Below are positions 1 to 64,000 of a DNA stretch of 64,000 nucleotides, one piece after another; positions within the stretch are counted from its first letter, which is position 1, and each line of letters starts with the position of its first letter. Under the pieces are notes generated by a model. That model ran no database searches. It was not told where the DNA came from and was given only the letters and a program-made list of their open reading frames with translations. The translations under genes were made by a program, and so were the position numbers. Source of the DNA: Candidatus Poribacteria bacterium (lineage in GTDB: Bacteria; Poribacteria; WGA-4E; WGA-3G). The stretch spans positions 1 to 64,000 of the forward strand of contig JAPPBX010000038.1 in the NCBI GenBank assembly GCA_026702755.1, written 5' to 3'.

Positions 1-37
1 AAAAAACTTGTCTTAACTTTGCTAAATTGTGGTCTAA

Positions 38-394
38 ATAAACGGTAGCACTTCAGCGGACTACAACGAGGCGATAAAACTCAAGTCTAATTATGCCAAA
101 GCATATTACAATCGTGGCAATGCGTATCGTGATAAAATTGATTTTGACAAAGCCGTTTTAGATTATACGAAGGGGATAGACCTCAACCCCGATTATGTTG
201 ATGCCTATTATAATCGCGGTAAACTTTATGACGAGGCAGATGAATGTGACAAAGCCATTGAGGACTGTAGGGCAGTGATAAAGCTTGAACCTGAACATGC
301 TGATGCCTATAGCTATCGTGGCACCCTTTACCGTGATAAAGGTGAGCATGACAAAGCCATTGAAGATTTTAAGCGGTTCCTTGAAAACCGTTAG
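38..394 (+). pseudogene. 5'-truncated tetratricopeptide (TPR) repeat protein remnant
   Basis: The frame ending at the TAG at 392-394 encodes at least three TPR units with the usual pattern (AYYNRGNAYRD, DAYYNRGKLYDE, DAYSYRGTLYRDKGEHDKA). TPR units are protein-protein interaction helices and no specific partner can be named. The frame has stops at 14, 23 and 35 and no plausible start codon before the first repeat, so the 5' part is lost, frameshifted or interrupted. The remaining 119 codons end 11 nt before a toxin gene, which suggests the toxin-antitoxin module or a rearrangement landed next to it. It could also be a sequencing frameshift in a live gene. Confidence 0.6.
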
Positions 395-405
395 ATTTAC
401 TAACG
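389..405. promoter_or_regulatory. Inverted repeat just before the toxin gene, candidate TA operator
   Basis: CGTTAG, a 5-nt spacer, then CTAACG ends one base before the toxin ATG at 406. Toxin-antitoxin operons are commonly autorepressed through a palindrome at the start of the operon. The arms are only 6 bp, so the operator role is inference. Confidence 0.3.
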
Positions 406-744
406 ATGCATACCTCACGCCTACGAAATATACAGATCTATCGCGCATCAAACGGTAAAGAACCTTTTAATGAATGGTTGAAATCAATTCAAGATAGAAA
501 AACAAGAGCTCGGATTCGGGCAGGATTGGAACGACTCAGGCTCGGAAATTTCGGGAATGTCAAATTTGTGGGGGAAGGAGTACTTGAACTGCGTTTCCAC
601 TTCGGAGGAGGTTATCGGATTTATTTTGGTGAAATTAGGAATACGATCATCCTTTTGCTTTGCGCCGGTGATAAATCATCACAGACACGAGATATAGAAC
701 GGGCAAAAAGTTATTGGCTAAAATATAAGGAGGAAAACCTATGA
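406..744 (+). CDS. RelE/HigB-family toxin (phage-derived Gp49-like)
   Basis: This 112-residue protein matches the RelE/ParE-superfamily addiction-module toxins of the HigB/Gp49-like type, which usually cleave mRNA at the ribosome. Visible features are the N-terminal EPFNEWLKSIQDRKTRARI helix region, a basic middle (RAGLERLRLGNFG), the GVLELRF strand, the YRIYFG strand, and the late LLCAGDKSSQTRDIERAKSYW segment typical of the family. It comes before its antitoxin, the HigBA order, and their ATG/TGA overlap (741-744) implies translational coupling. The start at 406 is the first ATG in frame and no strong ribosome site precedes it. Family is confident; the exact target is not. Confidence 0.85.
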   Translation: MHTSRLRNIQIYRASNGKEPFNEWLKSIQDRKTRARIRAGLERLRLGNFGNVKFVGEGVLELRFHFGGGYRIYFGEIRNTIILLLCAGDKSSQTRDIERAKSYWLKYKEENL

Positions 745-1148
745 GAAAAATGAGGACATGGCGAGAGTGTCTCATTGAAGACCTCGCTGACCGGGAGGAG
801 GCGATTCATTATCTCCAAGCTATTCTTGATGACTATTACAGTCTCGGACAGACTCTTCTCGTCCGGGAAGCCCTAAAAACAGTTGTCGAAGCACAAGGCG
901 GGATTTCCAAACTCACGCAACACACTGATATTGCGCCACAAACCTTAGAAGCTGTACTATCTAATACGGATACACCGTTGATTGACGCAATTGGTGTTGT
1001 TCTGAAAGCACTCGGATATCGGCTTTCAATCCAACCTATAGCGGACGAAGATGCTAACCTTACACTGGTTACAGGCGACCCAGAAGCGGCAAAAGCAACC
1101 GCACATCTATCGGAGGATCCAGGAACATCACATCGCGTGGCGAACTGA
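741..1148 (+). CDS. HigA-like antitoxin (XRE-type addiction module antidote)
   Basis: This 135-residue partner of the upstream toxin begins inside the toxin stop codon (ATGA). Its middle (LVREALKTVVEAQGGISKLTQHTDI through LKALGYRLSIQPI) matches the HigA-type antidote family: a helix-turn-helix DNA-binding fold that neutralises the toxin and represses the operon. A purine-rich ribosome site (AAGGAGG, 728-734) lies upstream. The last 25 residues are low in complexity and may be a strain-specific extension. In this gene order the toxin is made first, so coupled translation probably keeps the antitoxin in excess. Confidence 0.85.
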   Translation: MRKMRTWRECLIEDLADREEAIHYLQAILDDYYSLGQTLLVREALKTVVEAQGGISKLTQHTDIAPQTLEAVLSNTDTPLIDAIGVVLKALGYRLSIQPIADEDANLTLVTGDPEAAKATAHLSEDPGTSHRVAN

Positions 1149-1240
1149 TGAATCGGATACGGTAGACAGCACGTGAACGGAGAATAAGCAACCATGAGTA
1201 GATCGGAAAAGATTTCAAGCAAAAGAGAGTCTATAATTCT

Positions 1241-2134
1241 ATGAAAATAGCAAATGCCCCATGTTCGTGGGGTGTGCTTGAGTTTGAGTTGGACGGTGAA
1301 GCCCCCGGTTATACACAGGTATTAGACGAAATGCACGCTATCGGTTACCTCGGCACCGAGTTGGGCGATTGGGGGTTTATGCCGACAGAGGCGGAACAAC
1401 TTCGCGCTGAACTTGCGGCGCGCGAGTTGACAATGCTGGGAGCGTTTGTAGCTGTCGCGCTCGCCGATGAAGGAACACATGCTGCAGGTGAAGCATCGGC
1501 ACTGCGTCACGCACGCTTGTTAGCGGATACCGCTGGGGATACGCCGTTCATCGTGCTTTCAGACGACAACGCCACTACGGAAGTGCGTACCCGTTATGCT
1601 GGGCGTGTTCGTCCTGAGCACGGATTGACACCAACACAGTGGGACACTTTTGTGAAGGGTGTACACCGTATTGCTCAATCCGTCCGAGACGAGACAGGAC
1701 TTCGCACTGTTTTTCATCCGCATTGTGCAGGGTATGTAGAAACAGCGGCGGAAATGGATACATTGATGGAACACACGGATCCTAACCTCATTGGGTTGTG
1801 TTTTGATACGGGACATTACCGATTCGGTGGTGGTGATCCGATTGAGGCATTTACCCGTCATGCCGAGCGAGTCTGGCACGTTCACTTCAAGGATTGTCAT
1901 CCCGATATCGCTGCCCGTTCTCGCAAAAATGAATGGGATTATTTTGCGTCTGTGGAGAACGGCGTTTTCTGTGAGTTGGGCAACGGAGATGTTGACTTTC
2001 CTGCGTTCCTCGCGGAATTGCGGAAGCGGAGCTACGACGGTTGGATCGTGGTGGAGCAGGATGTCTTGCCGGGAATGGGCAGCCCTTATGAGAGCGCGGA
2101 TCGGAATCTTCAGTATCTGAATTCAATTTTGTAG
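1241..2134 (+). CDS. iolE: IolE-like inosose dehydratase / sugar phosphate isomerase-epimerase
   Basis: This 297-residue AP-endonuclease-2-type TIM barrel begins MKIANAPCSWGVLEF, the opening typical of the inosose dehydratase group. Metal-binding positions expected in the family are visible: HPHCAGY, then LCFDTGHYRFGG, HVHFKD, and VVEQD near the end. IolE dehydrates 2-keto-myo-inositol in the inositol catabolic pathway. The following gene encodes an IolG-like dehydrogenase, which supplies that keto-inositol, so the two probably form one operon (spacing 23 nt). A related sugar acid or keto-sugar substrate cannot be excluded, because the other iol genes are not in the window. Confidence 0.8.
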   Translation: MKIANAPCSWGVLEFELDGEAPGYTQVLDEMHAIGYLGTELGDWGFMPTEAEQLRAELAARELTMLGAFVAVALADEGTHAAGEASALRHARLLADTAGDTPFIVLSDDNATTEVRTRYAGRVRPEHGLTPTQWDTFVKGVHRIAQSVRDETGLRTVFHPHCAGYVETAAEMDTLMEHTDPNLIGLCFDTGHYRFGGGDPIEAFTRHAERVWHVHFKDCHPDIAARSRKNEWDYFASVENGVFCELGNGDVDFPAFLAELRKRSYDGWIVVEQDVLPGMGSPYESADRNLQYLNSIL

Positions 2135-2157
2135 AGGTAGGTGTTAGGAGACCTTTG

Positions 2158-3177
2158 ATGAAAAACCCCTCAAGGATCGGTGTTGGTGTTATCGGTGCAG
2201 GACGTATCGGTAAACTGCATATTGAACATCTCGCCCAGAATGTCCCGGAAGCCGAACTGCTCGCGATTTGCAGCTTGGACCCCGCCGGTATCGCATCCGT
2301 TGCAAAGCAGTTTAATGTCCCAAAGACAACCAGCGATTATACAACGCTTTTGGCTGACCCACAGATTGAAGCGGTGTTAGTGGCATCCGCTACCGATACG
2401 CATGTCGAAATCAGCCAAGCCGCTGCAAAGGCGGGAAAACACGTCTTTTGTGAGAAACCGATCTCCTTGGATTTGGAACAGATTGATGAAACCTTGGCGA
2501 TTGTGGAAAAAGCGGACGTTAAGTTTCAGGTCGGTTTCAATCGTCGGTTTGATGCGAGTTTCGCACGGGTCCGGGAAGCGGTTGCCTCTGGGGAGATTGG
2601 CGAGCCGCACATCATGCGGATTACGAGCCGAGATCCGGCACCACCACCGATCGAGTACGTCAAGGTCTCTGGCGGGATTTTTCTTGATATGACGATCCAC
2701 GATTTCGATATGGCGCGCTATCTCATCGGAGACGAGGTTGTTGAGGTCTACGCTGTTGGTGGGGTACGTGTTGATCCGCAAATCGGCGAGGCGGGTGACA
2801 TTGACACCGCGGTCATCACTTTACGATTCCAGAATGGAGCTATCGCAACGATTGATAACAGCAGAGAGGCTGTTTACGGTTACGACCAGCGGGTTGAGGT
2901 TTTCGGCTCAAACGGAATGGTTGCGGCGGCGAATCCACCGACAGATACTGTTATCTTTAGTGGTAGTGAAGGGACCCGCGCTGCGTCGCCTCCATATTTC
3001 TTTGTGGAGCGTTACAGACCGGCGTTTCTTGCTGAGTTGCAAGCATTCTTTAGGTGCATTCAGGAGGGGACACCGCCTCCGGTTACGGGTGAGGATGGAC
3101 GTGCTCCTGTTGTAATAGGTTTCGCTGCATTGAGATCGCTTCGTGAAAACCGTCCTGTTCTTTTGTCGGAAATTTAG
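2158..3177 (+). CDS. iolG: Inositol 2-dehydrogenase-like Gfo/Idh/MocA oxidoreductase
   Basis: The 339-residue protein opens with a Rossmann NAD-binding motif (GVIGAGRIGKLH) and has the EKPISLD catalytic-lysine motif. Its GGIFLDMTIHDFDMARYLIG-type segment, with conserved Asp and His, is diagnostic of myo-inositol 2-dehydrogenase within the Gfo/Idh/MocA family. It oxidises inositol to 2-keto-inositol using NAD+, and its neighbour IolE takes the next step. I chose ATG 2158 over the in-frame TTG at 2155 because TTAGGAG at 2144-2150 is well spaced for it. Its stop codon overlaps that of the convergent ABC ATPase gene by 3 nt. Confidence 0.8.
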   Translation: MKNPSRIGVGVIGAGRIGKLHIEHLAQNVPEAELLAICSLDPAGIASVAKQFNVPKTTSDYTTLLADPQIEAVLVASATDTHVEISQAAAKAGKHVFCEKPISLDLEQIDETLAIVEKADVKFQVGFNRRFDASFARVREAVASGEIGEPHIMRITSRDPAPPPIEYVKVSGGIFLDMTIHDFDMARYLIGDEVVEVYAVGGVRVDPQIGEAGDIDTAVITLRFQNGAIATIDNSREAVYGYDQRVEVFGSNGMVAAANPPTDTVIFSGSEGTRAASPPYFFVERYRPAFLAELQAFFRCIQEGTPPPVTGEDGRAPVVIGFAALRSLRENRPVLLSEI

Positions 3178-3929
3178 TCGTGTGCACCCGCGTCGCCGTC
3201 GTGCTCACCGCCAACATCACCGACTTCGATTTCAATCTCGTCTCGATTTCTGACACGTTCCACAAGCCCGTCACGGATGTCCACGATCCGGTCAGAAACA
3301 TCGAGCATCTTCAAGTCGTGTGTTGCAGAAATGACAGTGACACCCTGTTCCTGATTCAAGCGTTTAATCAGATCGATAATCTCGCGTCCTGTGATGGTAT
3401 CAAGGTTTGCTGTCGGTTCATCAGCAAGAATGATGCTCGGATCGTTGGCGAGTGCTCTGGCGATAGCGACGCGCTGACATTGCCCACCTGATAGTTCATC
3501 GGGAAGGTGATACATCCGATCCCCTAAACCCACCATGTCCAGCAGCTTCTCCGCTCTTTCATTACGTTGCTTCTCTGGCATGCCAGCAAAAATCAGCGGT
3601 AGTGTTACATTTCCGTGTGCGCTCCGCACGGGCAGCAGGTTGTAACTCTGGAAAATGTAGCCCACGCGGTGGCACCGAAACGCCGCAATCTGCCTCTGTG
3701 AAAGTTGAGACATGTTTTGCCCGTCGATGTAAACTTGACCCTCTGTCGGCTGATCAAGGGCGCCGATCATATTAAAGAGCGTGGATTTCCCCGAGCCGGA
3801 GGGACCCATTAGCGAGATGTACTCTCCGCGTTCAATCTCAATGTTGATGCCATCCAAAGCGCGAAGGATATTTGAACCCATACGATATTCTTTGACAACA
3901 TCTTCTGTTTTCACAACGATATCCGGCAT
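3174..3929 (-). CDS. LolD/MacB-type ABC transporter ATP-binding protein
   Basis: This 251-residue ATPase has Walker A GPSGSGKST (residues 42-50), signature LSGGQ (about 146-150), Walker B ILADEP (167-172) and a switch His in SATHDLK. The LDQPTEG and ADEPTANLD segments are typical of the LolD/MacB/FtsE branch, which powers lipoprotein release, macrolide or peptide efflux, or division. The permease gene follows the usual pairing 15 nt upstream on the same strand. The C-terminus carries an unusual acidic, His-containing tail (last 20 residues). It ends tail-to-tail against iolG. The transported substrate is unknown. Confidence 0.88.
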   Translation of the reverse strand: MPDIVVKTEDVVKEYRMGSNILRALDGINIEIERGEYISLMGPSGSGKSTLFNMIGALDQPTEGQVYIDGQNMSQLSQRQIAAFRCHRVGYIFQSYNLLPVRSAHGNVTLPLIFAGMPEKQRNERAEKLLDMVGLGDRMYHLPDELSGGQCQRVAIARALANDPSIILADEPTANLDTITGREIIDLIKRLNQEQGVTVISATHDLKMLDVSDRIVDIRDGLVERVRNRDEIEIEVGDVGGEHDGDAGAHD

Positions 3930-3944
3930 AATTTTCCTCCGTGC

Positions 3945-4622
3945 TTATACCTCGGTACGCATTGCTTCGGCAGGCGGGAGTTTCGCCGCGCGCCATGCGG
4001 GGAACGATGAACCGATAACTGCCAAAATCATGCCCAGAATGCATCCAAGTAAGATGATGACAATAACACCGAGTCGCGTTGCTCCGTCTTCAGGCTGCGC
4101 GGGTAACAAGGGGAAGTAGAAGAATAGGTCTAACCCATAGTCTTTAAGCCCTAAAAGCACAGCCCCGAGTGTGCCGATGAGTGCTCCGATGAGTGCTCCT
4201 GAAAACCCTTGAAACCCCGATTCAAGCAGGAACAGTCGAACCACGAACCCGTCTAACGCTCCGAGACATTTCATCGTCCCGATCTCGCGGAAGCGTTCTG
4301 TGACTGCCATTAGCATTGAATTCGCGATACCGACAACACAGACAATCAGAGACATGATAATCAGCCAGATGTCTTTTGTGGAAATGCCTGTTTCCGTCGT
4401 ATCTTCAAAGGTATTAATTGTTGATTGTCGTCCGCTCTCCTGTAGCGCGAGGCCGATTTCGTTGTTTGTCCACACTGAGACAAGGAAAGCAATACCGAGC
4501 GTAATACCCGCCGTCGTGATGATTGAACGCCCGAAGCGGATTTTCAAACTCTGGAAACTAATCCGTAGCGATTCTACGAAAGGGAGATCAATTTGTTCTT
4601 CAATTGGTGCTCTTTGCTGCAA
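3945..4622 (-). CDS. Short FtsX-like ABC transporter permease
   Basis: This 225-residue membrane protein has one N-terminal helix (ITTAGITLGIAFLVSV) and three C-terminal ones, with the FtsX signature region ADSMLMAVTER-like (here ANSMLMAVTERFREIGTMKCLG) and a C-terminal WRAAKLPPAEAMR motif. It pairs with the ATPase encoded just downstream. MacB/LolC proteins normally carry a periplasmic domain of about 200 residues between helices 1 and 2, and here only about 40 residues remain. The protein is therefore a minimal version, possibly working with a separate periplasmic partner. The start is TTG at 4622, with GGAG about 10 nt upstream. Confidence 0.8.
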   Translation of the reverse strand: MQQRAPIEEQIDLPFVESLRISFQSLKIRFGRSIITTAGITLGIAFLVSVWTNNEIGLALQESGRQSTINTFEDTTETGISTKDIWLIIMSLIVCVVGIANSMLMAVTERFREIGTMKCLGALDGFVVRLFLLESGFQGFSGALIGALIGTLGAVLLGLKDYGLDLFFYFPLLPAQPEDGATRLGVIVIILLGCILGMILAVIGSSFPAWRAAKLPPAEAMRTEV

Positions 4623-4726
4623 ATGTCTGTCTCCTTATTTTTAATTTTGTATTTATTCCTAATATTTATTTTACCAAATTTACAATTTTAGGTCAAGTTT
4701 TTCGTGAATTTGTTCGGCACACAAGA

Positions 4727-4755
4727 TTGACTTTTCAGTTTTTGGTTGTTATACT
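4727..4755 (+). promoter_or_regulatory. Sigma-70-like promoter
   Basis: TTGACT (4727-4732), a 17-nt spacer and TATACT (4750-4755) precede the gene starting at 4780. The predicted transcript starts near 4762, leaving a leader of only about 18 nt that still includes GGAGG. Confidence 0.65.
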
Positions 4756-4779
4756 AAGGATGGAGGCAGGTACAAATTG

Positions 4780-5385
4780 ATGCTCCGAAGATTTTTCGCT
4801 TATTCGTCTCTTTTGTTATCCGTTGGTATGTTGTGCTGGTGGACACCGGTTTTGGCGCATGATGCTTTCTATCCACATCATCGCGAGGATTTTGAAAACA
4901 TGACGCGCCGCCGCGAGTTGCGAGGCACTGTCCTCCTGAGCACCGCCGTTTTTCTTTGCGTTCTTGGAACAGTGGTCTACCTTGCATTACGAAAGAGCAA
5001 AGATACTGACAAGACGGATGAGAACGATACAAAAACAGTTCAGAAACGTTTGGAATCCGCTGCGAACAGCGCGGTGGATACTGCGAAACGGGTCCTCAAC
5101 GCCGAGGGAAACGTCTCGGCGGCTGCTGAAAAAGCACTCACGACCTATGCGGAAGCATCCGGTGTGACGTGGCGACCGCATTCTGACAGGAAGAGTCGTG
5201 CCGAATCCGTGCCGTACCAAATTCGATGTAAAATTGGATCTGATGTCGTTACCCTTAGCATTGATGCAGAAGTTATCCAATTAAAGGCGGAACACGATTT
5301 TTCTAAAACAGGCTTCGGTTCGCAAAGAACGGCAGGAAAGGCAAGGACATCTGTTGTGTTAAGAATAGGAGATAAGGAGCAGTAG
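4780..5385 (+). CDS. Exported or membrane-anchored protein of unknown function
   Basis: I do not recognise this 201-residue protein. The N-terminus (MLRRFFAYSSLLLSVGMLCW) is a signal peptide or first membrane helix. It is followed by a short segment with HDAFYPHHRED, then RRRELRGTVLLSTAVFLCVLGTVVYLALRK, a clear membrane helix. The remaining 120 residues are soluble, with charged and helical stretches and a final beta-rich part. The likely topology places the short His-rich loop outside and the large C-terminal domain in the cytoplasm. The start is ATG 4780 rather than TTG 4777. A near-consensus promoter lies just upstream, so it is probably transcribed alone, and it converges on larB 12 nt later. 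Confidence 0.6.
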   Translation: MLRRFFAYSSLLLSVGMLCWWTPVLAHDAFYPHHREDFENMTRRRELRGTVLLSTAVFLCVLGTVVYLALRKSKDTDKTDENDTKTVQKRLESAANSAVDTAKRVLNAEGNVSAAAEKALTTYAEASGVTWRPHSDRKSRAESVPYQIRCKIGSDVVTLSIDAEVIQLKAEHDFSKTGFGSQRTAGKARTSVVLRIGDKEQ

Positions 5386-5397
5386 TAGGTAGAATAC

Positions 5398-6150
5398 TTA
5401 TGGCTTGAGTTGGTTGATGAGTGACGCGCTATAACCAGCACCAAAACCGTTATCGATGTTCACAACGGTGACACCAGAGGCACAACTATTTAGCATCCCT
5501 AACAGGGCGGCGAGTCCACCAAAACTGGCACCGTAGCCGATGCTTGTTGGGACTGCAATGACGGGGCAGTTTACCAAACCGCCAACGACACTCGGCAGCG
5601 CGCCTTCCATGCCTGCGACGACGATAATAACACGGGCATTCAGGAGTTTCTCGTGGTTGCTTATTAACCGGTGTAATCCAGCCACGCCGACATCGTAAAG
5701 CCGTTCTGGTTGATTTCCCATCATCAGTGCCGTTTCAACGGCTTCCTCGGCGACTGGCAGGTCGGATGTGCCAGCAGAAACAACAAGTATCCCTGTAATG
5801 CCCTCATCTGCCTCAGATTGCTTGACGGCGATGGTTCGTCCAAGCGCGTTATAGCGTGCTGTGGGTTGAACTTCTTTCACCGCCTCATACATGTCCGGGG
5901 TGGCACGGGTTGCAAGGAGTGGGTGCCCTGCTGCGAGGATATGTTCACTAATCTGCTTGACGTGCTCAATCGTCTTTCCTTCACAGAAAATGACTTCGGG
6001 AAATCCTGTGCGAAGTTGACGATGGTGATCAATTTTTGAAAATCCTAAGTCTTCAAAAGGAAGTGTACGGAGAGATTGAAGCGCATCGTTCACTGCAACC
6101 TCTCCGTCTTTAACCTGTTCAAGCAGGATTTTTAACTTTTCAATTTCCAT
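5398..6150 (-). CDS. larB: LarB, nickel-pincer cofactor biosynthesis (PurE-like carboxylase)
   Basis: The 250-residue protein has the LarB architecture: a short helical N-terminus, the [12 protein letters not shown] segment, and a C-terminal PurE-like domain with [14 protein letters not shown] and [13 protein letters not shown]. LarB carboxylates and hydrolyses nicotinic acid adenine dinucleotide, the first step toward the nickel-pincer nucleotide used by LarA-type racemases. LarC, LarE and LarA genes are not adjacent, so the pathway must be completed elsewhere. Length and motifs match the family throughout. No strong ribosome-binding site is visible before ATG 6150. Confidence 0.9.
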
Positions 6151-6249
6151 TCGTTTACTATGGTGGGCCGTCCGCTGCTTGCAGCATTTGTAAGGAAGTA
6201 TCCTACTACCTGCCGCCTTTTATTTCGGTCCACACGCTATGAAAAACGC

Positions 6250-6657
6250 TTAGGCTTCCTCAGGAGCTTCTTCGTCAGTTTCGTCGCCACCAACACCTGG
6301 GATTGACCCGGTGATTTTGGTGCGGACATCTGCGGAGACTTTACGTCCTGTTTCTACTGCACTCTTCACCTGTTCGGTTGCTTGCTGGAGGCGTTCTTTT
6401 CCGCTGTCTACAATATCGTGAACGCCCTCTTTGCCCTGTTCCACGATGGTCTGTACGCCTTGCCTCGCGCTATCGGAGGCTTGGTTCGCGAACTCAATCG
6501 TCCGGTTTTTCGCTTCGACTGATGTATCACGAATCTTCTTGCGGGTTTCCTTGCCAGAACTCGGGGCGTAGAGCAGGCTGATAACCGCGCCTGCCATAAA
6601 ACCAGTAAAAAAGGCGAAGATCATTGCGAGTCCGTTGTTCTGTCCATTGTTACTCAT
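6250..6657 (-). CDS. YtxH-domain protein
   Basis: This 135-residue protein has one N-terminal membrane helix (LAMIFAFFTGFMAGAVISLL) followed by YAPSSGKETRKKIRD, the hallmark of YtxH/gas-vesicle-like stress proteins. A long amphipathic helical region (EFANQASDSARQGVQTIVEQ and onward) resembles apolipoprotein or LEA-type repeats. The tail is acidic. The function of YtxH proteins is poorly defined; they are often stress-induced and membrane associated. The upstream region contains a perfect 9-bp inverted repeat that may regulate it. The next gene upstream on this strand, a DUF948-like protein, has a similar membrane-plus-helix design. Confidence 0.8.
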   Translation of the reverse strand: MSNNGQNNGLAMIFAFFTGFMAGAVISLLYAPSSGKETRKKIRDTSVEAKNRTIEFANQASDSARQGVQTIVEQGKEGVHDIVDSGKERLQQATEQVKSAVETGRKVSADVRTKITGSIPGVGGDETDEEAPEEA

Positions 6658-6687
6658 TTTTTTGTCCTTTCTATTAAGTTAGGTTCG

Positions 6688-6715
6688 TTTTGGAAAGGCT
6701 TAACAATTTCCAAAA
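6688..6715. promoter_or_regulatory. Perfect 9-bp inverted repeat upstream of the YtxH gene
   Basis: TTTTGGAAA (6688-6696) and TTTCCAAAA (6707-6715) are separated by 10 nt, about 30-58 nt upstream of the YtxH start. The symmetry and spacing suit a dimeric repressor site. A hairpin in the mRNA leader is the alternative. Confidence 0.4.
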
Positions 6716-6864
6716 CTTGATGTTAGAATTTACGAGAATCGTTATAAAAAGTTTCAATTCTCATATTTATCTTTTGATGCTACTATTTTTTATTGTGTTT
6801 CTATCGTAATACAAACGTTGTGCTTGTTGTGCTGCTTTAATATCGGTAATCTATAAATCCCACG

Positions 6865-7431
6865 CTATTCAGTTTGTTCACTCGGTGTATCAACTATCGG
6901 TTCGTCCCCTTCTGGTTCATCTGGTTGTGTAGAGGTGAAACTATCCCATCCGGCTTTGATACCTTGCCATAAGCTTACAATATCGGACAATGAGACTGCC
7001 AATTGGTTACGAAAAAATGTGGCTTGTTCAAGCGTTTGTCCGGAAAAGTTACTCACCTTTTGGACCAAATCATCAAGTTCTTGAATACTTTGATTCAGAG
7101 CACCGCTCATTTCTTGGATATTGTGCACGGTGGGCTGAATTTCAGACTCGCTAATTCCTTGTAGGGAAGCTGTCAACCCGTTTAGGTTTTGCAGCAGCTG
7201 CGGCAATTCCTTATTCACCTCTTTCACCGTCTTATCCACGTCGGCGATTAGCTCACCGATTTCCTGATTAACGATACTTTCTGTGGAATTCAGCGTATTT
7301 CGGATGCTATTTAGAGAGTCTCTAAGACTACCAACGGCGGCGCACATATATGCTGCCAAAGCTGTAAGCGCAAGTAGGAGGATACCTAAGCCGAATTTCC
7401 AAAAAAGTGAAGCAATCAAACTCCAATCCAT
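6865..7431 (-). CDS. DUF948-like membrane-anchored coiled-coil protein
   Basis: The 188-residue protein has an N-terminal membrane helix (LFWKFGLGILLLALTALAAY) and then a long heptad-rich segment (LRDSLNSIRNTLNST through VQKVSNFSGQTLEQ) typical of DUF948 and related methyl-accepting-like coiled coils. It ends in an acidic, proline-containing tail. I placed the start at ATG 7431 (MDWSLIAS) because GGAGACGTC sits just upstream; a longer frame to 7488 lacks such support. It probably forms an envelope coiled-coil scaffold together with the YtxH protein downstream. No enzymatic motif is visible. Confidence 0.65.
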   Translation of the reverse strand: MDWSLIASLFWKFGLGILLLALTALAAYMCAAVGSLRDSLNSIRNTLNSTESIVNQEIGELIADVDKTVKEVNKELPQLLQNLNGLTASLQGISESEIQPTVHNIQEMSGALNQSIQELDDLVQKVSNFSGQTLEQATFFRNQLAVSLSDIVSLWQGIKAGWDSFTSTQPDEPEGDEPIVDTPSEQTE

Positions 7432-7519
7432 GACGTCTCCTTTATGTATGATTAAGATACCATTTCCGGTAGACGGCTTTTCAAGCACGTCTACCTTATG
7501 AAAAATGATGTTTGTGAAT

Positions 7520-10177
7520 TCAAGTCTGCAGTTGTTGTCCTACGATTTCGCTGGCTGCCGCAATTGCCGTATTCACTTTGCTCGGATTTTTGCCGCCGCC
7601 TTGTGCGAGTTCAGGGCGTCCCCCACCACGACCATCTGCCAACTGGGTTAACTCGGAGACGATTTTCCCCGCATTCAAACCGCGGTCCTTCACGAGGTCT
7701 GCGGTTACGCCGACCACAAAAGCCACCTCGTTTCCCGTTACAGCGGCAAGGGCGACGACACCGGATTCTAAACGGGTTTTGAGTTCATCAACAAGCCGCC
7801 GCAATCCGTTTCTATCTGTGTCTGCTACGAGCGATGCCACGACCCGTACGTCTTCAACAAGCGTCGCACCTTCAACGAGGGTACTGACGTTGGCGAGTGC
7901 GTGCTGACTTTTGAGTTGTTGGAGCTGCTGTTCCAATTCTCGTTGTTCCTGAAGCAATCGTTCGATCCGTTCGGGCAAATCGGTTTTGGGCGTTTTCAGC
8001 AGATTCGCTACGTTGGCGAGTAGAGCAGTATCCTCTTGGACGGTTGTTACGGCTGTGGGACCGGTCAGTGCCTCGACGCGTCGGACACCCGCAGCGATAC
8101 TGCTTTCGCTCATCAGTTTCACAAAGCCGAGTTCGCCAGTCGCCTGAACGTGGGTGCCTCCACAGAGTTCAACGCTGTATTCACCAGCCTGCACGACACG
8201 CACGATGTCTCCATACTTATCGCCGAAAAAGGCTAAGGCACCCTTCTCTTTTGCCGCATCCAACGACATTTCACTAATAGACAGTGCGTCATTTACGCGA
8301 ATCTTTTCGTTGACGAATTCTTCAATCTCCTGCATCTGTTCCGGTGAAACAGCTTCATAGTGTGAGAAGTCAAACCGCAGCCTACCCGCTTCAACGAGCG
8401 AACCTGCTTGTCCAACATGTGTTCCAAGAACGTGCCGCAATCCGCTGTGCAGAAGGTGCGTCGCTGTATGGCTCACTGCAACGGCACTTCGATGCAGTGT
8501 ATCAATTTTTGCTTGCACCGCAGTATAGGGTGTGATTTCACCTTCAATCACTTGGCACTTATGGGCAACCAGGTCCGCAGAAGGTTTGAGCGTATCTTGC
8601 ACAGCCAACTTCGCATCTTGACTCTCAATTGTGCCGATGTCACCGACCTGTCCACCCGATTCGCCGTAGAAAGGCGTTCGATTAAGGAGCACAAATACCT
8701 CGTCTCCCTGCCGTGCACTGCCTATCGACTCAGCATCCGCAATTAAAGCGACGATTTCTGCTTCAATGTTGTTTTGTGTATAGCCGACAAATTCCGTCTT
8801 ACCGTGCTCTTTAAGGACTTCGGCGTAAATAGAAATCTCTTCGTCTTTGGTGCCACCTCTCGCCTCCCATGCTGCTCGCCCACGCGAGCGTTGTGCCTCC
8901 ATACTCTGTTCAAACCCAGCGTCGTCAACAGTGAACCCACGCTCACGAGCGAGCATCTCTGTCAGATCGAGGGGGAAACCGAAGGTATCATACAACTCAA
9001 ACGCACGTTTTCCGTCGAGTTGTGTGCTCTTTTTTTCTATGAGTGTTTCAAATGATTGATCAAGCAGTTCCAGTCCACGTTCGATTGTTTGATGAAAGCG
9101 GTGTTCTTCGCCTTGAATCGTGCGGGTAATAAACTCGCGGCGCGGTAGAACATCGGGAAATACATCGCCGAGCAGGTCAATAACGTTGTCAACGAGCCGA
9201 TAGATGAAGGCTTCGTTCATCTGTAATTTCTTACCGTAAAGCACGGCGCGTCGTAAGATTCGGCGGATAACGTAGCCTCGTCCCTCATTGGATGGCATAA
9301 CACCGTCGCCGATAGCAAAAGTTAAACATCGGATATGATCGGCGATAACTCGGTGTGGTAGACCGCGTTCATCATCAAAATAGGCGGTGTCTGTTAGGTC
9401 GGCAATTGTTGTCAGGAGCGGTGTAAACAGGTCTGTTTTGTAGTTTGAATCGACACCTTGCAATATAGAGGTAATCCGCTCAAAGCCCATGCCTGTATCT
9501 ACGTGTGTCGCTGGCAGCGGTTCAAGCGCACCGCTTTCGTTCCGATTGTATTGAATAAACACCAGATTCCAGATTTCTCGGAACCGATCGCTGATGTTCG
9601 GACCGGTGTTCGGGTCATTCGCGGTTTCAGGATAGGCTTCAACACCCATATCAACAAAAAGTTCGCTGCAGGGTCCGCAAGGACCCGTCTCTCCCATTTC
9701 CCAAAAATTGTCCTTATCGCAGCGACTGATACGCGAGAGCGGGATATCTGTCTCTTGGAGCCAAAGTTTCTCTGCTTCGTCATCTTCAAGATAGACTGTT
9801 GCCCAGAGACGTTCCTTCGGAATCTGCCAAAGTTCGGTCACCAATTCCCATGCAAAGGCGATGGCTTCCTGTTTGTAATAGTCGCCGAACGACCAGTTTC
9901 CAAGCATCTCGAAGAAGGTATGGTGGCTTGGTGAATAACCGACCTCTTCAAGATCGTTGTGTTTACCGCTGACCCGCAGACATTTTTGTGTGTCAACGGC
10001 GCGCGTATACTCCCGCTGTCCGATGCCGAGAAACACGTCCTTGAATTGGTTCATCCCAGCGTTGGTGAATAACAGCGTCGGGTCATCTGCTGGTATCAAG
10101 GAAGCACTCGGTACGACTGCGTGCCCGTTTTTACGGAAGTATTCTAAAAAACTGGCTCTGATTTCATCTGATGTCAT
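7520..10177 (-). CDS. alaS: Alanyl-tRNA synthetase
   Basis: This full-length 885-residue class II synthetase charges tRNA-Ala in the cytoplasm. The N-terminal catalytic domain starts TSDEIRASFLEYFRKNGH and contains LLFTNAGMNQFKDVFLG and KCLRVSGKHNDLEEVG. The editing domain has the zinc-type HTATHLLHSGLR and a late CGGTH motif. The C-terminal C-Ala domain ends with GGGGRPELAQGGG-like residues (here GRGGGRPELAQGGG). GGAGAGGAT precedes the ATG. A near-consensus promoter lies 33-61 nt upstream, so the gene is probably transcribed independently of recX, which lies upstream on the same strand. Confidence 0.98.
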   Translation of the reverse strand: MTSDEIRASFLEYFRKNGHAVVPSASLIPADDPTLLFTNAGMNQFKDVFLGIGQREYTRAVDTQKCLRVSGKHNDLEEVGYSPSHHTFFEMLGNWSFGDYYKQEAIAFAWELVTELWQIPKERLWATVYLEDDEAEKLWLQETDIPLSRISRCDKDNFWEMGETGPCGPCSELFVDMGVEAYPETANDPNTGPNISDRFREIWNLVFIQYNRNESGALEPLPATHVDTGMGFERITSILQGVDSNYKTDLFTPLLTTIADLTDTAYFDDERGLPHRVIADHIRCLTFAIGDGVMPSNEGRGYVIRRILRRAVLYGKKLQMNEAFIYRLVDNVIDLLGDVFPDVLPRREFITRTIQGEEHRFHQTIERGLELLDQSFETLIEKKSTQLDGKRAFELYDTFGFPLDLTEMLARERGFTVDDAGFEQSMEAQRSRGRAAWEARGGTKDEEISIYAEVLKEHGKTEFVGYTQNNIEAEIVALIADAESIGSARQGDEVFVLLNRTPFYGESGGQVGDIGTIESQDAKLAVQDTLKPSADLVAHKCQVIEGEITPYTAVQAKIDTLHRSAVAVSHTATHLLHSGLRHVLGTHVGQAGSLVEAGRLRFDFSHYEAVSPEQMQEIEEFVNEKIRVNDALSISEMSLDAAKEKGALAFFGDKYGDIVRVVQAGEYSVELCGGTHVQATGELGFVKLMSESSIAAGVRRVEALTGPTAVTTVQEDTALLANVANLLKTPKTDLPERIERLLQEQRELEQQLQQLKSQHALANVSTLVEGATLVEDVRVVASLVADTDRNGLRRLVDELKTRLESGVVALAAVTGNEVAFVVGVTADLVKDRGLNAGKIVSELTQLADGRGGGRPELAQGGGKNPSKVNTAIAAASEIVGQQLQT

Positions 10178-10209
10178 TATGTGGATCCTCTCCTGTTTAT
10201 CCTGTTCCT

Positions 10210-10238
10210 ATTATAGTCTATTCTTGCTGAGAAGTCAA
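10210..10238 (-). promoter_or_regulatory. Near-consensus promoter of alaS
   Basis: On the minus strand, TTGACT (10238-10233), a 17-nt spacer and a perfect TATAAT (10215-10210) stand upstream of the alaS ATG at 10177. Confidence 0.75.
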
Positions 10239-10293
10239 GAGAAAATGGAGGACAAAAAACTTCAGTGTTTGAGGAATTATATTGATTTCATCT

Positions 10294-10974
10294 TTAAAAA
10301 ATTTGCTCAAGTACTTGTCGAACGGTTTCTGATTTGAACCCGCGTCGTGCCAAAAACCCGTGTAATCGACGTTTGGCGACATGAACCGGTAACCGCTGAT
10401 ACTGCTTCATTCGTTTTTGGGCGATTTCAAGTGCGACTTTCGTTTCGTCTTCGGTTTCTACTTTCGCTACAACTTGCTCTGCTGTTTCTTGGTCGATCCC
10501 TTTGTCGATGAGTTCGTGCTTAAGCAGCGTTTTCCCGCGCGGATTTGATTTTTGCCTGCGCGCTATCCAATTCTCTGCGTATTTCCTGTCGCGAATATGT
10601 CCTGAACGAATCAACTCTTCAATGGATGTCGCAATTGCTTTGGTTGAGAAGCCTTCTCGTTGAAGCCGTTGTTCCATCTCATTTTTGGTGTAAATTTTTG
10701 ACTTTGCTGCGGGACGAGAAGGCTCTGATTCATCTGCTGTGGTGTTGTCTTTTTCTTCACGGATTAACCTTAGCGCGTAGTTTTTCGCACGCATTACTTC
10801 ATCCGCTGCAATTAACTTTTCGATAGTCTCGGCTTCAATTTCTAAGCCGATGCGCAAGCCAAATTTTTCAATTAAGGATGCGTGAACTACAACAAACGGA
10901 GAGCCGTTCAGAAAGAGTTGTTGATGGGATGGCAATTCGGGTGCTGCCTGAATATTGGTGATTTTCTGTTTCAT
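10294..10974 (-). CDS. recX: Regulatory protein RecX
   Basis: This 226-residue basic helical protein matches RecX, which binds RecA filaments and limits recombination. The conserved region runs from AKNYALRLI through IEELIRSGHIRDRKYAENWI, ARRQKSNPRGKTLLKHEL and KRRLHGFLARRGF near the end, which are the three-helix repeats of the family. The N-terminal 55 residues include a beta-rich extension (FLNGSPFVVVHASLIEKFGL) seen in longer RecX proteins. recA itself is not in the window. alaS lies 116 nt downstream but has its own promoter. Confidence 0.88.
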   Translation of the reverse strand: MKQKITNIQAAPELPSHQQLFLNGSPFVVVHASLIEKFGLRIGLEIEAETIEKLIAADEVMRAKNYALRLIREEKDNTTADESEPSRPAAKSKIYTKNEMEQRLQREGFSTKAIATSIEELIRSGHIRDRKYAENWIARRQKSNPRGKTLLKHELIDKGIDQETAEQVVAKVETEDETKVALEIAQKRMKQYQRLPVHVAKRRLHGFLARRGFKSETVRQVLEQIF

Positions 10975-10977
10975 AGT

Positions 10978-11128
10978 GGCTCTCGGCTTTCGGAAACCAT
11001 CAGCCGTCAGCAGTCAGAAACCTAAATTGACGCTGAATGCATATATGGCTCAACGGATAGGGGCTGTGGCGGTTAACATTTCTGCTACTGCCACAGGTTC
11101 CCTCTTTGCCGAAAGCCGATTGCTTACG
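10978..11128. repeat. Palindromic intergenic repeat with heptamer units (copy 1)
   Basis: One end reads CTCGGCTTTCGGAAACCATC then GCCGTCAGCAGTCAG, and the other end reads GCCGAAAGCCGATTGC in opposite orientation, so the element is an imperfect palindrome. On the minus strand one end contains CTGACTG CTGACGG CTGATGG heptamers directly before recX. It resembles the copies at 27.4 kb and 60.9 kb. Confidence 0.6.
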
Positions 11129-11129
11129 G

Positions 11130-11762
11130 CTATTCGCCGCCGTTGCTACCTGCCCAGAGTGCGCCGCGTTCTAAGAGCGTTCCAAACATGTCATGCTGGC
11201 ACGCCGAAGGATCATGACCGAGTGCGAGGTAGAAAACTTTACCTTCTCCCCAATTCTTTGTCCATGCCACTGGTGCCGCGGCACCTTTCCATAATGCTGA
11301 TGCGAGTATATGGTTCCGTGGATCGTAATCAAGGATATACTGCTCATCTGTTACGACGAACTCGTCAAGTCCTTGTGTAATTTCGTGCTCACTGTCGACG
11401 ATACTGACTTGGTAATCGCGGTAGCGTGGGTGTGTAACGAAATAGCCACCTACCATTGAGCGATACTCGGGACACCCACGGAACGAATCTGCTGCAGAGT
11501 GCACACCAACATATCCCTTCCCTGAAGCGACATGGTTGAGTAAGCCGTTCTTTTGCGCATCCGAAATCTCACCGACCGTGTAATAGAAAACGATGAGATC
11601 ATACGGATCTAAATTCGGTGAGACGAGGGCATCCAAGTCTTCCTCGACTCTGGTAATCTCGAATTCATCGCGTTGTGAGAGCACATTCACGATTTCGTCA
11701 CTGCAGCCTTTCCAATCATGGATCGCTCCACCTGCGAAAACGAGTGTGTTAATTTTTGCCAT
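11130..11762 (-). CDS. ThuA-like domain protein
   Basis: This 210-residue protein belongs to the ThuA family, a class-I-glutamine-amidotransferase-like fold linked to trehalose and sugar utilisation. Visible family features are the opening VFAGGAIHDWKGCSDEIV, the DLIVFYYTVGEIS strand, GKGYVGVHSAADSFRGC around the pseudo-active site, MVGGYFVTHPRY, and the late GEGKVFYLALGHDPSAC. There is no signal peptide, so it is probably cytoplasmic. AAGGAGG precedes the ATG. The substrate is unknown; such genes often accompany Gfo/Idh/MocA and sugar isomerase genes, which are common in this window. Confidence 0.88.
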   Translation of the reverse strand: MAKINTLVFAGGAIHDWKGCSDEIVNVLSQRDEFEITRVEEDLDALVSPNLDPYDLIVFYYTVGEISDAQKNGLLNHVASGKGYVGVHSAADSFRGCPEYRSMVGGYFVTHPRYRDYQVSIVDSEHEITQGLDEFVVTDEQYILDYDPRNHILASALWKGAAAPVAWTKNWGEGKVFYLALGHDPSACQHDMFGTLLERGALWAGSNGGE

Positions 11763-11857
11763 TCGTTAGCCTCCTTCTTATATAATATCGCTATTATACC
11801 ACGCGTGCAGAAATACGAGTAACTTTTTTTCTCGTACGCTGGAGCTGATGAATGGAT

Positions 11858-11886
11858 TTGCATAGCAAGGGGTCTTGTGATATAAT
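11858..11886 (+). promoter_or_regulatory. Promoter of the WD40-metzincin gene
   Basis: TTGCAT (11858-11863), a 17-nt spacer and a perfect TATAAT (11881-11886) with an extended TGA before the -10 box lie 69 nt upstream of ATG 11955. Confidence 0.7.
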
Positions 11887-11954
11887 GGTTGCAGATATCA
11901 GAACACCCCTGCGCTAAGTGGATGTGGTCACATTTGTGAAGGATTTTCCATTCT

Positions 11955-14162
11955 ATGAAGTTTCGGTTCCGGATATTGTCTACTAACAAACGGCGACAAC
12001 GAGATGTGAGAAATTTCGGGCTGTTGCTACTGCTCATCGGTTTTTGTTTACATGATCCGGGGCACAGTTCTCTCAAGTACCTGGGCATCCTGATGTTGCT
12101 GTGGAGTGGGATGTCATGGTTGGTACAGAAAGCGTGGTCTGCCGGTTGGTTTCAAGATGCGGCTTGGGTTCATCTGATCGCCCTCGTTGTTTTGATTTTC
12201 GTAGATGTCCAAGTTGGGCGCGTTCTGCGCGTCGCCAAGACTGCTGTTGTCAATTTTTCAGAGCAGATGCTACAGAAAGGATTGGCTGAGCCACCTGAAA
12301 AGCGCGAACCAGTTGCAAAGTTTGAGCATGGAGATACAATTCGTTCGATGGCGTTTTCGCCTGTTGATGCCTCCGTTTTGGCGAGTGCTGGTGGTGATAC
12401 GATAAAACTCTGGAACCGAGACGCACCCGACAGCCCAGAAGTACTCCAATTTGAAAGTTACACTGACAGCGTTAATTCCGTTGCTTTCTCGCCGGATGGT
12501 GAACGCCTTGCTGCAGCGGGTGATGAAGGTATAACGCTGTGGAGCGTCCCTGAGAAACGCTTTATTGATGCTTTTGATGATGATACGGCTACCGTTGCTT
12601 TTTCGCCGGATGGACAGCGAGTAGCAGGAGCTGCTTGGGACCTAAATCTATGGGACATCACAGACAGCAGCAGTCTCAGGAAGGTAGGCCTCTTCAAGCA
12701 CCGCACGCATGACGCGTTTGTGCGAGGGATCGCCTTTTCACCGGATGGGAAATGGCTTGTCTCTGGAGACTCTCAAGGCGAATTAAAGGTCTGGGACGTT
12801 CAAAATGAGCGGGCGGCTATTCCACCCCTGAAAGGCGGAAAATCCTCAATTCGTTCCGTTAAGTTTTCTCCAGACAACGCTAACCGTATCCTTGCCAGCG
12901 CGGGACCTGATGGCGATGTTCTATTGTGGCGCACAGCGGATTGGCAAATCAGGCACAGGATTTCAACAGGAACCGTATTGGATCTCGCCTTCTCACCTGA
13001 TGGAAACACACTCGCCAGCGTAGGCTGGGATACAGTGGACTTCTGGACGGTAGAAAATGGCGCGCCTATCATCTCATTGAAAGAGAGAACAAGATCTATT
13101 GCTTTCTCACCGAACGGGAATACGTTTGCCACCGGTGGAACAGATGGTTTTCTCCGTATCTGGGACGTTTCTCAATCCGTGATTTCACAGCAGTTAGCGA
13201 TGCAAGATGCCGTCCGAATTATTTACTTTCTTCCTAAGGGGTCTCGCCCGCAGCTGAATATACAGGCAAAAATTGATAAAATAATCAGGAAGGTGCAGCA
13301 CTTTTACGCAGAGCAGATAGAGAGCCACCGATTGGATAGAAGATCCTTTACTTTTGAAACCGATGAAAGCGGCGAAGCGCGAGTGTATCTGATCAAGGGT
13401 AAATTTACCGCTGCGTACTATTTGGAGAAGACACTCGCAAGAGTTGAGGACGAAATAGAGACGCATTTTGATCTTTCGAGAAACGTCCACTTTGTTGTTG
13501 TAGAACTCGGCAGCAAGAGAATTGAAGAGAATGTGTGCGGTCAAGGTCGAGTCAATTTGATTTGGGGTGGTGGAGAATTGTGGCAGGCAAAGTCGGGATT
13601 GGCGTGTATCCCGACCTTTAAAAATTGCTTTGATTGGCAGACCGTTGCCCACGAACTTGGACACGCTTTTGGCTTAGATCACGATTTTCGGAATGACAAT
13701 TATCTTATGTCTTATGGTAGAGGGTCAAAACGGCTGTCTCAATGTGCTGCACACTGGCTATCTCAAACGCGTTTTTTCAAATCCAACCAACGGTTCTTTG
13801 ATAAGCCCGCCACAATTGAGATGGGACACGCTCCGCCGGATGCTCAATTTGAAATTACCGATGCGGATGGCATCCATCAAATCCAACTGCTTGTTGCCCC
13901 AACAAGTGAAGTGCCTCCTGCAGGTTACGAAGTGAGTGCGGATGCGGAGAAGAATAAGGACAATTGGAAGAAGTATAAAGAGGACAAGGGACTCATGTTA
14001 CACAGCCACTATAGGTTGGACGGGGAAGAGCAGAAAGTTGTTGGGTTACCAGATGTCCAAACCGAGAAGGTCGAAATTCAGATGATTGATATGCATGGCA
14101 ATATCACTTGGCGGAGATTCGATCTCAACGAAAATTCAGAACAGGCACCCAAAAATCCCTAA
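11955..14162 (+). CDS. Membrane-anchored WD40 propeller fused to a metzincin-type metalloprotease domain
   Basis: This is a 735-residue fusion. Residues 1-110 hold two or three membrane helices (FGLLLLLIGFCLH, LGILMLLWSGMSWL, WVHLIALVVLIFVDV). Residues of about 120-415 form seven WD40 repeats with AFSPDG/LWD-type signatures, enough for a complete seven-bladed propeller. The C-terminal third contains HELGHAFGLDH (566-576), the HExxHxxGxxH zinc site of metzincins, followed by a candidate Met-turn (YLMSYG, Met 585) and several Cys residues (KNCFDW, SQCAAHW). It is probably an envelope protease whose propeller selects or docks the substrate. coaD follows within 25 nt. The fusion is visible in one continuous frame. 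Confidence 0.8.
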   Translation: MKFRFRILSTNKRRQRDVRNFGLLLLLIGFCLHDPGHSSLKYLGILMLLWSGMSWLVQKAWSAGWFQDAAWVHLIALVVLIFVDVQVGRVLRVAKTAVVNFSEQMLQKGLAEPPEKREPVAKFEHGDTIRSMAFSPVDASVLASAGGDTIKLWNRDAPDSPEVLQFESYTDSVNSVAFSPDGERLAAAGDEGITLWSVPEKRFIDAFDDDTATVAFSPDGQRVAGAAWDLNLWDITDSSSLRKVGLFKHRTHDAFVRGIAFSPDGKWLVSGDSQGELKVWDVQNERAAIPPLKGGKSSIRSVKFSPDNANRILASAGPDGDVLLWRTADWQIRHRISTGTVLDLAFSPDGNTLASVGWDTVDFWTVENGAPIISLKERTRSIAFSPNGNTFATGGTDGFLRIWDVSQSVISQQLAMQDAVRIIYFLPKGSRPQLNIQAKIDKIIRKVQHFYAEQIESHRLDRRSFTFETDESGEARVYLIKGKFTAAYYLEKTLARVEDEIETHFDLSRNVHFVVVELGSKRIEENVCGQGRVNLIWGGGELWQAKSGLACIPTFKNCFDWQTVAHELGHAFGLDHDFRNDNYLMSYGRGSKRLSQCAAHWLSQTRFFKSNQRFFDKPATIEMGHAPPDAQFEITDADGIHQIQLLVAPTSEVPPAGYEVSADAEKNKDNWKKYKEDKGLMLHSHYRLDGEEQKVVGLPDVQTEKVEIQMIDMHGNITWRRFDLNENSEQAPKNP

Positions 14163-14184
14163 TTTTCACGAAAAGGAAATCATA

Positions 14185-14697
14185 ATGTCAAAAAAAATCG
14201 CTATCTTTCCCGCGAGTTTTGATCCAGTCACCAATGGGCATGTTGATCTCATTGATCGGATTTGCAACCTTGATGTTTTCGATGAACTCGTTGTTGCTGT
14301 CGGTGTGAATCCTGCGAAACCGGCGCGTTTCACGCTTGAGGAGCGCACAGAGATGCTGGAAGTTGTCATTGGTCCGTATCCGCAAGCCACGATTGATGGC
14401 TATACTGGACTAACGGTTCATTACGCGCAAAAGCGCGGGGCGTGTGCGATTGTCCGGGGACTACGCGAAGTCTCGGATTTTGAATGGGAATTCAAAATGG
14501 CACGTATGAATCAGCAGATCGCTCCAGATATTGATACACTCTTTATGATGGCAAATACGAAGTATGCACATATCAGTTCGACACTCGTGATGGAGGTTGT
14601 GCAGATGGCGCAGCGAAAGTTAAGCGAGGGGAAGTTACGAGAGATGGTGCCAGAAATCGTGGTCGAATTTATTAAGAAGAAATTTGAGGTGTTGTAA
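14185..14697 (+). CDS. coaD: Phosphopantetheine adenylyltransferase
   Basis: The 170-residue nucleotidyltransferase catalyses the fourth step of coenzyme A synthesis (phosphopantetheine plus ATP to dephospho-CoA). It has the family opening IAIFPASFDPVTNGHVDLI with the TxGH-type nucleotide motif, KPARFTLEERTEML, IVRGLREVSDFEWEFKMA and the late YAHISSTLVMEV. I placed the start at ATG 14185, preceded by AAAAGGAAAT, rather than at 14086, which lies inside the upstream gene. The short distance to the WD40-metzincin gene suggests cotranscription, though there is no evident functional link. Confidence 0.95.
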   Translation: MSKKIAIFPASFDPVTNGHVDLIDRICNLDVFDELVVAVGVNPAKPARFTLEERTEMLEVVIGPYPQATIDGYTGLTVHYAQKRGACAIVRGLREVSDFEWEFKMARMNQQIAPDIDTLFMMANTKYAHISSTLVMEVVQMAQRKLSEGKLREMVPEIVVEFIKKKFEVL

Positions 14698-14700
14698 ATG

Positions 14701-14850
14701 GTTGTCAGTCATCATGTTTCGCAGCGAGAATAGTTTTCAGTTAAGAGGTTACCTTAAAAATAGGGACAATTATCTCGAACTTGGTGTACTCCAGGAGCAC
14801 TTAAATTGTTACCAAAAATCTCTTAACCGATAACTGATGACCGATAACTG
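14701..14850. repeat. Palindromic intergenic repeat with heptamer units (copy 2)
   Basis: The left end GTTGTCAGTCATC is matched in reverse complement by the right end, which is built from heptamers AACCGAT AACTGAT GACCGAT AACTGAC. An inner pair CAGTTAAGAG / CTCTTAACCG and ACAATT / AATTGT continue the palindrome. The element fills the space between the convergent coaD and TonB-receptor genes. Confidence 0.65.
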
Positions 14851-14857
14851 ACAACTA

Positions 14858-17224
14858 TTAAAACCGATTGTCCAAGGTTAGGCTCACATTGAAACCTGGG
14901 GCGTTTACACCAGTACCGTGTGGTCGATACCGTTGGTCAAGCAGGTTTTCAAGTGATAATGTCATACGTGTGTAGTCAAAGAGTTTGACCCCACCGCGGA
15001 CGTTGAGTGTCCACCATCCGGGTGTCCCAGCATCTACTGCATAACCGTTGGAATCAAATTCAACTTCCGCCGGATCGCGCGTTTTTCCCGGCATCCGCGG
15101 GTCGCGAATATCGCTCCGGTTCAACCGCCTCTGTTCCGCTGCACCGCGCACATAGAGTGTCACCCAAAACTGTGTATCCAACGGTTCCCATTGAACTCCA
15201 ACGATTCCGTTCAACGGAGGTTCTCTACGAACGCGTGCTTCCCAAGGTTTCTTCGGATCCGGTGCTTTGCCATTAATCTTGAGGACTTCCCCACGTATCA
15301 ATGCAGCATTCCCAAAGACTGACCAAGCCGGGAAAACTGGGATGAGTCCGGCTACTTCAACCCCTTGATATTGTGCTTCATCGACGTTATCGAACACGAG
15401 TACGTCAATACCTTCGTATTCTTTAATCAGGTTTTGGTGGAGTTGGGGTAGTGTTTCACCGGCGTAAGCCTCTTGGATGGGTCTACGTGCAACTAAACCG
15501 CTGACTCGGCTGTGGAATAGTATTAAGTCACCACGGAAATAAGAGTGTTTCGCCTTGAGTCCACCCTCAACCGTCCACGAAGTTTCCGGTCTAAGATCGG
15601 GACTTGGTGCCGTGACACCTTCATTGGTGACTTCCACTGCGGTTGTGTCATTTAGAGACGGGGCACGAAACGCTGTTCCAAAACTGCTTACAAAGTTCAC
15701 GGAGTCTGTCAAACCGACCACCACTCCGGCACTTCCCGTCAAACTGCTGTCGAATTTGTTGAATTCGTCAAAACTCTTATCTCGGATGGAGAGGTCCGCA
15801 TTGGTTTGATAAAAAGTTGCCCGACCACCGAGTGTCAATTCAATACGCTCGTGTAGTGTAATTTCATCTTGTAAATATAGACTCGCGTCCCAGAACTGAG
15901 AACCATTAATGAAACGTCCAAGGTTCTCGTCAACCGTTTCTTTTCCTTTATCATCTGTTTTAACGGTACGACTTTGTATCATATCCAAGTAGAATTCAGC
16001 ACCGCCGACCAAACGTTGCCGAGGAAGGATTGAGCTGACCGCTTGTGCGCTCAAGCCTATGGTGTTAACAGTATCGTATCGCTGCCGTCGAGACGTTGCG
16101 CCGCGTACTACCTCGTTTCGTCCCTCTTTTTGGCGGTGGTAAGAGGCTGTCAGACGAAACGTGTCAATGCTTCCTTCTACTGGGGTTACTAAGTAATTAG
16201 CATAAATGAGATCACGGTTTTGCGGTTCAAAAAAGAATTCATCGAACTCCTGCGGTGCGATTTTGTCATACCGCGGTGTTTGGGGCTGTCGCCACATCTG
16301 ATAAGCAACATTGAGAGTGCTGTTGTTATTGAGTTGATATGCAATTTTCGCGTCGGCATCATAAGCACTCCAACCCAGCGGTCCTTCATTGTCAATGAGC
16401 CATCTCCCAGGGATGTTATCTTTTGACAATTTACTAATCTCATCATAGTCATAGAGCTTCACACCTTTTGGTATTTCATCTACTATTTCAAACTTCCGAT
16501 TTTTGTAGTGGAGATCATACCCGCTGCCAGGGTTCATATCCCCATAGAATCGCACGCCACCACCAGCGACGAATCCGAACCGTCCTTTGTTGCCTGTTAC
16601 CTCTAACTTGGCGAGTCGTTCCTGTGTGGCAGTCGTATAACGAGCAAGGAGTCGTGGGTGTATATCCCAAGTCTGCTGCGCTGGGTTGAGCGGTACGGCT
16701 TTCGTGAAGAAACTGATAACGCCACCCATCGCGCCGCTGCCATATAGCATAGAGTTTGAACCGAGTAAAACCTCGGCGCGCTCTAATATGTCTGGTGCGA
16801 TGGTTGCCGTGTACTGATTTGGGCCCGAACGAAATGTCGAATTGTTGAGGCGAACCCAGTCGACTTGTATCAACGTTTGATAGCCAGTTAGACCCCGGAG
16901 TAACGGGGAGCCTTGTCCAACTGTCGTCTGCTGTGCGCTAACGCCGACCGAATCACGAAGCAAATTGGACGCGATATCTGCGTTGTTCCGTTCTAACTGT
17001 TTTAGATTGAGAACTGTAATAGCGTTAGGTGTTTTGAACGGATCTTTCACAGCACGCGTGGCTGTCACGGTCACCTCTGGCACTTCTACAACTTTCTCCT
17101 CCACAAGTTTTTTATTCGCTTTTTCGTCAGAATCCTTTTTCGCGCTCGTACTTGGAATCCAGCACACTAACAAACCAAAACTTATAAGGAATATAAGAAA
17201 AAAAAGATAAAACGATTTTTTCAT
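14858..17224 (-). CDS. TonB-dependent outer-membrane receptor
   Basis: This 788-residue receptor imports a large or scarce ligand across the outer membrane using TonB energy. It has a signal peptide (SFYLFFLIFLISFGLLVCW), a TonB-box-like VEVPEVTVTATR, and a plug domain with LLRGLTGYQTLIQVD and MLYGSGAMGGVI. A 600-residue beta-barrel follows, ending with the C-terminal Phe of outer-membrane proteins (SLTLDNRF). The late LSLENLLDQRYRPHGTG segment is the usual barrel end. The closest named types are vitamin B12, siderophore or heme receptors, but the ligand cannot be assigned. It is divergent from a carboxypeptidase-regulatory-domain gene across a 313-nt spacer. Confidence 0.93.
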   Translation of the reverse strand: MKKSFYLFFLIFLISFGLLVCWIPSTSAKKDSDEKANKKLVEEKVVEVPEVTVTATRAVKDPFKTPNAITVLNLKQLERNNADIASNLLRDSVGVSAQQTTVGQGSPLLRGLTGYQTLIQVDWVRLNNSTFRSGPNQYTATIAPDILERAEVLLGSNSMLYGSGAMGGVISFFTKAVPLNPAQQTWDIHPRLLARYTTATQERLAKLEVTGNKGRFGFVAGGGVRFYGDMNPGSGYDLHYKNRKFEIVDEIPKGVKLYDYDEISKLSKDNIPGRWLIDNEGPLGWSAYDADAKIAYQLNNNSTLNVAYQMWRQPQTPRYDKIAPQEFDEFFFEPQNRDLIYANYLVTPVEGSIDTFRLTASYHRQKEGRNEVVRGATSRRQRYDTVNTIGLSAQAVSSILPRQRLVGGAEFYLDMIQSRTVKTDDKGKETVDENLGRFINGSQFWDASLYLQDEITLHERIELTLGGRATFYQTNADLSIRDKSFDEFNKFDSSLTGSAGVVVGLTDSVNFVSSFGTAFRAPSLNDTTAVEVTNEGVTAPSPDLRPETSWTVEGGLKAKHSYFRGDLILFHSRVSGLVARRPIQEAYAGETLPQLHQNLIKEYEGIDVLVFDNVDEAQYQGVEVAGLIPVFPAWSVFGNAALIRGEVLKINGKAPDPKKPWEARVRREPPLNGIVGVQWEPLDTQFWVTLYVRGAAEQRRLNRSDIRDPRMPGKTRDPAEVEFDSNGYAVDAGTPGWWTLNVRGGVKLFDYTRMTLSLENLLDQRYRPHGTGVNAPGFNVSLTLDNRF

Positions 17225-17537
17225 GGTGGTATGCTCCTTTGAATTTCACTTTTGTAGGTTTCATGCAGGCATTCTATACGATTTGTAAACCTATGAAGTG
17301 TATTTATGCAAATTGTATGCCATTCGCAAATTGGCGTGAAATCGGCAAATTCTAACCTGTTTTGGACATAATTTATACTGTAGTGTTCATTTATTGGACG
17401 ATTTTGCGTTTCGTTGATGTGGCTTGTGGTGTGTTTGTATAGCATGTTCGTGTTCTGTATCCGAAATTAAACCTTGCATTTTGTTGCGGGTTGTGATAAG
17501 TTACGTTCGTAACTTTACCTAAGAGGAGAATGTGGCA
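17225..17537. other. Divergent intergenic region with operator-like palindrome
   Basis: This AT-rich spacer separates the TonB receptor and the secreted protein. Three GCAAATT copies (17308, 17326, 17345) are spaced 18 and 19 nt apart. A perfect 8-bp palindrome AAGTTACG-TT-CGTAACTT (17498-17515) overlaps the likely -10 region of a promoter candidate for the rightward gene (TTGCAT 17474, 17-nt spacer, TAAGTT 17497 with extended TGA). This suggests regulated divergent transcription. No gene was found. Confidence 0.4.
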
Positions 17538-18746
17538 GTGGCACGTTTCAGGTTGACTTTTGTTTTCATTGTATGTGTATTACTGGTCAACGGAGCCGCC
17601 GTTGCACAAGAACAGGACATTGCAAAAGGTGGTACGATCCAAGGATACATCGTGGATACAACCCCCGCGCAGCTTCCTATTGTTGGTGTGCGTGTTCAGA
17701 TTGACAACGGAAAAGGGCATATTTTTAAAACAACGTCTGCCGAAACAGGTAAGTTCGTATACAGAGATATACCCGCAGGTGATTATCTGATTAATATCCG
17801 CAAATTTGGATACCAAAGTCGAATTGGGAAACCCGTATCGGTCACAAGCGGTGGCGTTCATCATGTTCCCCTTACAATGAACAAACAGAAAAATATATTC
17901 ACCAGCTTCCAGAGTTTGTTTAGAACTGAAGAGCGGCAAGAAGGCACACTTCAATTGCGGATTACAACGCCATCTCCGCAATCTGCTCCGATTGAAAATG
18001 CTGAAGTTAAAATTTGGCAACTGCGTAGTGGTAAAGGCAGCTCCTCAAATAAAGTCGTCGAAATCACTGGAACATCTGACGCGGATGGACAGTATCGGCG
18101 CGACAATTTACTATCGGGGGTCTACGTCGTTGCCGTTCGTAAGGACGGTTATCATACTATGATTTCAATGACTGTTCGAGGAAATCAGATTACGACTGCC
18201 GCTGTAAAATTTCCCATTTCTAATGGAACTGCGGACACCTACATTTTACCCTCACAGGAAACAGACACAAAATGGATTATTCGTGGTAAAATTTTTGATA
18301 ATAACTTTCAACAAACCCCGGTAAGTGGTGTTAAAGTCCGGATTAGCGGTAGAAACTTGAAACCCCGTAAAACTGCTTATTCCAATGCAGGTGGTGAGTA
18401 TGAGTTTGCTGTACTTCCAGGACACTACAGCATTTCCCTTTATAAATATAAAGATGGGTATGAGGATGCAACTGCCCTTTCCACGGTACCTGTTAAGAGT
18501 GGGCAAAGCAGCGTCACTGTAATTGAAGAAGGTATGTTCGTTGTTTACGAGGCGGTTGCGAAGGGGAATGTGCTTGCGCTTAAACACGGCATATCGAAAA
18601 GAAGTTTTTCCGAGAGACATAGGGAACGGATTCGGGACGCGCTTCTCTCCGTAATCTTCAGCTTCATCTGCGGTATATTGGGCATTTTCGTTTCAAGGTT
18701 CTTAAATAAGCCTCAACGAATTCGTTTCAAGGTTCTTAGTTCTTAA
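17538..18746 (+). CDS. Secreted/membrane protein with carboxypeptidase-regulatory-like domains
   Basis: The roughly 402-residue protein has a signal peptide (LTFVFIVCVLLVNGAAVAQ). It then has two or three beta-sandwich repeats of the carboxypeptidase-D regulatory type (GYIVDTTPAQLPIVGVRVQI, RDIPAGDYLINIRKFGYQS; later GKIFDNNFQQTPVSGVKVRI, AVLPGHYSISLYKYKDGYE). A C-terminal membrane helix (LLSVIFSFICGILGIFVSRF) and basic tail follow. Such domains usually bind or anchor on the cell surface. GTG 17538 fits AAGAGGAG (17521-17528) better than GTG 17532. A 34-bp tandem duplication spans the stop and has changed the last residues. Confidence 0.75.
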   Translation: MARFRLTFVFIVCVLLVNGAAVAQEQDIAKGGTIQGYIVDTTPAQLPIVGVRVQIDNGKGHIFKTTSAETGKFVYRDIPAGDYLINIRKFGYQSRIGKPVSVTSGGVHHVPLTMNKQKNIFTSFQSLFRTEERQEGTLQLRITTPSPQSAPIENAEVKIWQLRSGKGSSSNKVVEITGTSDADGQYRRDNLLSGVYVVAVRKDGYHTMISMTVRGNQITTAAVKFPISNGTADTYILPSQETDTKWIIRGKIFDNNFQQTPVSGVKVRISGRNLKPRKTAYSNAGGEYEFAVLPGHYSISLYKYKDGYEDATALSTVPVKSGQSSVTVIEEGMFVVYEAVAKGNVLALKHGISKRSFSERHRERIRDALLSVIFSFICGILGIFVSRFLNKPQRIRFKVLSS

Positions 18747-18761
18747 ATAAGCGTCAACGAA
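18687..18761 (+). repeat. Imperfect tandem duplication across a gene end
   Basis: The 34-bp unit beginning TTCGTTTCAAGGTTCTTA (18687-18720) is repeated at 18721-18761 with a 7-nt insertion (AGTTCTT). The copies are read in different frames, and the stop of the upstream gene lies in the second copy. Confidence 0.75.
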
Positions 18762-18780
18762 AACACAGTCAGGAGTAAAT

Positions 18781-19782
18781 ATGTCGAAACAGAAATTAAA
18801 CTTTGCATTCATCGGGTGTGGTGGCAATGCACGTGGGCATGGACGCAGCGTCTCAAGCGTCGAAGACGTGGAGATTGTTGCCCTCGCGGATCCGAGTGAA
18901 GGTTCCCTTGATGCATTCAAAGAGACTGTCGGTTTAGATGATTCACTGCCGACCTACGCCGACCATGTTGAGATGTTAGCCGCTGCCAAACCCGATGCTG
19001 TCGTTATTAGTTCACCGCATGGACTCCATTTCCAGCATATTATGGACGCGCTTGATGCAGGGTGCCACGTGCATACTGAAAAACCGATGGTTTGCACAGT
19101 GGATCATGCGAAACAGGTAATTGCGAAGGTGGAAGAGACCGGTTTACACCTGATGATTGGATACCAGCGGCATCTGAGTCCTACCTATCAATACTGTCGC
19201 AACGTCGTCCAGAGCGGTGAGTTGGGACGTGTTAACTTCGTTTCCGCACATCAATCGCAGAATTGGTATCGGAATCAGCAGGGAAAATGGCGACAAGATC
19301 CGTTCCTCGGCGGTGGTGGGCAGCTAAACGATTCAGGAAGCCATCTTATTGACATTCTTCTCTGGGTGTTGGAAGCGAGTCCCGAAAACGTCTTCGCGAT
19401 GATAGACAACTTGGATATTGAAGTGGATGTCCTCACGGCGATGACAATCAAGTTTGATACCGGTGCCTTGTGCAATATCAGCATTGTTGGACACGCCTAC
19501 GGTGGCGTGCAGGAGGCTTTTTCCGTCTGGTTAGAGGAAGGCGCGCTCCATCTCCGTGAAGGGACACTCTATCGCCAAGAACGCGAAGGAGGGTCGGAAC
19601 CTGTTGATACATCTGAAATGCCAGCGCAAGGCAACAAAGATGTTGCTTTTATCGAACTCATCCGCGGTGAGCGGACGGAGAACCCGATCGGCGTCGAGAA
19701 CGGATTGCGCGTCATCCAATTGACCGAAGCTGCATGGCAGTCCGCCGACCTCGGTAGACCGGTCAAAGTCGATCTAAGTTAG
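18781..19782 (+). CDS. Gfo/Idh/MocA family oxidoreductase
   Basis: This 333-residue NAD(P)-dependent sugar or cyclitol dehydrogenase has a Rossmann opening (NFAFIGCGGNARGHGRSV), the EKPMV catalytic-lysine motif after GCHVHT, and a substrate-domain GGGGQLNDSGSHLID segment with the conserved Asp and His. It is cytoplasmic, without a signal peptide. The substrate is not evident. The start at 18781 follows AGGAGTAAAT at good spacing. It stands alone after the duplicated repeat and before a palindromic intergenic element, so it is probably monocistronic. Confidence 0.88.
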   Translation: MSKQKLNFAFIGCGGNARGHGRSVSSVEDVEIVALADPSEGSLDAFKETVGLDDSLPTYADHVEMLAAAKPDAVVISSPHGLHFQHIMDALDAGCHVHTEKPMVCTVDHAKQVIAKVEETGLHLMIGYQRHLSPTYQYCRNVVQSGELGRVNFVSAHQSQNWYRNQQGKWRQDPFLGGGGQLNDSGSHLIDILLWVLEASPENVFAMIDNLDIEVDVLTAMTIKFDTGALCNISIVGHAYGGVQEAFSVWLEEGALHLREGTLYRQEREGGSEPVDTSEMPAQGNKDVAFIELIRGERTENPIGVENGLRVIQLTEAAWQSADLGRPVKVDLS

Positions 19783-19832
19783 TGGAACAGGATTTACGCA
19801 CAAAACAGATATTGAAGTGAAGGCGTTAGAAT

Positions 19833-19873
19833 GGAAGGGTGGAAGGATGGAAACCCCATCCTTTCCTTCTTCC
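19833..19873. repeat. Stem-loop element with GGAAGG-type repeats
   Basis: GGAAGGGTGGAAGGATGG (19833-19850) pairs with 19856-19873 at 14 of 18 positions. The same purine-rich unit (GGAAGATTGGAAG) appears at 26412-26431 and a shorter GAGGAAGGATGGAAG near 51480. It is intergenic and lies upstream of the real start of the ABC ATPase gene. Confidence 0.5.
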
Positions 19874-19927
19874 AATCTTCCAGCCTTTTCTGCTAAGGAT
19901 GCGAGATATAATCATGGGAGCGTGGAA

Positions 19928-20692
19928 GTGTTGGATGTCCAGAACCTATGTAAATCTTTTGACAAGAAGCCGTTTCTCACGGAACTCACATTTCAGGTAG
20001 GCGATGGCGAGTGCCTCATTCTACTCGGTAGAAACGGCGCAGGCAAAACACTCCTGCTCAATATCTTGGCAACTTTAGTCGAACCGACATCAGGTAGCGT
20101 TTCTATTGACGGTGTTGATGCGTTTGCAAACACAAAACAGGTGCGTCCCTCTATTGGATATATCCCTGTCGCTTTTGAGGGGTATCCTGAGTTGTCCGTC
20201 GCCGCATATCTCAATTTTTTTGCTGCTGCGTATAAATTAGAGAAGCGAAGTCGTGCGGACGCAATTGAGGCAGTACTTGAGCTAATGGACATCCAACACC
20301 TACGTGAGGTCAAAATTGGGATTTTGTCAACGGGTGAACGGCAACGGCTCTTGCTCGCCAAAACCTTTTTACATGAACCGCAATTGTGGCTACTCGATGA
20401 ACCCTGCGCACCGCTTGATCCAAGCGGACAGATCGAGATGGCGGAGCTGCTTGTGGAACTCCAAGCGATGCAGAAAACCGTCGTGATAGCCACCAACCGC
20501 CTTGACGATGTCTCTAAGTTATACAATACTGATTCGCGTCGCGAAAATTTTGTCGGGATTCTGTACAACGGACGCTTTGCTGTTTTCGACAGGTTTAGTG
20601 AATTGAAGCGAGGGGGTGCGGAAGCCGATAGTACAGAAGGTCCCTCGCCAAATTGGTTTAATGAACTCTTTCTGGAGGTTACAAAAACATAA
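19928..20692 (+). CDS. ABC transporter ATP-binding protein (CcmA/ABC-2 type)
   Basis: The roughly 254-residue ATPase has Walker A LGRNGAGKT, a Q-loop region GYIPVAFEG, an atypical signature LSTGERQRL in place of LSGGQ, and Walker B LWLLDEP followed by the D-loop region. These resemble the CcmA/ABC-2 exporter branch. No permease gene is adjacent; the partner must be encoded elsewhere. I placed the start at GTG 19928 (MLDVQNLCKSF) with GGGAG seven bases upstream. The longer frame back to 19817 runs through a repeat element and is unlikely to be coding. The stop overlaps the next ATG (TAATG), so PhyH is translationally coupled. Confidence 0.82.
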   Translation: MLDVQNLCKSFDKKPFLTELTFQVGDGECLILLGRNGAGKTLLLNILATLVEPTSGSVSIDGVDAFANTKQVRPSIGYIPVAFEGYPELSVAAYLNFFAAAYKLEKRSRADAIEAVLELMDIQHLREVKIGILSTGERQRLLLAKTFLHEPQLWLLDEPCAPLDPSGQIEMAELLVELQAMQKTVVIATNRLDDVSKLYNTDSRRENFVGILYNGRFAVFDRFSELKRGGAEADSTEGPSPNWFNELFLEVTKT

Positions 20693-21465
20693 TGTCGGAT
20701 ATCGGAAAATTCTTTCACGAAAACGGATACTATTTCGCCAAAGGGGTCTATTCTGCTGAAGAGATTCAGGCGATGGAAAGCGACTTTGATCGGGTAGTGG
20801 ATCGGCTCCTCAAAAGCGATGAAAACGTCAACGCGCGTTGGGGTGGTAGATTGATGGATGCCCTTGATGGTGGTGAATCCGTCATTATCCACACCCACAA
20901 TATTCAGAGTTTTTCCGGGGTCTGGTTACAAGCGTTTATGCAGGAAAAGTTTCTTGATGTCACCGAAGCCATTCTCGGACCGGATATTATGCTGCACCAT
21001 TCCAAACTCTTCTGCAAACCGCCAGAGACAGGTTCCCCGTTCCCGATGCACCAAGATTGGCAATACTTCCCTTCTGCCAAAGACACGATGATAGCCGCTA
21101 TCATCTACGTCTCGGAAGCTACCGATGAGATGGGATGTGTCCGCGTCTATCCGGGTTCCCATAAGGAGCTTGGACGCATGGATGGTATGATGGGTAGTGG
21201 AAAAAACGCTGAAGTTACTGACCGATACCCGATTGAGAACGCGACCGTTTTGGAAGCGGAACCCGGAGATGTACTTTTCTTCAGTTACTTCACACTGCAC
21301 GGTTCAATGCCAAACCATTCAAATAAGACGCGGAAAAGCGTTCTCGTTCAGATGCTCGCCGGTGACGATGAGATTGAAGATGAAAACCGACACACCAATG
21401 TCAAATTGGTGCTCCGTGGCTGGAACCATCTCGCAACCCGTTCTTCTGTCGGAAGGATTATATAA
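20692..21465 (+). CDS. Phytanoyl-CoA dioxygenase (PhyH) family protein
   Basis: The 257-residue protein is an Fe(II)/2-oxoglutarate oxygenase of the PhyH family. It has the HxD iron motif in MHQDWQYFPS, the distal His in LHGSMPNHSNKTRKS with the 2-oxoglutarate-binding Arg, and the VRVYPGSHKELG strand typical of the family. Such enzymes hydroxylate diverse small molecules and many homologues in marine bacteria have unknown substrates. Its start codon overlaps the stop of the ABC ATPase gene, so the two are coexpressed, though a functional link is not obvious. This is one of three PhyH genes in the window. Confidence 0.9.
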   Translation: MSDIGKFFHENGYYFAKGVYSAEEIQAMESDFDRVVDRLLKSDENVNARWGGRLMDALDGGESVIIHTHNIQSFSGVWLQAFMQEKFLDVTEAILGPDIMLHHSKLFCKPPETGSPFPMHQDWQYFPSAKDTMIAAIIYVSEATDEMGCVRVYPGSHKELGRMDGMMGSGKNAEVTDRYPIENATVLEAEPGDVLFFSYFTLHGSMPNHSNKTRKSVLVQMLAGDDEIEDENRHTNVKLVLRGWNHLATRSSVGRII

Positions 21466-21720
21466 ATCAAGGGGCCTTTTGCCTACTTGGTTATTGGGTT
21501 AGTCTAACTGTTTTTAGGGCTTTAACCATTGACGCGTCTTCCACATTTTTTGCGGAAACCTGGGTTGATAGTTAAGCAAAATCACGGGATTGCGTAAGTC
21601 CTATTAGAAAAACGAAACATAGCCCGTAATGAAATGGAGGGCGGATATACGGACTCTCGCTGCGAGGCAAACTTCAAATTCCAAACCCGCTCTGACCGAA
21701 CCGCAAGGAAAATTAAAAAG
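21466..21720. other. Intergenic region with one arm of a repeated element
   Basis: No gene is visible in this 255-nt gap. It contains TTGCGTAAGTCCT near 21590-21603, the same arm that bounds a palindromic element at 44.66-44.75 kb and occurs as a variant at 51.6 kb. The matching opposite arm was not found here, so this is probably a decayed copy. AAGGAAAATT near 21708 serves the next gene. Confidence 0.45.
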
Positions 21721-22716
21721 ATGATTAGAGTCGCAAAGATTAGTATGGCGCATGTCCACGCCGGTGGTTATGCCCGAAGAATTCACGAAAACCCTGAAAC
21801 TGAACTCGTCGCTGTCTGGGACGAAGAGGAATACGGTGGCAGAGGTGCCGCGGAACAATACGAAATTCCATTCTACACCGACCTTGACGAAGTCCTTAGC
21901 CGGGACGACGTGGACGCAGTCGCTGTTGATGCTATCACATCCGACCATCCACGCGTAATGATTGCCGCCGCTGAAGCGGGGAAACATATCTTCACCGAAA
22001 AGGCACTCGCGATTACCGTCGCGGAATGCGATCCGATTATTGAAGCCGTTGAGAAAGCGGGGGTGAAGTTCATGATTTCGCTGCCTTCTCGTGCGAACCC
22101 TGAAATCCTGTTTGCGAAAAAGGCAATTGACGACGGACTTCTCGGCGACATCACATTCGGTAGGGGACGGATAGCACACTCTGCTGCACTGGATAGTTGG
22201 TTCAGCGGCACAAGTGCTTGGTTTGCGGATCCAGTACGCGCAGGTGGTGGGGCACTCTTTGATTTAGGGTGTCACCGTGTCGATGTTATCCGGTGGTTGA
22301 TGGGTGAGCCGAAAAGTGCTATCGCTAAGATTAACAACTTTACTGGTAATTTCCCGATTGACGATAATAGCGTTTCTGTCGTTGAGTTCGCGAACAAGGC
22401 ACTCGGTGTGATTGATGTTGCGTGGACGCACCGTTCCGGTCCAAATATGCTTGAGATTTACGGCACAGAAGGTTCATTTGCTGCGGGACACGGCGAAATG
22501 CATTTTGAAACCCGTAAACTCTCCGACGAAGAAAAAGCAGAGTACATTGCCAACGCGCCGGCTGCACCCCCTGAACCGATGCAGCAGTGGATTAACGCTA
22601 TCCTTCGCGATGAACCGATGACAATTACGATCCAAGATGGACGTAACCTCACGGAATTGATGCAAGCATTCTATATGTCCTCTGAACAGGGGCAGTCAAT
22701 AGAATTCCCGCTCTAA
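21721..22716 (+). CDS. Gfo/Idh/MocA family oxidoreductase
   Basis: The roughly 331-residue protein begins MIRVAKISMAHVHAGGYARR, a Rossmann fold with His in place of the usual glycine-rich turn residues. It has the EKALAIT catalytic-lysine motif and the GGGALFDLGCHRVDVIRWLMG segment of the family. It probably oxidises a sugar or cyclitol with NAD(P)+. I placed the start at ATG 21721; upstream in-frame residues to 21634 lie in a repeat-containing spacer and do not resemble the family. A heptamer repeat element separates it from the PHP hydrolase gene. Confidence 0.88.
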   Translation: MIRVAKISMAHVHAGGYARRIHENPETELVAVWDEEEYGGRGAAEQYEIPFYTDLDEVLSRDDVDAVAVDAITSDHPRVMIAAAEAGKHIFTEKALAITVAECDPIIEAVEKAGVKFMISLPSRANPEILFAKKAIDDGLLGDITFGRGRIAHSAALDSWFSGTSAWFADPVRAGGGALFDLGCHRVDVIRWLMGEPKSAIAKINNFTGNFPIDDNSVSVVEFANKALGVIDVAWTHRSGPNMLEIYGTEGSFAAGHGEMHFETRKLSDEEKAEYIANAPAAPPEPMQQWINAILRDEPMTITIQDGRNLTELMQAFYMSSEQGQSIEFPL

Positions 22717-22832
22717 GTAGTTATCAGTTATCGGTTATCAGTTTTCAGTAACTTAGCACGGAAAATTTCCTACTGACACGTCAGAAACCGGTCTTGGTAA
22801 AGTGACTGACAACTAACAACTGACAACCATCT
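22717..22832. repeat. Heptamer-repeat intergenic element (copy 3)
   Basis: AGTTATC AGTTATC GGTTATC AGTTTTC AGT on the left is mirrored by a right end with GTGACTGACAACTAAC and AACTGACAACC. Units are seven bases long. The right end stops about 10 nt before the start at 22843. Confidence 0.65.
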
Positions 22833-22842
22833 GAGGTTTATA

Positions 22843-25338
22843 ATGAAAGACTATCAACCTATTTCACTTTCCGCTTTGTGTAATGTTGGGACAGAAGTTA
22901 TCGGTGAGAACGCAACACCGTGCGTCGGTTCGCAGGCGTTCCACGGGTTACCTTTTGAAATCGCTGAGGGTGATGCCTGTTTCTTAGGCTTCGGAGAAGG
23001 TGTTAACTCCGATTCTATTCAAGTTCCCGTAGGTGCAAGCCCGAAGCGGGTTATCTTTGTGCATCGGCTGCTTGAGTCACGCATTCCTGAAGGCGAACCG
23101 ATTGGCAGACTCATTGCCAATTATGTTTTCCATTATACCGATGGTGAAACGGAAAGCGTGCCAATCCGCGAGCGCTTTGAGATCGGCAGTGTGCCACAAG
23201 GATGGGGACAACAGACGTTCCTTGCAATACCTGACCGGCAGGAAAGTTTGGCATCGCGGCACGAGGGACCTTGGGGGTCCGCGGGGAACCGACAAACAGA
23301 GGTGAGCCAAGGGACACCGCGCGACTACTATTTGTGGACCTGGAAAAATCCGAGGGACGGCGTTGAGGTCGCCTCAATTGAAATCCAACCACAGGAACGG
23401 CGTTTTATTGTTGCAGCAATCACGCTCGGTTACCTCGACGAGGACCCGATACCGCGTCGTCCCCGCCGCGAAGTCAAAATCACACTGCCGCAATCTGAGG
23501 ATGCCGACAAACCCTTTGATATGGAAGTTAATGTTGACCGTGGCGTTGCGACCTACCCGTATCCATTGCCAGAGAACACGCCCGATGCCTTTATCAATGA
23601 CGATTTCAAAGGCTGGGGCGAATCCCAAAACAACAAAAGCAGTCCTGCTTACGTTGAAGTATCTGCAACCTCCTCCGCAAGTGTTGAAGTCAAAAATCAA
23701 GGTGAAACGCTTGGCACTGTCAATTGGGGGGAGGTCCAAGAGAAAGGGACTGTTCAACCCAACGAGCGCGTCAAGGTAGAGGTCATCGACTCTGGTAGGA
23801 ACTGGGTGTATACCACCGTAATTGATGACGATACAAACAAACCGGTGCCGTGTCGTATTCATTTCCGTTCTCCACACGGCGTGCCGTATGCGCCACATGG
23901 ACACCATGCGCACGTCAATTCAAACATGGGGACGTGGCACGTAGATGTCGGTGGCGATGTGCGGCTCGGGCAGATTAGTTACGCCTATATTGATGGCACC
24001 TGTCAGGGGTGGCTGCCTCGTGGAGACGTTATTGTTGATGTCGCGCGCGGTTTTGAATATACACCTTTGCGAACTACTGTCAACATAAAACCGGGGCAGC
24101 GCGAGTTGACGTTGCGGTTAAAGCGATGGTGCGATATGAACGCTGAACGCTATTTCAGTGGTGATACGCACGTTCATTTCCTCTCAACACAGGGCGCGCA
24201 TACCGAAGCCCAAGGCGAAGATCTCGGCGTTGTGAATCTTCTGCTTTCGCAGTGGGGGCATCTCTTTACGAATACAGAGGAGTTTATCGGAAGACCGACG
24301 ACCTCTGCCGATGGGCGAAGCATCGTCTACGCAACGCAGGAGAACCGCCAGCACCTTCTTGGGCATCTCACGCTCCTCGGTCTAAAGGAGCAGGTCGCGC
24401 CGTGGTGTTCGGATGGTCCGGGGGAAGCAGAACTCGGTGGAAATATGGAGGTCACGCTCTCACATTGGGCGGATGCGTGTCATGCCCAGGGTGGCACTGT
24501 TGTCTTACCGCACATCCCGAACCCGAATTGTGAACCGGCGACACTCATCGCCACTGGACGTGTAGATGCTGTCGAGTATCTCACCAATGCTATGTATGGT
24601 CATCTTGAGTACTATCGTTACCTCAACTGTGGGTATAAACTACCGCTCGTCGGTGGAACGGATAAGATGAGCAGCGATGTACCGGTAGGTGTTTATCGTA
24701 CTTATGTCCATATCCCCGACAATGAGGAATTCAATTACGATAACTGGTGCAAATACATGAGTGCTGGCAACACCTTCCTCAGCGGCGGTCCGATGATTCG
24801 ACTCTCCGTTGATGGACACCCGATCGGTAGCACGGTTAACCTACCCGGTAACGGTGGCACTGTTGAGGTTGAAGCCTCCGCAGATTCCATCTTCCCTATT
24901 CATACGCTGCAGATTCTTCAGGCGGGACAGGTTGTCGCTTCGACTGAGGAGAAAGATGGCGCGGCGCATTTACATCTGAAAGCCAATCTGAAAGTGGACA
25001 AACATTCATGGATCGCGGCGCGGTGTGGTGGACCTAATTATGCACAAGCGGTTCCACATCACGACGGATGGGGACGCGGCATCATTGCGCATACCTCTCC
25101 GGTGTATATTGCTGTTGGCGGCGAGTGGTGGATGTTTGATCCAGAAACAGCAAACTATATGCTGACCTTGATTGAGGGTGGGTTGTCCTATATTCAGCAG
25201 ACAGCGCGCCATCATGAACACGGGACTGTGACACACCATCACGGTGAAGATGACCATTTGGAATTCCTTTCTCGTCCGTTCCAAGAGGCACGGGAGGCGA
25301 TTCACCGTCGGATGCATCAATTGGGGATTCCGCATTAA
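22843..25338 (+). CDS. CehA/McbA-type PHP metallohydrolase-domain protein
   Basis: This 831-residue protein has beta-rich N-terminal domains (to about residue 430) and then a PHP-like metallohydrolase core beginning FSGDTHVHF near residue 440, the HxH metal motif. Later metal ligands are suggested by VVLPHIPNPN and GGTDKMSSD. The CehA/McbA group includes carbaryl-type ester hydrolases, but most members have unknown substrates. There is no obvious signal peptide, so it is probably cytoplasmic, although the large beta domains could suggest a surface role. TGAGG precedes the start at 22843. It is followed by a dehydrogenase gene 48 nt later. Confidence 0.8.
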   Translation: MKDYQPISLSALCNVGTEVIGENATPCVGSQAFHGLPFEIAEGDACFLGFGEGVNSDSIQVPVGASPKRVIFVHRLLESRIPEGEPIGRLIANYVFHYTDGETESVPIRERFEIGSVPQGWGQQTFLAIPDRQESLASRHEGPWGSAGNRQTEVSQGTPRDYYLWTWKNPRDGVEVASIEIQPQERRFIVAAITLGYLDEDPIPRRPRREVKITLPQSEDADKPFDMEVNVDRGVATYPYPLPENTPDAFINDDFKGWGESQNNKSSPAYVEVSATSSASVEVKNQGETLGTVNWGEVQEKGTVQPNERVKVEVIDSGRNWVYTTVIDDDTNKPVPCRIHFRSPHGVPYAPHGHHAHVNSNMGTWHVDVGGDVRLGQISYAYIDGTCQGWLPRGDVIVDVARGFEYTPLRTTVNIKPGQRELTLRLKRWCDMNAERYFSGDTHVHFLSTQGAHTEAQGEDLGVVNLLLSQWGHLFTNTEEFIGRPTTSADGRSIVYATQENRQHLLGHLTLLGLKEQVAPWCSDGPGEAELGGNMEVTLSHWADACHAQGGTVVLPHIPNPNCEPATLIATGRVDAVEYLTNAMYGHLEYYRYLNCGYKLPLVGGTDKMSSDVPVGVYRTYVHIPDNEEFNYDNWCKYMSAGNTFLSGGPMIRLSVDGHPIGSTVNLPGNGGTVEVEASADSIFPIHTLQILQAGQVVASTEEKDGAAHLHLKANLKVDKHSWIAARCGGPNYAQAVPHHDGWGRGIIAHTSPVYIAVGGEWWMFDPETANYMLTLIEGGLSYIQQTARHHEHGTVTHHHGEDDHLEFLSRPFQEAREAIHRRMHQLGIPH

Positions 25339-25386
25339 AGTAGTAGGCACACTCCGTGTGCCGTTAGACACTTGAAGGAGAAAAAG

Positions 25387-26361
25387 ATGCCAAGGGAATT
25401 AGTCGCGGTTGCCCCTCGGCAACCCGTCTTAAGAGAGTACGAAGATGGTCCCGTCCCCGCGGATAGCGTCCGCGTTCAAGTCGAATTCGGCGCGCCCAAA
25501 CGTGGTACAGAACTGACAGCATACTACGGATACAACAGCGCAAATTTTCCGATGGGACTTGGAAATATGTGCGTCGGGAAAGTTATTGAAATCGGGGGAG
25601 AGGTCGAGGGGTTCGAGATTGGGGAGCGCATCACCAGTCACGGGCACCTCAAGGAGACGCACACATGGCGCGCTGCTGGTGTTCTCAAGATGCCCGACCA
25701 GATGACGTGGAAAGAGGCGGTTTGCTATGATCCATTACACTTCGCAATGTCCGCAATTCGTGATGGAAAGGTCCGCGTTGGTGAGCGGGTGGCTGTCTTT
25801 GGATTGGGTGCTATTGGGTTGATGACGGTGCAGATGGCGCGGATCGCTGGAGCTGACTTCGTCGCCGCTGTAGACCCGCTTGAAAGACGGCGGAAAGTTG
25901 CTGAAAAGACGGGGGCGGAGCTTGTCATCGACCCGACTGCCTCCAATACCGGCGAGGTGCTCAAAGAAGCGACCGGCGGGCTTGGCGTTGATGTGGCTGT
26001 GGAAACCAGTGCAGTGTACGAGGCACTTGATGATGCCCTTCGCAGCGTCACTTTTGAAGGAACAATCGTCTATGCTGGACGCGCGAAAGCGTGTACGGGT
26101 GGGCTTGACCTCGGTGCTGTCGCGCATGTCAACATTCCGAACATCATCTTTGCGCGTGCCAACAGTGATCCGAATCGCGATCATCCGCGCTGGGATTTTC
26201 GGCGTATTGTTGATACCTGCTGGAAATGGCTTGAAGAAGGGCGATTTGACTGTGAAGATGTTGTTGACCCAGTAGTGCCGTTTGAAGATTCAGTCGAGGC
26301 TTACATAGAGATGGACAATCACCCTGAACGGAGCGTCAAATTGGGGGTGTCCTTTGGGTAG
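25387..26361 (+). CDS. Zinc-binding-dehydrogenase-family (MDR) oxidoreductase
   Basis: The roughly 324-residue medium-chain dehydrogenase has a GroES-like N-terminus (VEFGAPKRGTELTAYYG, MCVGKVIEIG) and the Rossmann motif VFGLGAIGLMTVQMARIAG, followed by the GADFVAAVDPLERR nucleotide loop. It oxidises an alcohol or polyol with NAD(P)+. The usual catalytic-zinc Cys at the GroES start is replaced here, so catalytic zinc binding is doubtful. I placed the start at ATG 25387, six bases after AAGGAG. The PHP hydrolase upstream may be in the same operon. Confidence 0.85.
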   Translation: MPRELVAVAPRQPVLREYEDGPVPADSVRVQVEFGAPKRGTELTAYYGYNSANFPMGLGNMCVGKVIEIGGEVEGFEIGERITSHGHLKETHTWRAAGVLKMPDQMTWKEAVCYDPLHFAMSAIRDGKVRVGERVAVFGLGAIGLMTVQMARIAGADFVAAVDPLERRRKVAEKTGAELVIDPTASNTGEVLKEATGGLGVDVAVETSAVYEALDDALRSVTFEGTIVYAGRAKACTGGLDLGAVAHVNIPNIIFARANSDPNRDHPRWDFRRIVDTCWKWLEEGRFDCEDVVDPVVPFEDSVEAYIEMDNHPERSVKLGVSFG

Positions 26362-26470
26362 TCCTTTGTCTGTTAGTCCCTACGTAAAATCGCTCCCATT
26401 GTTGATATGATCGGAAGATTGGAAGGATGGAAGCGGGAGTGGAAAGCACCGTCATCCGCCTTTCTTTAGA

Positions 26471-27361
26471 CTATTGTTTTGTTATCAAAAAAATGCCCAA
26501 TACCATTATTACTGCAGCGATCAAGCGGCGTTTTGTATAGGTCTCTTTCAAGGCGTACCCACCGAGCAGAACAACGAAAATGACAGAGCATTGCCGAACC
26601 GCAGTTACGTAGCTAACCTTTTCTGTCATCAAGACATAGAGGATGAGCGAATAGGAGGTTAAGGAGAGAACAACAACAGTGAGGGTTCGTTTCCATTCGG
26701 TTCGTCCAATCTCGATAATCTGCTGGTGTGGAAAGCGGGCGAGGCAGGACAACCCGTAAAAAACTTGCGATATACCGTTCTCCATTAGATAGTAGGTCAC
26801 GGCTCGCCACAACGGGGCATCTGTCGAGTGGCGATGAAATTCAGACATCCCTTGTTTGTCTATCAGTGAGTATCCAATGACACTCGCCAAAGTCGCAAAT
26901 GCCCAGACTGCATCAGGTTCTCGAAGGAAGCGAAGGAACGCCTTAAACTGGATACGTGCTTCGCGTTGTTGATAGAATAGTATGGAGACCATTACACATA
27001 AGATACCGATCAAGCCTTGGGCGGAGATTCGTTCCTTTAGGAAAAGGAAGGCGAAAAGTGGTAGAAAAGCTGGGGCAGCACGGCTGATTGGATAAACGAA
27101 CGAAATTTCGCCAACGGTATAAGCGTGCGTCAGAAACAGACGGTAGAACAGATGAACCAGTGCGGAGGCGACAATATAGACCCATACCGGTTTCGGAATT
27201 ATAGGGTGCTTGATACCAAAGGCAACGAACGCTATTACGATGGTGTAAAATCCACACCAAAAAAAGAGGATTCGAGTATCTCTGCTGGATTTGCTGTAGA
27301 AATTCCATAAGGCGTGGCAAAATGCTGACAGCAGAATTAAGGCAATTGAGGTAAGTGCCAT
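26471..27361 (-). CDS. EamA/DMT-family transporter
   Basis: This roughly 296-residue membrane protein has ten predicted helices in two EamA halves. Typical segments are MALTSIALILLSAFCHALW, PISRAAPAFLPLFAFLFLKERIS at the end of half one, and SVIFVVLLGGYALKETYTKRR plus LIAAVIMVLGIFLI at the end of half two. Such drug/metabolite transporters export small metabolites or take up nutrients. I placed the start at ATG 27361, preceded by AAAGG. The gene faces away from its neighbours and is flanked by two repeat elements. The substrate is unknown. Confidence 0.85.
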   Translation of the reverse strand: MALTSIALILLSAFCHALWNFYSKSSRDTRILFFWCGFYTIVIAFVAFGIKHPIIPKPVWVYIVASALVHLFYRLFLTHAYTVGEISFVYPISRAAPAFLPLFAFLFLKERISAQGLIGILCVMVSILFYQQREARIQFKAFLRFLREPDAVWAFATLASVIGYSLIDKQGMSEFHRHSTDAPLWRAVTYYLMENGISQVFYGLSCLARFPHQQIIEIGRTEWKRTLTVVVLSLTSYSLILYVLMTEKVSYVTAVRQCSVIFVVLLGGYALKETYTKRRLIAAVIMVLGIFLITKQ

Positions 27362-27408
27362 AGGACCTTTCTTTATTTGTAGGTACACGGTTTGTATCTG
27401 TTTGTTGA

Positions 27409-27530
27409 ATAACTGTCAGCAATCAGTAATCAGTTAGGAGGAGTTCGTTTAGTATTAATCCCTTGAAACTGACTGCTGAAAGGATTTTTGAAAAAATCCG
27501 CCCTGACTGCTGACGACTATTTCAGGAGGT
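27409..27530. repeat. Heptamer-repeat palindromic element (copy 4)
   Basis: AACTGTCAGCAATCAGTAATC on the left and CCCTGACTGCTGACGACTATT on the right are imperfect inverted arms. An inner hairpin GGATTTTTGAAAAAATCC lies near 27480-27500. The element ends just before the ribosome site of the cyclase gene. Confidence 0.55.
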
Positions 27531-27534
27531 AATT

Positions 27535-28491
27535 ATGTTCAAAAAGTCGAAAAAATACCAGTCTTTTATTCTGTTTGGGCTTGTCTTTGGCATACTTGCC
27601 CTCACAGCAACGGTTACCCTTACGCAAGAATCGTGGTTTCCTTCCGAATGGGGTGCTGATGATCGGCGGGGTGCCGTCAATCGCCTAACGCCGGAGAAAG
27701 TATTAGAAGCCGCGAGTTTGATTAAAACGGGTGAAGTCTTTCAACTCGGCAGAGTCTATGAAAGTGGTATCCCTGTTTTCGGAACCCGACATTACAGCCT
27801 GCGGATTCCAGCGATGTCAGGTCCACTCGGTGAGAACAAAACGAACTGGTTCGAGGAGATCTTCAGCGGTGAGATCGGTCAGATCGGCACGCAGTTTGAT
27901 GGACTCGGGCACATCGGCATCGGCGACCTCTACTACAACGGATTGGATCAGCACGATTTCGCCAAAGCCGAAGGACTCACAGAACTCGGTGTTGAGAACG
28001 TGGGCCCCATCGTGACACGCGGTGTGCTGATTGATGTCGCTGGCTATAAAGGCGTTGAACACCTCGGCGATAGTTACGAAATTACGCGCGCTGATCTGGA
28101 GGGTGCCCTGAAAAAGCAGGGTGTCGAGATTACCCCCGGCGATGTCGTTATCATCCACACCGGCTGGGGTAAATTCTGGATGACAGATAACGATCGCTAC
28201 GGTGCCACGGAACCCGGCATTGGGTTGGAAGCGGGGCAATACCTCGTCGATCAGAAAATTGTGATGCTGTGTAGCGATAACTGGGGAATTGAGGTCGTCC
28301 CGAACCCTGATGAAACCCTTGCATTTCCTGTGCATCAGCTGTTTATTGTCAAACACGGCATTTACAACCTTGAAAACATTATTACAGAGGAGTTAGCGGC
28401 GGCGAAGGTTTATGAATTCGCTTTCAGTTTTGCCCCGCTGCGTCTCAAAGGGGCGACGGGTTCCCCCGGCAATCCGATCGCCATTCGATAG
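27535..28491 (+). CDS. Exported cyclase-family protein (kynurenine-formamidase-like)
   Basis: The 318-residue protein has a signal peptide (ILFGLVFGILALTATVTLTQ), then the PF04199-type cyclase fold. Visible features are WGADDRRGAVNRL, the IGTQFDGLGHIG metal-site region, GDVVIIHTGWGKFW, and CSDNWGIEV. In the classic kynurenine formamidase motif (HxGTHxDxPxH) the first two His residues are replaced here by Gln, while Asp and the last His remain. This fits a subgroup of unknown substrate. AGGAGG precedes ATG 27535. It is probably periplasmic. A 24-nt palindrome follows the stop. Confidence 0.83.
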   Translation: MFKKSKKYQSFILFGLVFGILALTATVTLTQESWFPSEWGADDRRGAVNRLTPEKVLEAASLIKTGEVFQLGRVYESGIPVFGTRHYSLRIPAMSGPLGENKTNWFEEIFSGEIGQIGTQFDGLGHIGIGDLYYNGLDQHDFAKAEGLTELGVENVGPIVTRGVLIDVAGYKGVEHLGDSYEITRADLEGALKKQGVEITPGDVVIIHTGWGKFWMTDNDRYGATEPGIGLEAGQYLVDQKIVMLCSDNWGIEVVPNPDETLAFPVHQLFIVKHGIYNLENIITEELAAAKVYEFAFSFAPLRLKGATGSPGNPIAIR

Positions 28492-28501
28492 TTTCTTATA
28501 G

Positions 28502-28525
28502 TGGGACAGCAGTACTGCTGTCCCA
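28502..28525. terminator. Perfect palindrome after the cyclase gene
   Basis: TGGGACAGCA-GTAC-TGCTGTCCCA forms a 10-bp stem with a 4-nt loop, 11 nt after the cyclase stop codon. No strong U-tract follows on either strand, so it may be a mRNA-end hairpin or a repeat rather than a classical terminator. Confidence 0.45.
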
Positions 28526-28731
28526 TAATCCCCTCTCTTTCCTATCTACATCTGCACAAATCCGTGCAGTTATCTCTCCGTTTGCCCCGTTTCGTGCAGT
28601 CTGTACACACGCCAAACCCACTAAATCCGGTATATCTCCTCTTCTTTCCCTTATTTTAGATTGGCACGGAAATTGCTATTATATTATTCGATAACATTAG
28701 CAATGAAAGTATAATTTAGGGGAGATTTTCC

Positions 28732-29703
28732 ATGAAAGTACTACGTGTTTTCTTTTTCTGTTGTTTAAGTTTAGGCTTATTGTGTTCTGTTTCTGCGGAA
28801 TCGCTCGCGGCTGAGAAAATTGTGTTTTCGTCCAATCGGAATGGCAACTCGGAAATTTATATAATGAATCCCGATGGCAGTCAACAGGTTAGATTGACCA
28901 ATCACCGCGCATCCGATATCAATCCGGTTTTTTCGCCGACAGGGGAAGAGATCCTCTTTGTTTCCGATCGAAGTGGAGAGCGTGATCTCTATATTATGCG
29001 CGTTGATGGGCATGGTGAGCGACCCGTATTTCGAACGGACCCCGCATACAGAAGTTATGCCGCTTGGTCCCCGGATGGGAAAAAAATTGTTTATTCTCAA
29101 CATGATTTTGCGGCTGACCTTGGAACCGTCTACACTGCTAAGGCGGATGGAACGTCGGTAAACAGCGTTGTTGAAAGTGAAAGTGCGGAAACCGGGGATC
29201 CTGTTTGGTCCCCGGATGGAACAGAAATCGCGTATGTTGTGCATGGAGAGATTAATTGGACGAGTCGCCAAATCCGATTTATCGATCTGAAAACCCGCAA
29301 AGAAGAGACACTCCTACCGGATGGCATTCCGCGAATGTGGCAACCGGCGTGGTCATCTGTTTCCAACAAGATCGCCTTTGTCTGGTATAAACCAGAACTT
29401 CGACAGCAGTCGATATTCATCGTCAACCGCGATGGAAGTGGACTTCAACACATTGTTGATGTAATTGTTGTCATGCGGACAAAAGCTCTTGCCTGGTCGC
29501 CCTCTGGTGATGAACTTGTCTATTCCCAGTCAGTTGGAAACGCATCTCATATCTTCAAAATCAATTTGGTGACGCATGGTGTCACACAACTTACGCATGA
29601 GGGAAGCAATTATGCGGGCGATTGGTTTGACCCATCCGCTTTACCCGTTTCCCCACAGCCACAGTTGCTCACAACCACATGGGGTAAGATCAAAACTGAA
29701 TGA
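28732..29703 (+). CDS. Secreted TolB-like beta-propeller with TTWG tail
   Basis: The 323-residue protein has a signal peptide (VFFFCCLSLGLLCSVSAES), then WD40-like PD40 repeats: KIVFSSNRNGNSEIYIMN, PVFSPTGEEILFVSDRSG, AAWSPDGKKIVY, PVWSPDGTEIAYV, LAWSPSGDELVYS. This is the TolB C-terminal-type propeller and probably has five or six blades. It lacks the TolB N-terminal domain, so it is not TolB itself. It ends LPVSPQPQLLTTTWGKIKTE, the same C-terminal tail as the five LamG proteins in this window. This suggests a shared export or anchoring route. The start at 28732 follows GGGGAG. Confidence 0.8.
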   Translation: MKVLRVFFFCCLSLGLLCSVSAESLAAEKIVFSSNRNGNSEIYIMNPDGSQQVRLTNHRASDINPVFSPTGEEILFVSDRSGERDLYIMRVDGHGERPVFRTDPAYRSYAAWSPDGKKIVYSQHDFAADLGTVYTAKADGTSVNSVVESESAETGDPVWSPDGTEIAYVVHGEINWTSRQIRFIDLKTRKEETLLPDGIPRMWQPAWSSVSNKIAFVWYKPELRQQSIFIVNRDGSGLQHIVDVIVVMRTKALAWSPSGDELVYSQSVGNASHIFKINLVTHGVTQLTHEGSNYAGDWFDPSALPVSPQPQLLTTTWGKIKTE

Positions 29704-29831
29704 TTATGTATGCCCAAACGGTATAATCTCCAAAGCCGACATAAAAAAGAATTACAACCCCACAAGTGAACTCAAATGGAAGTAGAGGTATTTAGGGCTA
29801 TTCACTAATGAATGAGATGGAGGGAAGACCG

Positions 29832-30431
29832 ATGTTGAGTAGAACCTATTTTTTCAGCGTATGTGTGGCAATAATCGGAGTGTGTCTACTCACGGTAGGT
29901 TGCGCACCACTTCCAAAACGAATAGCGGCTACACAACTATCCTGCGAGAAATATCCATTGCTCGTTGATGGCGATCTTGCCACAACCAGTTTCCTGAAAG
30001 TAAAAGGTTTTGTTGGAAAGGATAACGCTTCTTATAAGAACTGGCACCGATATGGCGACTGGGTGGAAGGTAAACATAGGATTGATGCCTTGATTCAACT
30101 TGACGCACTTACGAATGTCGCTTACATCAAGGTGCATCCAGTTTCAACCATCTATCGTCTCTCGGTAGAAACATCCACCGCAGAGACAGCGAATGAAAAA
30201 TCACATCATTTTGAGCCAGTAACAAGTCATAAGATTGCCAGGTCCGAGAACGGCGAGGTGATACGTATTGACATCGACAGACCTGTGCGGATACTGCGAG
30301 TTTCTATCTATGTCAATCGCGATTTAGCACGCACTATACAAGAACCATTGACTCGGAAAACTAAATTGTCCTTTGAGGATGTTGTGATTCGAGAAATTCG
30401 GTTGTATCAGAGCCAGAACTTCACGAAGTAA
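29832..30431 (+). CDS. Lipoprotein with discoidin-like beta-sandwich
   Basis: The roughly 199-residue protein starts MLSRTYFFSVCVAIIGVCLL and has a lipobox ending LTVGC, so it is a lipoprotein. The mature part begins with a YPLLVDGDLATTSF segment and later shows strands such as ALIQLDALTNVAYIKV and PVRILRVSIYVN, consistent with an F5/8-type C (discoidin-like) sandwich that binds sugars or surfaces. I placed the start at ATG 29832, eight bases after GGAGGG. A second lipoprotein gene follows 48 nt later. Confidence 0.65.
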   Translation: MLSRTYFFSVCVAIIGVCLLTVGCAPLPKRIAATQLSCEKYPLLVDGDLATTSFLKVKGFVGKDNASYKNWHRYGDWVEGKHRIDALIQLDALTNVAYIKVHPVSTIYRLSVETSTAETANEKSHHFEPVTSHKIARSENGEVIRIDIDRPVRILRVSIYVNRDLARTIQEPLTRKTKLSFEDVVIREIRLYQSQNFTK

Positions 30432-30434
30432 ATG

Positions 30435-30993
30435 ATGAAACTACCGCCAATTTCCATCGCATCACAAGGAGATTTGAAAATGAACAAATTTACACTACTC
30501 GTATTCGTCGCGAGTATCTTACTCGTCGGGTGTACGGCATCGAAGCATTTGATGAATGCCCCCGAACCCTCGCCAGAGCAAGAAATACAGCGACAAGAAG
30601 TACAGCGAATTCTGGAGGTGTGGCAGGGAAGGCACATTTCAACAGCGATTCAAAAATGGGGAACACCTCATGGAATCAGCAACACCGACACAGGTTCAAA
30701 AATTTACATTTGGCAGACACCTTCGCTGACTTTTCTACAGCAAGCACATCGCGAAATCATTTCCAACAGACAGTCAGTTAACCTCGGACGGCGGGTAACA
30801 CAGACACCCGATACAACAGTTAAAATGTATCAACTTATGTTTCATACAGACCCAAAGGGTGTAATTTACAAAATTTCGGCGAAAAGAGATTTGAACCCCA
30901 GTGCCGGTTCTCGAAGTTCTCATTTTTCTCAAGAGAAGCCGGGGGGCACAAAATAATACGATGAAACTACCCACAATTTCAATCGCATCACAT
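30435..30993 (+). repeat. Direct repeat: copied 5' end of the TIM-barrel gene
   Basis: ATGAAACTACCGCCAATTTC at 30435 matches the start of the TIM-barrel gene at 30961 in 29 of 33 positions (both read MKLPxISIAS). The two copies (30435-30467 and 30961-30993) flank the small lipoprotein gene, suggesting it was inserted or copied into the first codons. Confidence 0.75.
30480..30956 (+). CDS. Small lipoprotein of unknown function
   Basis: This 158-residue protein begins MNKFTLLVFVASILLVGCTA, a signal peptide with a lipobox. After a charged helix (EQEIQRQEVQRILEVWQG) it has a compact beta region with KIYIWQTPS. I do not recognise the fold with confidence; it recalls small lipoproteins of the outer-membrane-assembly type. 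The start at 30480 is 8 nt after AAGGAG. The gene is bracketed by a direct repeat of the first codons of the following TIM-barrel gene, which indicates a recent insertion. Confidence 0.55.
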   Translation: MNKFTLLVFVASILLVGCTASKHLMNAPEPSPEQEIQRQEVQRILEVWQGRHISTAIQKWGTPHGISNTDTGSKIYIWQTPSLTFLQQAHREIISNRQSVNLGRRVTQTPDTTVKMYQLMFHTDPKGVIYKISAKRDLNPSAGSRSSHFSQEKPGGTK

Positions 30994-31857
30994 CGCGTCA
31001 CGCGGCTTATCATCGGTGGTAATCCGTATAGCGGCATTTCGCACCGTTCTGCAGCGGCATCGAAAGCCATGGAGGATTACTATACGGCATTCCAAGTTAT
31101 GGCAGACCTCCGACAAGCGGAGGAGAACGGCATTAATACCGTCCTCGCTCGCGCCGACAGACATATCATGCGCACACTCAATGAATACTGGAACGCGGGT
31201 GGCACAATTCAGTGGATTGCGCAGACACCAAAAGATACAGAGTACGCCGATCTCAGCGAATACTTACAGATTATTGCGCGCTATAAACCGATTGCTATCT
31301 ATCATCACGGTGGCACGACCGATAAGTTGTACGCAGAAGGACGGCTCGGTTCGTTGCATGAGAGCCTCAAACATATCCGCGATCTGGGTTGTACTGTCGG
31401 ACTCGGCACGCACGATCCACAGGTCCTCAAGTACTGCTATGCTGAAGGATATGATGTTGACTTTTATGTCTGTGCGTTGTATAATCATACAAAGCATAGA
31501 GAACTCTATCTGCCGAATGATCGAGATGCAGCGTTCGCCGCTATAAAGGCAATACCAGTGCCGATAATCGCCATAAAGGTATTAGCCGCTGGTAGAAGCG
31601 AGCCGCGAGAAGCGTTTCAACTCGCCCTTGAAAATATCAAACCGACTGATGCGATGGCGGTTGGAATGTACACCCAATTCCAATCGGATCAGATATACCA
31701 GAATGCGACCACTGTTGCAAAATTATTATCTGAATCAGGATTAGAGGATTCAAGAAATATCACCGGAGAAACAAAACAGAATGAACAGGATTACGGAACC
31801 GGAAGTGATGGATACGGTGGAAGCCGCCGAAGCCTACGATGCGATGGAGCACGGTGA
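30961..31857 (+). CDS. TIM-barrel protein, aldo/keto-reductase-like
   Basis: The 298-residue protein opens MKLPTISIASHRVTRLIIGG and has an alternating pattern consistent with a TIM barrel: NGINTVLARADRHIM, PIAIYHHGGTTDKLYAEGR, CTVGLGTHDPQVL, PIIAIKVLAAGR. It resembles aldo/keto-reductase-like and related proteins of unknown substrate, but the catalytic tetrad is not clear. Its 3' end overlaps the next gene by 77 nt in another frame, so the last 25 residues may be an extension. The pair is probably cotranscribed. Confidence 0.6.
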   Translation: MKLPTISIASHRVTRLIIGGNPYSGISHRSAAASKAMEDYYTAFQVMADLRQAEENGINTVLARADRHIMRTLNEYWNAGGTIQWIAQTPKDTEYADLSEYLQIIARYKPIAIYHHGGTTDKLYAEGRLGSLHESLKHIRDLGCTVGLGTHDPQVLKYCYAEGYDVDFYVCALYNHTKHRELYLPNDRDAAFAAIKAIPVPIIAIKVLAAGRSEPREAFQLALENIKPTDAMAVGMYTQFQSDQIYQNATTVAKLLSESGLEDSRNITGETKQNEQDYGTGSDGYGGSRRSLRCDGAR

Positions 31858-32434
31858 GGTTGACCGGGCTTTCGTAGACCGTGTTGTCGCACTCGGCGCA
31901 AACACGGGACATTTTCTCGATGTCGGCACCGGTCCCGCACAGATTCCTATCCTACTCGCGCAACGTTGTCCCGATCTCCACATCACCGCGATTGACCTGT
32001 CCGCGGAGATGCTGAAGATAGCGGAACGCCACGTCGCAGATGCCGGTCTCACCGATCGGATAACCCTCGAACTCGTCGATGCCAAAACCCTACCCTACCC
32101 CGACAACACCTTTGACGGACTTATCTCCAACAGCATTGTACATCACATCCACGATGCGCTAAAGGCACTCCAAGAGATGGGCAGAGTTGCTCGTCCTAAG
32201 GGGACTGTGCTTATCCGTGACCTCATCCGTCCTGAAACACCCGCAGACGCACAAGCCTTTGTTGACAAGTATGCCGCAGATGACACCCCATATCAACAGA
32301 AGTTATACTACGATTCTTTCCTCGCCGCGTTCACCATTGCCGAAGTCAATGAGATGCTAACACAGATGGACATGCCGGGTGCCGTTGTCGTCCAGAGCAC
32401 TGATCGGCATTGGTCGATTGAGTGTCCTGGGTGA
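31781..32434 (+). CDS. Class I SAM-dependent methyltransferase
   Basis: This 217-residue protein has motif I FLDVGTGPAQIPILLA, motif II-like ITAIDLSAEMLKIAERH, and the post-II region PYPDNTFDGLISNSIVHHI, all typical of class I methyltransferases that use S-adenosylmethionine. It overlaps the TIM-barrel gene by 77 nt, a strong sign of operon coupling. The methyl acceptor is unknown. It has no signal peptide. Confidence 0.88.
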   Translation: MNRITEPEVMDTVEAAEAYDAMEHGEVDRAFVDRVVALGANTGHFLDVGTGPAQIPILLAQRCPDLHITAIDLSAEMLKIAERHVADAGLTDRITLELVDAKTLPYPDNTFDGLISNSIVHHIHDALKALQEMGRVARPKGTVLIRDLIRPETPADAQAFVDKYAADDTPYQQKLYYDSFLAAFTIAEVNEMLTQMDMPGAVVVQSTDRHWSIECPG

Positions 32435-32678
32435 TTGTCTGGACCAGGATTTACAAGATAAGATGCAATTTTAAGAGAAAATCTTTTCTCTTATCCGTGA
32501 AGTCTGTGTAATCCGTGATAATCAGTGATTCAGACGATCAACACCTTTCGTGCGCCAACTAAATTTTCCCACTGAGTCTTAATTTTTTCTACACTTTCTT
32601 TTCAAAAATATGTTATGATATTGGCAAACCCTCAAGATACAGAATCTAAAATTTCGCGCTTACATAGGAGAAATCGCA

Positions 32679-33428
32679 ATGCCCAAAGTTATCTTTGTGT
32701 TGTCACTCTGTTCACTCCTCATTATTGCCGGTCTTAGTATCGCTAATGTCGCAGAAGATGGGCTCGTCGCTTACTGGCCCTTTGATGAAGGCGAGGGTAA
32801 AGAAGCCGTAGATGTCACTGGCAATGGACATGATGGAGAATTTAACGGAAATCCCAAGTGGATTGATGGAAAGTTCGGTCCCGGACTCGAATTTGACGGT
32901 GAGGAGGACCATGTCGTCGTCGCGGATGATCCCGCCTTCGCCATTGAGGAAAATATTACGCTCATGGCGTGGTTCAGCCCAAATGATGTACTCACCAGAC
33001 GACGCTTGATGGTCAAAAACAACTCCATTTTCGTTATTTTCGACTTCGGCAACGTAGATAGTATTGATTTCCTCGTCAAACCGAACAACACTTTTGCTGA
33101 ATCAACAACAACCGATTGGAAAATCGGTGAGTGGTATCACTTCGCTGGAACATTCGATGGAAAAACAATGAAGGTTTACATAAACGGCAAACTTGAAGGC
33201 GACGCTGCCAACAACGTGCCGATCGCACCTTCCGCATTAGAACTCTGGATCGGTGGTGACGATTTCGGCAGACCAACAGATTTTTTCCCCGGTAAAATTG
33301 ATGAAGTGCGCCTCTATGAGAAGACCTTGAGCGAAGCCGACATCCAAAAAGTTATGGAAACGCCGCAAGATGTAGAAGCGCGTGGAAAACTCACAGCAAC
33401 GTGGGGAAAATTGAAAGCAGGGTTTTAA
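32679..33428 (+). CDS. Secreted LamG-domain protein with TTWG tail
   Basis: The 249-residue protein has a signal peptide (VLSLCSLLIIAGLSIANV), then a LamG/concanavalin-like domain: GLVAYWPFDEGEGKEAVD, GPGLEFDGEEDHVVV, NITLMAWFSPND, WYHFAGTFDGKTMKVYINGK, KIDEVRLYEKTLSE. This fold binds carbohydrates or surfaces. It ends GKLTATWGKLKAGF, the conserved tail shared with five other proteins here. AGGAGAAATC precedes the ATG. A weak promoter candidate with TATGAT lies near 32614. It is probably a surface or secreted adhesin. Confidence 0.85.
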   Translation: MPKVIFVLSLCSLLIIAGLSIANVAEDGLVAYWPFDEGEGKEAVDVTGNGHDGEFNGNPKWIDGKFGPGLEFDGEEDHVVVADDPAFAIEENITLMAWFSPNDVLTRRRLMVKNNSIFVIFDFGNVDSIDFLVKPNNTFAESTTTDWKIGEWYHFAGTFDGKTMKVYINGKLEGDAANNVPIAPSALELWIGGDDFGRPTDFFPGKIDEVRLYEKTLSEADIQKVMETPQDVEARGKLTATWGKLKAGF

Positions 33429-33484
33429 AAGATGTCTGCTCTTCAAACAGTTTGGTAGGAGAACAGAGTCTCATGGAGGCAATT

Positions 33485-34063
33485 ATGTCAACGCTTACAG
33501 CACAAACCTATCTAACACCCCAGGAGTATCTCGCTTGGGAACGCAAGCAGCCCTTTAAGAACGAATACCACAACGGACAGATCATCGCGATGTCTGGGGC
33601 AAACCGCTGGCACAATTGTATCACAGTGGATATAGCTGTCCAACTTAGTAACCAATTGATGGGAAAAGAGTGTGAAGTCTACATCAGCCAGATGCGCGTG
33701 CGTACCAGTCCGGAGATCTCCTACTTCTATCCGGATGTTATCGTTGTTTGTGGTGAACCGCGTTTTGAGGATGACACCTTTGACACACTTCTCAATCCGA
33801 TTGTTGTTATAGAAGTGCTGTCACCCTCAACCGCAGCATTTGATCGTGGTGAAAAATTTGAGCACTATAAGCAGCTCACGTCCTTGCAAGAATACATCCT
33901 TATTTCACAAAACAGCGTGCGCGTTGAACACTACTGTCGTCAAGATAAACAATGGATCCACAACACATTTCAGCGTCTTGAAGATATATTGTCACTCGCT
34001 TCTATTGAATGTGAAGTACCCTTACGTGCCATCTACAGACGTGTCATGCCCGATGCATCATAA
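33485..34063 (+). CDS. Uma2-family endonuclease (DUF820)
   Basis: The roughly 192-residue protein belongs to the PD-(D/E)XK-like Uma2 family. It opens MSTLTAQTYLTPQEYLAWER and has EYHNGQIIAMSGAN, FYPDVIVVC (catalytic Asp region), NPIVVIEVLSPST (Glu) and FEHYKQLTSLQEYILIS, the standard order. Uma2 genes are frequent in Cyanobacteria and Poribacteria, and their biological role remains unclear. I placed the start at ATG 33485 because GGAGG at 33475-33479 is well spaced. It follows the LamG gene by 56 nt. Confidence 0.85.
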   Translation: MSTLTAQTYLTPQEYLAWERKQPFKNEYHNGQIIAMSGANRWHNCITVDIAVQLSNQLMGKECEVYISQMRVRTSPEISYFYPDVIVVCGEPRFEDDTFDTLLNPIVVIEVLSPSTAAFDRGEKFEHYKQLTSLQEYILISQNSVRVEHYCRQDKQWIHNTFQRLEDILSLASIECEVPLRAIYRRVMPDAS

Positions 34064-34065
34064 AA

Positions 34066-34178
34066 ATTGTCAGTTCGCTTCGCTTTCAGTTAGGAGGGTC
34101 TCTGTAGCGGCTACGGCAAACGGGACTGCCACGAGAGGTTTCTTAACTGATAACTGATAACTGACAACCGATAACTAT
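34066..34178. repeat. Heptamer-repeat intergenic element (copy 5)
   Basis: The left side has ATTGTCAGTT then CAGTTAGGAGG, and the right side has TTAACTGAT AACTGAT AACTGAC AACCGAT AACT. It resembles the copies at 14.7 and 22.7 kb and sits directly before gpmI. Confidence 0.6.
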
Positions 34179-34199
34179 ATGCGATAAGAAGGAATTTGC

Positions 34200-35822
34200 A
34201 TGACAACCCAACAGAAACGCCCCGTCGTTCTTATCATTCGGGACGGCTGGGGCAATAATCCGTATCCTGAGTTTCAACAATCAAATGCCGTTCATCTCGC
34301 GAAAACACCCGTAGATGATTGGCTACGACAGAACTATCCAAACGTCCTAATCCATACCTCCGGCGAAGATGTCGGTTTACCCGCTGGAGTCATCGGCAAC
34401 AGCGAAGTCGGACATCAAAACATCGGCGCAGGACGCATCGTGAACCAAGAACTCCTCCGCATCAGTAATATGATCCGCTCTGGCGAGTTTGCTCAGAATG
34501 CAGTGCTTTTGGACGCGATTGCCCATGTCAAAAAGCACGGAACACATCTCCATCTCATGGGGTTAGCAAGCGACGCTGGGGTTCATAGTTCGCTTGAACA
34601 CCTCTATGGCCTCCTCATACTTGCGAAAACGAATGGACTCAAACCTAACCAAGTTTTAATTCACAATTTCAGCGATGGACGTGATTGTCAACCCGACCTC
34701 GGTATCCAATTTTGCGAGCAGATTGAAGCGAAGTTGAAAGAGATTGGCATCGGGCAGATAGCCTCCGTTATCGGTCGCTACTATGCGATGGATCGAGATG
34801 ACCGGTGGGAACGCGTTGAGGTGGCATATCGCCTTTTAACCGAAGGGTGCGACAACCGCGTCGCTGCTGCTATAGATGCCTATCGTGACTATTATGAGAA
34901 CCCTGATGACACCAATCGTAAGGGCGACGAATTCGTCCGTCCAAGTGTGGTTATCGGAGCCGACGGTGAACCACTCCCTCGCATCACTGACGGAGATGTC
35001 GTTGTGTTTTATAACTTTCGAGGTGATAGACCTCGGGAACTCACCAAAGCCTTTTGCCTTGATGAATTTCCGTTTCAGGGAGAGGGGAAAGACGGTGTCG
35101 TTCGACAGATGGGTTTTAAACGGAATTGCAAACCTGACGTTAAATTTGTTACGATGACCGAGTATGAGCGAGGAATGCCCGTTGAAGCGGCTGTCAAGAA
35201 ACCTCCCAAGATGCAGAATACGCTCGGTGCTTATGTTAGCGAGGTGGGGCTAACGCAGTTCCGATGTGCAGAGACTGAGAAATTTCCGCACGTTACCTTC
35301 TTTTTTAATGACTATCGCGATGAACCCTACAAAGGCGAAGATCGGCAAATCATCGCCTCTCCACGTGACGTAACGACCTACGACCAGAAGCCAGAGATGT
35401 CCGCACCCGGTGTGACCGCAGAGATGCTACGTCGGATCGGCTCCGACAAATATGACCTGATGGTACTCAACTATGCCAACGGTGACATGGTGGGACATAC
35501 AGGTTCCCTTCCAGCTGCTATTAAAGCAGTTGAGGCGGTTGACGTGGGTGTCGGGAAGATTGTTGATGCTGTGCTTAGAAAGGACGGCGCGCTCATTGTC
35601 ACTGCTGACCACGGCAATTGTGAACAGATGATTGATCCAGACACCGGCGGTATCCATACCGCACATACAACGTACGACGTAGACCTCATCGTTGTTGATA
35701 ACCAACGCAGGGAGCAACAACTTCGTGAAGGTGGTCGGCTTGCTGACATCGCACCGACAGTGCTCCACCTCCTCGGTTTGGCGCAACCCTCTGAGATGAC
35801 CGGTGAATCGTTAGTTCCATAG
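34200..35822 (+). CDS. gpmI: 2,3-bisphosphoglycerate-independent phosphoglycerate mutase
   Basis: The 540-residue enzyme interconverts 3- and 2-phosphoglycerate in glycolysis and gluconeogenesis using two manganese ions. It has DGWG near the N-terminus, the catalytic Ser in NSEVGHQNIGAGR (Ser 68), SDGRD, IGRYYAMDRDDRWERV, YNFRGDRPREL, LNYANGDMVGHTG and the late TADHGNCEQM, the full motif order of the family. AAGGAATTTGC precedes ATG 34200. The gene is probably transcribed alone. Confidence 0.96.
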   Translation: MTTQQKRPVVLIIRDGWGNNPYPEFQQSNAVHLAKTPVDDWLRQNYPNVLIHTSGEDVGLPAGVIGNSEVGHQNIGAGRIVNQELLRISNMIRSGEFAQNAVLLDAIAHVKKHGTHLHLMGLASDAGVHSSLEHLYGLLILAKTNGLKPNQVLIHNFSDGRDCQPDLGIQFCEQIEAKLKEIGIGQIASVIGRYYAMDRDDRWERVEVAYRLLTEGCDNRVAAAIDAYRDYYENPDDTNRKGDEFVRPSVVIGADGEPLPRITDGDVVVFYNFRGDRPRELTKAFCLDEFPFQGEGKDGVVRQMGFKRNCKPDVKFVTMTEYERGMPVEAAVKKPPKMQNTLGAYVSEVGLTQFRCAETEKFPHVTFFFNDYRDEPYKGEDRQIIASPRDVTTYDQKPEMSAPGVTAEMLRRIGSDKYDLMVLNYANGDMVGHTGSLPAAIKAVEAVDVGVGKIVDAVLRKDGALIVTADHGNCEQMIDPDTGGIHTAHTTYDVDLIVVDNQRREQQLREGGRLADIAPTVLHLLGLAQPSEMTGESLVP

Positions 35823-35869
35823 TAGCGTTTGTTAAAAGACATTCACAAATTGTAAGGGGTATCCCAAAA

Positions 35870-36190
35870 ATGAATGACCAACAACTGCAACCTACCTCAG
35901 CGGATGCCCAGTTAAGGGCAGAGCAAGATGCGGAATCCGATGCCAAGAAGATTAGCTGGTTCTTCATCGGTTTCTTCGGCAATATAGTCGGTGCCCTTAT
36001 GGCATCTATTTATGAGCCAGCACCACCTGCCTCGCGGCTGCTTGAGAAATCTCCTGAATATGTGGCTGCGTATACAGATAGTTACAAAGCAAAGAGTCGA
36101 AGGATTCAACTACGTCAGTCCATAATTGGTCTTATTATTCCTTTTATCTTTATGATTTTGTGGATGATCTTTCTGGGAATTTTCATATAG
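35870..36190 (+). CDS. Small two-helix membrane protein
   Basis: I do not recognise this 106-residue protein. It has a charged N-terminus, a helix (SWFFIGFFGNIVGALMASIY), a basic middle (AYTDSYKAKSRRIQLRQS) and a C-terminal helix (IIGLIIPFIFMILWMIFLG). The design recalls small, uncharacterised membrane proteins. It lies between gpmI and prs at short distances (47 and 49 nt), so it may share their transcript. AAGGGGTATCC precedes the start. Confidence 0.6.
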   Translation: MNDQQLQPTSADAQLRAEQDAESDAKKISWFFIGFFGNIVGALMASIYEPAPPASRLLEKSPEYVAAYTDSYKAKSRRIQLRQSIIGLIIPFIFMILWMIFLGIFI

Positions 36191-36239
36191 AATGCCTACA
36201 GCCTGGCAAAAGGCATAAGATTTTAAAGGAGATTTTGGC

Positions 36240-37235
36240 ATGTCCCCACTCATTGACCAGCACGTTAACAACGATTTCAGGCTATTCGCTGGCAGCGCGA
36301 ACCCGGCGTTGGCAAAAGAGATCGCTGCGATTTTAGGTGTTGAACTCGGTAAAATTACAATCGAGCCGTTTCCCAACCTTGAGACTCGCGTTCAGATTGA
36401 GGAAAGTATCCGAGGCACGGATATTTATGTTGTGCAGCCAACGAGTCAACCTGCCAACGAAAATCTGATGGAGCTGCTCATCACGATTGATGCCATGAAA
36501 CGCGCATCAGCCCGACAGATTACCGCGATTATTCCATACTTTGGATACTCTCGCCAAGATCACAAAACCACCGGGCGCGAACCGATCAGTGCAAAACTCG
36601 TCGCGAATCTCTTGACAACCGCTGGGGCAAGTCGCGTCATGGCTATTGATCTACACGTGCCACAGATACAAGGTTTCTTCGATATTCCTATGGATCACTT
36701 GACCGCCCTAACGACCTTGACAAATTACTTCCGCGAGAAGCAGGTTGAAAATGGTGTAATTGTTGCCCCTGATGCAGGTCGTGCCAAATTAGCAGAAAAA
36801 TATGCGGATATTCTTGGACTTCCGTTAGCCATCATGCACAAGCGGCGAACCGGTGTTGATGGACAGGGCGTTAAGTTCGTCGAGCTTGTTGGAGACGTTG
36901 AAGGCAAAACCCCAATTATCACTGACGATGAAATACAAACAGGGGGGACGATTCGCCAACAAGCCATAGCCTTGGCAGAGGCGGGGGCAGAACCTGCTTA
37001 TGTGTGTATCGCACACCCTATATTGGTTGGTCCAGCGTTGGAACGGCTCAGTCATCCAGCAATTCGCGAAGTGGTCACCACCAATACGATCCCCGTTCCT
37101 GCTGAAAAGCAGCTGGACGGGAAAGTTAAAGTGCTTTCTATCGCGCCGCTCCTTTCTCAAGCCATATTGAGGGTACATCAGCACCGGTCGGTGAGTCAGG
37201 TCTTCCGGGATCAGCAGCTTGATTTCCCTGTCTAA
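36240..37235 (+). CDS. prs: Ribose-phosphate pyrophosphokinase
   Basis: The 331-residue enzyme makes phosphoribosyl pyrophosphate from ribose-5-phosphate and ATP for nucleotide, His and Trp synthesis. It has FAGSANPALAKEIA, the ATP loop FGYSRQDHKT, the VMAIDLHVPQIQGFF divalent-metal region, DAGRAKLAEKY, and the PRPP loop IITDDEIQTGG, which is slightly divergent from the usual DDMIDTGGT. AAGGAGAT precedes the ATG. The gene may be cotranscribed with the downstream glycosyltransferase. Confidence 0.95.
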   Translation: MSPLIDQHVNNDFRLFAGSANPALAKEIAAILGVELGKITIEPFPNLETRVQIEESIRGTDIYVVQPTSQPANENLMELLITIDAMKRASARQITAIIPYFGYSRQDHKTTGREPISAKLVANLLTTAGASRVMAIDLHVPQIQGFFDIPMDHLTALTTLTNYFREKQVENGVIVAPDAGRAKLAEKYADILGLPLAIMHKRRTGVDGQGVKFVELVGDVEGKTPIITDDEIQTGGTIRQQAIALAEAGAEPAYVCIAHPILVGPALERLSHPAIREVVTTNTIPVPAEKQLDGKVKVLSIAPLLSQAILRVHQHRSVSQVFRDQQLDFPV

Positions 37236-37293
37236 TTTGTGGATCACGCAACTCGCCGCTGAGAACTAACTCACATGATGGGCGGGCGAACAG

Positions 37294-38394
37294 ATGGACA
37301 AAAAACCGATACTTTACCTGAGTCATTGCGGTTCGAGCATCGGCGGGGGTGAAAAGCAGCTTGCGTATCTCGTTGCAAATATTGACCGAGCGCGCTATCG
37401 TCCCCTCGTCGTTTGTCCTGACGATGGTGTTTTTGTGGAACACTTGAGGCGTGTTGATATTCCGACAGTGGTTCTTGAGCTTCCGCCGTGGCGGAAAGCG
37501 CGATCGTTGATAACGAGGTACAGTGCCGCTGGAAAATTAGTCGCACTTGCGAAAACACACAGCGTGCACCTTGTCCATACCTCTGATTCTTGGTTGAATC
37601 CGTATCTATGGTTTCTCAAAAAGCGGTTGAAAGTACCTGTTGTTTCACACGTGCGAAACCTCCTTACATCGGATCAGGTATGGAAATACAGGTTCGATCG
37701 GATAGACAGGACTATCGCTATCTCGGAGCAGAGCAAGGACCCGCTGATTCAAGCTGGGATTGATGCGCGAAAGGTTGATGTCATATACAATTGTGTTGAT
37801 TTGTCCGTTTTTCAACCCGCGTATCGACCCGCACATCCGGGGGAATATGTTGTCGGTATCGTGGGTAGAATTGAACCCTTCAAACGCCAGAAGGAATTTG
37901 TTGAGATAGCCGCGAAGGTCACTGCGCAATGCAAAAAGGTGAGGTTTCGGGTCATCGGTGCCGCATTGGATATGCCGGAGCATCGCATTTATGAGCAGGA
38001 AGTCCGCCAGTTGGTGGCAAAATATGGATTACAAGCGTTTATTCACTTCGCTGGGCACCGCACGGATATGCCTACCGCGATGCAGGAACTTGACCTCCTC
38101 GTAACCCTTTCAGCAGGGAGCGTCATTGCCGAGGCGATGGCGACTGGTAAGCCTGTCATCGGGACACCTATCGGTAGCACGGCTGAGATGATTGTTCACG
38201 GGGTAACGGGATATGTTGTGCCCTTAGACTCGATAGAGGGAATCGCGGATAAAATTATTGAACTCGCCGAAGATCCGATCCAAAGCGTACGTATGGGACA
38301 AGCCGGAAGAAAACATGCCGAGGAAACGTTTGACATTGAAATGCATGTTCAAAAGGTACAGGATATTTATAAGAAATTGTTAACTATAGGTTGA
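37294..38394 (+). CDS. Glycosyltransferase family 4 protein
   Basis: The 366-residue cytoplasmic GT-B enzyme transfers a sugar from a nucleotide donor. The N-terminal domain has LSHCGSSIGGGEKQLAYLV (glycine loop) and VHTSDSWLNPYLW, and the C-terminal donor-binding domain has GIVGRIEPFKRQKEF and the ExxxxxxxE-type region VIAEAMATGKPVIGTPIGST. It probably acts in surface polysaccharide or glycolipid synthesis. The stop overlaps a promoter for the next gene. The start at 37294 has a short G-rich stretch (GGGCGGGCG) before it. Confidence 0.88.
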   Translation: MDKKPILYLSHCGSSIGGGEKQLAYLVANIDRARYRPLVVCPDDGVFVEHLRRVDIPTVVLELPPWRKARSLITRYSAAGKLVALAKTHSVHLVHTSDSWLNPYLWFLKKRLKVPVVSHVRNLLTSDQVWKYRFDRIDRTIAISEQSKDPLIQAGIDARKVDVIYNCVDLSVFQPAYRPAHPGEYVVGIVGRIEPFKRQKEFVEIAAKVTAQCKKVRFRVIGAALDMPEHRIYEQEVRQLVAKYGLQAFIHFAGHRTDMPTAMQELDLLVTLSAGSVIAEAMATGKPVIGTPIGSTAEMIVHGVTGYVVPLDSIEGIADKIIELAEDPIQSVRMGQAGRKHAEETFDIEMHVQKVQDIYKKLLTIG

Positions 38395-38419
38395 AATTTT
38401 TAAGGGATTGAAGTATAAT
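38391..38419 (+). promoter_or_regulatory. Near-consensus promoter of a PhyH gene
   Basis: TTGAAA (38391-38396), a 17-nt spacer and a perfect TATAAT (38414-38419) lie 36 nt before the PhyH ATG. The -35 box overlaps the glycosyltransferase stop codon. Confidence 0.7.
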
Positions 38420-38454
38420 AATGGCAGCATCATTTCGTTAGGAGGAGAGGAACA

Positions 38455-39312
38455 ATGCTCACGCAAGAACAGTGTGATTTTTACGAGGAGAACGGTTACA
38501 TCGGTGTTGAGGCGGTGCTAACAGCGGAAGAGGTCGCCGATCTTCAACGCGTCACCGATGAATTTGTTGAGAAATCGAGAGAGGTTACCGAACATACCGA
38601 CATCTTTGATTTGGAGCCAGGGCATACTCCCGCGAATCCGCGCGTGCGTCGTATCAAGAGTCCAGCACTCTATCATACCGTCTACGATCAGACCTTACGG
38701 CATCCGAAGATTCTGGATATAGTAGAGCAGCTTATTGGATCCGGTGTTCGGTATAATGGGCATAAATTGAATATGAAGTATCCGGAGTTCGGAAGTCCGG
38801 TTGAATGGCATCAGGATTGGGCGTTCTATCCGCATACCAACGATGATCTGCTTGCAGTCGGTGTCGTGATTGACGATATGACTGTGGAAAACGGGGCATT
38901 GATGATAATTCCGGGTTCCCATAGGGGACCGACCTTAGATCATCACCAGGATGGTGCTTTTATCGGTGCGGTTACTGACCCTGATTTCACACCAGAGGGT
39001 GCGGTGCCTGTAGAATTGAAGGCAGGTGGGATCACGCTCCATCATGTCCGTGCGCTACACGGTTCTGCTCCGAATACTTCTGACAGATCGCGTCGCTTAC
39101 TTCTCTTCCAGTATTGCGCGGTAGATGCGTGGCCTCTGAAGGGTATACCGGATTGGGATGCCTTCAACGACCTTATCATTCGTGGGGAACCGACGAATCA
39201 ACCCCGTATGGTGGTTGCTCCGGTGCGTATGCCGGAACCATACGCGGAGTTGAAAGGTTCAATCTACGAAGTGCAGTCTCTGCTTGACAATCCGCTCTAT
39301 GCCAAGGCGTAG
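38455..39312 (+). CDS. Phytanoyl-CoA dioxygenase (PhyH) family protein
   Basis: This 285-residue Fe(II)/2-oxoglutarate oxygenase has HQDWAFYPHTNDD (HxD iron site), MIIPGSHRGPTLDHHQDG, and LHGSAPNTSDRSRRLLLFQY (distal His and oxoglutarate Arg). The N-terminus EQCDFYEENGYIGVEAVLT is typical of PhyH. It hydroxylates an unknown small molecule. AGGAGAGGA precedes the ATG and it has its own promoter. It converges on the first HMA selenoprotein gene, with a hairpin between them. Confidence 0.92.
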   Translation: MLTQEQCDFYEENGYIGVEAVLTAEEVADLQRVTDEFVEKSREVTEHTDIFDLEPGHTPANPRVRRIKSPALYHTVYDQTLRHPKILDIVEQLIGSGVRYNGHKLNMKYPEFGSPVEWHQDWAFYPHTNDDLLAVGVVIDDMTVENGALMIIPGSHRGPTLDHHQDGAFIGAVTDPDFTPEGAVPVELKAGGITLHHVRALHGSAPNTSDRSRRLLLFQYCAVDAWPLKGIPDWDAFNDLIIRGEPTNQPRMVVAPVRMPEPYAELKGSIYEVQSLLDNPLYAKA

Positions 39313-39328
39313 TAGGGTTAAAATAGAA

Positions 39329-39354
39329 AGTGCGAGGCACGAAGACCTCGCACT
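39329..39354 (-). terminator. Rho-independent terminator of the HMA selenoprotein genes
   Basis: AGTGCGAGG and CCTCGCACT form a 9-bp GC-rich stem with an 8-nt loop. On the minus strand it is followed by TTTCTATTTT, so it terminates the leftward HMA transcript. Confidence 0.65.
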
Positions 39355-39419
39355 AACACACAGATTTGGTTCTTGTGAAAAAAGAAAAGGCGAGTCAATC
39401 TTGCCTTACCGACTAAGGT

Positions 39420-39737
39420 TTACTCAGCTGTTTTCGCGGTAAAACCTGCACCTTCAACAGCCTTTACGAGCGTGTCCGTTTCGACCTTGCCCTTCTCAAC
39501 CTTCACAACGGCTTTATTCTCAGCCATAGAAACACTGACAACCTCAGAGACACCCGTAACCTTTTTGAGTGCTTCCTGCACCTTACCGGTACACATACTT
39601 CACGTCATTCCAGTCACGGTCAGCGTCACTTCTTCAATAGTTGCTTCAGCGGTTTGCTGTTGGTTGTCTGCACACGCGGCCACGAATAAGAGTGCGGCGA
39701 GGCAGATAAATACAATTCCGGCGTTTAACTGACGCAT
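39420..39737 (-). CDS. HMA-domain lipoprotein, predicted selenoprotein (GMTUxxC)
   Basis: Reading through one in-frame TGA (39600-39602, codon 46) gives a 105-residue heavy-metal-associated (HMA) lipoprotein. Residues 1-22 are a signal peptide with lipobox FVAAC. The HMA motif normally reads GMTCxxC, and here it reads GMT-U-SMC with the TGA exactly at the first metal-ligand Cys. The HMA fold continues after it (KVQEALKKVTGVSEVVSVS, AVVKVEKGKV, LVKAVEGAGFTAK). A SECIS-like hairpin lies 18 nt after the TGA. The neighbouring paralogue shares the same arrangement. It probably binds a soft metal or acts in thiol/selenol redox chemistry at the envelope. A frameshift or pseudogene is unlikely given the intact downstream half. 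Confidence 0.85.
39569..39581 (-). promoter_or_regulatory. SECIS-like hairpin after the HMA UGA (gene 1)
   Basis: On the mRNA strand GUGC-AGGAA-GCAC forms a 4-bp stem with a 5-nt loop containing G at its second and third positions, 18 nt downstream of the UGA. Bacterial SECIS elements place such a G-containing apical loop about 16-37 nt after the UGA. The same bases occur at the same distance in gene 2. Confidence 0.65.
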
Positions 39738-39801
39738 AGGTCTATCCCTCTTATTTGTAGAGCGATTTCCTGTCGCTCCTCTTCAACTTTATCTATAAAC
39801 A

Positions 39802-39828
39802 GGAAAGGTGGGTAAAGCCCACCCTTCC
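39802..39828 (-). terminator. Terminator-like hairpin between the HMA genes
   Basis: On the minus strand GGAAGGGTGGG and CCCACCTTTCC form an 11-bp stem (one mismatch) around CTTTA, followed by a moderately U-rich TGTTTAT. It may end or attenuate the transcript from gene 2 before gene 1. Confidence 0.5.
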
Positions 39829-39845
39829 GGTTAAGCGGTTAAGCT

Positions 39846-40142
39846 TTATTCAGCGACTTTGGCGTCGAAACCTGTATCTGTAATGACCTTGGCGACTTTG
39901 TCAGCTGAAACTTTACTCTTCTCGATCTTTACAACGGCTGTATTGCTCTCATCAGAGACGCTTACCACTTCAGTCACACCGGGAGTGTTCTTGAGTGCTT
40001 CCTGCACTTTGCTGGTACACGCGCCTCACGTCATGCCCGTGACATCGAACGTTACTTCTTGGATCTTTTCACCGAAAAGTCCACAACCGACCATGAAGAC
40101 AAAGACAACGAGAAAGATCAGCGATAATCTTGCGATATGCAT
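39846..40142 (-). CDS. HMA-domain lipoprotein, predicted selenoprotein (GMTUxxC), paralogue 2
   Basis: Reading through TGA at 40026-40028 (codon 39) gives a 98-residue lipoprotein. It has a signal peptide with lipobox FMVGC, then an HMA domain where the metal motif is GMT-U-GAC, again with TGA at the first Cys. The HMA fold continues with SKVQEALKNTPGVTEVVSVS, VVKIEKSKV and KVAKVITDTGFDAK. The two proteins are clear paralogues, and both keep the UGA and the same downstream hairpin, which argues for selenocysteine rather than error. GGAGG precedes ATG 40142 and a promoter lies 31-59 nt upstream. A short spacer with a hairpin separates it from gene 1. Confidence 0.87.
39995..40007 (-). promoter_or_regulatory. 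SECIS-like hairpin after the HMA UGA (gene 2)
   Basis: The mRNA has GUGC-AGGAA-GCAC (extendable by an A-U pair) 18 nt after the UGA, identical in sequence and spacing to gene 1, although the surrounding codons differ more. Confidence 0.65.
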
Positions 40143-40172
40143 GGGTTAACCTCCTTGAATTAGTTATTTACC

Positions 40173-40201
40173 ATTTTAACACGTATTAATTTTTTTGGCA
40201 A
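40173..40201 (-). promoter_or_regulatory. Promoter of the HMA selenoprotein genes
   Basis: On the minus strand TTGCCA (40201-40196), a 17-nt spacer and TAAAAT (40178-40173) lie 31 nt before the ATG of gene 2. Confidence 0.6.
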
Positions 40202-40256
40202 TATTTTTAAAAAATAATGCAGATACATCCCGTATTACGCGCCAAAGTTTCAAAAG

Positions 40257-40586
40257 TTACCGTCGACGATAGCCTGCCTGCTCTGATAGCGCGTAGAGTT
40301 GGGAATTTTTCATGAAACGAATATCCTGTCCTCGCAATTTCCGTCCATACCGCTTTTCCAAGAATTGAATGCGTTCCTGTCGGTCGGGGAGCGGCATCCG
40401 TTTAGGGGTCTGCATTTTGAGCAATTCCTCACGTGATATTTTTTTCGGAGATGTAGGTGCTTGTGGTTTATTATAGTAGCATTTGGGGCATACGGCATAA
40501 CGCGGATAGCGGAGCCGACCGCAGCGGCAACGTGCTGTTCCATCGGGCCCACCGAGGGGTTCTTTCTGTATTTTTTCTGTTGCCAT
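40257..40586 (-). CDS. Zinc-ribbon protein of unknown function
   Basis: The 109-residue protein has a CxC...CxxC zinc ribbon (ARCRCGRLRYPRYAVCPKCYY) after a short N-terminus. The rest is basic and helical (PKKISREELLKMQTPKR, RQERIQFLEKRYGRKLRGQD). No family name can be given. I placed the start at ATG 40586, six bases after GGAGG, so its ribosome site sits just before the end of the upstream nuclease gene (stop at 40591-40593). This suggests cotranscription with that gene and possibly a nucleic-acid-related role. Confidence 0.65.
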   Translation of the reverse strand: MATEKIQKEPLGGPDGTARCRCGRLRYPRYAVCPKCYYNKPQAPTSPKKISREELLKMQTPKRMPLPDRQERIQFLEKRYGRKLRGQDIRFMKNSQLYALSEQAGYRRR

Positions 40587-40590
40587 TGGG

Positions 40591-41331
40591 TTACCTCCGA
40601 TGCACATCTAAAAACGTAAAGACCTTTTGAATCCGTTGGAGCTGCCTTTGAAACGCAGCAGCACGCTCAAATTGAAGTGCTTCGGATGCGCGGTCCCGCC
40701 TTTCAATCAGACTCGTCTCCACCTTTTCATACGCGCCGTCAAGTAGGTTGACAATATCCGTTATGGTTTCTCCATAGGCTTCGCGCGTGATGAGTGCCGC
40801 ACAAGGAGCATCACAACGCTTCACATGGTATTGGAAACAGGCACGAAATCCTGGAACCGGTGTAATTTCCCCTTCGCATGTGCGAACTGAGAAAATCCGC
40901 TGTAAAATATCAATCGCTTCGTCTGTCCATCGGCGACTCGACAGCGGACCGAAATATCTCGCGCCATCCGGTTGTGTTTCAGAAACCCGTTCAAGTCGTG
41001 GAAAAGCCTCTCCGACATCTATCCGAATATACCAAGATGACCGCCCATACTTCATGGCGGTGTTATAGGAAGGTTGATGCTCTTGAATCAGGCGTGACTC
41101 TAAGAAGAGTGCTTCCTGCTCTGAACGACACACCTGATAGCGCACATCTGTCGTCCATCGGATGAGTCTTTTAATTTTGCTTGGGCGTTTTTTTACCTTA
41201 TGGAGGTAGGAGTGGACCCGCTTCCGTAGACATTTTGCTTTACCGATATAGAGGATCGTCCCCGAAGCCCCTCGAAAAAAGTAGACACCTGGATCCGTAG
41301 GTACATCGGCGACCATTTCTCGCGTTAGCAT
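40591..41331 (-). CDS. GIY-YIG nuclease, short UvrC/Cho-like
   Basis: The 246-residue protein has the GIY-YIG fold of the UvrC N-terminus: GVYFFRGASGTILYIGKAKCLRKRV, with the conserved Arg and YxxxxxxE region (CRSEQEALFLESRLIQEHQPSYN). It also has a UVR-like helical tail (ASEALQFERAAAFQRQLQRI). It lacks the RNase-H-like endonuclease and HhH domains of full UvrC, so it resembles Cho, which makes a 3' incision at bulky DNA damage. The conserved Cys-rich segment FRACFQYHVKRCDAPCAA is also present. The zinc-ribbon gene follows immediately. Confidence 0.85.
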   Translation of the reverse strand: MLTREMVADVPTDPGVYFFRGASGTILYIGKAKCLRKRVHSYLHKVKKRPSKIKRLIRWTTDVRYQVCRSEQEALFLESRLIQEHQPSYNTAMKYGRSSWYIRIDVGEAFPRLERVSETQPDGARYFGPLSSRRWTDEAIDILQRIFSVRTCEGEITPVPGFRACFQYHVKRCDAPCAALITREAYGETITDIVNLLDGAYEKVETSLIERRDRASEALQFERAAAFQRQLQRIQKVFTFLDVHRR

Positions 41332-41418
41332 AGCTTAATTCACATCGTGATGTTGTTTGTTACAATTTATCCTATCATATTTTCCGAAACTATTCAATGA
41401 AAAGGTCCATCCAGTTCC

Positions 41419-41447
41419 TTGACACATTTTCTCCTTTCTGATAAACT
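41419..41447 (+). promoter_or_regulatory. Promoter of LamG gene
   Basis: TTGACA (41419-41424), a 17-nt spacer and TAAACT (41442-41447) lie 27 nt upstream of ATG 41474. Confidence 0.65.
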
Positions 41448-41473
41448 CTTATCCTATCAAGGGGGAAGAAAGC

Positions 41474-42217
41474 ATGAAACAGATATTTTGGTTTGTTATC
41501 ATTGGTAGCTTGTGTATAGCGATAAATCCTCTTTCAGCGGAGTTGCTGGATGACGCAGCAGGTATCTGGCTTTTTGATGAGGGTAAAGGTGGTGTCGCAG
41601 CGGATACGTCGGGCAACGGAAACGATGGTGAGGTGAGTGGTGCGAAATGGACAGAGGGTAAGTTCGGCGGCGCGCTGGAATTTGAACCGCCTCATGTTGT
41701 GAGGGTTGAGCCTTCTGATAGCCTCAATTTCAAGGATCAGATGACTATTGCAACTTGGGTTTACATGAATAAAGGTGTTTCCGATACCGCTATTCGGCGG
41801 AATGGTTCTTATCTATTGGAAGTTCAATCTGGAGGTGAAAGGGTGCCGGGGGGTTATGTCTTCGGTATCTGGTCCGGTGGTGGGTTTACTGGCGGTGTCT
41901 GGGGTAAAACCGTCGTTGAACCTGAAAAATGGTATCACATCGTTGGACTCTACGATGGCAGTGAAATGAAACTTTATGTGGATGGTACGCTTGAGTCTGC
42001 CGTTAAGCAGGGTGGTGATGTAGATCAGGCAGGCGAACTACTTTTCGGTACCTTTGGTGGTGAAAAGTTCATCGGTAGATTGGACGAGATTGTCTTCTTT
42101 GACCGCGGCATCACGGAGGCGGAGATTGCGGCGTTGATGAAAGGTGTAGAGGCAGTCTTACCCGTTTCCCCAAACGGATTACTTACAACCACTTGGGGAC
42201 GGATCAAGAGTCGCTAA
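41474..42217 (+). CDS. Secreted LamG-domain protein with TTWG tail
   Basis: The 247-residue protein has a signal peptide (FWFVIIGSLCIAINPLSAE) and a LamG domain (AGIWLFDEGKGGVAAD, FGGALEFEPPHVVRV, MTIATWVYMNKG, KWYHIVGLYDGSEMKLYVDG, RLDEIVFFDRGITE). It probably binds glycans or serves as a surface protein. It ends LPVSPNGLLTTTWGRIKSR, closely matching the TolB-like protein tail (LPVSP...LLTTTWG). GGGGGAAGAAAGC precedes the ATG and a promoter lies 27 nt upstream. Confidence 0.86.
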   Translation: MKQIFWFVIIGSLCIAINPLSAELLDDAAGIWLFDEGKGGVAADTSGNGNDGEVSGAKWTEGKFGGALEFEPPHVVRVEPSDSLNFKDQMTIATWVYMNKGVSDTAIRRNGSYLLEVQSGGERVPGGYVFGIWSGGGFTGGVWGKTVVEPEKWYHIVGLYDGSEMKLYVDGTLESAVKQGGDVDQAGELLFGTFGGEKFIGRLDEIVFFDRGITEAEIAALMKGVEAVLPVSPNGLLTTTWGRIKSR

Positions 42218-42222
42218 GCAAC

Positions 42223-42251
42223 TTGACACATACGCTCGCAGGTGCTATCAT
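42223..42251 (+). promoter_or_regulatory. Near-consensus promoter of Uma2 gene
   Basis: TTGACA (42223-42228), a 17-nt spacer and TATCAT (42246-42251) precede the Uma2 gene. This supports its GTG start at 42296 over longer frames that overlap the promoter. Confidence 0.7.
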
Positions 42252-42295
42252 ATAAGAAGTCGCAGATTCTTAAACATTTTATTCAGGTGGACCCC

Positions 42296-42886
42296 GTGGC
42301 AGACATCGAAACGAATCAACCAAGACCTATAGTGCCAGCTGCGCAGCAGAACCTGTTAACGGCTGACGATTTGGCTAAACAGCCTGAGAATGGCACGCGC
42401 TATGAACTCGTGAAAGGAGTACTCCAGAAAATGCCGCCTGCTGGATTTGAGCACGGCATCTGCGCCGCTGAAATCGGAAGCAGACTTAACGTCCATGTCA
42501 AAACGCATAAATTAGGATATGTTTGTGGTGCCGAAACAGGTTTTAGGATTGCCCAAAATCCAGATACCGTACGCGCGCCAGATGCTGCCTTCGTTTGTCA
42601 AGCGTCAATTGAACGACAAGGTATTGTCAGAGGCTATTGGGAGGGGGCTCCCGATTTGGTTGTTGAAGTCATTTCCCCCGGTGATACTTATGCCGAGGTT
42701 GCCGAAAAGGTGGAAGAATGGTTAACTGCCGGTTGTAGAATGGTGTGGGTTGTTAATCCACGTAGGGAAACGGTAGAAATCTATCGTCCCAATGTGGATT
42801 TCGCCATTTTACGAGGGACCGACACACTTGATGGCGGTGATGTTGTTGAAGGTTTCCAATGTCAGGTTCAAGACATCTTTGTGTAA
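42296..42886 (+). CDS. Uma2-family endonuclease (DUF820)
   Basis: The roughly 196-residue protein is a second Uma2/PD-(D/E)XK-like member. It has NLLTADDLAKQPENG, RYELVKGVLQKMPPAG, RAPDAAFV (catalytic Asp), PDLVVEVISPGDTYAEVAEKV (Glu region) and MVWVVNPRRETVEIYRP, the standard family order. I placed the start at GTG 42296 (MADIETNQPR) because the promoter covers any earlier start. It has low similarity to the Uma2 protein at 33.5 kb, so it is not a recent duplicate. The physiological role is unknown. Confidence 0.82.
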   Translation: MADIETNQPRPIVPAAQQNLLTADDLAKQPENGTRYELVKGVLQKMPPAGFEHGICAAEIGSRLNVHVKTHKLGYVCGAETGFRIAQNPDTVRAPDAAFVCQASIERQGIVRGYWEGAPDLVVEVISPGDTYAEVAEKVEEWLTAGCRMVWVVNPRRETVEIYRPNVDFAILRGTDTLDGGDVVEGFQCQVQDIFV

Positions 42887-42994
42887 TCTACAACTAACGC
42901 AATGTGCTAAGATTTACGACACATTCTCTATAGGTTTCTGTTCCACTACTCTACGCGACATATTCCTTCCACTTTGCAAAGAGGTAACATCACA

Positions 42995-43852
42995 ATGAGG
43001 CGATGGCAACCGTCACCTGTCCAGAAAGCACAATATGAGACCGAAGGCTACTTTATCCTCCGGAATCTTATCTCAAAGGATGTGGCAGCACAACTCCGCG
43101 GCGTAATCCAGAACCACATCATGCTACCCGATCCAGGGGATTTCGTCGATATCGATCCGATGGATCCGATGGAGGACTCACCGCAAGGACGTATCGCTCG
43201 CTATCGTAAACTCAGTAACTTCTGTGTCCAGTCACCGCTGATATGGCACAACGTACATGCTGCGCCAGAAGTGCTCAACATCGCACGCTATTTTCTGGGT
43301 GACGACATCATTATGAAGTTCAATAGTTGCTTCCTCAAACCGTCGCTTACAGGTAGCGCGACCCCGTGGCACCAAGACAATGGACTTTGGCGCGATGGCG
43401 AAACGGAGCCTTTCAACTTCTGGATACCGCTTGAACCCGCAACTCGGAAAAATGGATGCATGCAGTTTATTCCTGGTAGCCACAAAACAGAGATCGTTGA
43501 ACACGTCTTGTATTCCGATAGCATACACGGCGAACTACCACGCGAAACTGTTCAGGGGATGATCGAAAAGCACGGCGTGCATCATATTGAATTGGATACC
43601 GGAGATGTTGTCATCTGGCACAGCAGTATGTGGCACTACAGTCCGCCAAACAAGAGCGAAAAGAGCCGTATTGCTGTCGCCGGGGTCTATACAAACCCAG
43701 AAATTGTCAAAACAAGCAAACGCTTCTGGCACAATTTCAGGTGGGTGATGAAGGAGGGTTCTGTCTGCACACAATTTCCACCGGAAATCGTCGAGATGAA
43801 AATCGAAAACCCCCAGAAACCGAAGCCGTTCCCATCTGCTGAGGACTACTAA
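42995..43852 (+). CDS. Phytanoyl-CoA dioxygenase (PhyH) family protein
   Basis: The roughly 285-residue Fe(II)/2-oxoglutarate oxygenase has PWHQDNGLWRDGE (HxD), CMQFIPGSHKTEIV, and MWHYSPPNKSEKSRIAVAG, with the distal His and oxoglutarate Arg. The N-terminus QYETEGYFILRNLISKD is typical. I placed the start at ATG 42995 with GAGG about 10 nt before. It lies 145 nt before the selenoprotein peroxiredoxin gene. The substrate is unknown. Confidence 0.9.
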   Translation: MRRWQPSPVQKAQYETEGYFILRNLISKDVAAQLRGVIQNHIMLPDPGDFVDIDPMDPMEDSPQGRIARYRKLSNFCVQSPLIWHNVHAAPEVLNIARYFLGDDIIMKFNSCFLKPSLTGSATPWHQDNGLWRDGETEPFNFWIPLEPATRKNGCMQFIPGSHKTEIVEHVLYSDSIHGELPRETVQGMIEKHGVHHIELDTGDVVIWHSSMWHYSPPNKSEKSRIAVAGVYTNPEIVKTSKRFWHNFRWVMKEGSVCTQFPPEIVEMKIENPQKPKPFPSAEDY

Positions 43853-43997
43853 CAGATGTCATTGAAGAGACCAAATATCGTTGTTTATGTATCTGAAATT
43901 TGGCTTTCAGCGCGGAGATGCGTCCAACACTTGAAAAGATGCGCACCGATGTCCGACACTGGATGCACTCGCAAGCCGATGAAGGGAGACCTGAAAC

Positions 43998-44648
43998 ATG
44001 CAATCTAAACTGATAAACAATCGCCTCATAAATTTTGGGGGACACGTGCAGTTTTCGTGTCCGGTTAATTCAGTATGCTTTTTAGTTCTATTGGCGGCTG
44101 TCGTTTTCTTATGCCTTGCTTGCGACAACGCAGAGCGTGCAACAAACATTATAACAGCACCCGAGGACGCAGCCGAGCAACTCCCGCCCGGTGAAGGGTT
44201 AGATATCGGGGCACTCGCCCCTGAATTCACGCTTCCAGATGGCGATGGGAAATCCCGTAGTCTGTCGGAATACCGCGGACAGAAGTTGGTTATTGTCTTC
44301 TATCGCACTGGCACGTGAGGCACCTGTCAAGCGCAACTCGGTGAGTTGCAAGACGGTTATGGAGACATTCAAGCTGAAGGTGCCGAACTGATTGCCATCA
44401 GTGCCGATCCGCTGGCTATTGTTAGTTCAGTACAAGAGAAGCTTCAAATCACCTATCTCTTACTCGCGGATGAAGACACGAAGACGATCGCTGACTATAA
44501 TGTCGTTGATCCAAGTGAAATCGAGGTCGCACGTCCAGCGACCTATATTATTGATCAGGATGGGCGTGTCGCGTGGAAATACCTTGACGCGAAGAGCGGT
44601 AAACGCATCGGACCTGATCCGATTGTCGCACAGTTAAATAAATTTTAA
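43998..44648 (+). CDS. Lipoprotein peroxiredoxin/redoxin, predicted selenoprotein (UxxC)
   Basis: Reading through TGA at 44316-44318 (codon 107) gives a 216-residue protein. It has a signal peptide (FLVLLAAVVFLCLAC) with lipobox, then a thioredoxin-fold redoxin: GALAPEFTLPDGDGKSRSLS, VIVFYRTGT-U-GTCQAQL, GAELIAISADP, VARPATYIIDQDGRVAWKY. The TGA occupies the peroxidatic or first Cys of the CxxC motif, giving UxxC. A textbook-like SECIS hairpin follows. Both halves share one frame and form one family-length protein, so a truncation is unlikely. It probably reduces peroxides or disulfides at the envelope. The first start at 43998 is followed by about 20 extra N-terminal residues. Confidence 0.88.
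44333..44349 (+). promoter_or_regulatory. SECIS-like hairpin after the peroxiredoxin UGA
   Basis: GCAACUC-GGU-GAGUUGC is a perfect 7-bp stem with a GGU loop, beginning 14 nt after the UGA so the loop lies 22-24 nt downstream. This matches the bacterial SECIS rule of a short G-containing apical loop at 16-37 nt. Confidence 0.75.
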
Positions 44649-44655
44649 TAAGATA

Positions 44656-44747
44656 AGGACTTACGCAATTTGCTGGTGAGTACCTACGGCCCGCACGCCG
44701 CTGGCGAGGTTTTAAACCTCGCCAGCAAGGGGTGCTGCGTAAGTCCT
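44656..44747. repeat. Palindromic element with AGGACTTACGCA ends
   Basis: AGGACTTACGCA (44656-44667) and TGCGTAAGTCCT (44736-44747) are perfect 12-bp inverted ends. They enclose a perfect inner palindrome 44700-44726 (arm GCTGGCGAGGTTT). The inner hairpin recurs at 46611-46637 and single arms at 21.59 and 51.60 kb. Confidence 0.8.
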
Positions 44748-44768
44748 GAAGATAAGGAGTCCTTTGAG

Positions 44769-45581
44769 ATGATTGATGTCTGCTTTTTTGCTGACGAGGT
44801 CTCTAAGACCGATTTTGAGGAAGCCATTAAACTCGGTGTTGAAGCCGGTGCGAATACCGTCGAAATACGCGGCGGTGTTTGGGGCAAACATGTAACTGAA
44901 ATTGACGATGACGATGTTCAACGTGCCCAGGATGTGCTCAGCGCTTATAACGTCCGGGTCGCCAGTATCGGGTCTCCGTTTGGGAAGTGCTCGATTGACG
45001 AGCCACAGGAGTATGAGCAACACCGGAAGCACTTTGATCGAATGGTTACATTGGCACACGCTTTTGATACCGAAGTGATTCGCGGGTTTACGTTTTGGAA
45101 TCCAAATCGGCGCATTAAAGGGGCACCGCGTCCAAACATTAACGACTACATGGAGCGCATCGTCGAAAAACTCTCGCTTGTCGTTCCGATTGCGGAGAGC
45201 GCGGACGTTACGCTCTGCTTTGAAAATGAGAGTGCGTGTTTGGCTGGAACCTGCGAAGAGACGCGTGCGGTCATCAATGCGCTCGGAAATAGTCCTGCAC
45301 TCACCTCTTGTTGGGATGTCAATAACGGGTTACATTGTGGTGAAAATCCGTTGCCGGACGGATATGTGCATATTAAAGGACTTGTGCGGCATCTGCATAT
45401 AAAACCCAATGCGGAGAAAAACCTCAATCCAATCGGTGATACGGATTTGCACTACGAGCAGCTGCTGGAAACGTTAGCTGCCGACGGATTCACTGGCGCA
45501 GCGAGTATTGAACATTGGGGACAACCGCAAGATATGTTAAAAGGCGTGCGGCAACTGCGTGCTTTAGTTGATGCTATGTAG
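44769..45581 (+). CDS. Sugar phosphate isomerase/epimerase (xylose-isomerase-like TIM barrel)
   Basis: The roughly 270-residue protein is an AP-endonuclease-2-type TIM barrel. Features are GANTVEIRGGVWG, RVASIGSPFGKCSI, DVTLCFENESACLAGTC (metal Glu), LTSCWDVNNGLHCG (Asp) and HLHIKPN (His). It probably isomerises or epimerises a sugar or sugar acid. I placed the start at ATG 44769, because the longer frame (to 44670) runs through the palindromic repeat. GGAG at 44755-44758 is the ribosome site. The SGNH hydrolase gene follows 25 nt later, suggesting an operon. Confidence 0.85.
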   Translation: MIDVCFFADEVSKTDFEEAIKLGVEAGANTVEIRGGVWGKHVTEIDDDDVQRAQDVLSAYNVRVASIGSPFGKCSIDEPQEYEQHRKHFDRMVTLAHAFDTEVIRGFTFWNPNRRIKGAPRPNINDYMERIVEKLSLVVPIAESADVTLCFENESACLAGTCEETRAVINALGNSPALTSCWDVNNGLHCGENPLPDGYVHIKGLVRHLHIKPNAEKNLNPIGDTDLHYEQLLETLAADGFTGAASIEHWGQPQDMLKGVRQLRALVDAM

Positions 45582-45606
45582 TTGTTTATTGGTAAAGGAG
45601 AACAGA

Positions 45607-46593
45607 ATGCAATTGAAGCCGGATGCACCACAATTGACTTGGCAGGGAGCTGTCTCCCTTCAAAAAACCGAAGATGGAATAATGCCGTGGCGGACACCGC
45701 ATTCGTCGCATGTACTATTCCCGGAGCCGTTACTGGAACGCTCAGCGATGCCAGCAGGTGTTCGCATCAGTTTTCGGAGCAACACAACGCGGGTTTCGGG
45801 TAACATCACACCGCAGAAGGAAAGCGGCATGCTGGATCTCTGTTGTGATGGTGAAGTCATAGCATCGCTTGACTTGGCACAAAAGGACACCTTCGCTTTT
45901 GAAAATCTGCCCGATGGGGAAAAATTAATTGAGTTGTGGCTGCCGCAATTCGGAAGGTTTCAACTCCGCAGCTTGGAGATAGATGATGGCGCGACACTCA
46001 ATGCGTTCACCGATACGAGACCGCGATGGGTGACTTATGGGAGTTCTATCACGCAGTGCCGAACGGCGGCATCGCCGACACAGACGTGGCCCGCAATCGT
46101 TGCCCGTACACACGGGCTGAATTTGACCTGTTTGGGTTATGGCGGACAGTGCCATCTCGATGCAATGGTGGCACGGATGATCCGAGATCTGCCCGCTAAT
46201 TACATTTCAATGTGTCTCGGTATCAACATCCAAGGTGCATCCAGTTTGGGACCGCGAGCGTTTCGTCCTGCGATTATCGGAGCGGTTCAGATTGTCCGTG
46301 AGAAGCATCCAGATATCCCGATTGCGCTGATGTCGCCTATTTGTTGCCCACCGAGGGAGGAGAATCCAAACACTGTAGGATTTCATCTCAAACGGATGCG
46401 TGAAGAGGTGCAAGCCGCGGCCGAGGCACTTCAAACACACGGTGATCAGCATGTCCATTACGTTGATGGGTTGCGTGTCTTTGGTGCTGACTATGTTCAC
46501 CTACTCCCGGACGACCTACATCCAGACGCTGAAGGTTACCGAGTTATGGGCAAGAATTTCGTCGCTGAAGTCGCCGAGAAGTTTTTTGTATAA
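45607..46593 (+). CDS. SGNH/GDSL-type hydrolase
   Basis: The roughly 328-residue esterase-like protein has an N-terminal beta-rich domain (residues to about 130), then a SGNH core. The catalytic Ser lies in VTYGSSITQCRT (block I), with YGGQCHLD as block II, CLGINIQG as block III (Asn), and DDLHPDAEGY (Asp and His) as block V. It probably deacetylates or hydrolyses an ester of a sugar. The start is ATG 45607 with AAAGGAG upstream. It is coupled to the sugar isomerase gene and converges on a LamG gene across a 27-nt hairpin. Confidence 0.85.
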   Translation: MQLKPDAPQLTWQGAVSLQKTEDGIMPWRTPHSSHVLFPEPLLERSAMPAGVRISFRSNTTRVSGNITPQKESGMLDLCCDGEVIASLDLAQKDTFAFENLPDGEKLIELWLPQFGRFQLRSLEIDDGATLNAFTDTRPRWVTYGSSITQCRTAASPTQTWPAIVARTHGLNLTCLGYGGQCHLDAMVARMIRDLPANYISMCLGINIQGASSLGPRAFRPAIIGAVQIVREKHPDIPIALMSPICCPPREENPNTVGFHLKRMREEVQAAAEALQTHGDQHVHYVDGLRVFGADYVHLLPDDLHPDAEGYRVMGKNFVAEVAEKFFV

Positions 46594-46610
46594 ATTCATC
46601 CCACGCAGCC

Positions 46611-46637
46611 GCTGGCGAGGTTTGAAACCTCGCCAGC
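46611..46637. terminator. Perfect 27-nt hairpin between convergent genes
   Basis: Arms of GCTGGCGAGGTTT (13 bp) surround a single G. The sequence is nearly identical to the inner palindrome at 44700-44726, so it is both a likely bidirectional transcript end and a repeat family member. Confidence 0.6.
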
Positions 46638-46652
46638 AAAGTATATAGCTAT

Positions 46653-47411
46653 CTATCGGACTTTCAGTTTCGACCAAGTGGTTGCTAACTTACCTTTTGA
46701 TGAGACCTCTAATGCAACCTCCCAGCCGCTTTCCATAAGGAGTTGGATGTCCTCTTCCTCTAACGCCACGCCTTGTTTCGTGACAAAGACCTCATCTAAT
46801 CCACCCTTAAGGTTTTCACTTCCCCATCCACCGAATTTCAGAGCAGCAGGATTGTCCATCGTCGCGCCGACGTTTCTCTCGGTTTCCTTTTCTCCATTCA
46901 CGTACAACGAGATAACCCCTTTCTTACGGACAGCGACGGTGTGATGCCAACCCTTTCCAACGATGTCAGTTTTACCGTCGTCGATGTGGTTGCCACCACC
47001 CTCGAAAATAAAGAAGCCAGTATCTCTATCAATGCTTGAACTCATCGCCCAAAATCCTGCGCCGCCGTTCCGTTTGATGACGACATACGCATCCTTGTTT
47101 TCTGAGTTCATCCAGCACCCAACGGTGAAATCGTCGTCTTCAAAGTTAAAGAGATCGTTATGTTCAATGGTGACAAACTTTGGGGTTCCATCAAATTCCA
47201 ATGCTTTGCCGAACTTCCCATCTATCCATTTGGGGCCGTCAAATTCGCCATCGTTTCCGTTGTCGGTGAGGTCGCCGACAACTTTTCCTTTACCTTCATC
47301 GAAGAGCCACACACCAGCAAAATCGTCAAGATTGATTTCAGCAGTGCCGAGCGAGACGATGATGAAACTGAGGCAAATACTGAAAAATATCGCGAATCCA
47401 CCGAATTTCAT
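46653..47411 (-). CDS. Secreted LamG-domain protein with TTW tail
   Basis: The 252-residue protein has a signal peptide (FAIFFSICLSFIIVSLGTAE), then a LamG domain (AGVWLFDEGKGKVVGD, FGKALEFDGTPKFVTI, FTVGCWMNSENK, WHHTVAVRKKGVISLYVNGE, GLDEVFVTKQGVALEE). It ends GKLATTWSKLKVR, the conserved tail. It lies two bases from the stop of the oxidoreductase gene upstream on the same strand, suggesting cotranscription. It converges on the SGNH gene. Confidence 0.86.
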   Translation of the reverse strand: MKFGGFAIFFSICLSFIIVSLGTAEINLDDFAGVWLFDEGKGKVVGDLTDNGNDGEFDGPKWIDGKFGKALEFDGTPKFVTIEHNDLFNFEDDDFTVGCWMNSENKDAYVVIKRNGGAGFWAMSSSIDRDTGFFIFEGGGNHIDDGKTDIVGKGWHHTVAVRKKGVISLYVNGEKETERNVGATMDNPAALKFGGWGSENLKGGLDEVFVTKQGVALEEEDIQLLMESGWEVALEVSSKGKLATTWSKLKVR

Positions 47412-47412
47412 T

Positions 47413-48471
47413 TTATCCTCCTATTTCTACAGCGTTTCCTGTCTCTGCAGAAGCGTAAATCCCGTCGGTTATTTTCTGAACAACAAGTGCGTTTTCCAAA
47501 CTCGTTAAAGGTTGCCGATTTTCGCGTATACCGGCAGCGAAATCAGATAACGGTGTGCTGTGTTGAGGTTCCGGTGCCTCGCCTGCTTCCGCGAGCGTTA
47601 CGGACTCTACACCGCCTTCTGTTGTTGTGCGGTTATAGATAACGTTTTCCGATTTATCATTACCCATGGTCAACTTGAGTGAGCCTTCTGTGCCGATAAT
47701 TTCCCAACCTTCGTGGGTATGCATCGTCATGAACTCACCGCGTTCCACGCTGAGCACAATACCTCCTTCACAGCGAACGAGCGCAGTGTAATGCGTTTCA
47801 GCATCGGAACCGGGAGCGATATGCGATTGGAATACCTGCGGCACCGTCCACGTCTGGGCAAATACAGTCTCCGGTTTGAGCTGCCATCCTGTGATACCGA
47901 GCAGATAGTCAAGGTCGTAGCATCCCCAGTTGACAAGGATACCCCCACCGTTGAGAGCCTTGATCAACCGCCAAGCAGGACGCGGTGTGTCCGGTTCCTT
48001 CCCTGCGCCTCTGATGGCGCGGCAGTGGACACTGCGGAGTTCTCCCAAACCACCTGACGTAATGAGTTGCGTCGCAAGCTGCGCGGCTGCCCTGAAACGA
48101 TTGCGTGAAGAACAACATCCTGAAATTAAATCACCCCGCGCCGCGATGAGTTGTTCGACTTCAGCAGCGTTCATCGCGATCGGTTTTTCAATTAGGACGT
48201 GCTTGCCTCTTTCAAAGGCGCGCAAGGCGACCTCTGTCCGATACTGCGTCGGAAACGCAAGGACAACTGCCTCAACCTCATCATCGTTGAGTAGATCGAG
48301 GTCGTTGCTATACATTTTGGGTGGGTTGAAGCGTTCAGCGGCGTTTGTTCTGTTTGCTTCGATCAAGTCTGCTGCGGCAACTAACGCAATGTGTGGTGCC
48401 TCCGATGCGATACTGAGATGTCTGCTTCCGATGACACCACACCCAATCACACCTACTTTTAAGGGTTCCAT
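47413..48471 (-). CDS. Gfo/Idh/MocA family oxidoreductase
   Basis: The roughly 352-residue NAD(P)-dependent dehydrogenase has GVIGCGVIGSRHLSIA (Rossmann), EKPIAMNAAEV (catalytic Lys), and GGGILVNWGCYDLDYLLGI with the conserved residues of the substrate domain. It probably acts on a sugar or cyclitol. I placed the start at ATG 48471 with GAAAGGACCC upstream; a longer frame exists but has no ribosome site. The LamG gene follows 1 nt after its stop, so they share a transcript. Confidence 0.88.
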   Translation of the reverse strand: MEPLKVGVIGCGVIGSRHLSIASEAPHIALVAAADLIEANRTNAAERFNPPKMYSNDLDLLNDDEVEAVVLAFPTQYRTEVALRAFERGKHVLIEKPIAMNAAEVEQLIAARGDLISGCCSSRNRFRAAAQLATQLITSGGLGELRSVHCRAIRGAGKEPDTPRPAWRLIKALNGGGILVNWGCYDLDYLLGITGWQLKPETVFAQTWTVPQVFQSHIAPGSDAETHYTALVRCEGGIVLSVERGEFMTMHTHEGWEIIGTEGSLKLTMGNDKSENVIYNRTTTEGGVESVTLAEAGEAPEPQHSTPLSDFAAGIRENRQPLTSLENALVVQKITDGIYASAETGNAVEIGG

Positions 48472-49258
48472 AATATAATTAAGGGTCCTTTCTCTATGGT
48501 GAAGTCTGGGTGGTAGGAATAACACTGGGTCACTGTCGCCAATTGGACATTGATCCCAAACTTGTCCATTAGTATGGCATGAAGGAAAATTGATGTCAAG
48601 AAAATTCCGAGAGGTATTTCTCGCAAAAAATCAGAGATAATTTGCTTTTTCCCTGAAAATATTGTATAATTTGTAGTTGTATATAGACTTTATCGTTGTT
48701 TAATTTTACTAACTTATAGTAAAATTGCCCTGTTGTAACCTAAACGAAGTTAGTCATTTTGGACTTGAGAGATTTAAGAGTTGACTTTTTTCATCAAAAG
48801 GGCAGTATTTGTAGAGACTTTCCTCAAATCTAATAGTGGGATAAACATGTTGAACAAACCTATAGGTGTGAACACCGAAAAAGAGTTCTTGCGTGTGCCT
48901 CAGGGTGCCGATGTGTGCGGCGGTGCGGCATTACAGGTTCGTCTTCTGCTTGCTTGCTTCCTGATTATCTGTTTAACCAACGCGATTTACCCCCCCCTTC
49001 TACTTATTTTATGTTAAGTAAAATGTTCATACGACAGTGTTTTCAGTTATTGTCGTTCTGTTTTCATCCCCGTGAGTGCTTCGTTTGGTCTGAAGTGTCT
49101 CAAGATGGGCTATCTTTGTTGTCGCGATTACAAAGTACATTCTGCAATCGTCTAAACTCTATTAAAAATAAGTCAACTTTCTATCTAAAAAGTTGAATGG
49201 ATGAACAAGCTCCCACAATTAAACTATTGTAGGGGCTAATATATGAGGTGAAAAAATT
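48472..49258. other. Long leader/intergenic region upstream of the large surface protein
   Basis: The first 170 nt hold nothing clear beyond the leftward ribosome site. A strong promoter lies at 48642-48670. After it comes a 588-nt stretch with only weak coding potential. A possible 56-codon ORF (ATG 48847 to 49017; two hydrophobic stretches ending NAIYPPLLLILC) contains a run of eight C at 48990-48997. It has no recognisable family, so I do not call it a gene. The region may be a long 5' leader of the large surface protein. Confidence 0.45.
48642..48670 (+). promoter_or_regulatory. Near-consensus promoter
   Basis: TTGCTT (48642-48647), a 17-nt spacer and a perfect TATAAT (48665-48670). The next clear gene on this strand starts at 49259, implying a leader of about 580 nt, unless the small ORF in between is real. 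Confidence 0.65.
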
Positions 49259-51469
49259 ATGAAAAAGCAACTGATTGGTTTTATTTTTCTATTTTTTGGT
49301 TGCTTATTGATGCCATTCGTGGCAAAGGCAGACTTCGACATTGACCTATCGAGATCTCATTATCCCCGGACCATCACCCCCGCTGCAAGCATGACATTTA
49401 CTGTTAAAGTTCAGGAAGATGGGCGTCCAGTGTCAGGTCAAACAGTGACATTTAGCGTGACACCGAACGCTGAACTTACGGCCGATGAGTTTGCGTCGTT
49501 AAGTCCAACAAGCGCGACAACTGATAGCAACGGAGAGGCACAAACGACGCTATCACTCACGGGTGATACATCAGCCCATCAGTATGTAGTCAGAGCGACA
49601 CTTGACAACGGCCAAAGTGATACTAAGTCGGTACCAGTTGGTGTTGCGTCAGGTGGGGCCGAGCTAAGTTTGGCCATAAATAATCTGCGCACCTACCATC
49701 CTGGTGAATCGGCTGGATTTACTTTTTGGCTCCATAAAGGTGTGACAGGCGTACCAGGTAAAACAGTGACGTTTAGTGTGAGTCCAAACGATGGGACTGC
49801 GTCGTTGAGTACCACAAGCGCGACAACCGATAGCAATGGAGAGGCCCGGACGAAATTGATATTGGGGAGTAATGCCTCAGGGAGCTACAATGTTACTGCG
49901 ACATTGGACGATGGTAAATCTGTAAGCAACGGAATTCCGTCAGTTTATAACTCAACATTACCATCAGGTTTTATCCTCGCCATGCGTATTGATGATGGTG
50001 CTTTTCTTCTCAATCCAGGTGGGAACAGAACGTTTACTGCTATTGTACAGGATAATGGATATATATCAGGTCAAACGGTGACGTTTAGTGTGAGTCCGAA
50101 CGATGGGACTGTGTCGCTGAGTTCTACGACAGGAACAACCAATAGCAACGGAGAGGCGAGTACCTCGTTGATTACGGGGAGTGGTTCCTCCGGAACGTAC
50201 ACAGTCACAGCGACGTTGGCCAATGGTCAATCTGTAAGTGGAACTGCGACAATTGGTGGATCATCATCGCCGCCACCAACCGATCCGAACCCAGATCCCC
50301 CACCGGAAGTCATACAGATTCCGCAGGAACAGCGGGCTACCCCTGAAGGTCCGACGGGTAATACAGGTGTCCCTGCAGGTCCAACGGGTAATACACCAGC
50401 ACAGCAAGCTGCCCCTGAAAGTTCAACCGGTAATACATCCCCTGCCTCTACAGGTCCAACGGGTAATACACAAGGAACCCCGCCTTCGGTTTTAGTTGTT
50501 TCAATACCGACCCTAAGCAAAACAGTATTAGATTCAGGTGAATCTTTTACAATTTCTGTTACTGTTGAAAATACAAGTGAAAGTTTATCACCTGAGACAA
50601 TACTGAGATATTATCGCAGTTCTGATATTAGCATGAGTGGGACAGAAGTTGGTAAAAATACCGTGAGTCCAATCGCAGCAATGGGCACAAGCGATGTGAG
50701 CATCTCACTCACCGCACCAGATGCACCCGGCACCTATCTTTACTATGCGTGTATAAGTAGCGTTACAGGCGGGAGCAATACGGGTAACACTTGCACACCT
50801 AACTCTGTCCAGCTCACGGTGCGCGGAGAGTCACAAGACACGTCAGAGCCACAAGGCACGTCTAAGTACGATGTCAACGGAGATGGCGCGGTTGACATTG
50901 AGGACGCAGCTTTGGTCGCTGGTGCATTTGGGACGAGTACGGCTAAATACGATGTTGATGGGAACGGTCTTGTTGATGTCGCGGATCTCCTCCTCATCAT
51001 AACAAATCGTCAAGAGGCAGCCAGCGCGCCGTCTGTAGTTGGGATGAAATTCACCGCTACGCAGATGGACCGCATCCAGGTGCAGGTTGCGTTGTTGGCT
51101 TCAACAAATGATCGGTCGCTTGCGGCGATGCAAACGTTGGCGTATCTCCGGAGTCTGATTGCGGTGGCACGTCCAGAGAAGACGCAGCTCCTCGCCAACT
51201 ATCCAAATCCGTTTAACCCCGAGACGTGGATCCCTTATCGGTTGGCAGCGGCAGCGAATGTCACACTCACCATCTACGACATAAACGGACAAGTCGTTCG
51301 GACGTTAGCACTCGGACATCAGGCTGCGGGAATATATCAGACGCGGAACCGTGCGGCGTATTGGGATGGGAGAAACGCGTTCGGTGAACCCGTAGCAAGT
51401 GGTGTGTATTTCTATATGCTCACAGCGGGTGAGTTCACTGCCACGCGCCGGATGGTCATTCTGAAGTAG
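49259..51469 (+). CDS. Large surface protein: Ig-like repeats, dockerin and T9SS-like C-terminal domain
   Basis: The 736-residue protein has a signal peptide (GFIFLFFGCLLMPFVAKA), then three bacterial Ig-like domains sharing GQTVTFSVxPN and TTDSNGEA-type motifs (about residues 25-340). A Gly-Pro-Thr-Gly-Asn-Thr linker (EGPTGNT, AGPTGNT, TGPTGNT) and a CARDB-like domain (KTVLDSGESFTISVTVENTS) follow. Next is a type I dockerin with two DxNxDGxVD loops (VNGDGAVDIED and VDGNGLVDVAD). The C-terminal domain (NYPNPFNPETWIPY to RRMVILK) is a FlgD/T9SS-type sorting domain. A PorV-like protein at the window end fits such export. The start follows AGGTG. Confidence 0.88.
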   Translation: MKKQLIGFIFLFFGCLLMPFVAKADFDIDLSRSHYPRTITPAASMTFTVKVQEDGRPVSGQTVTFSVTPNAELTADEFASLSPTSATTDSNGEAQTTLSLTGDTSAHQYVVRATLDNGQSDTKSVPVGVASGGAELSLAINNLRTYHPGESAGFTFWLHKGVTGVPGKTVTFSVSPNDGTASLSTTSATTDSNGEARTKLILGSNASGSYNVTATLDDGKSVSNGIPSVYNSTLPSGFILAMRIDDGAFLLNPGGNRTFTAIVQDNGYISGQTVTFSVSPNDGTVSLSSTTGTTNSNGEASTSLITGSGSSGTYTVTATLANGQSVSGTATIGGSSSPPPTDPNPDPPPEVIQIPQEQRATPEGPTGNTGVPAGPTGNTPAQQAAPESSTGNTSPASTGPTGNTQGTPPSVLVVSIPTLSKTVLDSGESFTISVTVENTSESLSPETILRYYRSSDISMSGTEVGKNTVSPIAAMGTSDVSISLTAPDAPGTYLYYACISSVTGGSNTGNTCTPNSVQLTVRGESQDTSEPQGTSKYDVNGDGAVDIEDAALVAGAFGTSTAKYDVDGNGLVDVADLLLIITNRQEAASAPSVVGMKFTATQMDRIQVQVALLASTNDRSLAAMQTLAYLRSLIAVARPEKTQLLANYPNPFNPETWIPYRLAAAANVTLTIYDINGQVVRTLALGHQAAGIYQTRNRAAYWDGRNAFGEPVASGVYFYMLTAGEFTATRRMVILK

Positions 51470-51504
51470 AAATGTGTTTGAGGAAGGATGGAAGTAAATA
51501 GATT

Positions 51505-51596
51505 GGCTCATGTAAAAATTTTGTGCGAATGAAAAGTAAAACCCGTGTGGTCACTGCTTTCATTAAAAACAATAGCACATACTTTTTGCATGAGCC
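51505..51596. repeat. MITE-like element with 22-bp inverted ends
   Basis: Left arm 51505-51526 (GGCTCATGTAAAAATTTTGTG and on) and right arm 51575-51596 match at 19 of 22 positions in reverse complement. The inside is AT-rich and non-coding. A GAAATTGCGTAAGTTC arm of another family follows. Confidence 0.65.
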
Positions 51597-51672
51597 GAAA
51601 TTGCGTAAGTTCTATAATGAAAAAAATGGGTGGATATATGGGAATCCGCCCCGTCAGAGAAAGCGCGTTGTT

Positions 51673-52443
51673 TTAGAACGAAGATTTGATTTGCGCCCAA
51701 TGAATCGCGAGTTTACCTTGCGGTTGTACTGGGAGCCCTTCCGCTTCAAAAATTTGTTCGACTTCGTCCGCTGAGAGGGCTTTACTGTAAATCATAACCT
51801 CGTCGATGATGCCAACGAAACCACCATCACCTGCTTTACCGATTTCAGTTTCTGAGCCGCCAGTTGTCATGGGACCGTTGTAGTTCTGCTCTTTCTCTAA
51901 TTCGCCATCGACATAGAGTTGCATTTTTTTCTTATTGACGACCCCTACCATGTGGTGCCATTCACCTTTTTTGAAGGCTGCGGCACCAAAACCGCCATCG
52001 CCTTGCCATCCCGGTGTGACAATAAATTCCATTTCTTGTCCGGCGTTTCTGCCGTCAAACCGCAATGCCCAACCGTTAACATCACGTTGTGCAACAATCG
52101 TCCCACAGCATCCGGCAACAACACCCTTGACAGGACTGTCACTATCGGGATTCACCCAAGCGACAACACTCATCTCTTCCGCACCGGCAAATTCCAGTGA
52201 AGCGGTGCCCGGAATATGGACGAAATTCTCGCCATTAAACTCAAGGGCTTTTCCGACCTTGCCGGGAACTGATTTTGGGTTTCCATCGAGTTCACCATCG
52301 TTGTCGCCTAAAACGTCCTCGACACCCTCATCAAAGGGCCAGTAGCTCACCACACCGTCTAACGGAAGTTGTGCGTCCGTTAAAGGAATTGCGACAAAAA
52401 GGCACGCAATGAACAGAATTAGTATTGATATTCTTAGGAACAT
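51673..52443 (-). CDS. Secreted LamG-domain protein with TTWG-like tail
   Basis: The 256-residue protein has a signal peptide (ISILILFIACLFVAIPLTDA), then a LamG domain (GVVSYWPFDEGVEDVLGD, VGKALEFNGENFVHI, MSVVAWVNPDSD, EWHHMVGVVNKKKMQLYVDG, IIDEVMIYSKALSAD). It ends PQGKLAIHWAQIKSSF, a divergent form of the common tail. It lies 75 nt downstream of another LamG gene, with a strong terminator between them, so the two are separately transcribed. It probably binds glycans at the surface. Confidence 0.85.
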   Translation of the reverse strand: MFLRISILILFIACLFVAIPLTDAQLPLDGVVSYWPFDEGVEDVLGDNDGELDGNPKSVPGKVGKALEFNGENFVHIPGTASLEFAGAEEMSVVAWVNPDSDSPVKGVVAGCCGTIVAQRDVNGWALRFDGRNAGQEMEFIVTPGWQGDGGFGAAAFKKGEWHHMVGVVNKKKMQLYVDGELEKEQNYNGPMTTGGSETEIGKAGDGGFVGIIDEVMIYSKALSADEVEQIFEAEGLPVQPQGKLAIHWAQIKSSF

Positions 52444-52471
52444 GTAATTTGTCTCCTTATGTTTTAGGTAT

Positions 52472-52511
52472 AAAAAAAATGGCAGGCAAGGAACAAACCA
52501 CCTCGCCTGCC
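52472..52511 (-). terminator. Rho-independent terminator
   Basis: On the minus strand GGCAGGCGAGG and CCTTGCCTGCC form an 11-bp stem (one mismatch) followed by a run of eight U. This is a classic terminator for the LamG gene at 52.5-53.3 kb. Confidence 0.85.
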
Positions 52512-52518
52512 GATTGAA

Positions 52519-53322
52519 TTAGTATTGTTGTTTAACGTTTGCCCAAGTAGTTGAGAGTTTGCCCTCAGGTTCGACTGGTGTCAAAAGCAACGCGGAAAGT
52601 CCTTTGTCCATCATCATCTGAATCTCATCGGCAGTTAGTGCAACGTTGAAGATAGCAACTTCGTCAATAATTGCGTCGCCGAATCTACCATCACAACAGG
52701 TGTCCCTACCGATGAATAGCGGTCCATCGTCAGCATCAATTGGATCGGTATTGATTTCCATTGTGCTCTCTGCCACACCGTCGATGTAGATATTCCACTC
52801 ACCGGTAGCACTGTCGAAAGTGGTGGTATAGAGATGCCAATCGGTGATGTCGGTTGGTCCGACTTCACCGTCACGCCAGCTACCGGGTTTATTCCAGCAG
52901 CCGCTGTTACAAATTGGCCACGAGACGTTTTTGGTGCCTGCGTTGGGATGGATGATATACGCATTCCGTTTTTCGACCATCCAACCGTGCTGATTCCAGT
53001 CATCTGTCATGCTTTTAACCCAGAGTGAAACGGTAATAGCATCGGTCGGATTTACGTGTGCTGGGACTTCAACGTAGGCACTTGAGCCATTGAGTTCCAA
53101 CCCCGAACCGAACACGCCACTCACCCATACTGGATCACCTACCAACGCGGCATCAAGCGCGCTGCTGGAAGAATCTACAGCAACGTCGCCGCTGCCTTCG
53201 TCGAACAACCAGAGACCTGTGAGTGTGTCTATCCCAAGTTGTGCGGGAGCAGGAGTGACGAACAGACAGACGCTCAAGATTAAACTGAAGCCTACAAAGG
53301 TTAATTGTGTTATAAGTTTCAT
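52519..53322 (-). CDS. Secreted LamG-domain protein with TTW tail
   Basis: The 267-residue protein has a signal peptide (LTFVGFSLILSVCLFVTPAPA), then a LamG domain (TGLWLFDEGSGDVAVD, FGSGLELNGSSAYVEV, ITVSLWVKSMTDD, WHLYTTTFDSATGEWNIYIDG, IIDEVAIFNVALTAD). Two Cys pairs (ICNSGCWN, RDTCCDG) may form disulfides. It ends PEGKLSTTWANVKQQY, the conserved tail. A strong terminator follows. It is probably a surface carbohydrate-binding protein. Confidence 0.86.
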   Translation of the reverse strand: MKLITQLTFVGFSLILSVCLFVTPAPAQLGIDTLTGLWLFDEGSGDVAVDSSSSALDAALVGDPVWVSGVFGSGLELNGSSAYVEVPAHVNPTDAITVSLWVKSMTDDWNQHGWMVEKRNAYIIHPNAGTKNVSWPICNSGCWNKPGSWRDGEVGPTDITDWHLYTTTFDSATGEWNIYIDGVAESTMEINTDPIDADDGPLFIGRDTCCDGRFGDAIIDEVAIFNVALTADEIQMMMDKGLSALLLTPVEPEGKLSTTWANVKQQY

Positions 53323-53715
53323 GAAGATCTCCTAATATCTTTAGATATTTGCGTCTACAAACCGAATTTAACATGTTTGTGAGACGTGTTTAAGCCTAAG
53401 TCTGAATTATCATGCCACGAAATTGAACGCGTGTCAATCAAATTTTTGGGCGGTAAAAGTGGTTAGCGGTTGCTAAATCTGCCCCATTTCGTGCAATTTG
53501 GCATAAAGTATGCCCAATTTAGGGCAGTGCTTTCTGGACATTCTACCAGAACTCCGATGGGTTGGATATTATTTAGGTAGGCATGAAATTTGCTACGTTT
53601 TCAAAGTGAACGTCCCTTTGGATTTTACTATAGAGCTATTTCAGGACTATTTAGTTTTATAGTTTGGAAACCTATTTTCAATGCAAATCCTTGCTACCAA
53701 TACGCGGGGGGCCCC

Positions 53716-53775
53716 TTGTAGCATAGGCTGTTAGCCTGTGCATCAATTGACACAACCTAACAGGATACGCTACAA
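53716..53775. repeat. Imperfect 25-bp inverted repeat (stem-loop)
   Basis: TTGTAGCATAGGCTGTTAGC (left arm start) pairs with a right arm ending GCTACAA at 20 of 25 positions, with a 10-nt loop. It is not associated with any gene. Confidence 0.55.
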
Positions 53776-53816
53776 AAGAGAAAACTAAACGAATCTGAGG
53801 ACTATTTGGTTTTCGG

Positions 53817-53846
53817 TTGACATAAATTATTAGGGCGTGATATTAT
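53817..53846 (+). promoter_or_regulatory. Promoter of the Ycf48-like gene
   Basis: TTGACA (53817-53822), an 18-nt spacer and TATTAT (53841-53846) with an extended TGA before the -10 box lie 164 nt before the start at 54010. Confidence 0.55.
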
Positions 53847-54009
53847 ATAGGATAAGACGAAGCGTGTAGACTTCAGTTTATAGTTCTTGAACAGATATTG
53901 CACGACCTAAAGCGAAGGGCATTGTTTGCAAGCCCAATTTAATGATGTAAGAAGGAGGCTGGCGTACATTCCACACCAAAAGGAGTGGGGTTCGACGCTG
54001 TGAAATCTG

Positions 54010-55872
54010 ATGAAACTGAGAGAGCAGATATTATCTATTTTGGTAATCATGCTACTGCTTGCCGCTGCACCGTTCGCGCTTGCACAAAGAACATGGGAGA
54101 CGGTAAGTGAATCCAAGTGGCAGGCTACCTTTTCCGATGTCTTTTTTGTAGATGCACAACACGGATGGATTGTCGGCAGTAAGGCAACAATTTTACATAC
54201 CACTGATGGTGGGCAGACCTGGAATCAGCAACCCCTACCACTTGATGCTGAACTAAAGAAAGTCCGCTTTATCAACCCTCAAATTGGCTGGGCTGTTGGT
54301 GAAAATGGCACGGTACTAAAGACCACCGATGGTGGGCAAACGTGGATGAAAAAGAATACAGGCACCCGCACCGCACTGTTAGCAGTTTCTTTCGTTGATG
54401 AGCAGCATGGCTGGGCAAGTGGAGATGGTGGATTCATCATCAGTACGAAAAACGGTGGCACAACATGGGCACAACAGACGATTGACACCAATAACACCAT
54501 TGAAGGTATCCACTTTGTGAGTCCACAGATCGGTTGGGCGGCGGGTGGTGGTGGAACACTCCTTCATACCAACGACGGTGGACAGACATGGGGATTCCAG
54601 ACAAGTGCAACGGTCAACACACTGGATGCCATCTTCATGCTCAGTGATAAAGCAGGATGGGCGGTTGGTGCCGGTGGTGCGGTTGTCGCAACGGTTGACG
54701 GTGCCAGTTGGAAAGTGCAAGAGAGCAGCGTCCCGAATTCTAACGGCATGCCTGAACCCGTTTGGGATGTCCACTTTGCTGATGAAAACGTCGGTATCGC
54801 CGCTGCGGAATTCGGTGTAATTCTCCGCACAACTGATGGTGGCAAAACGTGGGCACCGCTTGAAACGCGTCCCGTTGCTGCGCGTCTTCAAGGTGTGCAC
54901 ATGATGAGCACAACCGAAGCGTGGATCGTCGGCGATAAGGCAACCATCCTGCACACGGTTGATGGCGGGGACACTTGGGAGGTTATTTCGAGTGCAAGCG
55001 AGCTTCGAGCGGTCCATTTTCACAATGATAAACTCGGTTGGGCAGTCGGTGAGGCGGGAAGCGTCTTACATACCAGTGACGGCGGTGAAACATGGAAACC
55101 TCAAGATAGTGGAAACGTCTTTGACCTTTACGGGGTCGGGTTTATTAATGAAAACGTAGGTTATGTCGTCGGGACCAACGCTGCATTGGCTGAAACCTTA
55201 GACGGTGGCAAAACTTGGGGAGACCTCAGCGATCCGGGGGATGAAGGCCACGGCACAGCGGAACGAATTAAGTTTGAAGGGGACCTGAGTTTTCTAAGTG
55301 CCATGGGTTCCTACGCCATGAGTTTTGGGAGTCCTACACACGCGTGGGCGGTCGGTGAAATGGCGAGGGTTATGCACACGATTGATGGCGGTCAAACTTG
55401 GCGGAATCAAGATGGTGCCGCTATGTTCGTTAATCTGTATGGTGCTCATTTCATCAATGAAAATGTAGGTTGGGTTGTCGGAGACGCTGGCACTATCTCG
55501 AAAACTATGGATGGCGGGCTAACTTGGACACCTACTTCGCAAGGACCAACGTGGAACGATGTTCACGCTATAGATGAACAGACGGCATGGGTGGCAGGCG
55601 AACAAGGGGCTATTATGGCGACAAAGGATGGCGGTGTAACATGGATTGACCAAACAGTCCCGACACAAGCCAATCTCAATGCTATTTTATTCCGGGATGC
55701 TAACGAAGGTTGGGCAGTTGGGGAAGGTGGAACCATTCTTTACACATCCGATGGTGGTGTAACATGGTTGATACAGGAATCGCCGACGATGAGTAATCTG
55801 CGAGATCTCGTCCAAACGCCAAGTGGTCAGCTCTGGGCAATTGGAGATGCCACAACCATTATCCGCTATTAG
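54010..55872 (+). CDS. Ycf48/Hcf136-like BNR-repeat propeller protein
   Basis: The 620-residue exported protein has a signal peptide (LVIMLLLAAAPFALAQ), then roughly 12-13 BNR/Ycf48 units with WxVGxxGTILxTxDGGxTW patterns (for example ILHTTDGGQTW, GWAVGENGTVLKTTDG, GWAVGEAGSVLHTSDGGE). These fold as beta-propellers. In cyanobacteria Ycf48 assists photosystem II assembly, but here there is no photosynthetic context, so the role is probably a surface or periplasmic scaffold. It may be cotranscribed with the efflux genes, though a hairpin follows it. Confidence 0.88.
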   Translation: MKLREQILSILVIMLLLAAAPFALAQRTWETVSESKWQATFSDVFFVDAQHGWIVGSKATILHTTDGGQTWNQQPLPLDAELKKVRFINPQIGWAVGENGTVLKTTDGGQTWMKKNTGTRTALLAVSFVDEQHGWASGDGGFIISTKNGGTTWAQQTIDTNNTIEGIHFVSPQIGWAAGGGGTLLHTNDGGQTWGFQTSATVNTLDAIFMLSDKAGWAVGAGGAVVATVDGASWKVQESSVPNSNGMPEPVWDVHFADENVGIAAAEFGVILRTTDGGKTWAPLETRPVAARLQGVHMMSTTEAWIVGDKATILHTVDGGDTWEVISSASELRAVHFHNDKLGWAVGEAGSVLHTSDGGETWKPQDSGNVFDLYGVGFINENVGYVVGTNAALAETLDGGKTWGDLSDPGDEGHGTAERIKFEGDLSFLSAMGSYAMSFGSPTHAWAVGEMARVMHTIDGGQTWRNQDGAAMFVNLYGAHFINENVGWVVGDAGTISKTMDGGLTWTPTSQGPTWNDVHAIDEQTAWVAGEQGAIMATKDGGVTWIDQTVPTQANLNAILFRDANEGWAVGEGGTILYTSDGGVTWLIQESPTMSNLRDLVQTPSGQLWAIGDATTIIRY

Positions 55873-55892
55873 GGACTATCTACATAACAGGG

Positions 55893-55916
55893 TGAGCGGG
55901 TTCCTATATCCGCTCA
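55893..55916 (+). terminator. Weak terminator-like hairpin
   Basis: TGAGCGG and CCGCTCA form a 7-bp stem with a 10-nt loop, 20 nt after the propeller stop, followed by a moderately U-rich TCTTCAATTTCATTT. Confidence 0.4.
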
Positions 55917-55954
55917 TCTTCAATTTCATTTGCGTATAGGAGGACACAACTGCA

Positions 55955-57355
55955 ATGAGTCTACTACGGTTCTGTCACTTTATCTGTGCCGGAACCTTTC
56001 TATTCTTTCTCATAAATCTCTCCGCTGTAGCACAAGAACCGCAGGTTTTGACCTTAGAGAAAAGTATTGAGATTGCTAAAAAGAACAATCTTGACATTCA
56101 GACTGCTGAACAGAACCTTAAAGCTGCTGAGGCACAAGTTCGCACAGCACGCGCAGGACTCTTGCCAAGAATTACAGCGAACGGTAATTACACCTATTTT
56201 AAAGATATACAAAAATCGGTCATTCAAGCCGAGGGCGGGTTTGGTTTCCCAATGCCGAACGGAGAAATGGACGGGATGCCACCGCCGAGTGCCGATAATG
56301 AGTCTGACTTAATTGAATTGGAATTTGGTGCCCATCACAATGTTCAAGGAACTGTGAATTTAACACAACCTGTCTTCGCGTGGGGACGCTACTACTACGG
56401 TTATCAAGCCGCGAAACTCAACTATCAGGCAATGCAGCGTGGTGTTGATGCTGCTTATAATCAGCTCCGCTTAGACGTATCTGAAGCGTTTTATGGTGCA
56501 TTGGTTGCTCAGGAATTTGTCAGAGTCGCGCAGCAAACCGTCGCGTTGGTTGAAAAACAACTTGGCATCGCGGAGGCATCGCTGGATGCTGGGGCTGCGA
56601 CTAACTTTGATGTGCTTCGTGCCAAAGTCCAACTTGCAAACGCTAAATCACAACTCATTCGTGCAGAGAACGGGGTCCAAACCGCTAAAAACGCCTATAA
56701 GACAGTCCTTAACGTTCCGCTCGCCGAGGACATATCGGTTGAAGGGACACTTGAAATTCCAGACAACGATAAAATACTGGTGTTAGACCTTGACGGACTC
56801 ATACAACAAGCACTTGAGAACCGTCCTGAAATGCACCGCACGCAATTCAGCGAGCATGCCGCCCAAAAACAGATTGACATTGCCAAAACGCGAAGTCGTC
56901 CAGACCTCGCTCTCTTCTCAAACTATCAAATTTCACAGAATGAAAGACTTACCGAAATGAATAGAATTTGGAGTGTCGGTTTCCAAATTAACATCCCAAT
57001 TTTCGATGGGTTTGCAGCGGGTGCGGCTGTCCAACAGAGTGAGTCTGCTTTAAAACAGGTTCAGTTAGGGGGCGATCAAGTCAAAATTGGTGTTGAATTT
57101 GAGGTGCGTGTCGCCTATCTGAATCTTCGGGGTGCGCAGGCTCTTATTGATGTCCAACGTGAAGCCGTTGTCCAAGCACGAGAGAGCGTACGCATTGCCA
57201 ATCTCCAATTTCAGAACGGGATCATTACGACGGTCGCATTGACCGACACGCAAATCGCACTCGCCCAAGCGGAAGTTAACCGCCTGCAAGCACATCACGA
57301 TTATGTCGTCGGTTTAGCGAGACTGGAAAAAGCGATCGGACAAGTGCTCCAATAA
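55955..57355 (+). CDS. TolC-family outer-membrane efflux protein
   Basis: The 466-residue protein has a signal peptide (ICAGTFLFFLINLSAVAQ) and two TolC-type repeats. Typical segments are LEKSIEIAKKNNLDIQTAEQ, RAGLLPRITANGNYT, TNFDVLRAKVQLANAKSQL, and the second half with RPDLALFSNYQIS, GFQINIPIFDGFAAG and LTDTQIALAQAEVNRL. It forms the trimeric outer-membrane exit channel of an efflux or type I secretion system. The HlyD-type adaptor gene follows at 123 nt. The inner-membrane pump is not in the window. Confidence 0.93.
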   Translation: MSLLRFCHFICAGTFLFFLINLSAVAQEPQVLTLEKSIEIAKKNNLDIQTAEQNLKAAEAQVRTARAGLLPRITANGNYTYFKDIQKSVIQAEGGFGFPMPNGEMDGMPPPSADNESDLIELEFGAHHNVQGTVNLTQPVFAWGRYYYGYQAAKLNYQAMQRGVDAAYNQLRLDVSEAFYGALVAQEFVRVAQQTVALVEKQLGIAEASLDAGAATNFDVLRAKVQLANAKSQLIRAENGVQTAKNAYKTVLNVPLAEDISVEGTLEIPDNDKILVLDLDGLIQQALENRPEMHRTQFSEHAAQKQIDIAKTRSRPDLALFSNYQISQNERLTEMNRIWSVGFQINIPIFDGFAAGAAVQQSESALKQVQLGGDQVKIGVEFEVRVAYLNLRGAQALIDVQREAVVQARESVRIANLQFQNGIITTVALTDTQIALAQAEVNRLQAHHDYVVGLARLEKAIGQVLQ

Positions 57356-57478
57356 ACATTTGGATTTTATAATCTCAAAAAATGAAACACAGATCCTTGG
57401 AATCTAAAGCAAACACAAATTTGGGTCTATTTCCAGATATAAATGTTCCTACAACGTCGGTTGAAGGGAGAAAATAAA

Positions 57479-59086
57479 TTGAAGAAAGTACTGATTGTCA
57501 TTGTCATAGTATTAGCGATAGCAGCGATTATTGCTATGCCTCGGTTCCTGAAACGTGAAAAGCCTGAAACCCCGCAAACTGCAACCACGGTGCTTAAACC
57601 GGTAGAAGTTATAAAAGCAAAGCGGGGAGAGATTCGTTCGGAACTTGAATTGTCTGGGACGATTCAAGCGGAGTCACAAATTAGCGTCTTCCCTAAAATA
57701 GCCGGTCGTCTCGTTGTCTTAACTGTGGATGAAGGGGACAGTGTAGAAAAAGGAGCATCGCTTGCGACTGTAGAGCATGAGGAGTTAGAGCTCGCGGTGC
57801 AACAAGCGGAAGCAGCACTCGAAGCAGCAGAGACCGCTTATTCACAGGTAAAACAGCTTGCGAAAGTGCGGGTGCGCTCAGAGATCGCGCAAGCAAGAGC
57901 GCGGCTCCACGCTGCAGAGATCGCTCTACAACAGGTCGTCGATCTCTCTGAAATCCGGGCAGTCACGCAGATAGAGCAAGCGCAAGCGGCGTTGGAGTCT
58001 CTCGTTGCGAATCTTCAGAAAATTAAGAGCGGTGCCCGTGACGAAGATCGGCGGCAGGCACAAGCAGGCTTGAGTCAAGCCGATGCGAATCTTACGAATG
58101 CCAGAAGCAATCATGAGCGGATGCTACAACTCTTTCAGAATGGAGCGATTAGCCAACAATCGCTTGAAGGTGCGAAGACGCAGTTAGATATTGCTGTCGC
58201 GCAGCATAAGATTGCTACGGAGCAACTTCAGCTGATTGATAACGGCGCACGTGCTGAAGACATCCAAGCAATGGAGGCACAGGTTCAGCAAGCGGAAGCC
58301 TCTTTGCGGTTGGCACAGACACAAGCCTCGACAAGAACTTGGGAGAAAGACATTGAACTCGCAAATTCTCAGGTCGAAACGGCACGGGCTGTGCTGACCT
58401 CCGCTGAAGCGTTAGAGACTGCAAAAAGTTGGGAAGCAGAGATTACATCGGCGAAAACGGCTCGCACGCAGGCGGACATCGCCCTCAAGCTTGCTCAGAA
58501 ACGCCTGAGAGATGCCACCATTCACGCCCCGATTTCTGGTGTTATCTCTAAACGCCATCTTGATTTAGGAGGCATGGCACTTCCAGCAGCACCGCTTTTC
58601 GAGATTGTTAATATTGATACTGTCAAAGCCACTGTTGATGTGATTGAAGCACACTTGAACCAATTGGCACTCAATCAGCAGGCACTAATAGAGGTTGATG
58701 GTATAAGTATCCAGATGTCCGGTCGTGTTGTCTTTATCAGTCCGACTTTGATGCCAGCCCGTCGCACAGCGACTGCTGAAATCGGGATTGACAATCCAGA
58801 CGGAACTCTTAAACCGGGGATGTTCGCGAAAGTTACCATCCCTGTCAAGGTCCATGAGGATGCGATTCTCATCTCGCGTGCTTCTCTCATTGAGGATGCT
58901 GACACAAAGACGCAGAACGTTTTCGTTATTGAAAACGGAATAAGTCAACGTCGTGCTGTGGAAATAGGGCTTTTACGTGATGGGGAGGCTGAAGTTCTCA
59001 ACGGACTTGCTGAGGGTGAAGCCGTCGTCGTTGCTGGACAACATTCTCTGAAACAGGGAGAGAGCGTTAGGGTCGTCAATCCTTAG
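57479..59086 (+). CDS. HlyD/RND-type efflux adaptor (membrane fusion protein)
   Basis: The roughly 535-residue protein has an N-terminal membrane helix (VLIVIVIVLAIAAIIAMPRF) and the barrel-sandwich halves SELELSGTIQAESQISVFPK with VDEGDSVEKGASLATVEHEEL. A long helical coiled-coil hairpin rich in Gln and Ala (about residues 120-360) follows, and then the returning lipoyl half (IHAPISGVISKRHLDLGG) and beta-barrel. The very long hairpin fits a deep periplasm or a large partner. The start is TTG 57479 after GAAGGGAG; an ATG at 57443 lacks a ribosome site. It links TolC to an inner-membrane pump. Confidence 0.9.
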   Translation: MKKVLIVIVIVLAIAAIIAMPRFLKREKPETPQTATTVLKPVEVIKAKRGEIRSELELSGTIQAESQISVFPKIAGRLVVLTVDEGDSVEKGASLATVEHEELELAVQQAEAALEAAETAYSQVKQLAKVRVRSEIAQARARLHAAEIALQQVVDLSEIRAVTQIEQAQAALESLVANLQKIKSGARDEDRRQAQAGLSQADANLTNARSNHERMLQLFQNGAISQQSLEGAKTQLDIAVAQHKIATEQLQLIDNGARAEDIQAMEAQVQQAEASLRLAQTQASTRTWEKDIELANSQVETARAVLTSAEALETAKSWEAEITSAKTARTQADIALKLAQKRLRDATIHAPISGVISKRHLDLGGMALPAAPLFEIVNIDTVKATVDVIEAHLNQLALNQQALIEVDGISIQMSGRVVFISPTLMPARRTATAEIGIDNPDGTLKPGMFAKVTIPVKVHEDAILISRASLIEDADTKTQNVFVIENGISQRRAVEIGLLRDGEAEVLNGLAEGEAVVVAGQHSLKQGESVRVVNP

Positions 59087-59091
59087 TGTTC

Positions 59092-59121
59092 CTATATTGG
59101 TGCTAACGAGCACCAATATAG
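59092..59121 (+). terminator. Perfect hairpin after the efflux adaptor gene
   Basis: CTATATTGGTGCT and AGCACCAATATAG form a 13-bp perfect stem with an AACG loop, 6 nt after the stop codon, followed by ACAGTTTTGC. It is probably the end of the efflux operon. Confidence 0.65.
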
Positions 59122-59346
59122 ACAGTTTTGCAAGGGCAGTTTGAGAAAGTGCTTGATAAATTAACGAAGTTAGCGTAATATGATGTAGCAAACGCGTTTT
59201 ACCTTCGTGACACTGCGGATATTTCAAAGAGATGTGCCATGTCAAGCGAGTCTGGGCGAGACCTATTTTATTGGGGTTTCCGTTCTGAGTTTGAAAAAGG
59301 GGTTACCAATAGCATCACTACAGAGAATTCCTGATTGGAAAGACAG

Positions 59347-60861
59347 ATGAAAGTTGAACAACTCTACGGTCCCAGAGTGAAATCCTTTCAGGTTCTTGAG
59401 CTGGAGTATCTTTTACAGGAGGATTCTCCTGAGCTTTTCTTTTCTTTTGGTTTACAAAAGAGTGGACAGGTGATTGTCACCTGTGCGCCAGCGAGGCTCG
59501 ACATCATGGGCGGCATCGCTGACTACTGCGGCGCGAATGTCTTTGAAATGACGCTCAACCGGACGGCAATTGCCGCATGTCAAGCCAGAGAGGATAGAAA
59601 CCTCTGTGCTGTCACACTCCGAGCAGGGGTGCGGTTCAACCCCAACTTTCATTTATCGCTTGATAGTTTTTATACCGATGGCACTCTCAAAACGTATTCA
59701 CAGGTTCAAGAACATTTCAAGGAAGAACCGGGAGCTGAGTGGGTAGGATACGTACTCGGCGCGTTTTACGTACTCCTCAAGGAACGGAAGATAGATCAAT
59801 TTCCGCACGGTGCCACAATAGTTATTAAAAGTAATATTCCGGTCGGTGGTGGTGTCGCGTCCTCTGCGGCTGTTGAAGTGGCTGCGTTGATGGCAATTGA
59901 TCGACTCTATGGTTTGGAGTTAAGCGCGCTGGAAATAGCGCGCCTTGCACAAATCGTTGAGAATCGGATTGTTGGTGCCCCTTGTGGTATCATGGATCAG
60001 GTGACCGTTGCTGCAGGCACGTCAACAAAGATTCTCTCGATTCTCTGTCAGCCTGACAAAATTCTTGAATCGGTCTCGTGTCCGTCAAACGTGAGTTTTG
60101 TCGGTATCTATACGAGCGTACACAGGAGCACAACGAGCACTGCCTATATTGACACGCGCACTGGGGCTTTTATGGGGTTGACGATCCTCAAGGCGGCTTT
60201 TTCATCGGAAGCTAAACTTGATTCCGCTGAAGGCGACCGTGCTGAAAAAATATCCGAGGCGTTAGCGGATAACTATCTATGCAATCTTTCTGTAGAAGTA
60301 TTTCGCGAGCAGTGTGAACACTTGTTACCTGAACAGATGCATGGCGCAGAATTTCTTGAGAAGTACGGGGAAACTGTTGATACTGTTACACAGGTTGATC
60401 CACAGAAGGTATATCCTATCAGGAGCCGAGTACAGCACGCGGTTTACGAAAACGCACGTGTCAAACGATTTATTGCCGCTATAAAAAGTGCCGATAAGGA
60501 TCCAGATAACATACAGGACTACCTTAGAGAAGCCGGTAGTCTTATGTACGAATCGAATGATAGTTACCGCGATCGGGCGGGGCTCGGTTCACTCGAGGTT
60601 GATGGGCTTGTCAACATTGCACGAAAGATTGGAGAGCAAGGGGGTATCTACGGTGCTAAAATTACCGGTGGCGGCGGCGGTGGCACTGTTGCCCTACTGT
60701 GTCACGGTAATGTGGAGAACTCCCTGACACAAATCCTCGCGGCTTACAAACTTGCTTGGGGAATTGATGGCGAACTCATCCGCGGTGGCACCGCTGGCGC
60801 GTTTGAGTTTGGTCATATCCTCTGGGAATTGAAAGAACTTGAACCGCCTACACATTTTTAA
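59347..60861 (+). CDS. GHMP kinase, L-arabinokinase/galactokinase-like
   Basis: The roughly 504-residue kinase has the N-terminal substrate motif APARLDIMGGIADYCGA, close to the MGGIADY motif of L-arabinokinases, and the ATP-loop PVGGGVASSAAVEV. It also has the C-terminal GHMP motif GAKITGGGGGGTVALL. It transfers phosphate to the anomeric position of a sugar. The length exceeds galactokinase (about 380) because of an extra domain between about residues 230 and 360. The start is ATG 59347 rather than TTG 59335. It is probably soluble and acts in sugar salvage. Confidence 0.85.
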   Translation: MKVEQLYGPRVKSFQVLELEYLLQEDSPELFFSFGLQKSGQVIVTCAPARLDIMGGIADYCGANVFEMTLNRTAIAACQAREDRNLCAVTLRAGVRFNPNFHLSLDSFYTDGTLKTYSQVQEHFKEEPGAEWVGYVLGAFYVLLKERKIDQFPHGATIVIKSNIPVGGGVASSAAVEVAALMAIDRLYGLELSALEIARLAQIVENRIVGAPCGIMDQVTVAAGTSTKILSILCQPDKILESVSCPSNVSFVGIYTSVHRSTTSTAYIDTRTGAFMGLTILKAAFSSEAKLDSAEGDRAEKISEALADNYLCNLSVEVFREQCEHLLPEQMHGAEFLEKYGETVDTVTQVDPQKVYPIRSRVQHAVYENARVKRFIAAIKSADKDPDNIQDYLREAGSLMYESNDSYRDRAGLGSLEVDGLVNIARKIGEQGGIYGAKITGGGGGGTVALLCHGNVENSLTQILAAYKLAWGIDGELIRGGTAGAFEFGHILWELKELEPPTHF

Positions 60862-60865
60862 CGAA

Positions 60866-61008
60866 TAGTTATCAGTACTCAGGGCGGTTGCATTGCAACC
60901 TTTCGGCTTTCGGAAGGACTCTGCGGATAAATGTGCTATTTCTGTAAGAAGCATATTCAATGACCAGAAGTCCACCGATTGCTGGCGGCTGATAGCCGAC
61001 TGCTGTAA
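60866..61008. repeat. Palindromic intergenic element with heptamer units (copy 6)
   Basis: The left end has AGTTATCAGTACTCAG and TTTCGGCTTTCGGAA, and the right end has GCTGGCGGCTGATAGCCGAC then TGCTG. It shares the CGGCTTTCGG unit with copy 1 at 11 kb. It ends close to the start at 61020. Confidence 0.55.
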
Positions 61009-61019
61009 AGAAAGTGAAA

Positions 61020-62984
61020 ATGGAGCAAAACTTAGACAGGCAAGACCAGCACCGTGGAATCGGTGTCACATGGCGTGCTATACTAATCGCTATTTTCTTA
61101 ATCCCACCTAACGTCTTTTGGGTTATTGAAGTTGAGTGTGTCTGGCATTCTGGGCACCCGACGACCATCTCCCTGTTCTGGAACGTCGTTCTCAACATCT
61201 TTTTCCTGATCTTGATAAATCTCTTCCTGAAGCGTGTCGCGCCGCGGTCAGCATTGACACAGGGTGAGCTGATCACTATCTACGCGATGCTCTCTATCGC
61301 GTCTGGCTTGGCTGGTCATGATACGTTAGCCTTGACAATCCCAGCACTTCCGCACGCCTTCTGGTTCGCAACAATTGAGAACGATTGGGCGGATATGTTT
61401 CACAGTTATATCCCACAACATCTCGTTGTCGCGGATAGAGAGCTTATCCGGGGATTTTACGAAGGCAACACACCCTTCTATAATGCTAAAATTGGTGGGG
61501 CATGGATAATGCCCACTTTGTGGTGGACATCGCTTATTATCGCCCTCGGCACCATCATGATTTGTGTGAATGTGCTGATTCGGAAACAGTGGACAGAACA
61601 TGAGAAATTGGCGTATCCGATCATCCAACTCCCGATGGCAATTACAGAAAGAGGCGGAGCCGCGCAGCTTTTCCGAAGTCGTATTCTATGGTATGGGTTT
61701 ATCATCGCTGCAGTGATAAATGTCTGGCACGGTTTAGCACACTTTTTCCCTGTCCTACCGGATTTCAGTGTTCGTCATAACGCACGGAATTGGGGCACAT
61801 TTTTTACCGAAAAACCGTGGAATGCTGTCGGTGGTATTCCGGTGCCGCTCTACCCTTTTGTAATCGGCTTAGGATTTCTTTTACCACTTGATTTGTCCTT
61901 TTCTATGTGGTTTTTCTACCTCTTTGAGAAGGCACAACGGGTTTTCGGTAGTGCACTCGCAATTCCAGCACCGTTCCCGTACGGTAGTGAACAGTCCATC
62001 GGCGGTTGGATGGCGATCTTTGTGATTGCCATTCTTGTAACCCGTAGGCACATTGCAAATGTCGTGCGCACGATCTTAGGCATGCCCGGTAGCATTGATG
62101 ACTCACAAGAGCCTATCCGTTATCGTACGGCACTCCTACTTATTGTTGTTTCGAGTCTCTATATCATCTGGTTCTGTCTGAAAGCGGGAATGACGCTCCC
62201 AATTATTCTCCCGTTCTTTGCCTTTTTCTCTGCCATTTCGATTGCTATCACGCGCGTTCGGGCGGAACTAGGTCCTCCCGCACATGAGATGGCAGGCATG
62301 TGTAACGCGCAACAGTTCTTAATTAATATCTTGGGGACACGCCGTATCGGACCAAATAACCTGACAGTTTTCCCTTACTTTTGGTTTTTCAGCGGACGTG
62401 GATATCGCGAACACATCATGCCGCATCAGCTCGAAGCGTTCAAGATGGCAGAACGGGCAAATATGAACACGAAACGGTTGGTACTTGCGATGATTATTGC
62501 TGTCATACTTGGATCCCTTGCATCATTTTGGGCAACGCTCAGCGAACTCTATCGTCTCGGTGGTGCAATTACAGGTGCAGGCGGTGGTATTGGACCCTCT
62601 GTTGGGCATATCGGTCAATTCGGCTGGCTTGCTGGTCTGTTCGCTTTCCCACGTGACCCAGACATCCCCGCGATGGGTTTCATGGCAGGTGGCATGGGCT
62701 TCACCTTCTTCCTCATGGTGATGCGGATGCGTTTTATTTGGTGGCCCCTCCATCCAGCGGGTTATCCTATCTCCATGACGGGTGGCGTTGGCTACTTTTG
62801 GAGTTGCTTGGTCATCAGTAGTTTTCTGAAATGGTTGGCACTCCGATTCGGAGGGCCGGGGACCTATCGGACGATGGTGCTCTTCTTCTTCGGTGTTATT
62901 CTCGGTGAATACTGTGTTGGCGCGTTCTGGAGTGTTTTAAGCGTCATCATTCGTGAACCTATCTACGACTTCGCGCCGGGGTAG
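61020..62984 (+). CDS. Polytopic membrane protein, DUF6785/DUF6784-like
   Basis: The roughly 654-residue protein has about 12-14 membrane helices. It begins with a short soluble region, then WRAILIAIFLIPPNVFWVIE and FWNVVLNIFFLILINLFLKR, and carries many Trp- and Phe-rich helices (WFYLF-type, VMRMRFIWWPLHPAGYP). These features match the DUF6785/DUF6784 OPT-like family common in this clade; the substrate is unknown. The helix-breaking Gly runs (GAITGAGGGIGPSVGHIG) may line a pore. It is likely an inner-membrane transporter. The start at ATG 61020 has only a weak ribosome site. Confidence 0.78.
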   Translation: MEQNLDRQDQHRGIGVTWRAILIAIFLIPPNVFWVIEVECVWHSGHPTTISLFWNVVLNIFFLILINLFLKRVAPRSALTQGELITIYAMLSIASGLAGHDTLALTIPALPHAFWFATIENDWADMFHSYIPQHLVVADRELIRGFYEGNTPFYNAKIGGAWIMPTLWWTSLIIALGTIMICVNVLIRKQWTEHEKLAYPIIQLPMAITERGGAAQLFRSRILWYGFIIAAVINVWHGLAHFFPVLPDFSVRHNARNWGTFFTEKPWNAVGGIPVPLYPFVIGLGFLLPLDLSFSMWFFYLFEKAQRVFGSALAIPAPFPYGSEQSIGGWMAIFVIAILVTRRHIANVVRTILGMPGSIDDSQEPIRYRTALLLIVVSSLYIIWFCLKAGMTLPIILPFFAFFSAISIAITRVRAELGPPAHEMAGMCNAQQFLINILGTRRIGPNNLTVFPYFWFFSGRGYREHIMPHQLEAFKMAERANMNTKRLVLAMIIAVILGSLASFWATLSELYRLGGAITGAGGGIGPSVGHIGQFGWLAGLFAFPRDPDIPAMGFMAGGMGFTFFLMVMRMRFIWWPLHPAGYPISMTGGVGYFWSCLVISSFLKWLALRFGGPGTYRTMVLFFFGVILGEYCVGAFWSVLSVIIREPIYDFAPG

Positions 62985-63104
62985 AAAATTGTAAAGTGTG
63001 CTAAAATGCCTAAGGTTGACGAGGCGATCAGACAATAACTTGCAAACTTTAGCTTCACTTTTAAACTTAGAAACTCTATCTCGCCGATAATCATTTAGAA
63101 TTTA

Positions 63105-64000
63105 ATGATAAAATTTCGACTGATTTACCTCTATCTTTTAATAGCAAGTTTCATTCCGGCGATGACATGCATCGCTGCTGATGAAGGCGCGCATGCCGCC
63201 GAATTTCTCAGTCACGGTGTAGGCGCACGCGCTTTAGGAATGGGAAGCGCGTTCGTTGCTATTGCTGACGATGCAACAGCGACCTACTGGAACCCCGCCG
63301 GGCTTACCAAAGTCAAGAAGCATAGTTTCTCTGCCATGTATTCCGATACCTTTAGCACAGGGGATGGAAGTTGGTTGAGCAGGGGTTTGGTTACCTATAA
63401 TTTCCTTAACTACGTCTATCAAATTGAAGATATCGGCAGTGTCGGTTTAAGCTGGATTCGGCTCGGTGTTGATGATATACCGCGCACGACCTTCATTGAT
63501 GTCAACAATAACGGCTTTCTCGGCGATTTTCAGGACAAAAACGGCAACGGCATTAAAGATGAGGGTGAACCTTTTATCGACAAACCTGAAGTCGCTGAGT
63601 ATTTCAACAATACCGATAACGCCCTCCTTATTTCTTATGCTCGCCAGGTCCACCCAATGGTATCTGTCGGCGGCAACCTCAAACTCCTCAACCAATCCAT
63701 TTTTGAGAACAGCGGAAACGGTTTCGGGATTGACATCGGTCTGATTGCGGAACCCTACAAAGGGGTCCGAGTCGGTGCCATGTTATTGGATGCGACAGGC
63801 ACGCAAGTCCGCTGGGATACTCCAGAGAAGCCGACGTTTACCCGCACGCGCCGACTCCGAATCGGCGCAGCTTACCATTTTACTGTGCCGCGCCTCGGTA
63901 AAGGGGCGATTGGGGCGGATTTTGAAACCGACCAAGCGGATCTGGAAATGGGCGGTGGCGGAGGAGGAATTGTCCCACGCATTGGCGCGGAATACTGGCT
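63105..64000 (+). CDS. PorV/UPF0164-like outer-membrane protein (3' end beyond window)
   Basis: The open frame from ATG 63105 runs past the window edge. The N-terminus is a signal peptide (MIKFRLIYLYLLIASFIPAM), then the family pattern AEFLSHGVGARALGMGSAFV and DDATATYWNPAGLTK, which marks the PorV/UPF0164 (FadL-like barrel) group. PorV is a core outer-membrane partner of type IX secretion, consistent with the T9SS-type C-terminal domain of the surface protein at 49.3 kb. A DVNNNGFLGDFQDKNGNGIK insertion resembles calcium loops. The start was chosen by eye; the ribosome site is weak. Confidence 0.82.
   Translation, partial: MIKFRLIYLYLLIASFIPAMTCIAADEGAHAAEFLSHGVGARALGMGSAFVAIADDATATYWNPAGLTKVKKHSFSAMYSDTFSTGDGSWLSRGLVTYNFLNYVYQIEDIGSVGLSWIRLGVDDIPRTTFIDVNNNGFLGDFQDKNGNGIKDEGEPFIDKPEVAEYFNNTDNALLISYARQVHPMVSVGGNLKLLNQSIFENSGNGFGIDIGLIAEPYKGVRVGAMLLDATGTQVRWDTPEKPTFTRTRRLRIGAAYHFTVPRLGKGAIGADFETDQADLEMGGGGGGIVPRIGAEYW

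Follow-up and report, generated by a model that had tools for sequence, protein, structure and literature searches.

Two adjacent genes in the genome of a sponge-associated bacterium (Candidatus Poribacteria) encode lipoproteins in which an in-frame TGA stands where the first metal-ligand cysteine of an HMA domain is expected. How this codon is read, and what the resulting proteins would do, are the questions raised by the locus. The reading that we favour, with a probability of about 0.85, is that the two products, A and B, form a pair of selenoproteins, exported and lipid-anchored, whose Sec/Cys HMA domains would bind soft metals. Taken separately, decoding of the UGA codons as Sec appears almost certain, and the metal role is rather probable.

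A pair of lipoprotein genes with in-frame UGA codons

Genes A and B are both encoded on the minus strand of the window, that is, the whole stretch of 64,000 nucleotides that was analysed. Their features are as follows.

39846..40142, minus: gene B, predicted Sec-HMA lipoprotein, 98 aa, lipobox MVGC(20), motif GMTU39GAC42; transcribed first
40026..40028, minus: in-frame TGA of gene B (putative Sec39)
39994..40008, minus: SECIS-like hairpin of gene B, agtgc-AGGAA-gcact; gap from UGA to loop 22 nt; frozen synonymous codons, low dS
39420..39737, minus: gene A, predicted Sec-HMA lipoprotein, 105 aa, lipobox VAAC(22), motif GMTU46SMC49; second of the pair
39600..39602, minus: in-frame TGA of gene A (putative Sec46)
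39568..39582, minus: SECIS-like hairpin of gene A, ggtgc-AGGAA-gcact; gap from UGA to loop 22 nt; frozen synonymous codons, low dS
40173..40201, minus: possible sigma-70-type promoter of gene B, TTGCCA-17-TAAAAT (pattern match only)
39802..39828, minus: terminator/attenuator-like hairpin between genes B and A (pattern match only)
39329..39354, minus: terminator-like hairpin 3' of gene A (pattern match only)

When TGA is read as Sec, both ORFs end at TAA, and a good ribosome binding site precedes each of them. Codon 46 of gene A and codon 39 of gene B fall exactly where GMTCxxC has its first ligand, and both genes retain the second Cys. A first-pass annotation had described this adjacent pair and held that the HMA fold continues intact past the TGA. 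Both statements are borne out: with Cys put for U, the Pfam HMA profile (PF00403) gives 42.4 and 44.1 bits, above its cut-off of 24.8, and in each gene the TGA falls inside the match. Score, GMxCxxC motif (with Sec for the first Cys) and beta-alpha-beta-beta-alpha-beta fold all agree with HMA membership. In the AlphaFold model of protein B, which has this fold with a mean pLDDT of 81.7, Sec is located in the metal loop directly before helix 1. The best PDB match to the model is MerP 1osd (TM-score 0.93 by target length, 38% identity). Throughout the aligned set, the G, M, T and second Cys of GMT-[U/C]-x-x-C are invariant. The lipoprotein signal is also shown by sequence: a lipobox of strict pattern occurs in 76 of 82 sequences and a near-match in 5 of the 6 others. 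Genes A and B are paralogous. Orthologues of gene B with TGA are found in genomes G049, G060, G068, G079 and G081, and near-identical genes in the Candidatus Poribacteria MAGs PCPOR1 (L059) and PNGco_C_binSS2 (L138). Standard gene calling should truncate Sec-HMA genes at the UGA.

Selenocysteine machinery and genetic code

The source genome (5.84 Mb, 126 contigs) carries selB (351 bits), with a tRNA-Sec gene (78 bits, anticodon TCA) about 120 bases after it, as well as selA (598 bits) and selD (356 bits). The last of these has its own in-frame TGA at the catalytic site:

L026 1399-2442, minus: selD, itself a selenoprotein gene (VKCAGUASK)

Thus, selA, selB, selC and selD are all present. In the phylum, 76 of 85 genomes have selB and 72 have tRNA-Sec. 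In the window, TGA is the terminal stop of 3 of the 38 long genes and therefore has not been reassigned. These observations bear on a selenium-free reading, in which a suppressor tRNA or a reassigned code would place Trp, Cys or some other amino acid at the UGA. Cys would indeed be the residue expected at the site. However, the use of TGA as a normal stop in the window, the complete Sec machinery and a conserved hairpin that is lost specifically in Cys-encoding domains (see below) make this reading extremely unlikely.

Conservation of the TGA codon

An HMA profile search of the source genome revealed a third gene of this type, in which the domain forms the C-terminus of a PSCyt1 and WD40-repeat protein:

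L006 1477-3108 (G000:C37), minus: PSCyt1 + WD40 + C-terminal Sec-HMA (GMTUGAC)

When 85 genomes of the phylum were searched, TGA-HMA genes were found, by our own count among the matches listed, in at least 72 of the 73 genomes of the order. Among these matches, the family accounts for at least 58 of 59 genomes (all but G035), and the genomes of the same order outside the family for 14 of 14. TGA at the same position was found at 112 distinct sites in relatives, a recurrence which argues that it is not due to chance. A same-strand tandem pair is seen in 34 of the 61 stretches inspected, mostly in the same neighbourhood. The codon at the site is TGA or Cys in relatives, apart from rare paralogues that have lost the motif. 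TGA-HMA genes were absent from 8 non-Poribacteria genomes, a small sample biased by its choice for good Cys matches.

This conservation refutes the idea that the two TGA codons reflect pseudogenes or assembly or sequencing errors. It is true that decay occurs in the family, as illustrated by a motif deletion (L201) and by GMTR or GMPR paralogues. Nevertheless, the presence of TGA at the same codon in at least 72 of the order's 73 genomes, together with a dN/dS of about 0.2 downstream of the TGA, leaves this explanation a probability close to nil. Sequencing error is further disfavoured because several carriers of TGA-HMA genes are one-contig assemblies (G080, G082, G083, G084). The first-pass annotation had dismissed errors on the ground that two independent ones at the same codon are improbable. 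This argument is weak for paralogous genes, and conservation across genomes takes its place.

Translation past the UGA and a SECIS-like hairpin

Purifying constraint was compared on both sides of the codon. For the lipoproteins, mean dN divided by mean dS gives 0.19 ahead of the TGA and 0.22 past the hairpin, and the corresponding values for the WD40 fusions are 0.12 and 0.19; these figures are descriptive, since pairs too diverged for correction were dropped and the remaining pairs are non-independent. Judged from these substitution patterns, the sequence 3' of the UGA is translated.

A hairpin lies 17-32 nt 3' of the UGA, typically AAAGUGCAGGAUGCACUU, and fits the general bacterial SECIS model quoted in PMC13188914. 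A single-sequence SECIS score was rejected as a discriminator, real sites not being separated from other TGAs of the window, of which 20% equal the A and B sites. Because a lone match of this kind is weak, the case was built on comparison. Firstly, dS drops two- to four-fold, from 1.37 and 1.25 in codons past the hairpin to 0.57 and 0.32 in those within it. Codons of the stem are frozen, with GTG for Val in 109 of 110 cases (background 24%), GCA for Ala in 110 of 110 (background 32%) and CAG for Gln in 102 of 102 (background 47%), while Val codons outside the stem vary freely in the same sequences. Secondly, the top pair of the hairpin changes from A-U to G-C in a compensatory manner in 6 of 45 distinct hairpins, and 98% of cells are paired. 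Thirdly, the Sec and Cys domains of multi-HMA ORFs share a near-identical peptide (KVQDAL). The hairpin is kept in the Sec domains and broken in the Cys sister domains, largely via synonymous changes (GTT, GTA). In a domain tree, which is shallow and leaves deep forks unresolved with its 71 alignment columns, the Cys domains of multi-HMA ORFs are nested within the Sec group. This nesting points to loss of Sec in favour of Cys, followed by decay of the hairpin, in these sister domains.

Once the three comparisons are joined, the case for a SECIS element under selection 3' of the UGA appears strong. A Rfam scan at the gene pair returned no known RNA family. The SECIS of E. coli fdhF is also a small GC-rich hairpin with a G in its apical loop and similar apical letters. 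The hairpin described here differs from it by a loop of 3-5 nt located about 23 nt from the UGA, inside the general model of PMC13188914.

As regards the first-pass annotation, its choice of selenocysteine as the best reading is upheld by the machinery, the conservation and the selected hairpin. The checks it had put forward gave all four sel genes, TGA or Cys as the codon of relatives (rare paralogues having lost the motif), and a SECIS-like hairpin under selection after the TGA, weak as a single-sequence match. It had seen the Sec-HMA pair and had missed the third HMA gene, a Sec-peroxiredoxin gene 4 kb away and the multi-Sec relatives described below.

Multi-Sec relatives, fusions and variant copies

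Several relatives encode secreted poly-HMA proteins with 4-5 HMA repeats, in which 3-4 Sec codons are followed by 1-2 terminal Cys domains. The Sec/Cys pattern is UUUCC in G029 (L174), UUUUC in G076 (L176) and UUUC in G028 (L177), G072 (L217) and G048 (L218). The repeats measure about 70 aa and are highly alike; therefore, they probably arose by recent tandem duplications. According to a 2026 review of prokaryotic selenoproteins, most families have one Sec and a few have 2-3, the latter number being the maximum in nearly all multi-Sec families (PMC13188914).

With 3-4 Sec codons per ORF, it may be imagined that selenium itself, instead of metals, is stored or delivered by exposed, Sec-rich HMA domains. 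Selenoprotein P of animals, a multi-Sec protein, offers a parallel. However, most copies have a single Sec in an intact metal loop, and the last domains of the arrays revert to Cys with CxxC kept. A selenium store or carrier is thus considered very unlikely.

Variant copies were also observed. In family f3, the PSCyt1-WD40-HMA fusion has Cys at the site and a degraded hairpin (L140, L141). One lipoprotein copy (L201, genome G062) has lost the TGMTUxxC segment by an in-frame deletion, the rest of the domain being intact. In the lipoprotein paralogues L212 435-932 (minus) and L176 4756-5250 (minus), GMTR or GMPR replaces GMTU, and these HMA-like proteins may have lost the metal site. Finally, in two genomes (L191, L192), the Sec-HMA lipoproteins of family f4 have a UxxxC spacing (GMTUGISC), with the hairpin moved by one codon; this spacing counts against the preferred reading.

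Neighbourhood of the pair and possible function

The conserved neighbours of the pair are PhyH dioxygenases, a glycosyltransferase, a PRPP synthetase, a phosphoglycerate mutase and a GIY-YIG protein. The surroundings of the pair, related neighbourhoods included, were also searched for a mer or cop operon, and none was found. The following features were noted nearby.

43998..44648, plus: AhpC/TSA peroxiredoxin-like lipoprotein, FYRTGTU107GTC, TGA at 44316-44318, 4 kb from the pair
44333-44349: SECIS-like hairpin of the peroxiredoxin gene, gcaactc-GGT-gagttgc
40257-40607, minus: small Cys-rich zinc-ribbon-like protein, without Pfam match; adjoins the pair in relatives too
40591-41331, minus: GIY-YIG nuclease-like protein; adjoins the pair in related genomes too

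Ordinary ORF calling stops the peroxiredoxin-like lipoprotein at codon 107.

In the proposed mechanism, UGA codons 46 and 39 would be decoded as Sec by SelB and tRNA-Sec, with guidance from the hairpin some 23 nt 3' of them. Each product would be exported and lipid-anchored and would have one HMA domain. A selenolate, from Sec, would form the exposed first ligand, and a thiolate, from Cys, the second one, so that a MerP/CopZ-like fold would carry a UxxC site. The likeliest function would be high-affinity, fast capture, buffering or relay of soft metals outside the cytoplasm (Cu+, Hg2+, perhaps Ag+ or Cd2+). The selenolate would be expected to remain deprotonated and to outdo a thiol in recovery from over-oxidation. 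The metal role is favoured because of the HMA fold, the motif, the export and the repetition of the domain. We infer which metal is bound, in which direction it is passed on, that the proteins sit at the cell surface, and that the selected role is metal binding and not redox catalysis.

A redox role keeps some probability, because no metal operon adjoins the pair and UxxC is ambiguous. In this case, the HMA fold would serve as a scaffold for a UxxC pair reducing or isomerising partners at the cell surface, metal binding being incidental. UxxC is a common, classic Sec redox motif, and the Sec-peroxiredoxin lipoprotein gene 4 kb away has homologous ORFs in 23 related neighbourhoods. In addition, the third Sec-HMA is fused to the cytochrome-like PSCyt1 domain, and the closest structural match, MerP, is in its oxidised form. 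Set against these points, the metal loop (GMT-[U/C]-x-x-C) is intact, with its four conserved residues invariant; HMA domains do not have a thioredoxin fold and are established sites of metal binding; and tandem arrays such as those of L174, L176 and L177 are a typical trait of HMA proteins that bind metals. A redox role is therefore held to be unlikely, though a good deal less so than the other alternatives considered here. The PSCyt1-WD40-Sec-HMA fusion would possibly link a cytochrome-like domain to a Sec-metal site.

On a wider scale, Poribacteria may have a dedicated extracytoplasmic Sec-HMA system, in which duplication of ancestral Sec/Cys metal sites would have given rise to the tandem lipoproteins, to the cytochrome-WD40 fusion and to the secreted poly-HMA proteins with 3-4 Sec each. 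This proposal is tentative, at slightly less than even odds. Among the bacterial selenoproteins that have been characterised, redox enzymes form the majority. If such a system exists, selenolate-based capture of soft metals would be one of the main purposes for which these sponge symbionts employ Sec. SelA and SelB are common and co-occurring in sponge symbionts and mostly missing from related reference genomes (PMC5649159); Sec-HMA proteins are a candidate use for them. Sec as a metal ligand in binding domains has been proposed, with roles that need study (PMC13188914). In this respect, the near-identical HMA domains found in Sec and Cys versions within one ORF amount to a natural controlled experiment.

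Comparison with known systems

By all computable criteria, A and B are HMA proteins and bacterial selenoproteins, with an in-frame UGA inside a conserved domain and Cys homologues at the site. Sec is not used at every HMA site of the source genome, since a short CopZ-like gene and a CopA-like ATPase gene are of the Cys type. With CopZ/Atx1 chaperones and the metal-binding domains of CopA, the pair shares fold and motif, and matches to several CopZ models are significant; scores nevertheless stay at or below 60.8 bits, under the cut-offs of 85-95 (NF047957, NF033794, NF033795), and A and B would be exported whereas CopZ/Atx1 are cytosolic. MerP (TIGR02052; 1osd, 1afi) has in common with them an extracytoplasmic single HMA domain and GMTxxxC, and is the nearest solved structure. 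However, the present proteins are lipid-anchored, have Sec for the first Cys and have no adjoining merR/T/A; they reach 44.7 and 43 bits against a cut-off of 92.55, and mer gene context was lacking in the neighbourhoods examined.

Among curated selenoprotein models, the UxxU metal-binding selenoprotein (NF041115) is also HMA-like, whereas A and B have Sec at the first position only (54 and 48 bits against 95; above cut-off in none of the 85 phylum genomes). The MerT/CopZ fusion selenoprotein (NF045683) likewise places Sec in a heavy-metal transport protein. It is a membrane transporter whose MerT part is required, unlike the stand-alone lipoproteins described here, which match its C-terminal part only (48 and 39 bits against 375). 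The E1-E2 cation ATPase selenoprotein (TIGR01525) shares UxxC and is again a membrane transporter instead of a lipoprotein. No curated selenoprotein model among those tested covers the Sec-HMA lipoproteins. The Global Ocean Sampling selenoproteome includes two 'MerP' sequences with Sec (PMC2398784). The first-pass annotation, right as to Sec, had overlooked such precedents in MerP-like and P-type ATPase HMA sites. Thus, the kind of protein is known, if sparsely; within the literature searched, what is new is the lipoprotein form, the conservation across an order, the WD40-cytochrome fusion and the arrays of 3-4 Sec.

Follow-up and report, generated by a model that had tools for sequence, protein, structure and literature searches.

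The SECIS element of Escherichia coli fdhF is a hairpin downstream of the UGA codon with an apical G/U that is read by SelB; it has a comparatively long stem with a bulged U. The bSECIS model for bacteria describes an apical loop of 3-9 nt on an upper stem of 4-16 bp, a G among the first two loop nucleotides and mostly G or U after it, a distance of 16-37 nt from the UGA to the apical loop, and a minimum free energy (MFE) of -7.5 kcal/mol or lower (PMC13188914). Selenoproteins of the heavy metal-associated (HMA) type are already known. MerP appears among them in the GOS survey (PMC2398784), and NCBIfam holds models for a UxxU metal-binding selenoprotein (NF041115) and for a MerT/CopZ fusion (NF045683). 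Prx-like/redoxin selenoproteins with a UxxC motif are also known (PMC13188914, PMC2398784). A search of the literature collection used here found no work tying selenoproteins and UGA to Poribacteria and no work joining selenocysteine (Sec) with heavy metal-associated selenoproteins.

The window, by which we mean the whole 64,000-nt stretch of Candidatus Poribacteria DNA that was analyzed, contains two HMA genes in tandem on the minus strand (Table 1). Each encodes a short leader that by eye resembles a signal peptide or lipoprotein leader, and then a single HMA domain scoring above the PF00403 gathering cut-off of 24.8 bits. In both genes an in-frame UGA takes the place of the first metal-site Cys (GMT-U-SM-C and GMT-U-GA-C, that is, GMT-U-xxC), and homologues of HMA gene 1 align straight through its single internal TGA. 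A sequence-only reading of the window had placed GUGC-AGGAA-GCAC exactly 18 nt after the UGA in both mRNAs, and the coordinates agree. The description of the hairpin is corrected in one respect: the stem has a fifth, basal pair, G-U in gene 1 and A-U in gene 2, and is therefore 5 bp long. The AGGAA loop of the window genes is a minority form. Most relatives close a triloop by a sixth pair, which is absent from both window HMA genes (A-A). An Rfam search of the window at gathering scores returned no match.

Table 1. Positions of the UGA-containing genes of the window, their in-frame UGA codons and their putative SECIS hairpins
Feature	Position	Strand	Description	Pfam score
HMA gene 1	39420..39737	-	105-aa lipoprotein-like secreted HMA domain protein, GMTUSMC	PF00403 42.4 bits
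In-frame UGA (Sec codon), HMA gene 1	39600..39602	-		
SECIS hairpin, HMA gene 1	39568..39582	-	core GUGC/GCAC 39569-39581 plus outer G-U; loop AGGAA; GTGC 39581-39578, GCAC 39572-39569, spacer from UGA 18 nt	
HMA gene 2	39846..40142	-	98-aa lipoprotein-like secreted HMA domain protein, GMTUGAC	PF00403 44.1 bits
In-frame UGA (Sec codon), HMA gene 2	40026..40028	-		
SECIS hairpin, HMA gene 2	39994..40008	-	core GUGC/GCAC 39995-40007 plus outer A-U; loop AGGAA; GTGC 40007-40004, GCAC 39998-39995, spacer from UGA 18 nt	
AhpC/TSA-type redoxin	43998..44648	+	216 aa, predicted Sec at the UGA, GTUGTC (UxxC)	PF00578 108.7 bits
In-frame UGA (Sec codon), redoxin	44316..44318	+		
Redoxin SECIS hairpin	44333..44349	+	GCAACUC-GGU-GAGUUGC; loop 21 nt after UGA	

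The machinery for Sec insertion, which the bSECIS model expects in the same genome, is present as tRNA-Sec, SelB, and SelA. The tRNA-Sec gene scores 78.1 bits, above the family cut-off, and is called by ARAGORN as tRNA-SeC with the anticodon tca. SelB (351 bits, profile positions 1-579 of 581) lies just upstream of it (~0.1 kb), and SelA scores 598 bits. A homologue search of 84 genomes of the phylum gave matches in 76. Nearly all of the matches listed contain exactly one TGA, which sits at the Cys site and is flanked by conserved protein sequence on both sides. When both strands of the window were scanned for long frames in which a UGA precedes a hairpin of this type, only the two HMA genes and the redoxin gene were found. 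These observations bear on the possibility that the genes are decaying and the UGA is a true stop, or that UGA has been reassigned to sense, with the hairpin serving another role. The standard code does give truncated frames here, as that explanation would have it, but the Sec machinery, the single TGA at a Cys site within an otherwise conserved protein and the restriction of the UGA-plus-hairpin arrangement to three genes of the window make it very improbable.

In the 5.8-Mb genome the pattern TGA-N18-GTGC-N5-GCAC occurs five times, compared with once for a reversed-pattern control. Three of the five matches are HMA genes with an in-frame UGA, namely the two window genes and a third gene (L011:1495-3126, minus strand). 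The third gene carries the same hairpin and encodes a protein that looks WD40-like by eye, has a CxxCH-like stretch close to the N terminus and ends in a C-terminal Sec-HMA domain. Its assignment as a mercuric reductase was ruled out on reading.

The stretch TGTACC...GCACTCAA (codons 3-12) had been noted as nearly identical in the two HMA genes while the rest diverges. This is the case: 26 of 30 nt agree, against 29 of 45 upstream and 87 of 138 downstream. At residues shared by the two proteins, identical codons are used at 7 of 9 positions within codons 3-12, 3 of 8 upstream and 13 of 24 downstream. As a sign of selection, two genes alone are too weak to be more than suggestive, and it is the comparison across the family that decides.

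For this comparison, UGA domains were fetched from among the matches listed and from five longer genes, and HMA domains were extracted by a protein pattern that at first demanded V or I at codon 7. A relaxed pattern lacking this demand found no UGA domain with a different hairpin. Merging the two pattern sets and removing duplicates at 60 nt gave 122 UGA and 16 Cys domains, one non-HMA row having been removed from the Cys set; removing duplicates at 42 nt gave 113 distinct UGA segments. GUGC-N5-GCAC was found at exactly +18 in all 122 unique UGA-HMA domains examined (65 genomes, 9 genera), in 1 of the 16 unique Cys domains of the same phylum, that of L052, and in none of 109 Cys domains taken from outside the phylum, across the tree of life. 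The 109 were contig-scan matches to a query with Cys at the Sec position, a scan to which UGA relatives are invisible. Both the core and the loop G were invariant in the 113 segments.

The palindrome might be a mere by-product of coding the HMA peptide V-Q-x-A-L, without any RNA function. Every UGA domain does encode V..A-L, and Cys HMA proteins often have these residues as well. However, with the codon usage of the window, synonymous choice alone would produce the core in only ~3.5% of sequences, against the 122 of 122 seen. The Val and Ala codons of the UGA domains are always GTG and GCA (126 of 126 in the first extraction), whereas outside Cys domains coding the same residues at the same places often use others (GTG in 33 of 91, GCA in 15 of 63), and none of the 109 has the core. 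Synonymous change inside and outside the hairpin was also compared on a tree made without the hairpin codons, so that the counts allow for relatedness. No third-position change was found at any of the stem and loop codons 7, 8, and 10, whereas the Val codons -5, 14, 17, 20, and 21 had undergone 31, 19, 27, 33, and 23 changes, respectively. A coding by-product is thus hardly credible.

Searches of two other phyla gave no sign of UGA-HMA genes among the matches listed: none of the 6 listed from 57 genomes around G084 had an internal stop, and neither had any of the ~150 matches listed from 301 genomes around G087. Within the phylum, one homologue of HMA gene 1 (L034:1500-1760, genome G061) lacks the stretch with the UGA and the second Cys, has no stop inside and keeps the hairpin sequence; its Sec site appears to have been lost in frame.

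The four core pairs do not vary at all, so covariation cannot probe them. Their lack of compensatory change is expected because the encoded amino acid (Val, Gln/Arg, Ala, or Leu) dictates one side of each pair, and a double change would alter the protein. Even the wobble alternatives are absent from UGA domains: neither GCG (U-G) nor, for Leu, TTR (G-U) occurs. The closing pair is A-U in 96 of the 113 segments, G-C in 6, G-U in 2 and unpaired in 9 (8 A-A, 1 G-A). Its left base falls on the middle nucleotide of a CAG (Gln) or CGG (Arg) codon and its right base is always a third position. The codon-9 wobble base pairs with base 2 of codon 8 in 104 of 105 testable segments, compared with 55.9 expected. 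A left G is confined to two genera of different families: in f3.g8 the pair is G-C in 6 of 6 domains, and in f1.g3 there are 1 G-C, 2 G-U, and 1 G-A among 37. At the stem foot, U faces A or G in 109 of the 113 segments, and the codon-6 wobble base is a purine in 52 of the 55 cases where the residue leaves a choice, compared with 26.3 expected. In a shuffle control, none of 500 shuffles reached the observed paired percentage, both-side cells or covariation score. The count of pairs with both-side change was reached by 200 of the 500 and is hence unsupported, because only one HMA pair can vary in that way.

The sequence-only reading had proposed selection on RNA structure, a proposal that a lack of both compensatory change and structural constraint among homologues would undercut. 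Both are present, with the closing pair occurring as A-U and, in two lineages, as G-C. The proposal is borne out by the difference between UGA and Cys domains, the absence of third-position changes, the compensatory closing pair and the Sec machinery.

The isolated 15-nt HMA hairpin has a predicted energy of -5.1 kcal/mol, weaker than the cut-off quoted for the bSECIS model. The MFE of a 42-nt segment is -8.7 kcal/mol for gene 1, where a competing fold is the minimum, and -7.5 kcal/mol for gene 2; with 48 nt, the values are -11.1 and -10.6 kcal/mol, respectively, and the hairpin dominates in both. The core is part of the minimum-energy fold in 73 of the 113 segments when folded freely and in 97 of the 113 when the first 12 nt are held open. 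With these 12 nt held unpaired, the mean core pairing probability is 0.85 for UGA segments, 0.19 for same-phylum Cys domains, 0.02 for outside Cys domains and 0.03 for codon-shuffled sequences (a synonymous-codon null of 40 sequences with 20 shuffles each). By a generic hairpin score (p<0.05), 2 of the 16 Cys domains pass and 32 of the 113 UGA segments fail.

The redoxin gene, well above the PF00578 cut-off of 26 bits and at the cut-off of none of the NCBIfam models, has relatives that also carry 1 TGA. Its hairpin has the perfect 7-bp stem and GGU loop attributed to it. The claim that it is unrelated to the HMA hairpins in sequence while being similar in geometry holds, and the likeness is even closer than claimed: in most relatives both kinds of hairpin are capped by a G-first triloop 21-23 nt after the UGA. 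Of 82 UGA rows near redoxins, 15 were removed because they lacked the U..C..Q[L/F/M] motif, most of them being in the wrong frame, and a further 3 as duplicates, which left 64 distinct segments. Across these the 7-bp stem is 98.2% paired, and the triloops of the relatives are mostly GGN or GUN. Three pairs of the stem have changed on both sides, A-U to G-C (L109, L152, and L153), C-G to U-A (L150), and G-C to U-A (L169), a number matched by none of 500 shuffles.

The redoxin hairpin helps to judge whether SelB reads mainly a linear sequence, GUGC-RG-..-GCAC, with pairing of the core being secondary. A sequence-specific contact would also give the invariance of core and loop G in 113 of 113 segments. 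It would not account for a closing pair that covaries among A-U, G-U, and G-C, for a purine opposite U at the outer position of nearly all segments, or for a redoxin hairpin with a different stem sequence, the same geometry and compensatory changes of its own. Linear reading is therefore unlikely, although less remote than the two explanations considered above.

More distant UGA redoxins occur phylum-wide (stretches L134-L173), many in longer frames, and nearly all of those read have a CAACUC-G[G/U]N-GAGUUG hairpin. By hand count, 42 of 58 genomes of the family have a UGA-HMA and a UGA-redoxin gene on one contig, at most ~8 kb apart; 14 have the two on different contigs, and 2 have no HMA position among the matches listed. 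This neighborhood may point to a common pathway in the chemistry of metals or thiols.

Computation thus reveals frames that stay open past a UGA at a conserved Cys position, a genome with Sec machinery, frozen hairpin-forming synonymous codons, relaxation of these codons in Cys domains, and compensatory pairs. On this evidence, each hairpin is almost certainly the bacterial SECIS element of its own gene, serving Sec insertion at the UGA. The element would consist of a 5-6-bp stem (R-GUGC-R / Y-GCAC-U) with a G-first triloop, and that of the redoxin gene would share this architecture but be built from a different stem sequence. As translation arrives at the UGA, SelB, loaded with Sec-tRNA(Sec) and attached to the hairpin that begins 18 nt further along, would deliver Sec in place of termination. 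The predicted product is an HMA domain with a GMT-U-xx-C metal-binding site, which probably works alongside the linked Sec redoxin on metals or thiols in the periplasm. If so, a hairpin as short as this can serve as a SECIS element, with its synonymous sites frozen throughout a phylum. The Cys domains provide natural controls and the compensatory pair provides evidence of pairing, and the HMA and redoxin hairpins are ready test constructs for what the SelB of this clade reads.

Four single frames contain four or five tandem HMA domains (L053:1249-2676, L047:847-1842, L052:565-1602, and L056:411-1565). UGA domains number 4 in L053 and 3 in each of L047, L052, and L056, with 1 Cys domain in every frame. 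Each UGA domain has its own hairpin and the last domain is the Cys domain; the core is lost from the terminal Cys domain in 3 frames and kept in L052. These frames are candidate bacterial proteins with 3-4 selenocysteines. The highest Sec number given in the passages of a 2026 review that were consulted is 3. It seems likely that the Sec-HMA domain, together with the hairpin inside its coding sequence, makes up a portable domain-plus-SECIS cassette, found as a stand-alone protein, at the end of a WD40-like protein or in tandem duplication. In the tandem form, each of the 3-4 UGA codons of one mRNA would rely on a hairpin of its own, at a spacing of ~219 nt, and serial Sec insertions would be needed, while the Cys end domains mostly lack the hairpin code. 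With these multi-UGA relatives, serial Sec insertion in bacteria would become directly testable.

Compared with the bSECIS model (PMC13188914), the HMA hairpins are likewise short stem-loops downstream of a Sec-UGA, and the closing pair N1...N2 of the model covaries here. The stem and loop (5 bp with a 5-nt loop in the window genes, 6 bp with a 3-nt loop in most relatives), the loop G (AGGAA in the window genes, the G column being invariant in all 113 segments) and the distance from UGA to loop (22 nt for HMA, or 23 nt to the triloop, and 21 nt for the redoxin) all lie within the model. The HMA hairpins differ from it in that their 5-6-bp stem is at the short end, the energy of the isolated hairpin is above the quoted cut-off, and the core sequence is frozen phylum-wide.

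The HMA hairpins share with the fdhF element an apical G/U hairpin of the kind read by SelB, whereas the fdhF stem is longer and has a bulged U; no resemblance in sequence is claimed.

At the protein level, the window redoxin resembles the Prx-like/redoxin UxxC selenoproteins in combining an AhpC/TSA or redoxin domain with UxxC. The window HMA proteins have an HMA-type metal-binding domain in common with NF041115, NF045683, and the MerP selenoprotein of the GOS survey. They are small stand-alone lipoprotein-like proteins, unlike these known HMA selenoproteins. HMA genes 1 and 2 score 53.9 and 48.3 bits with NF041115 (cut-off 95), and their motif is UxxC, not UxxU; they score 48.0 and 39.4 bits with NF045683 (cut-off 375) and 44.7 and 43 bits with the MerP model TIGR02052 (cut-off 92.55). 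In kind, the HMA hairpin is an ordinary bacterial SECIS; the Sec-HMA proteins whose genes carry it fall below the curated models of known HMA selenoproteins.
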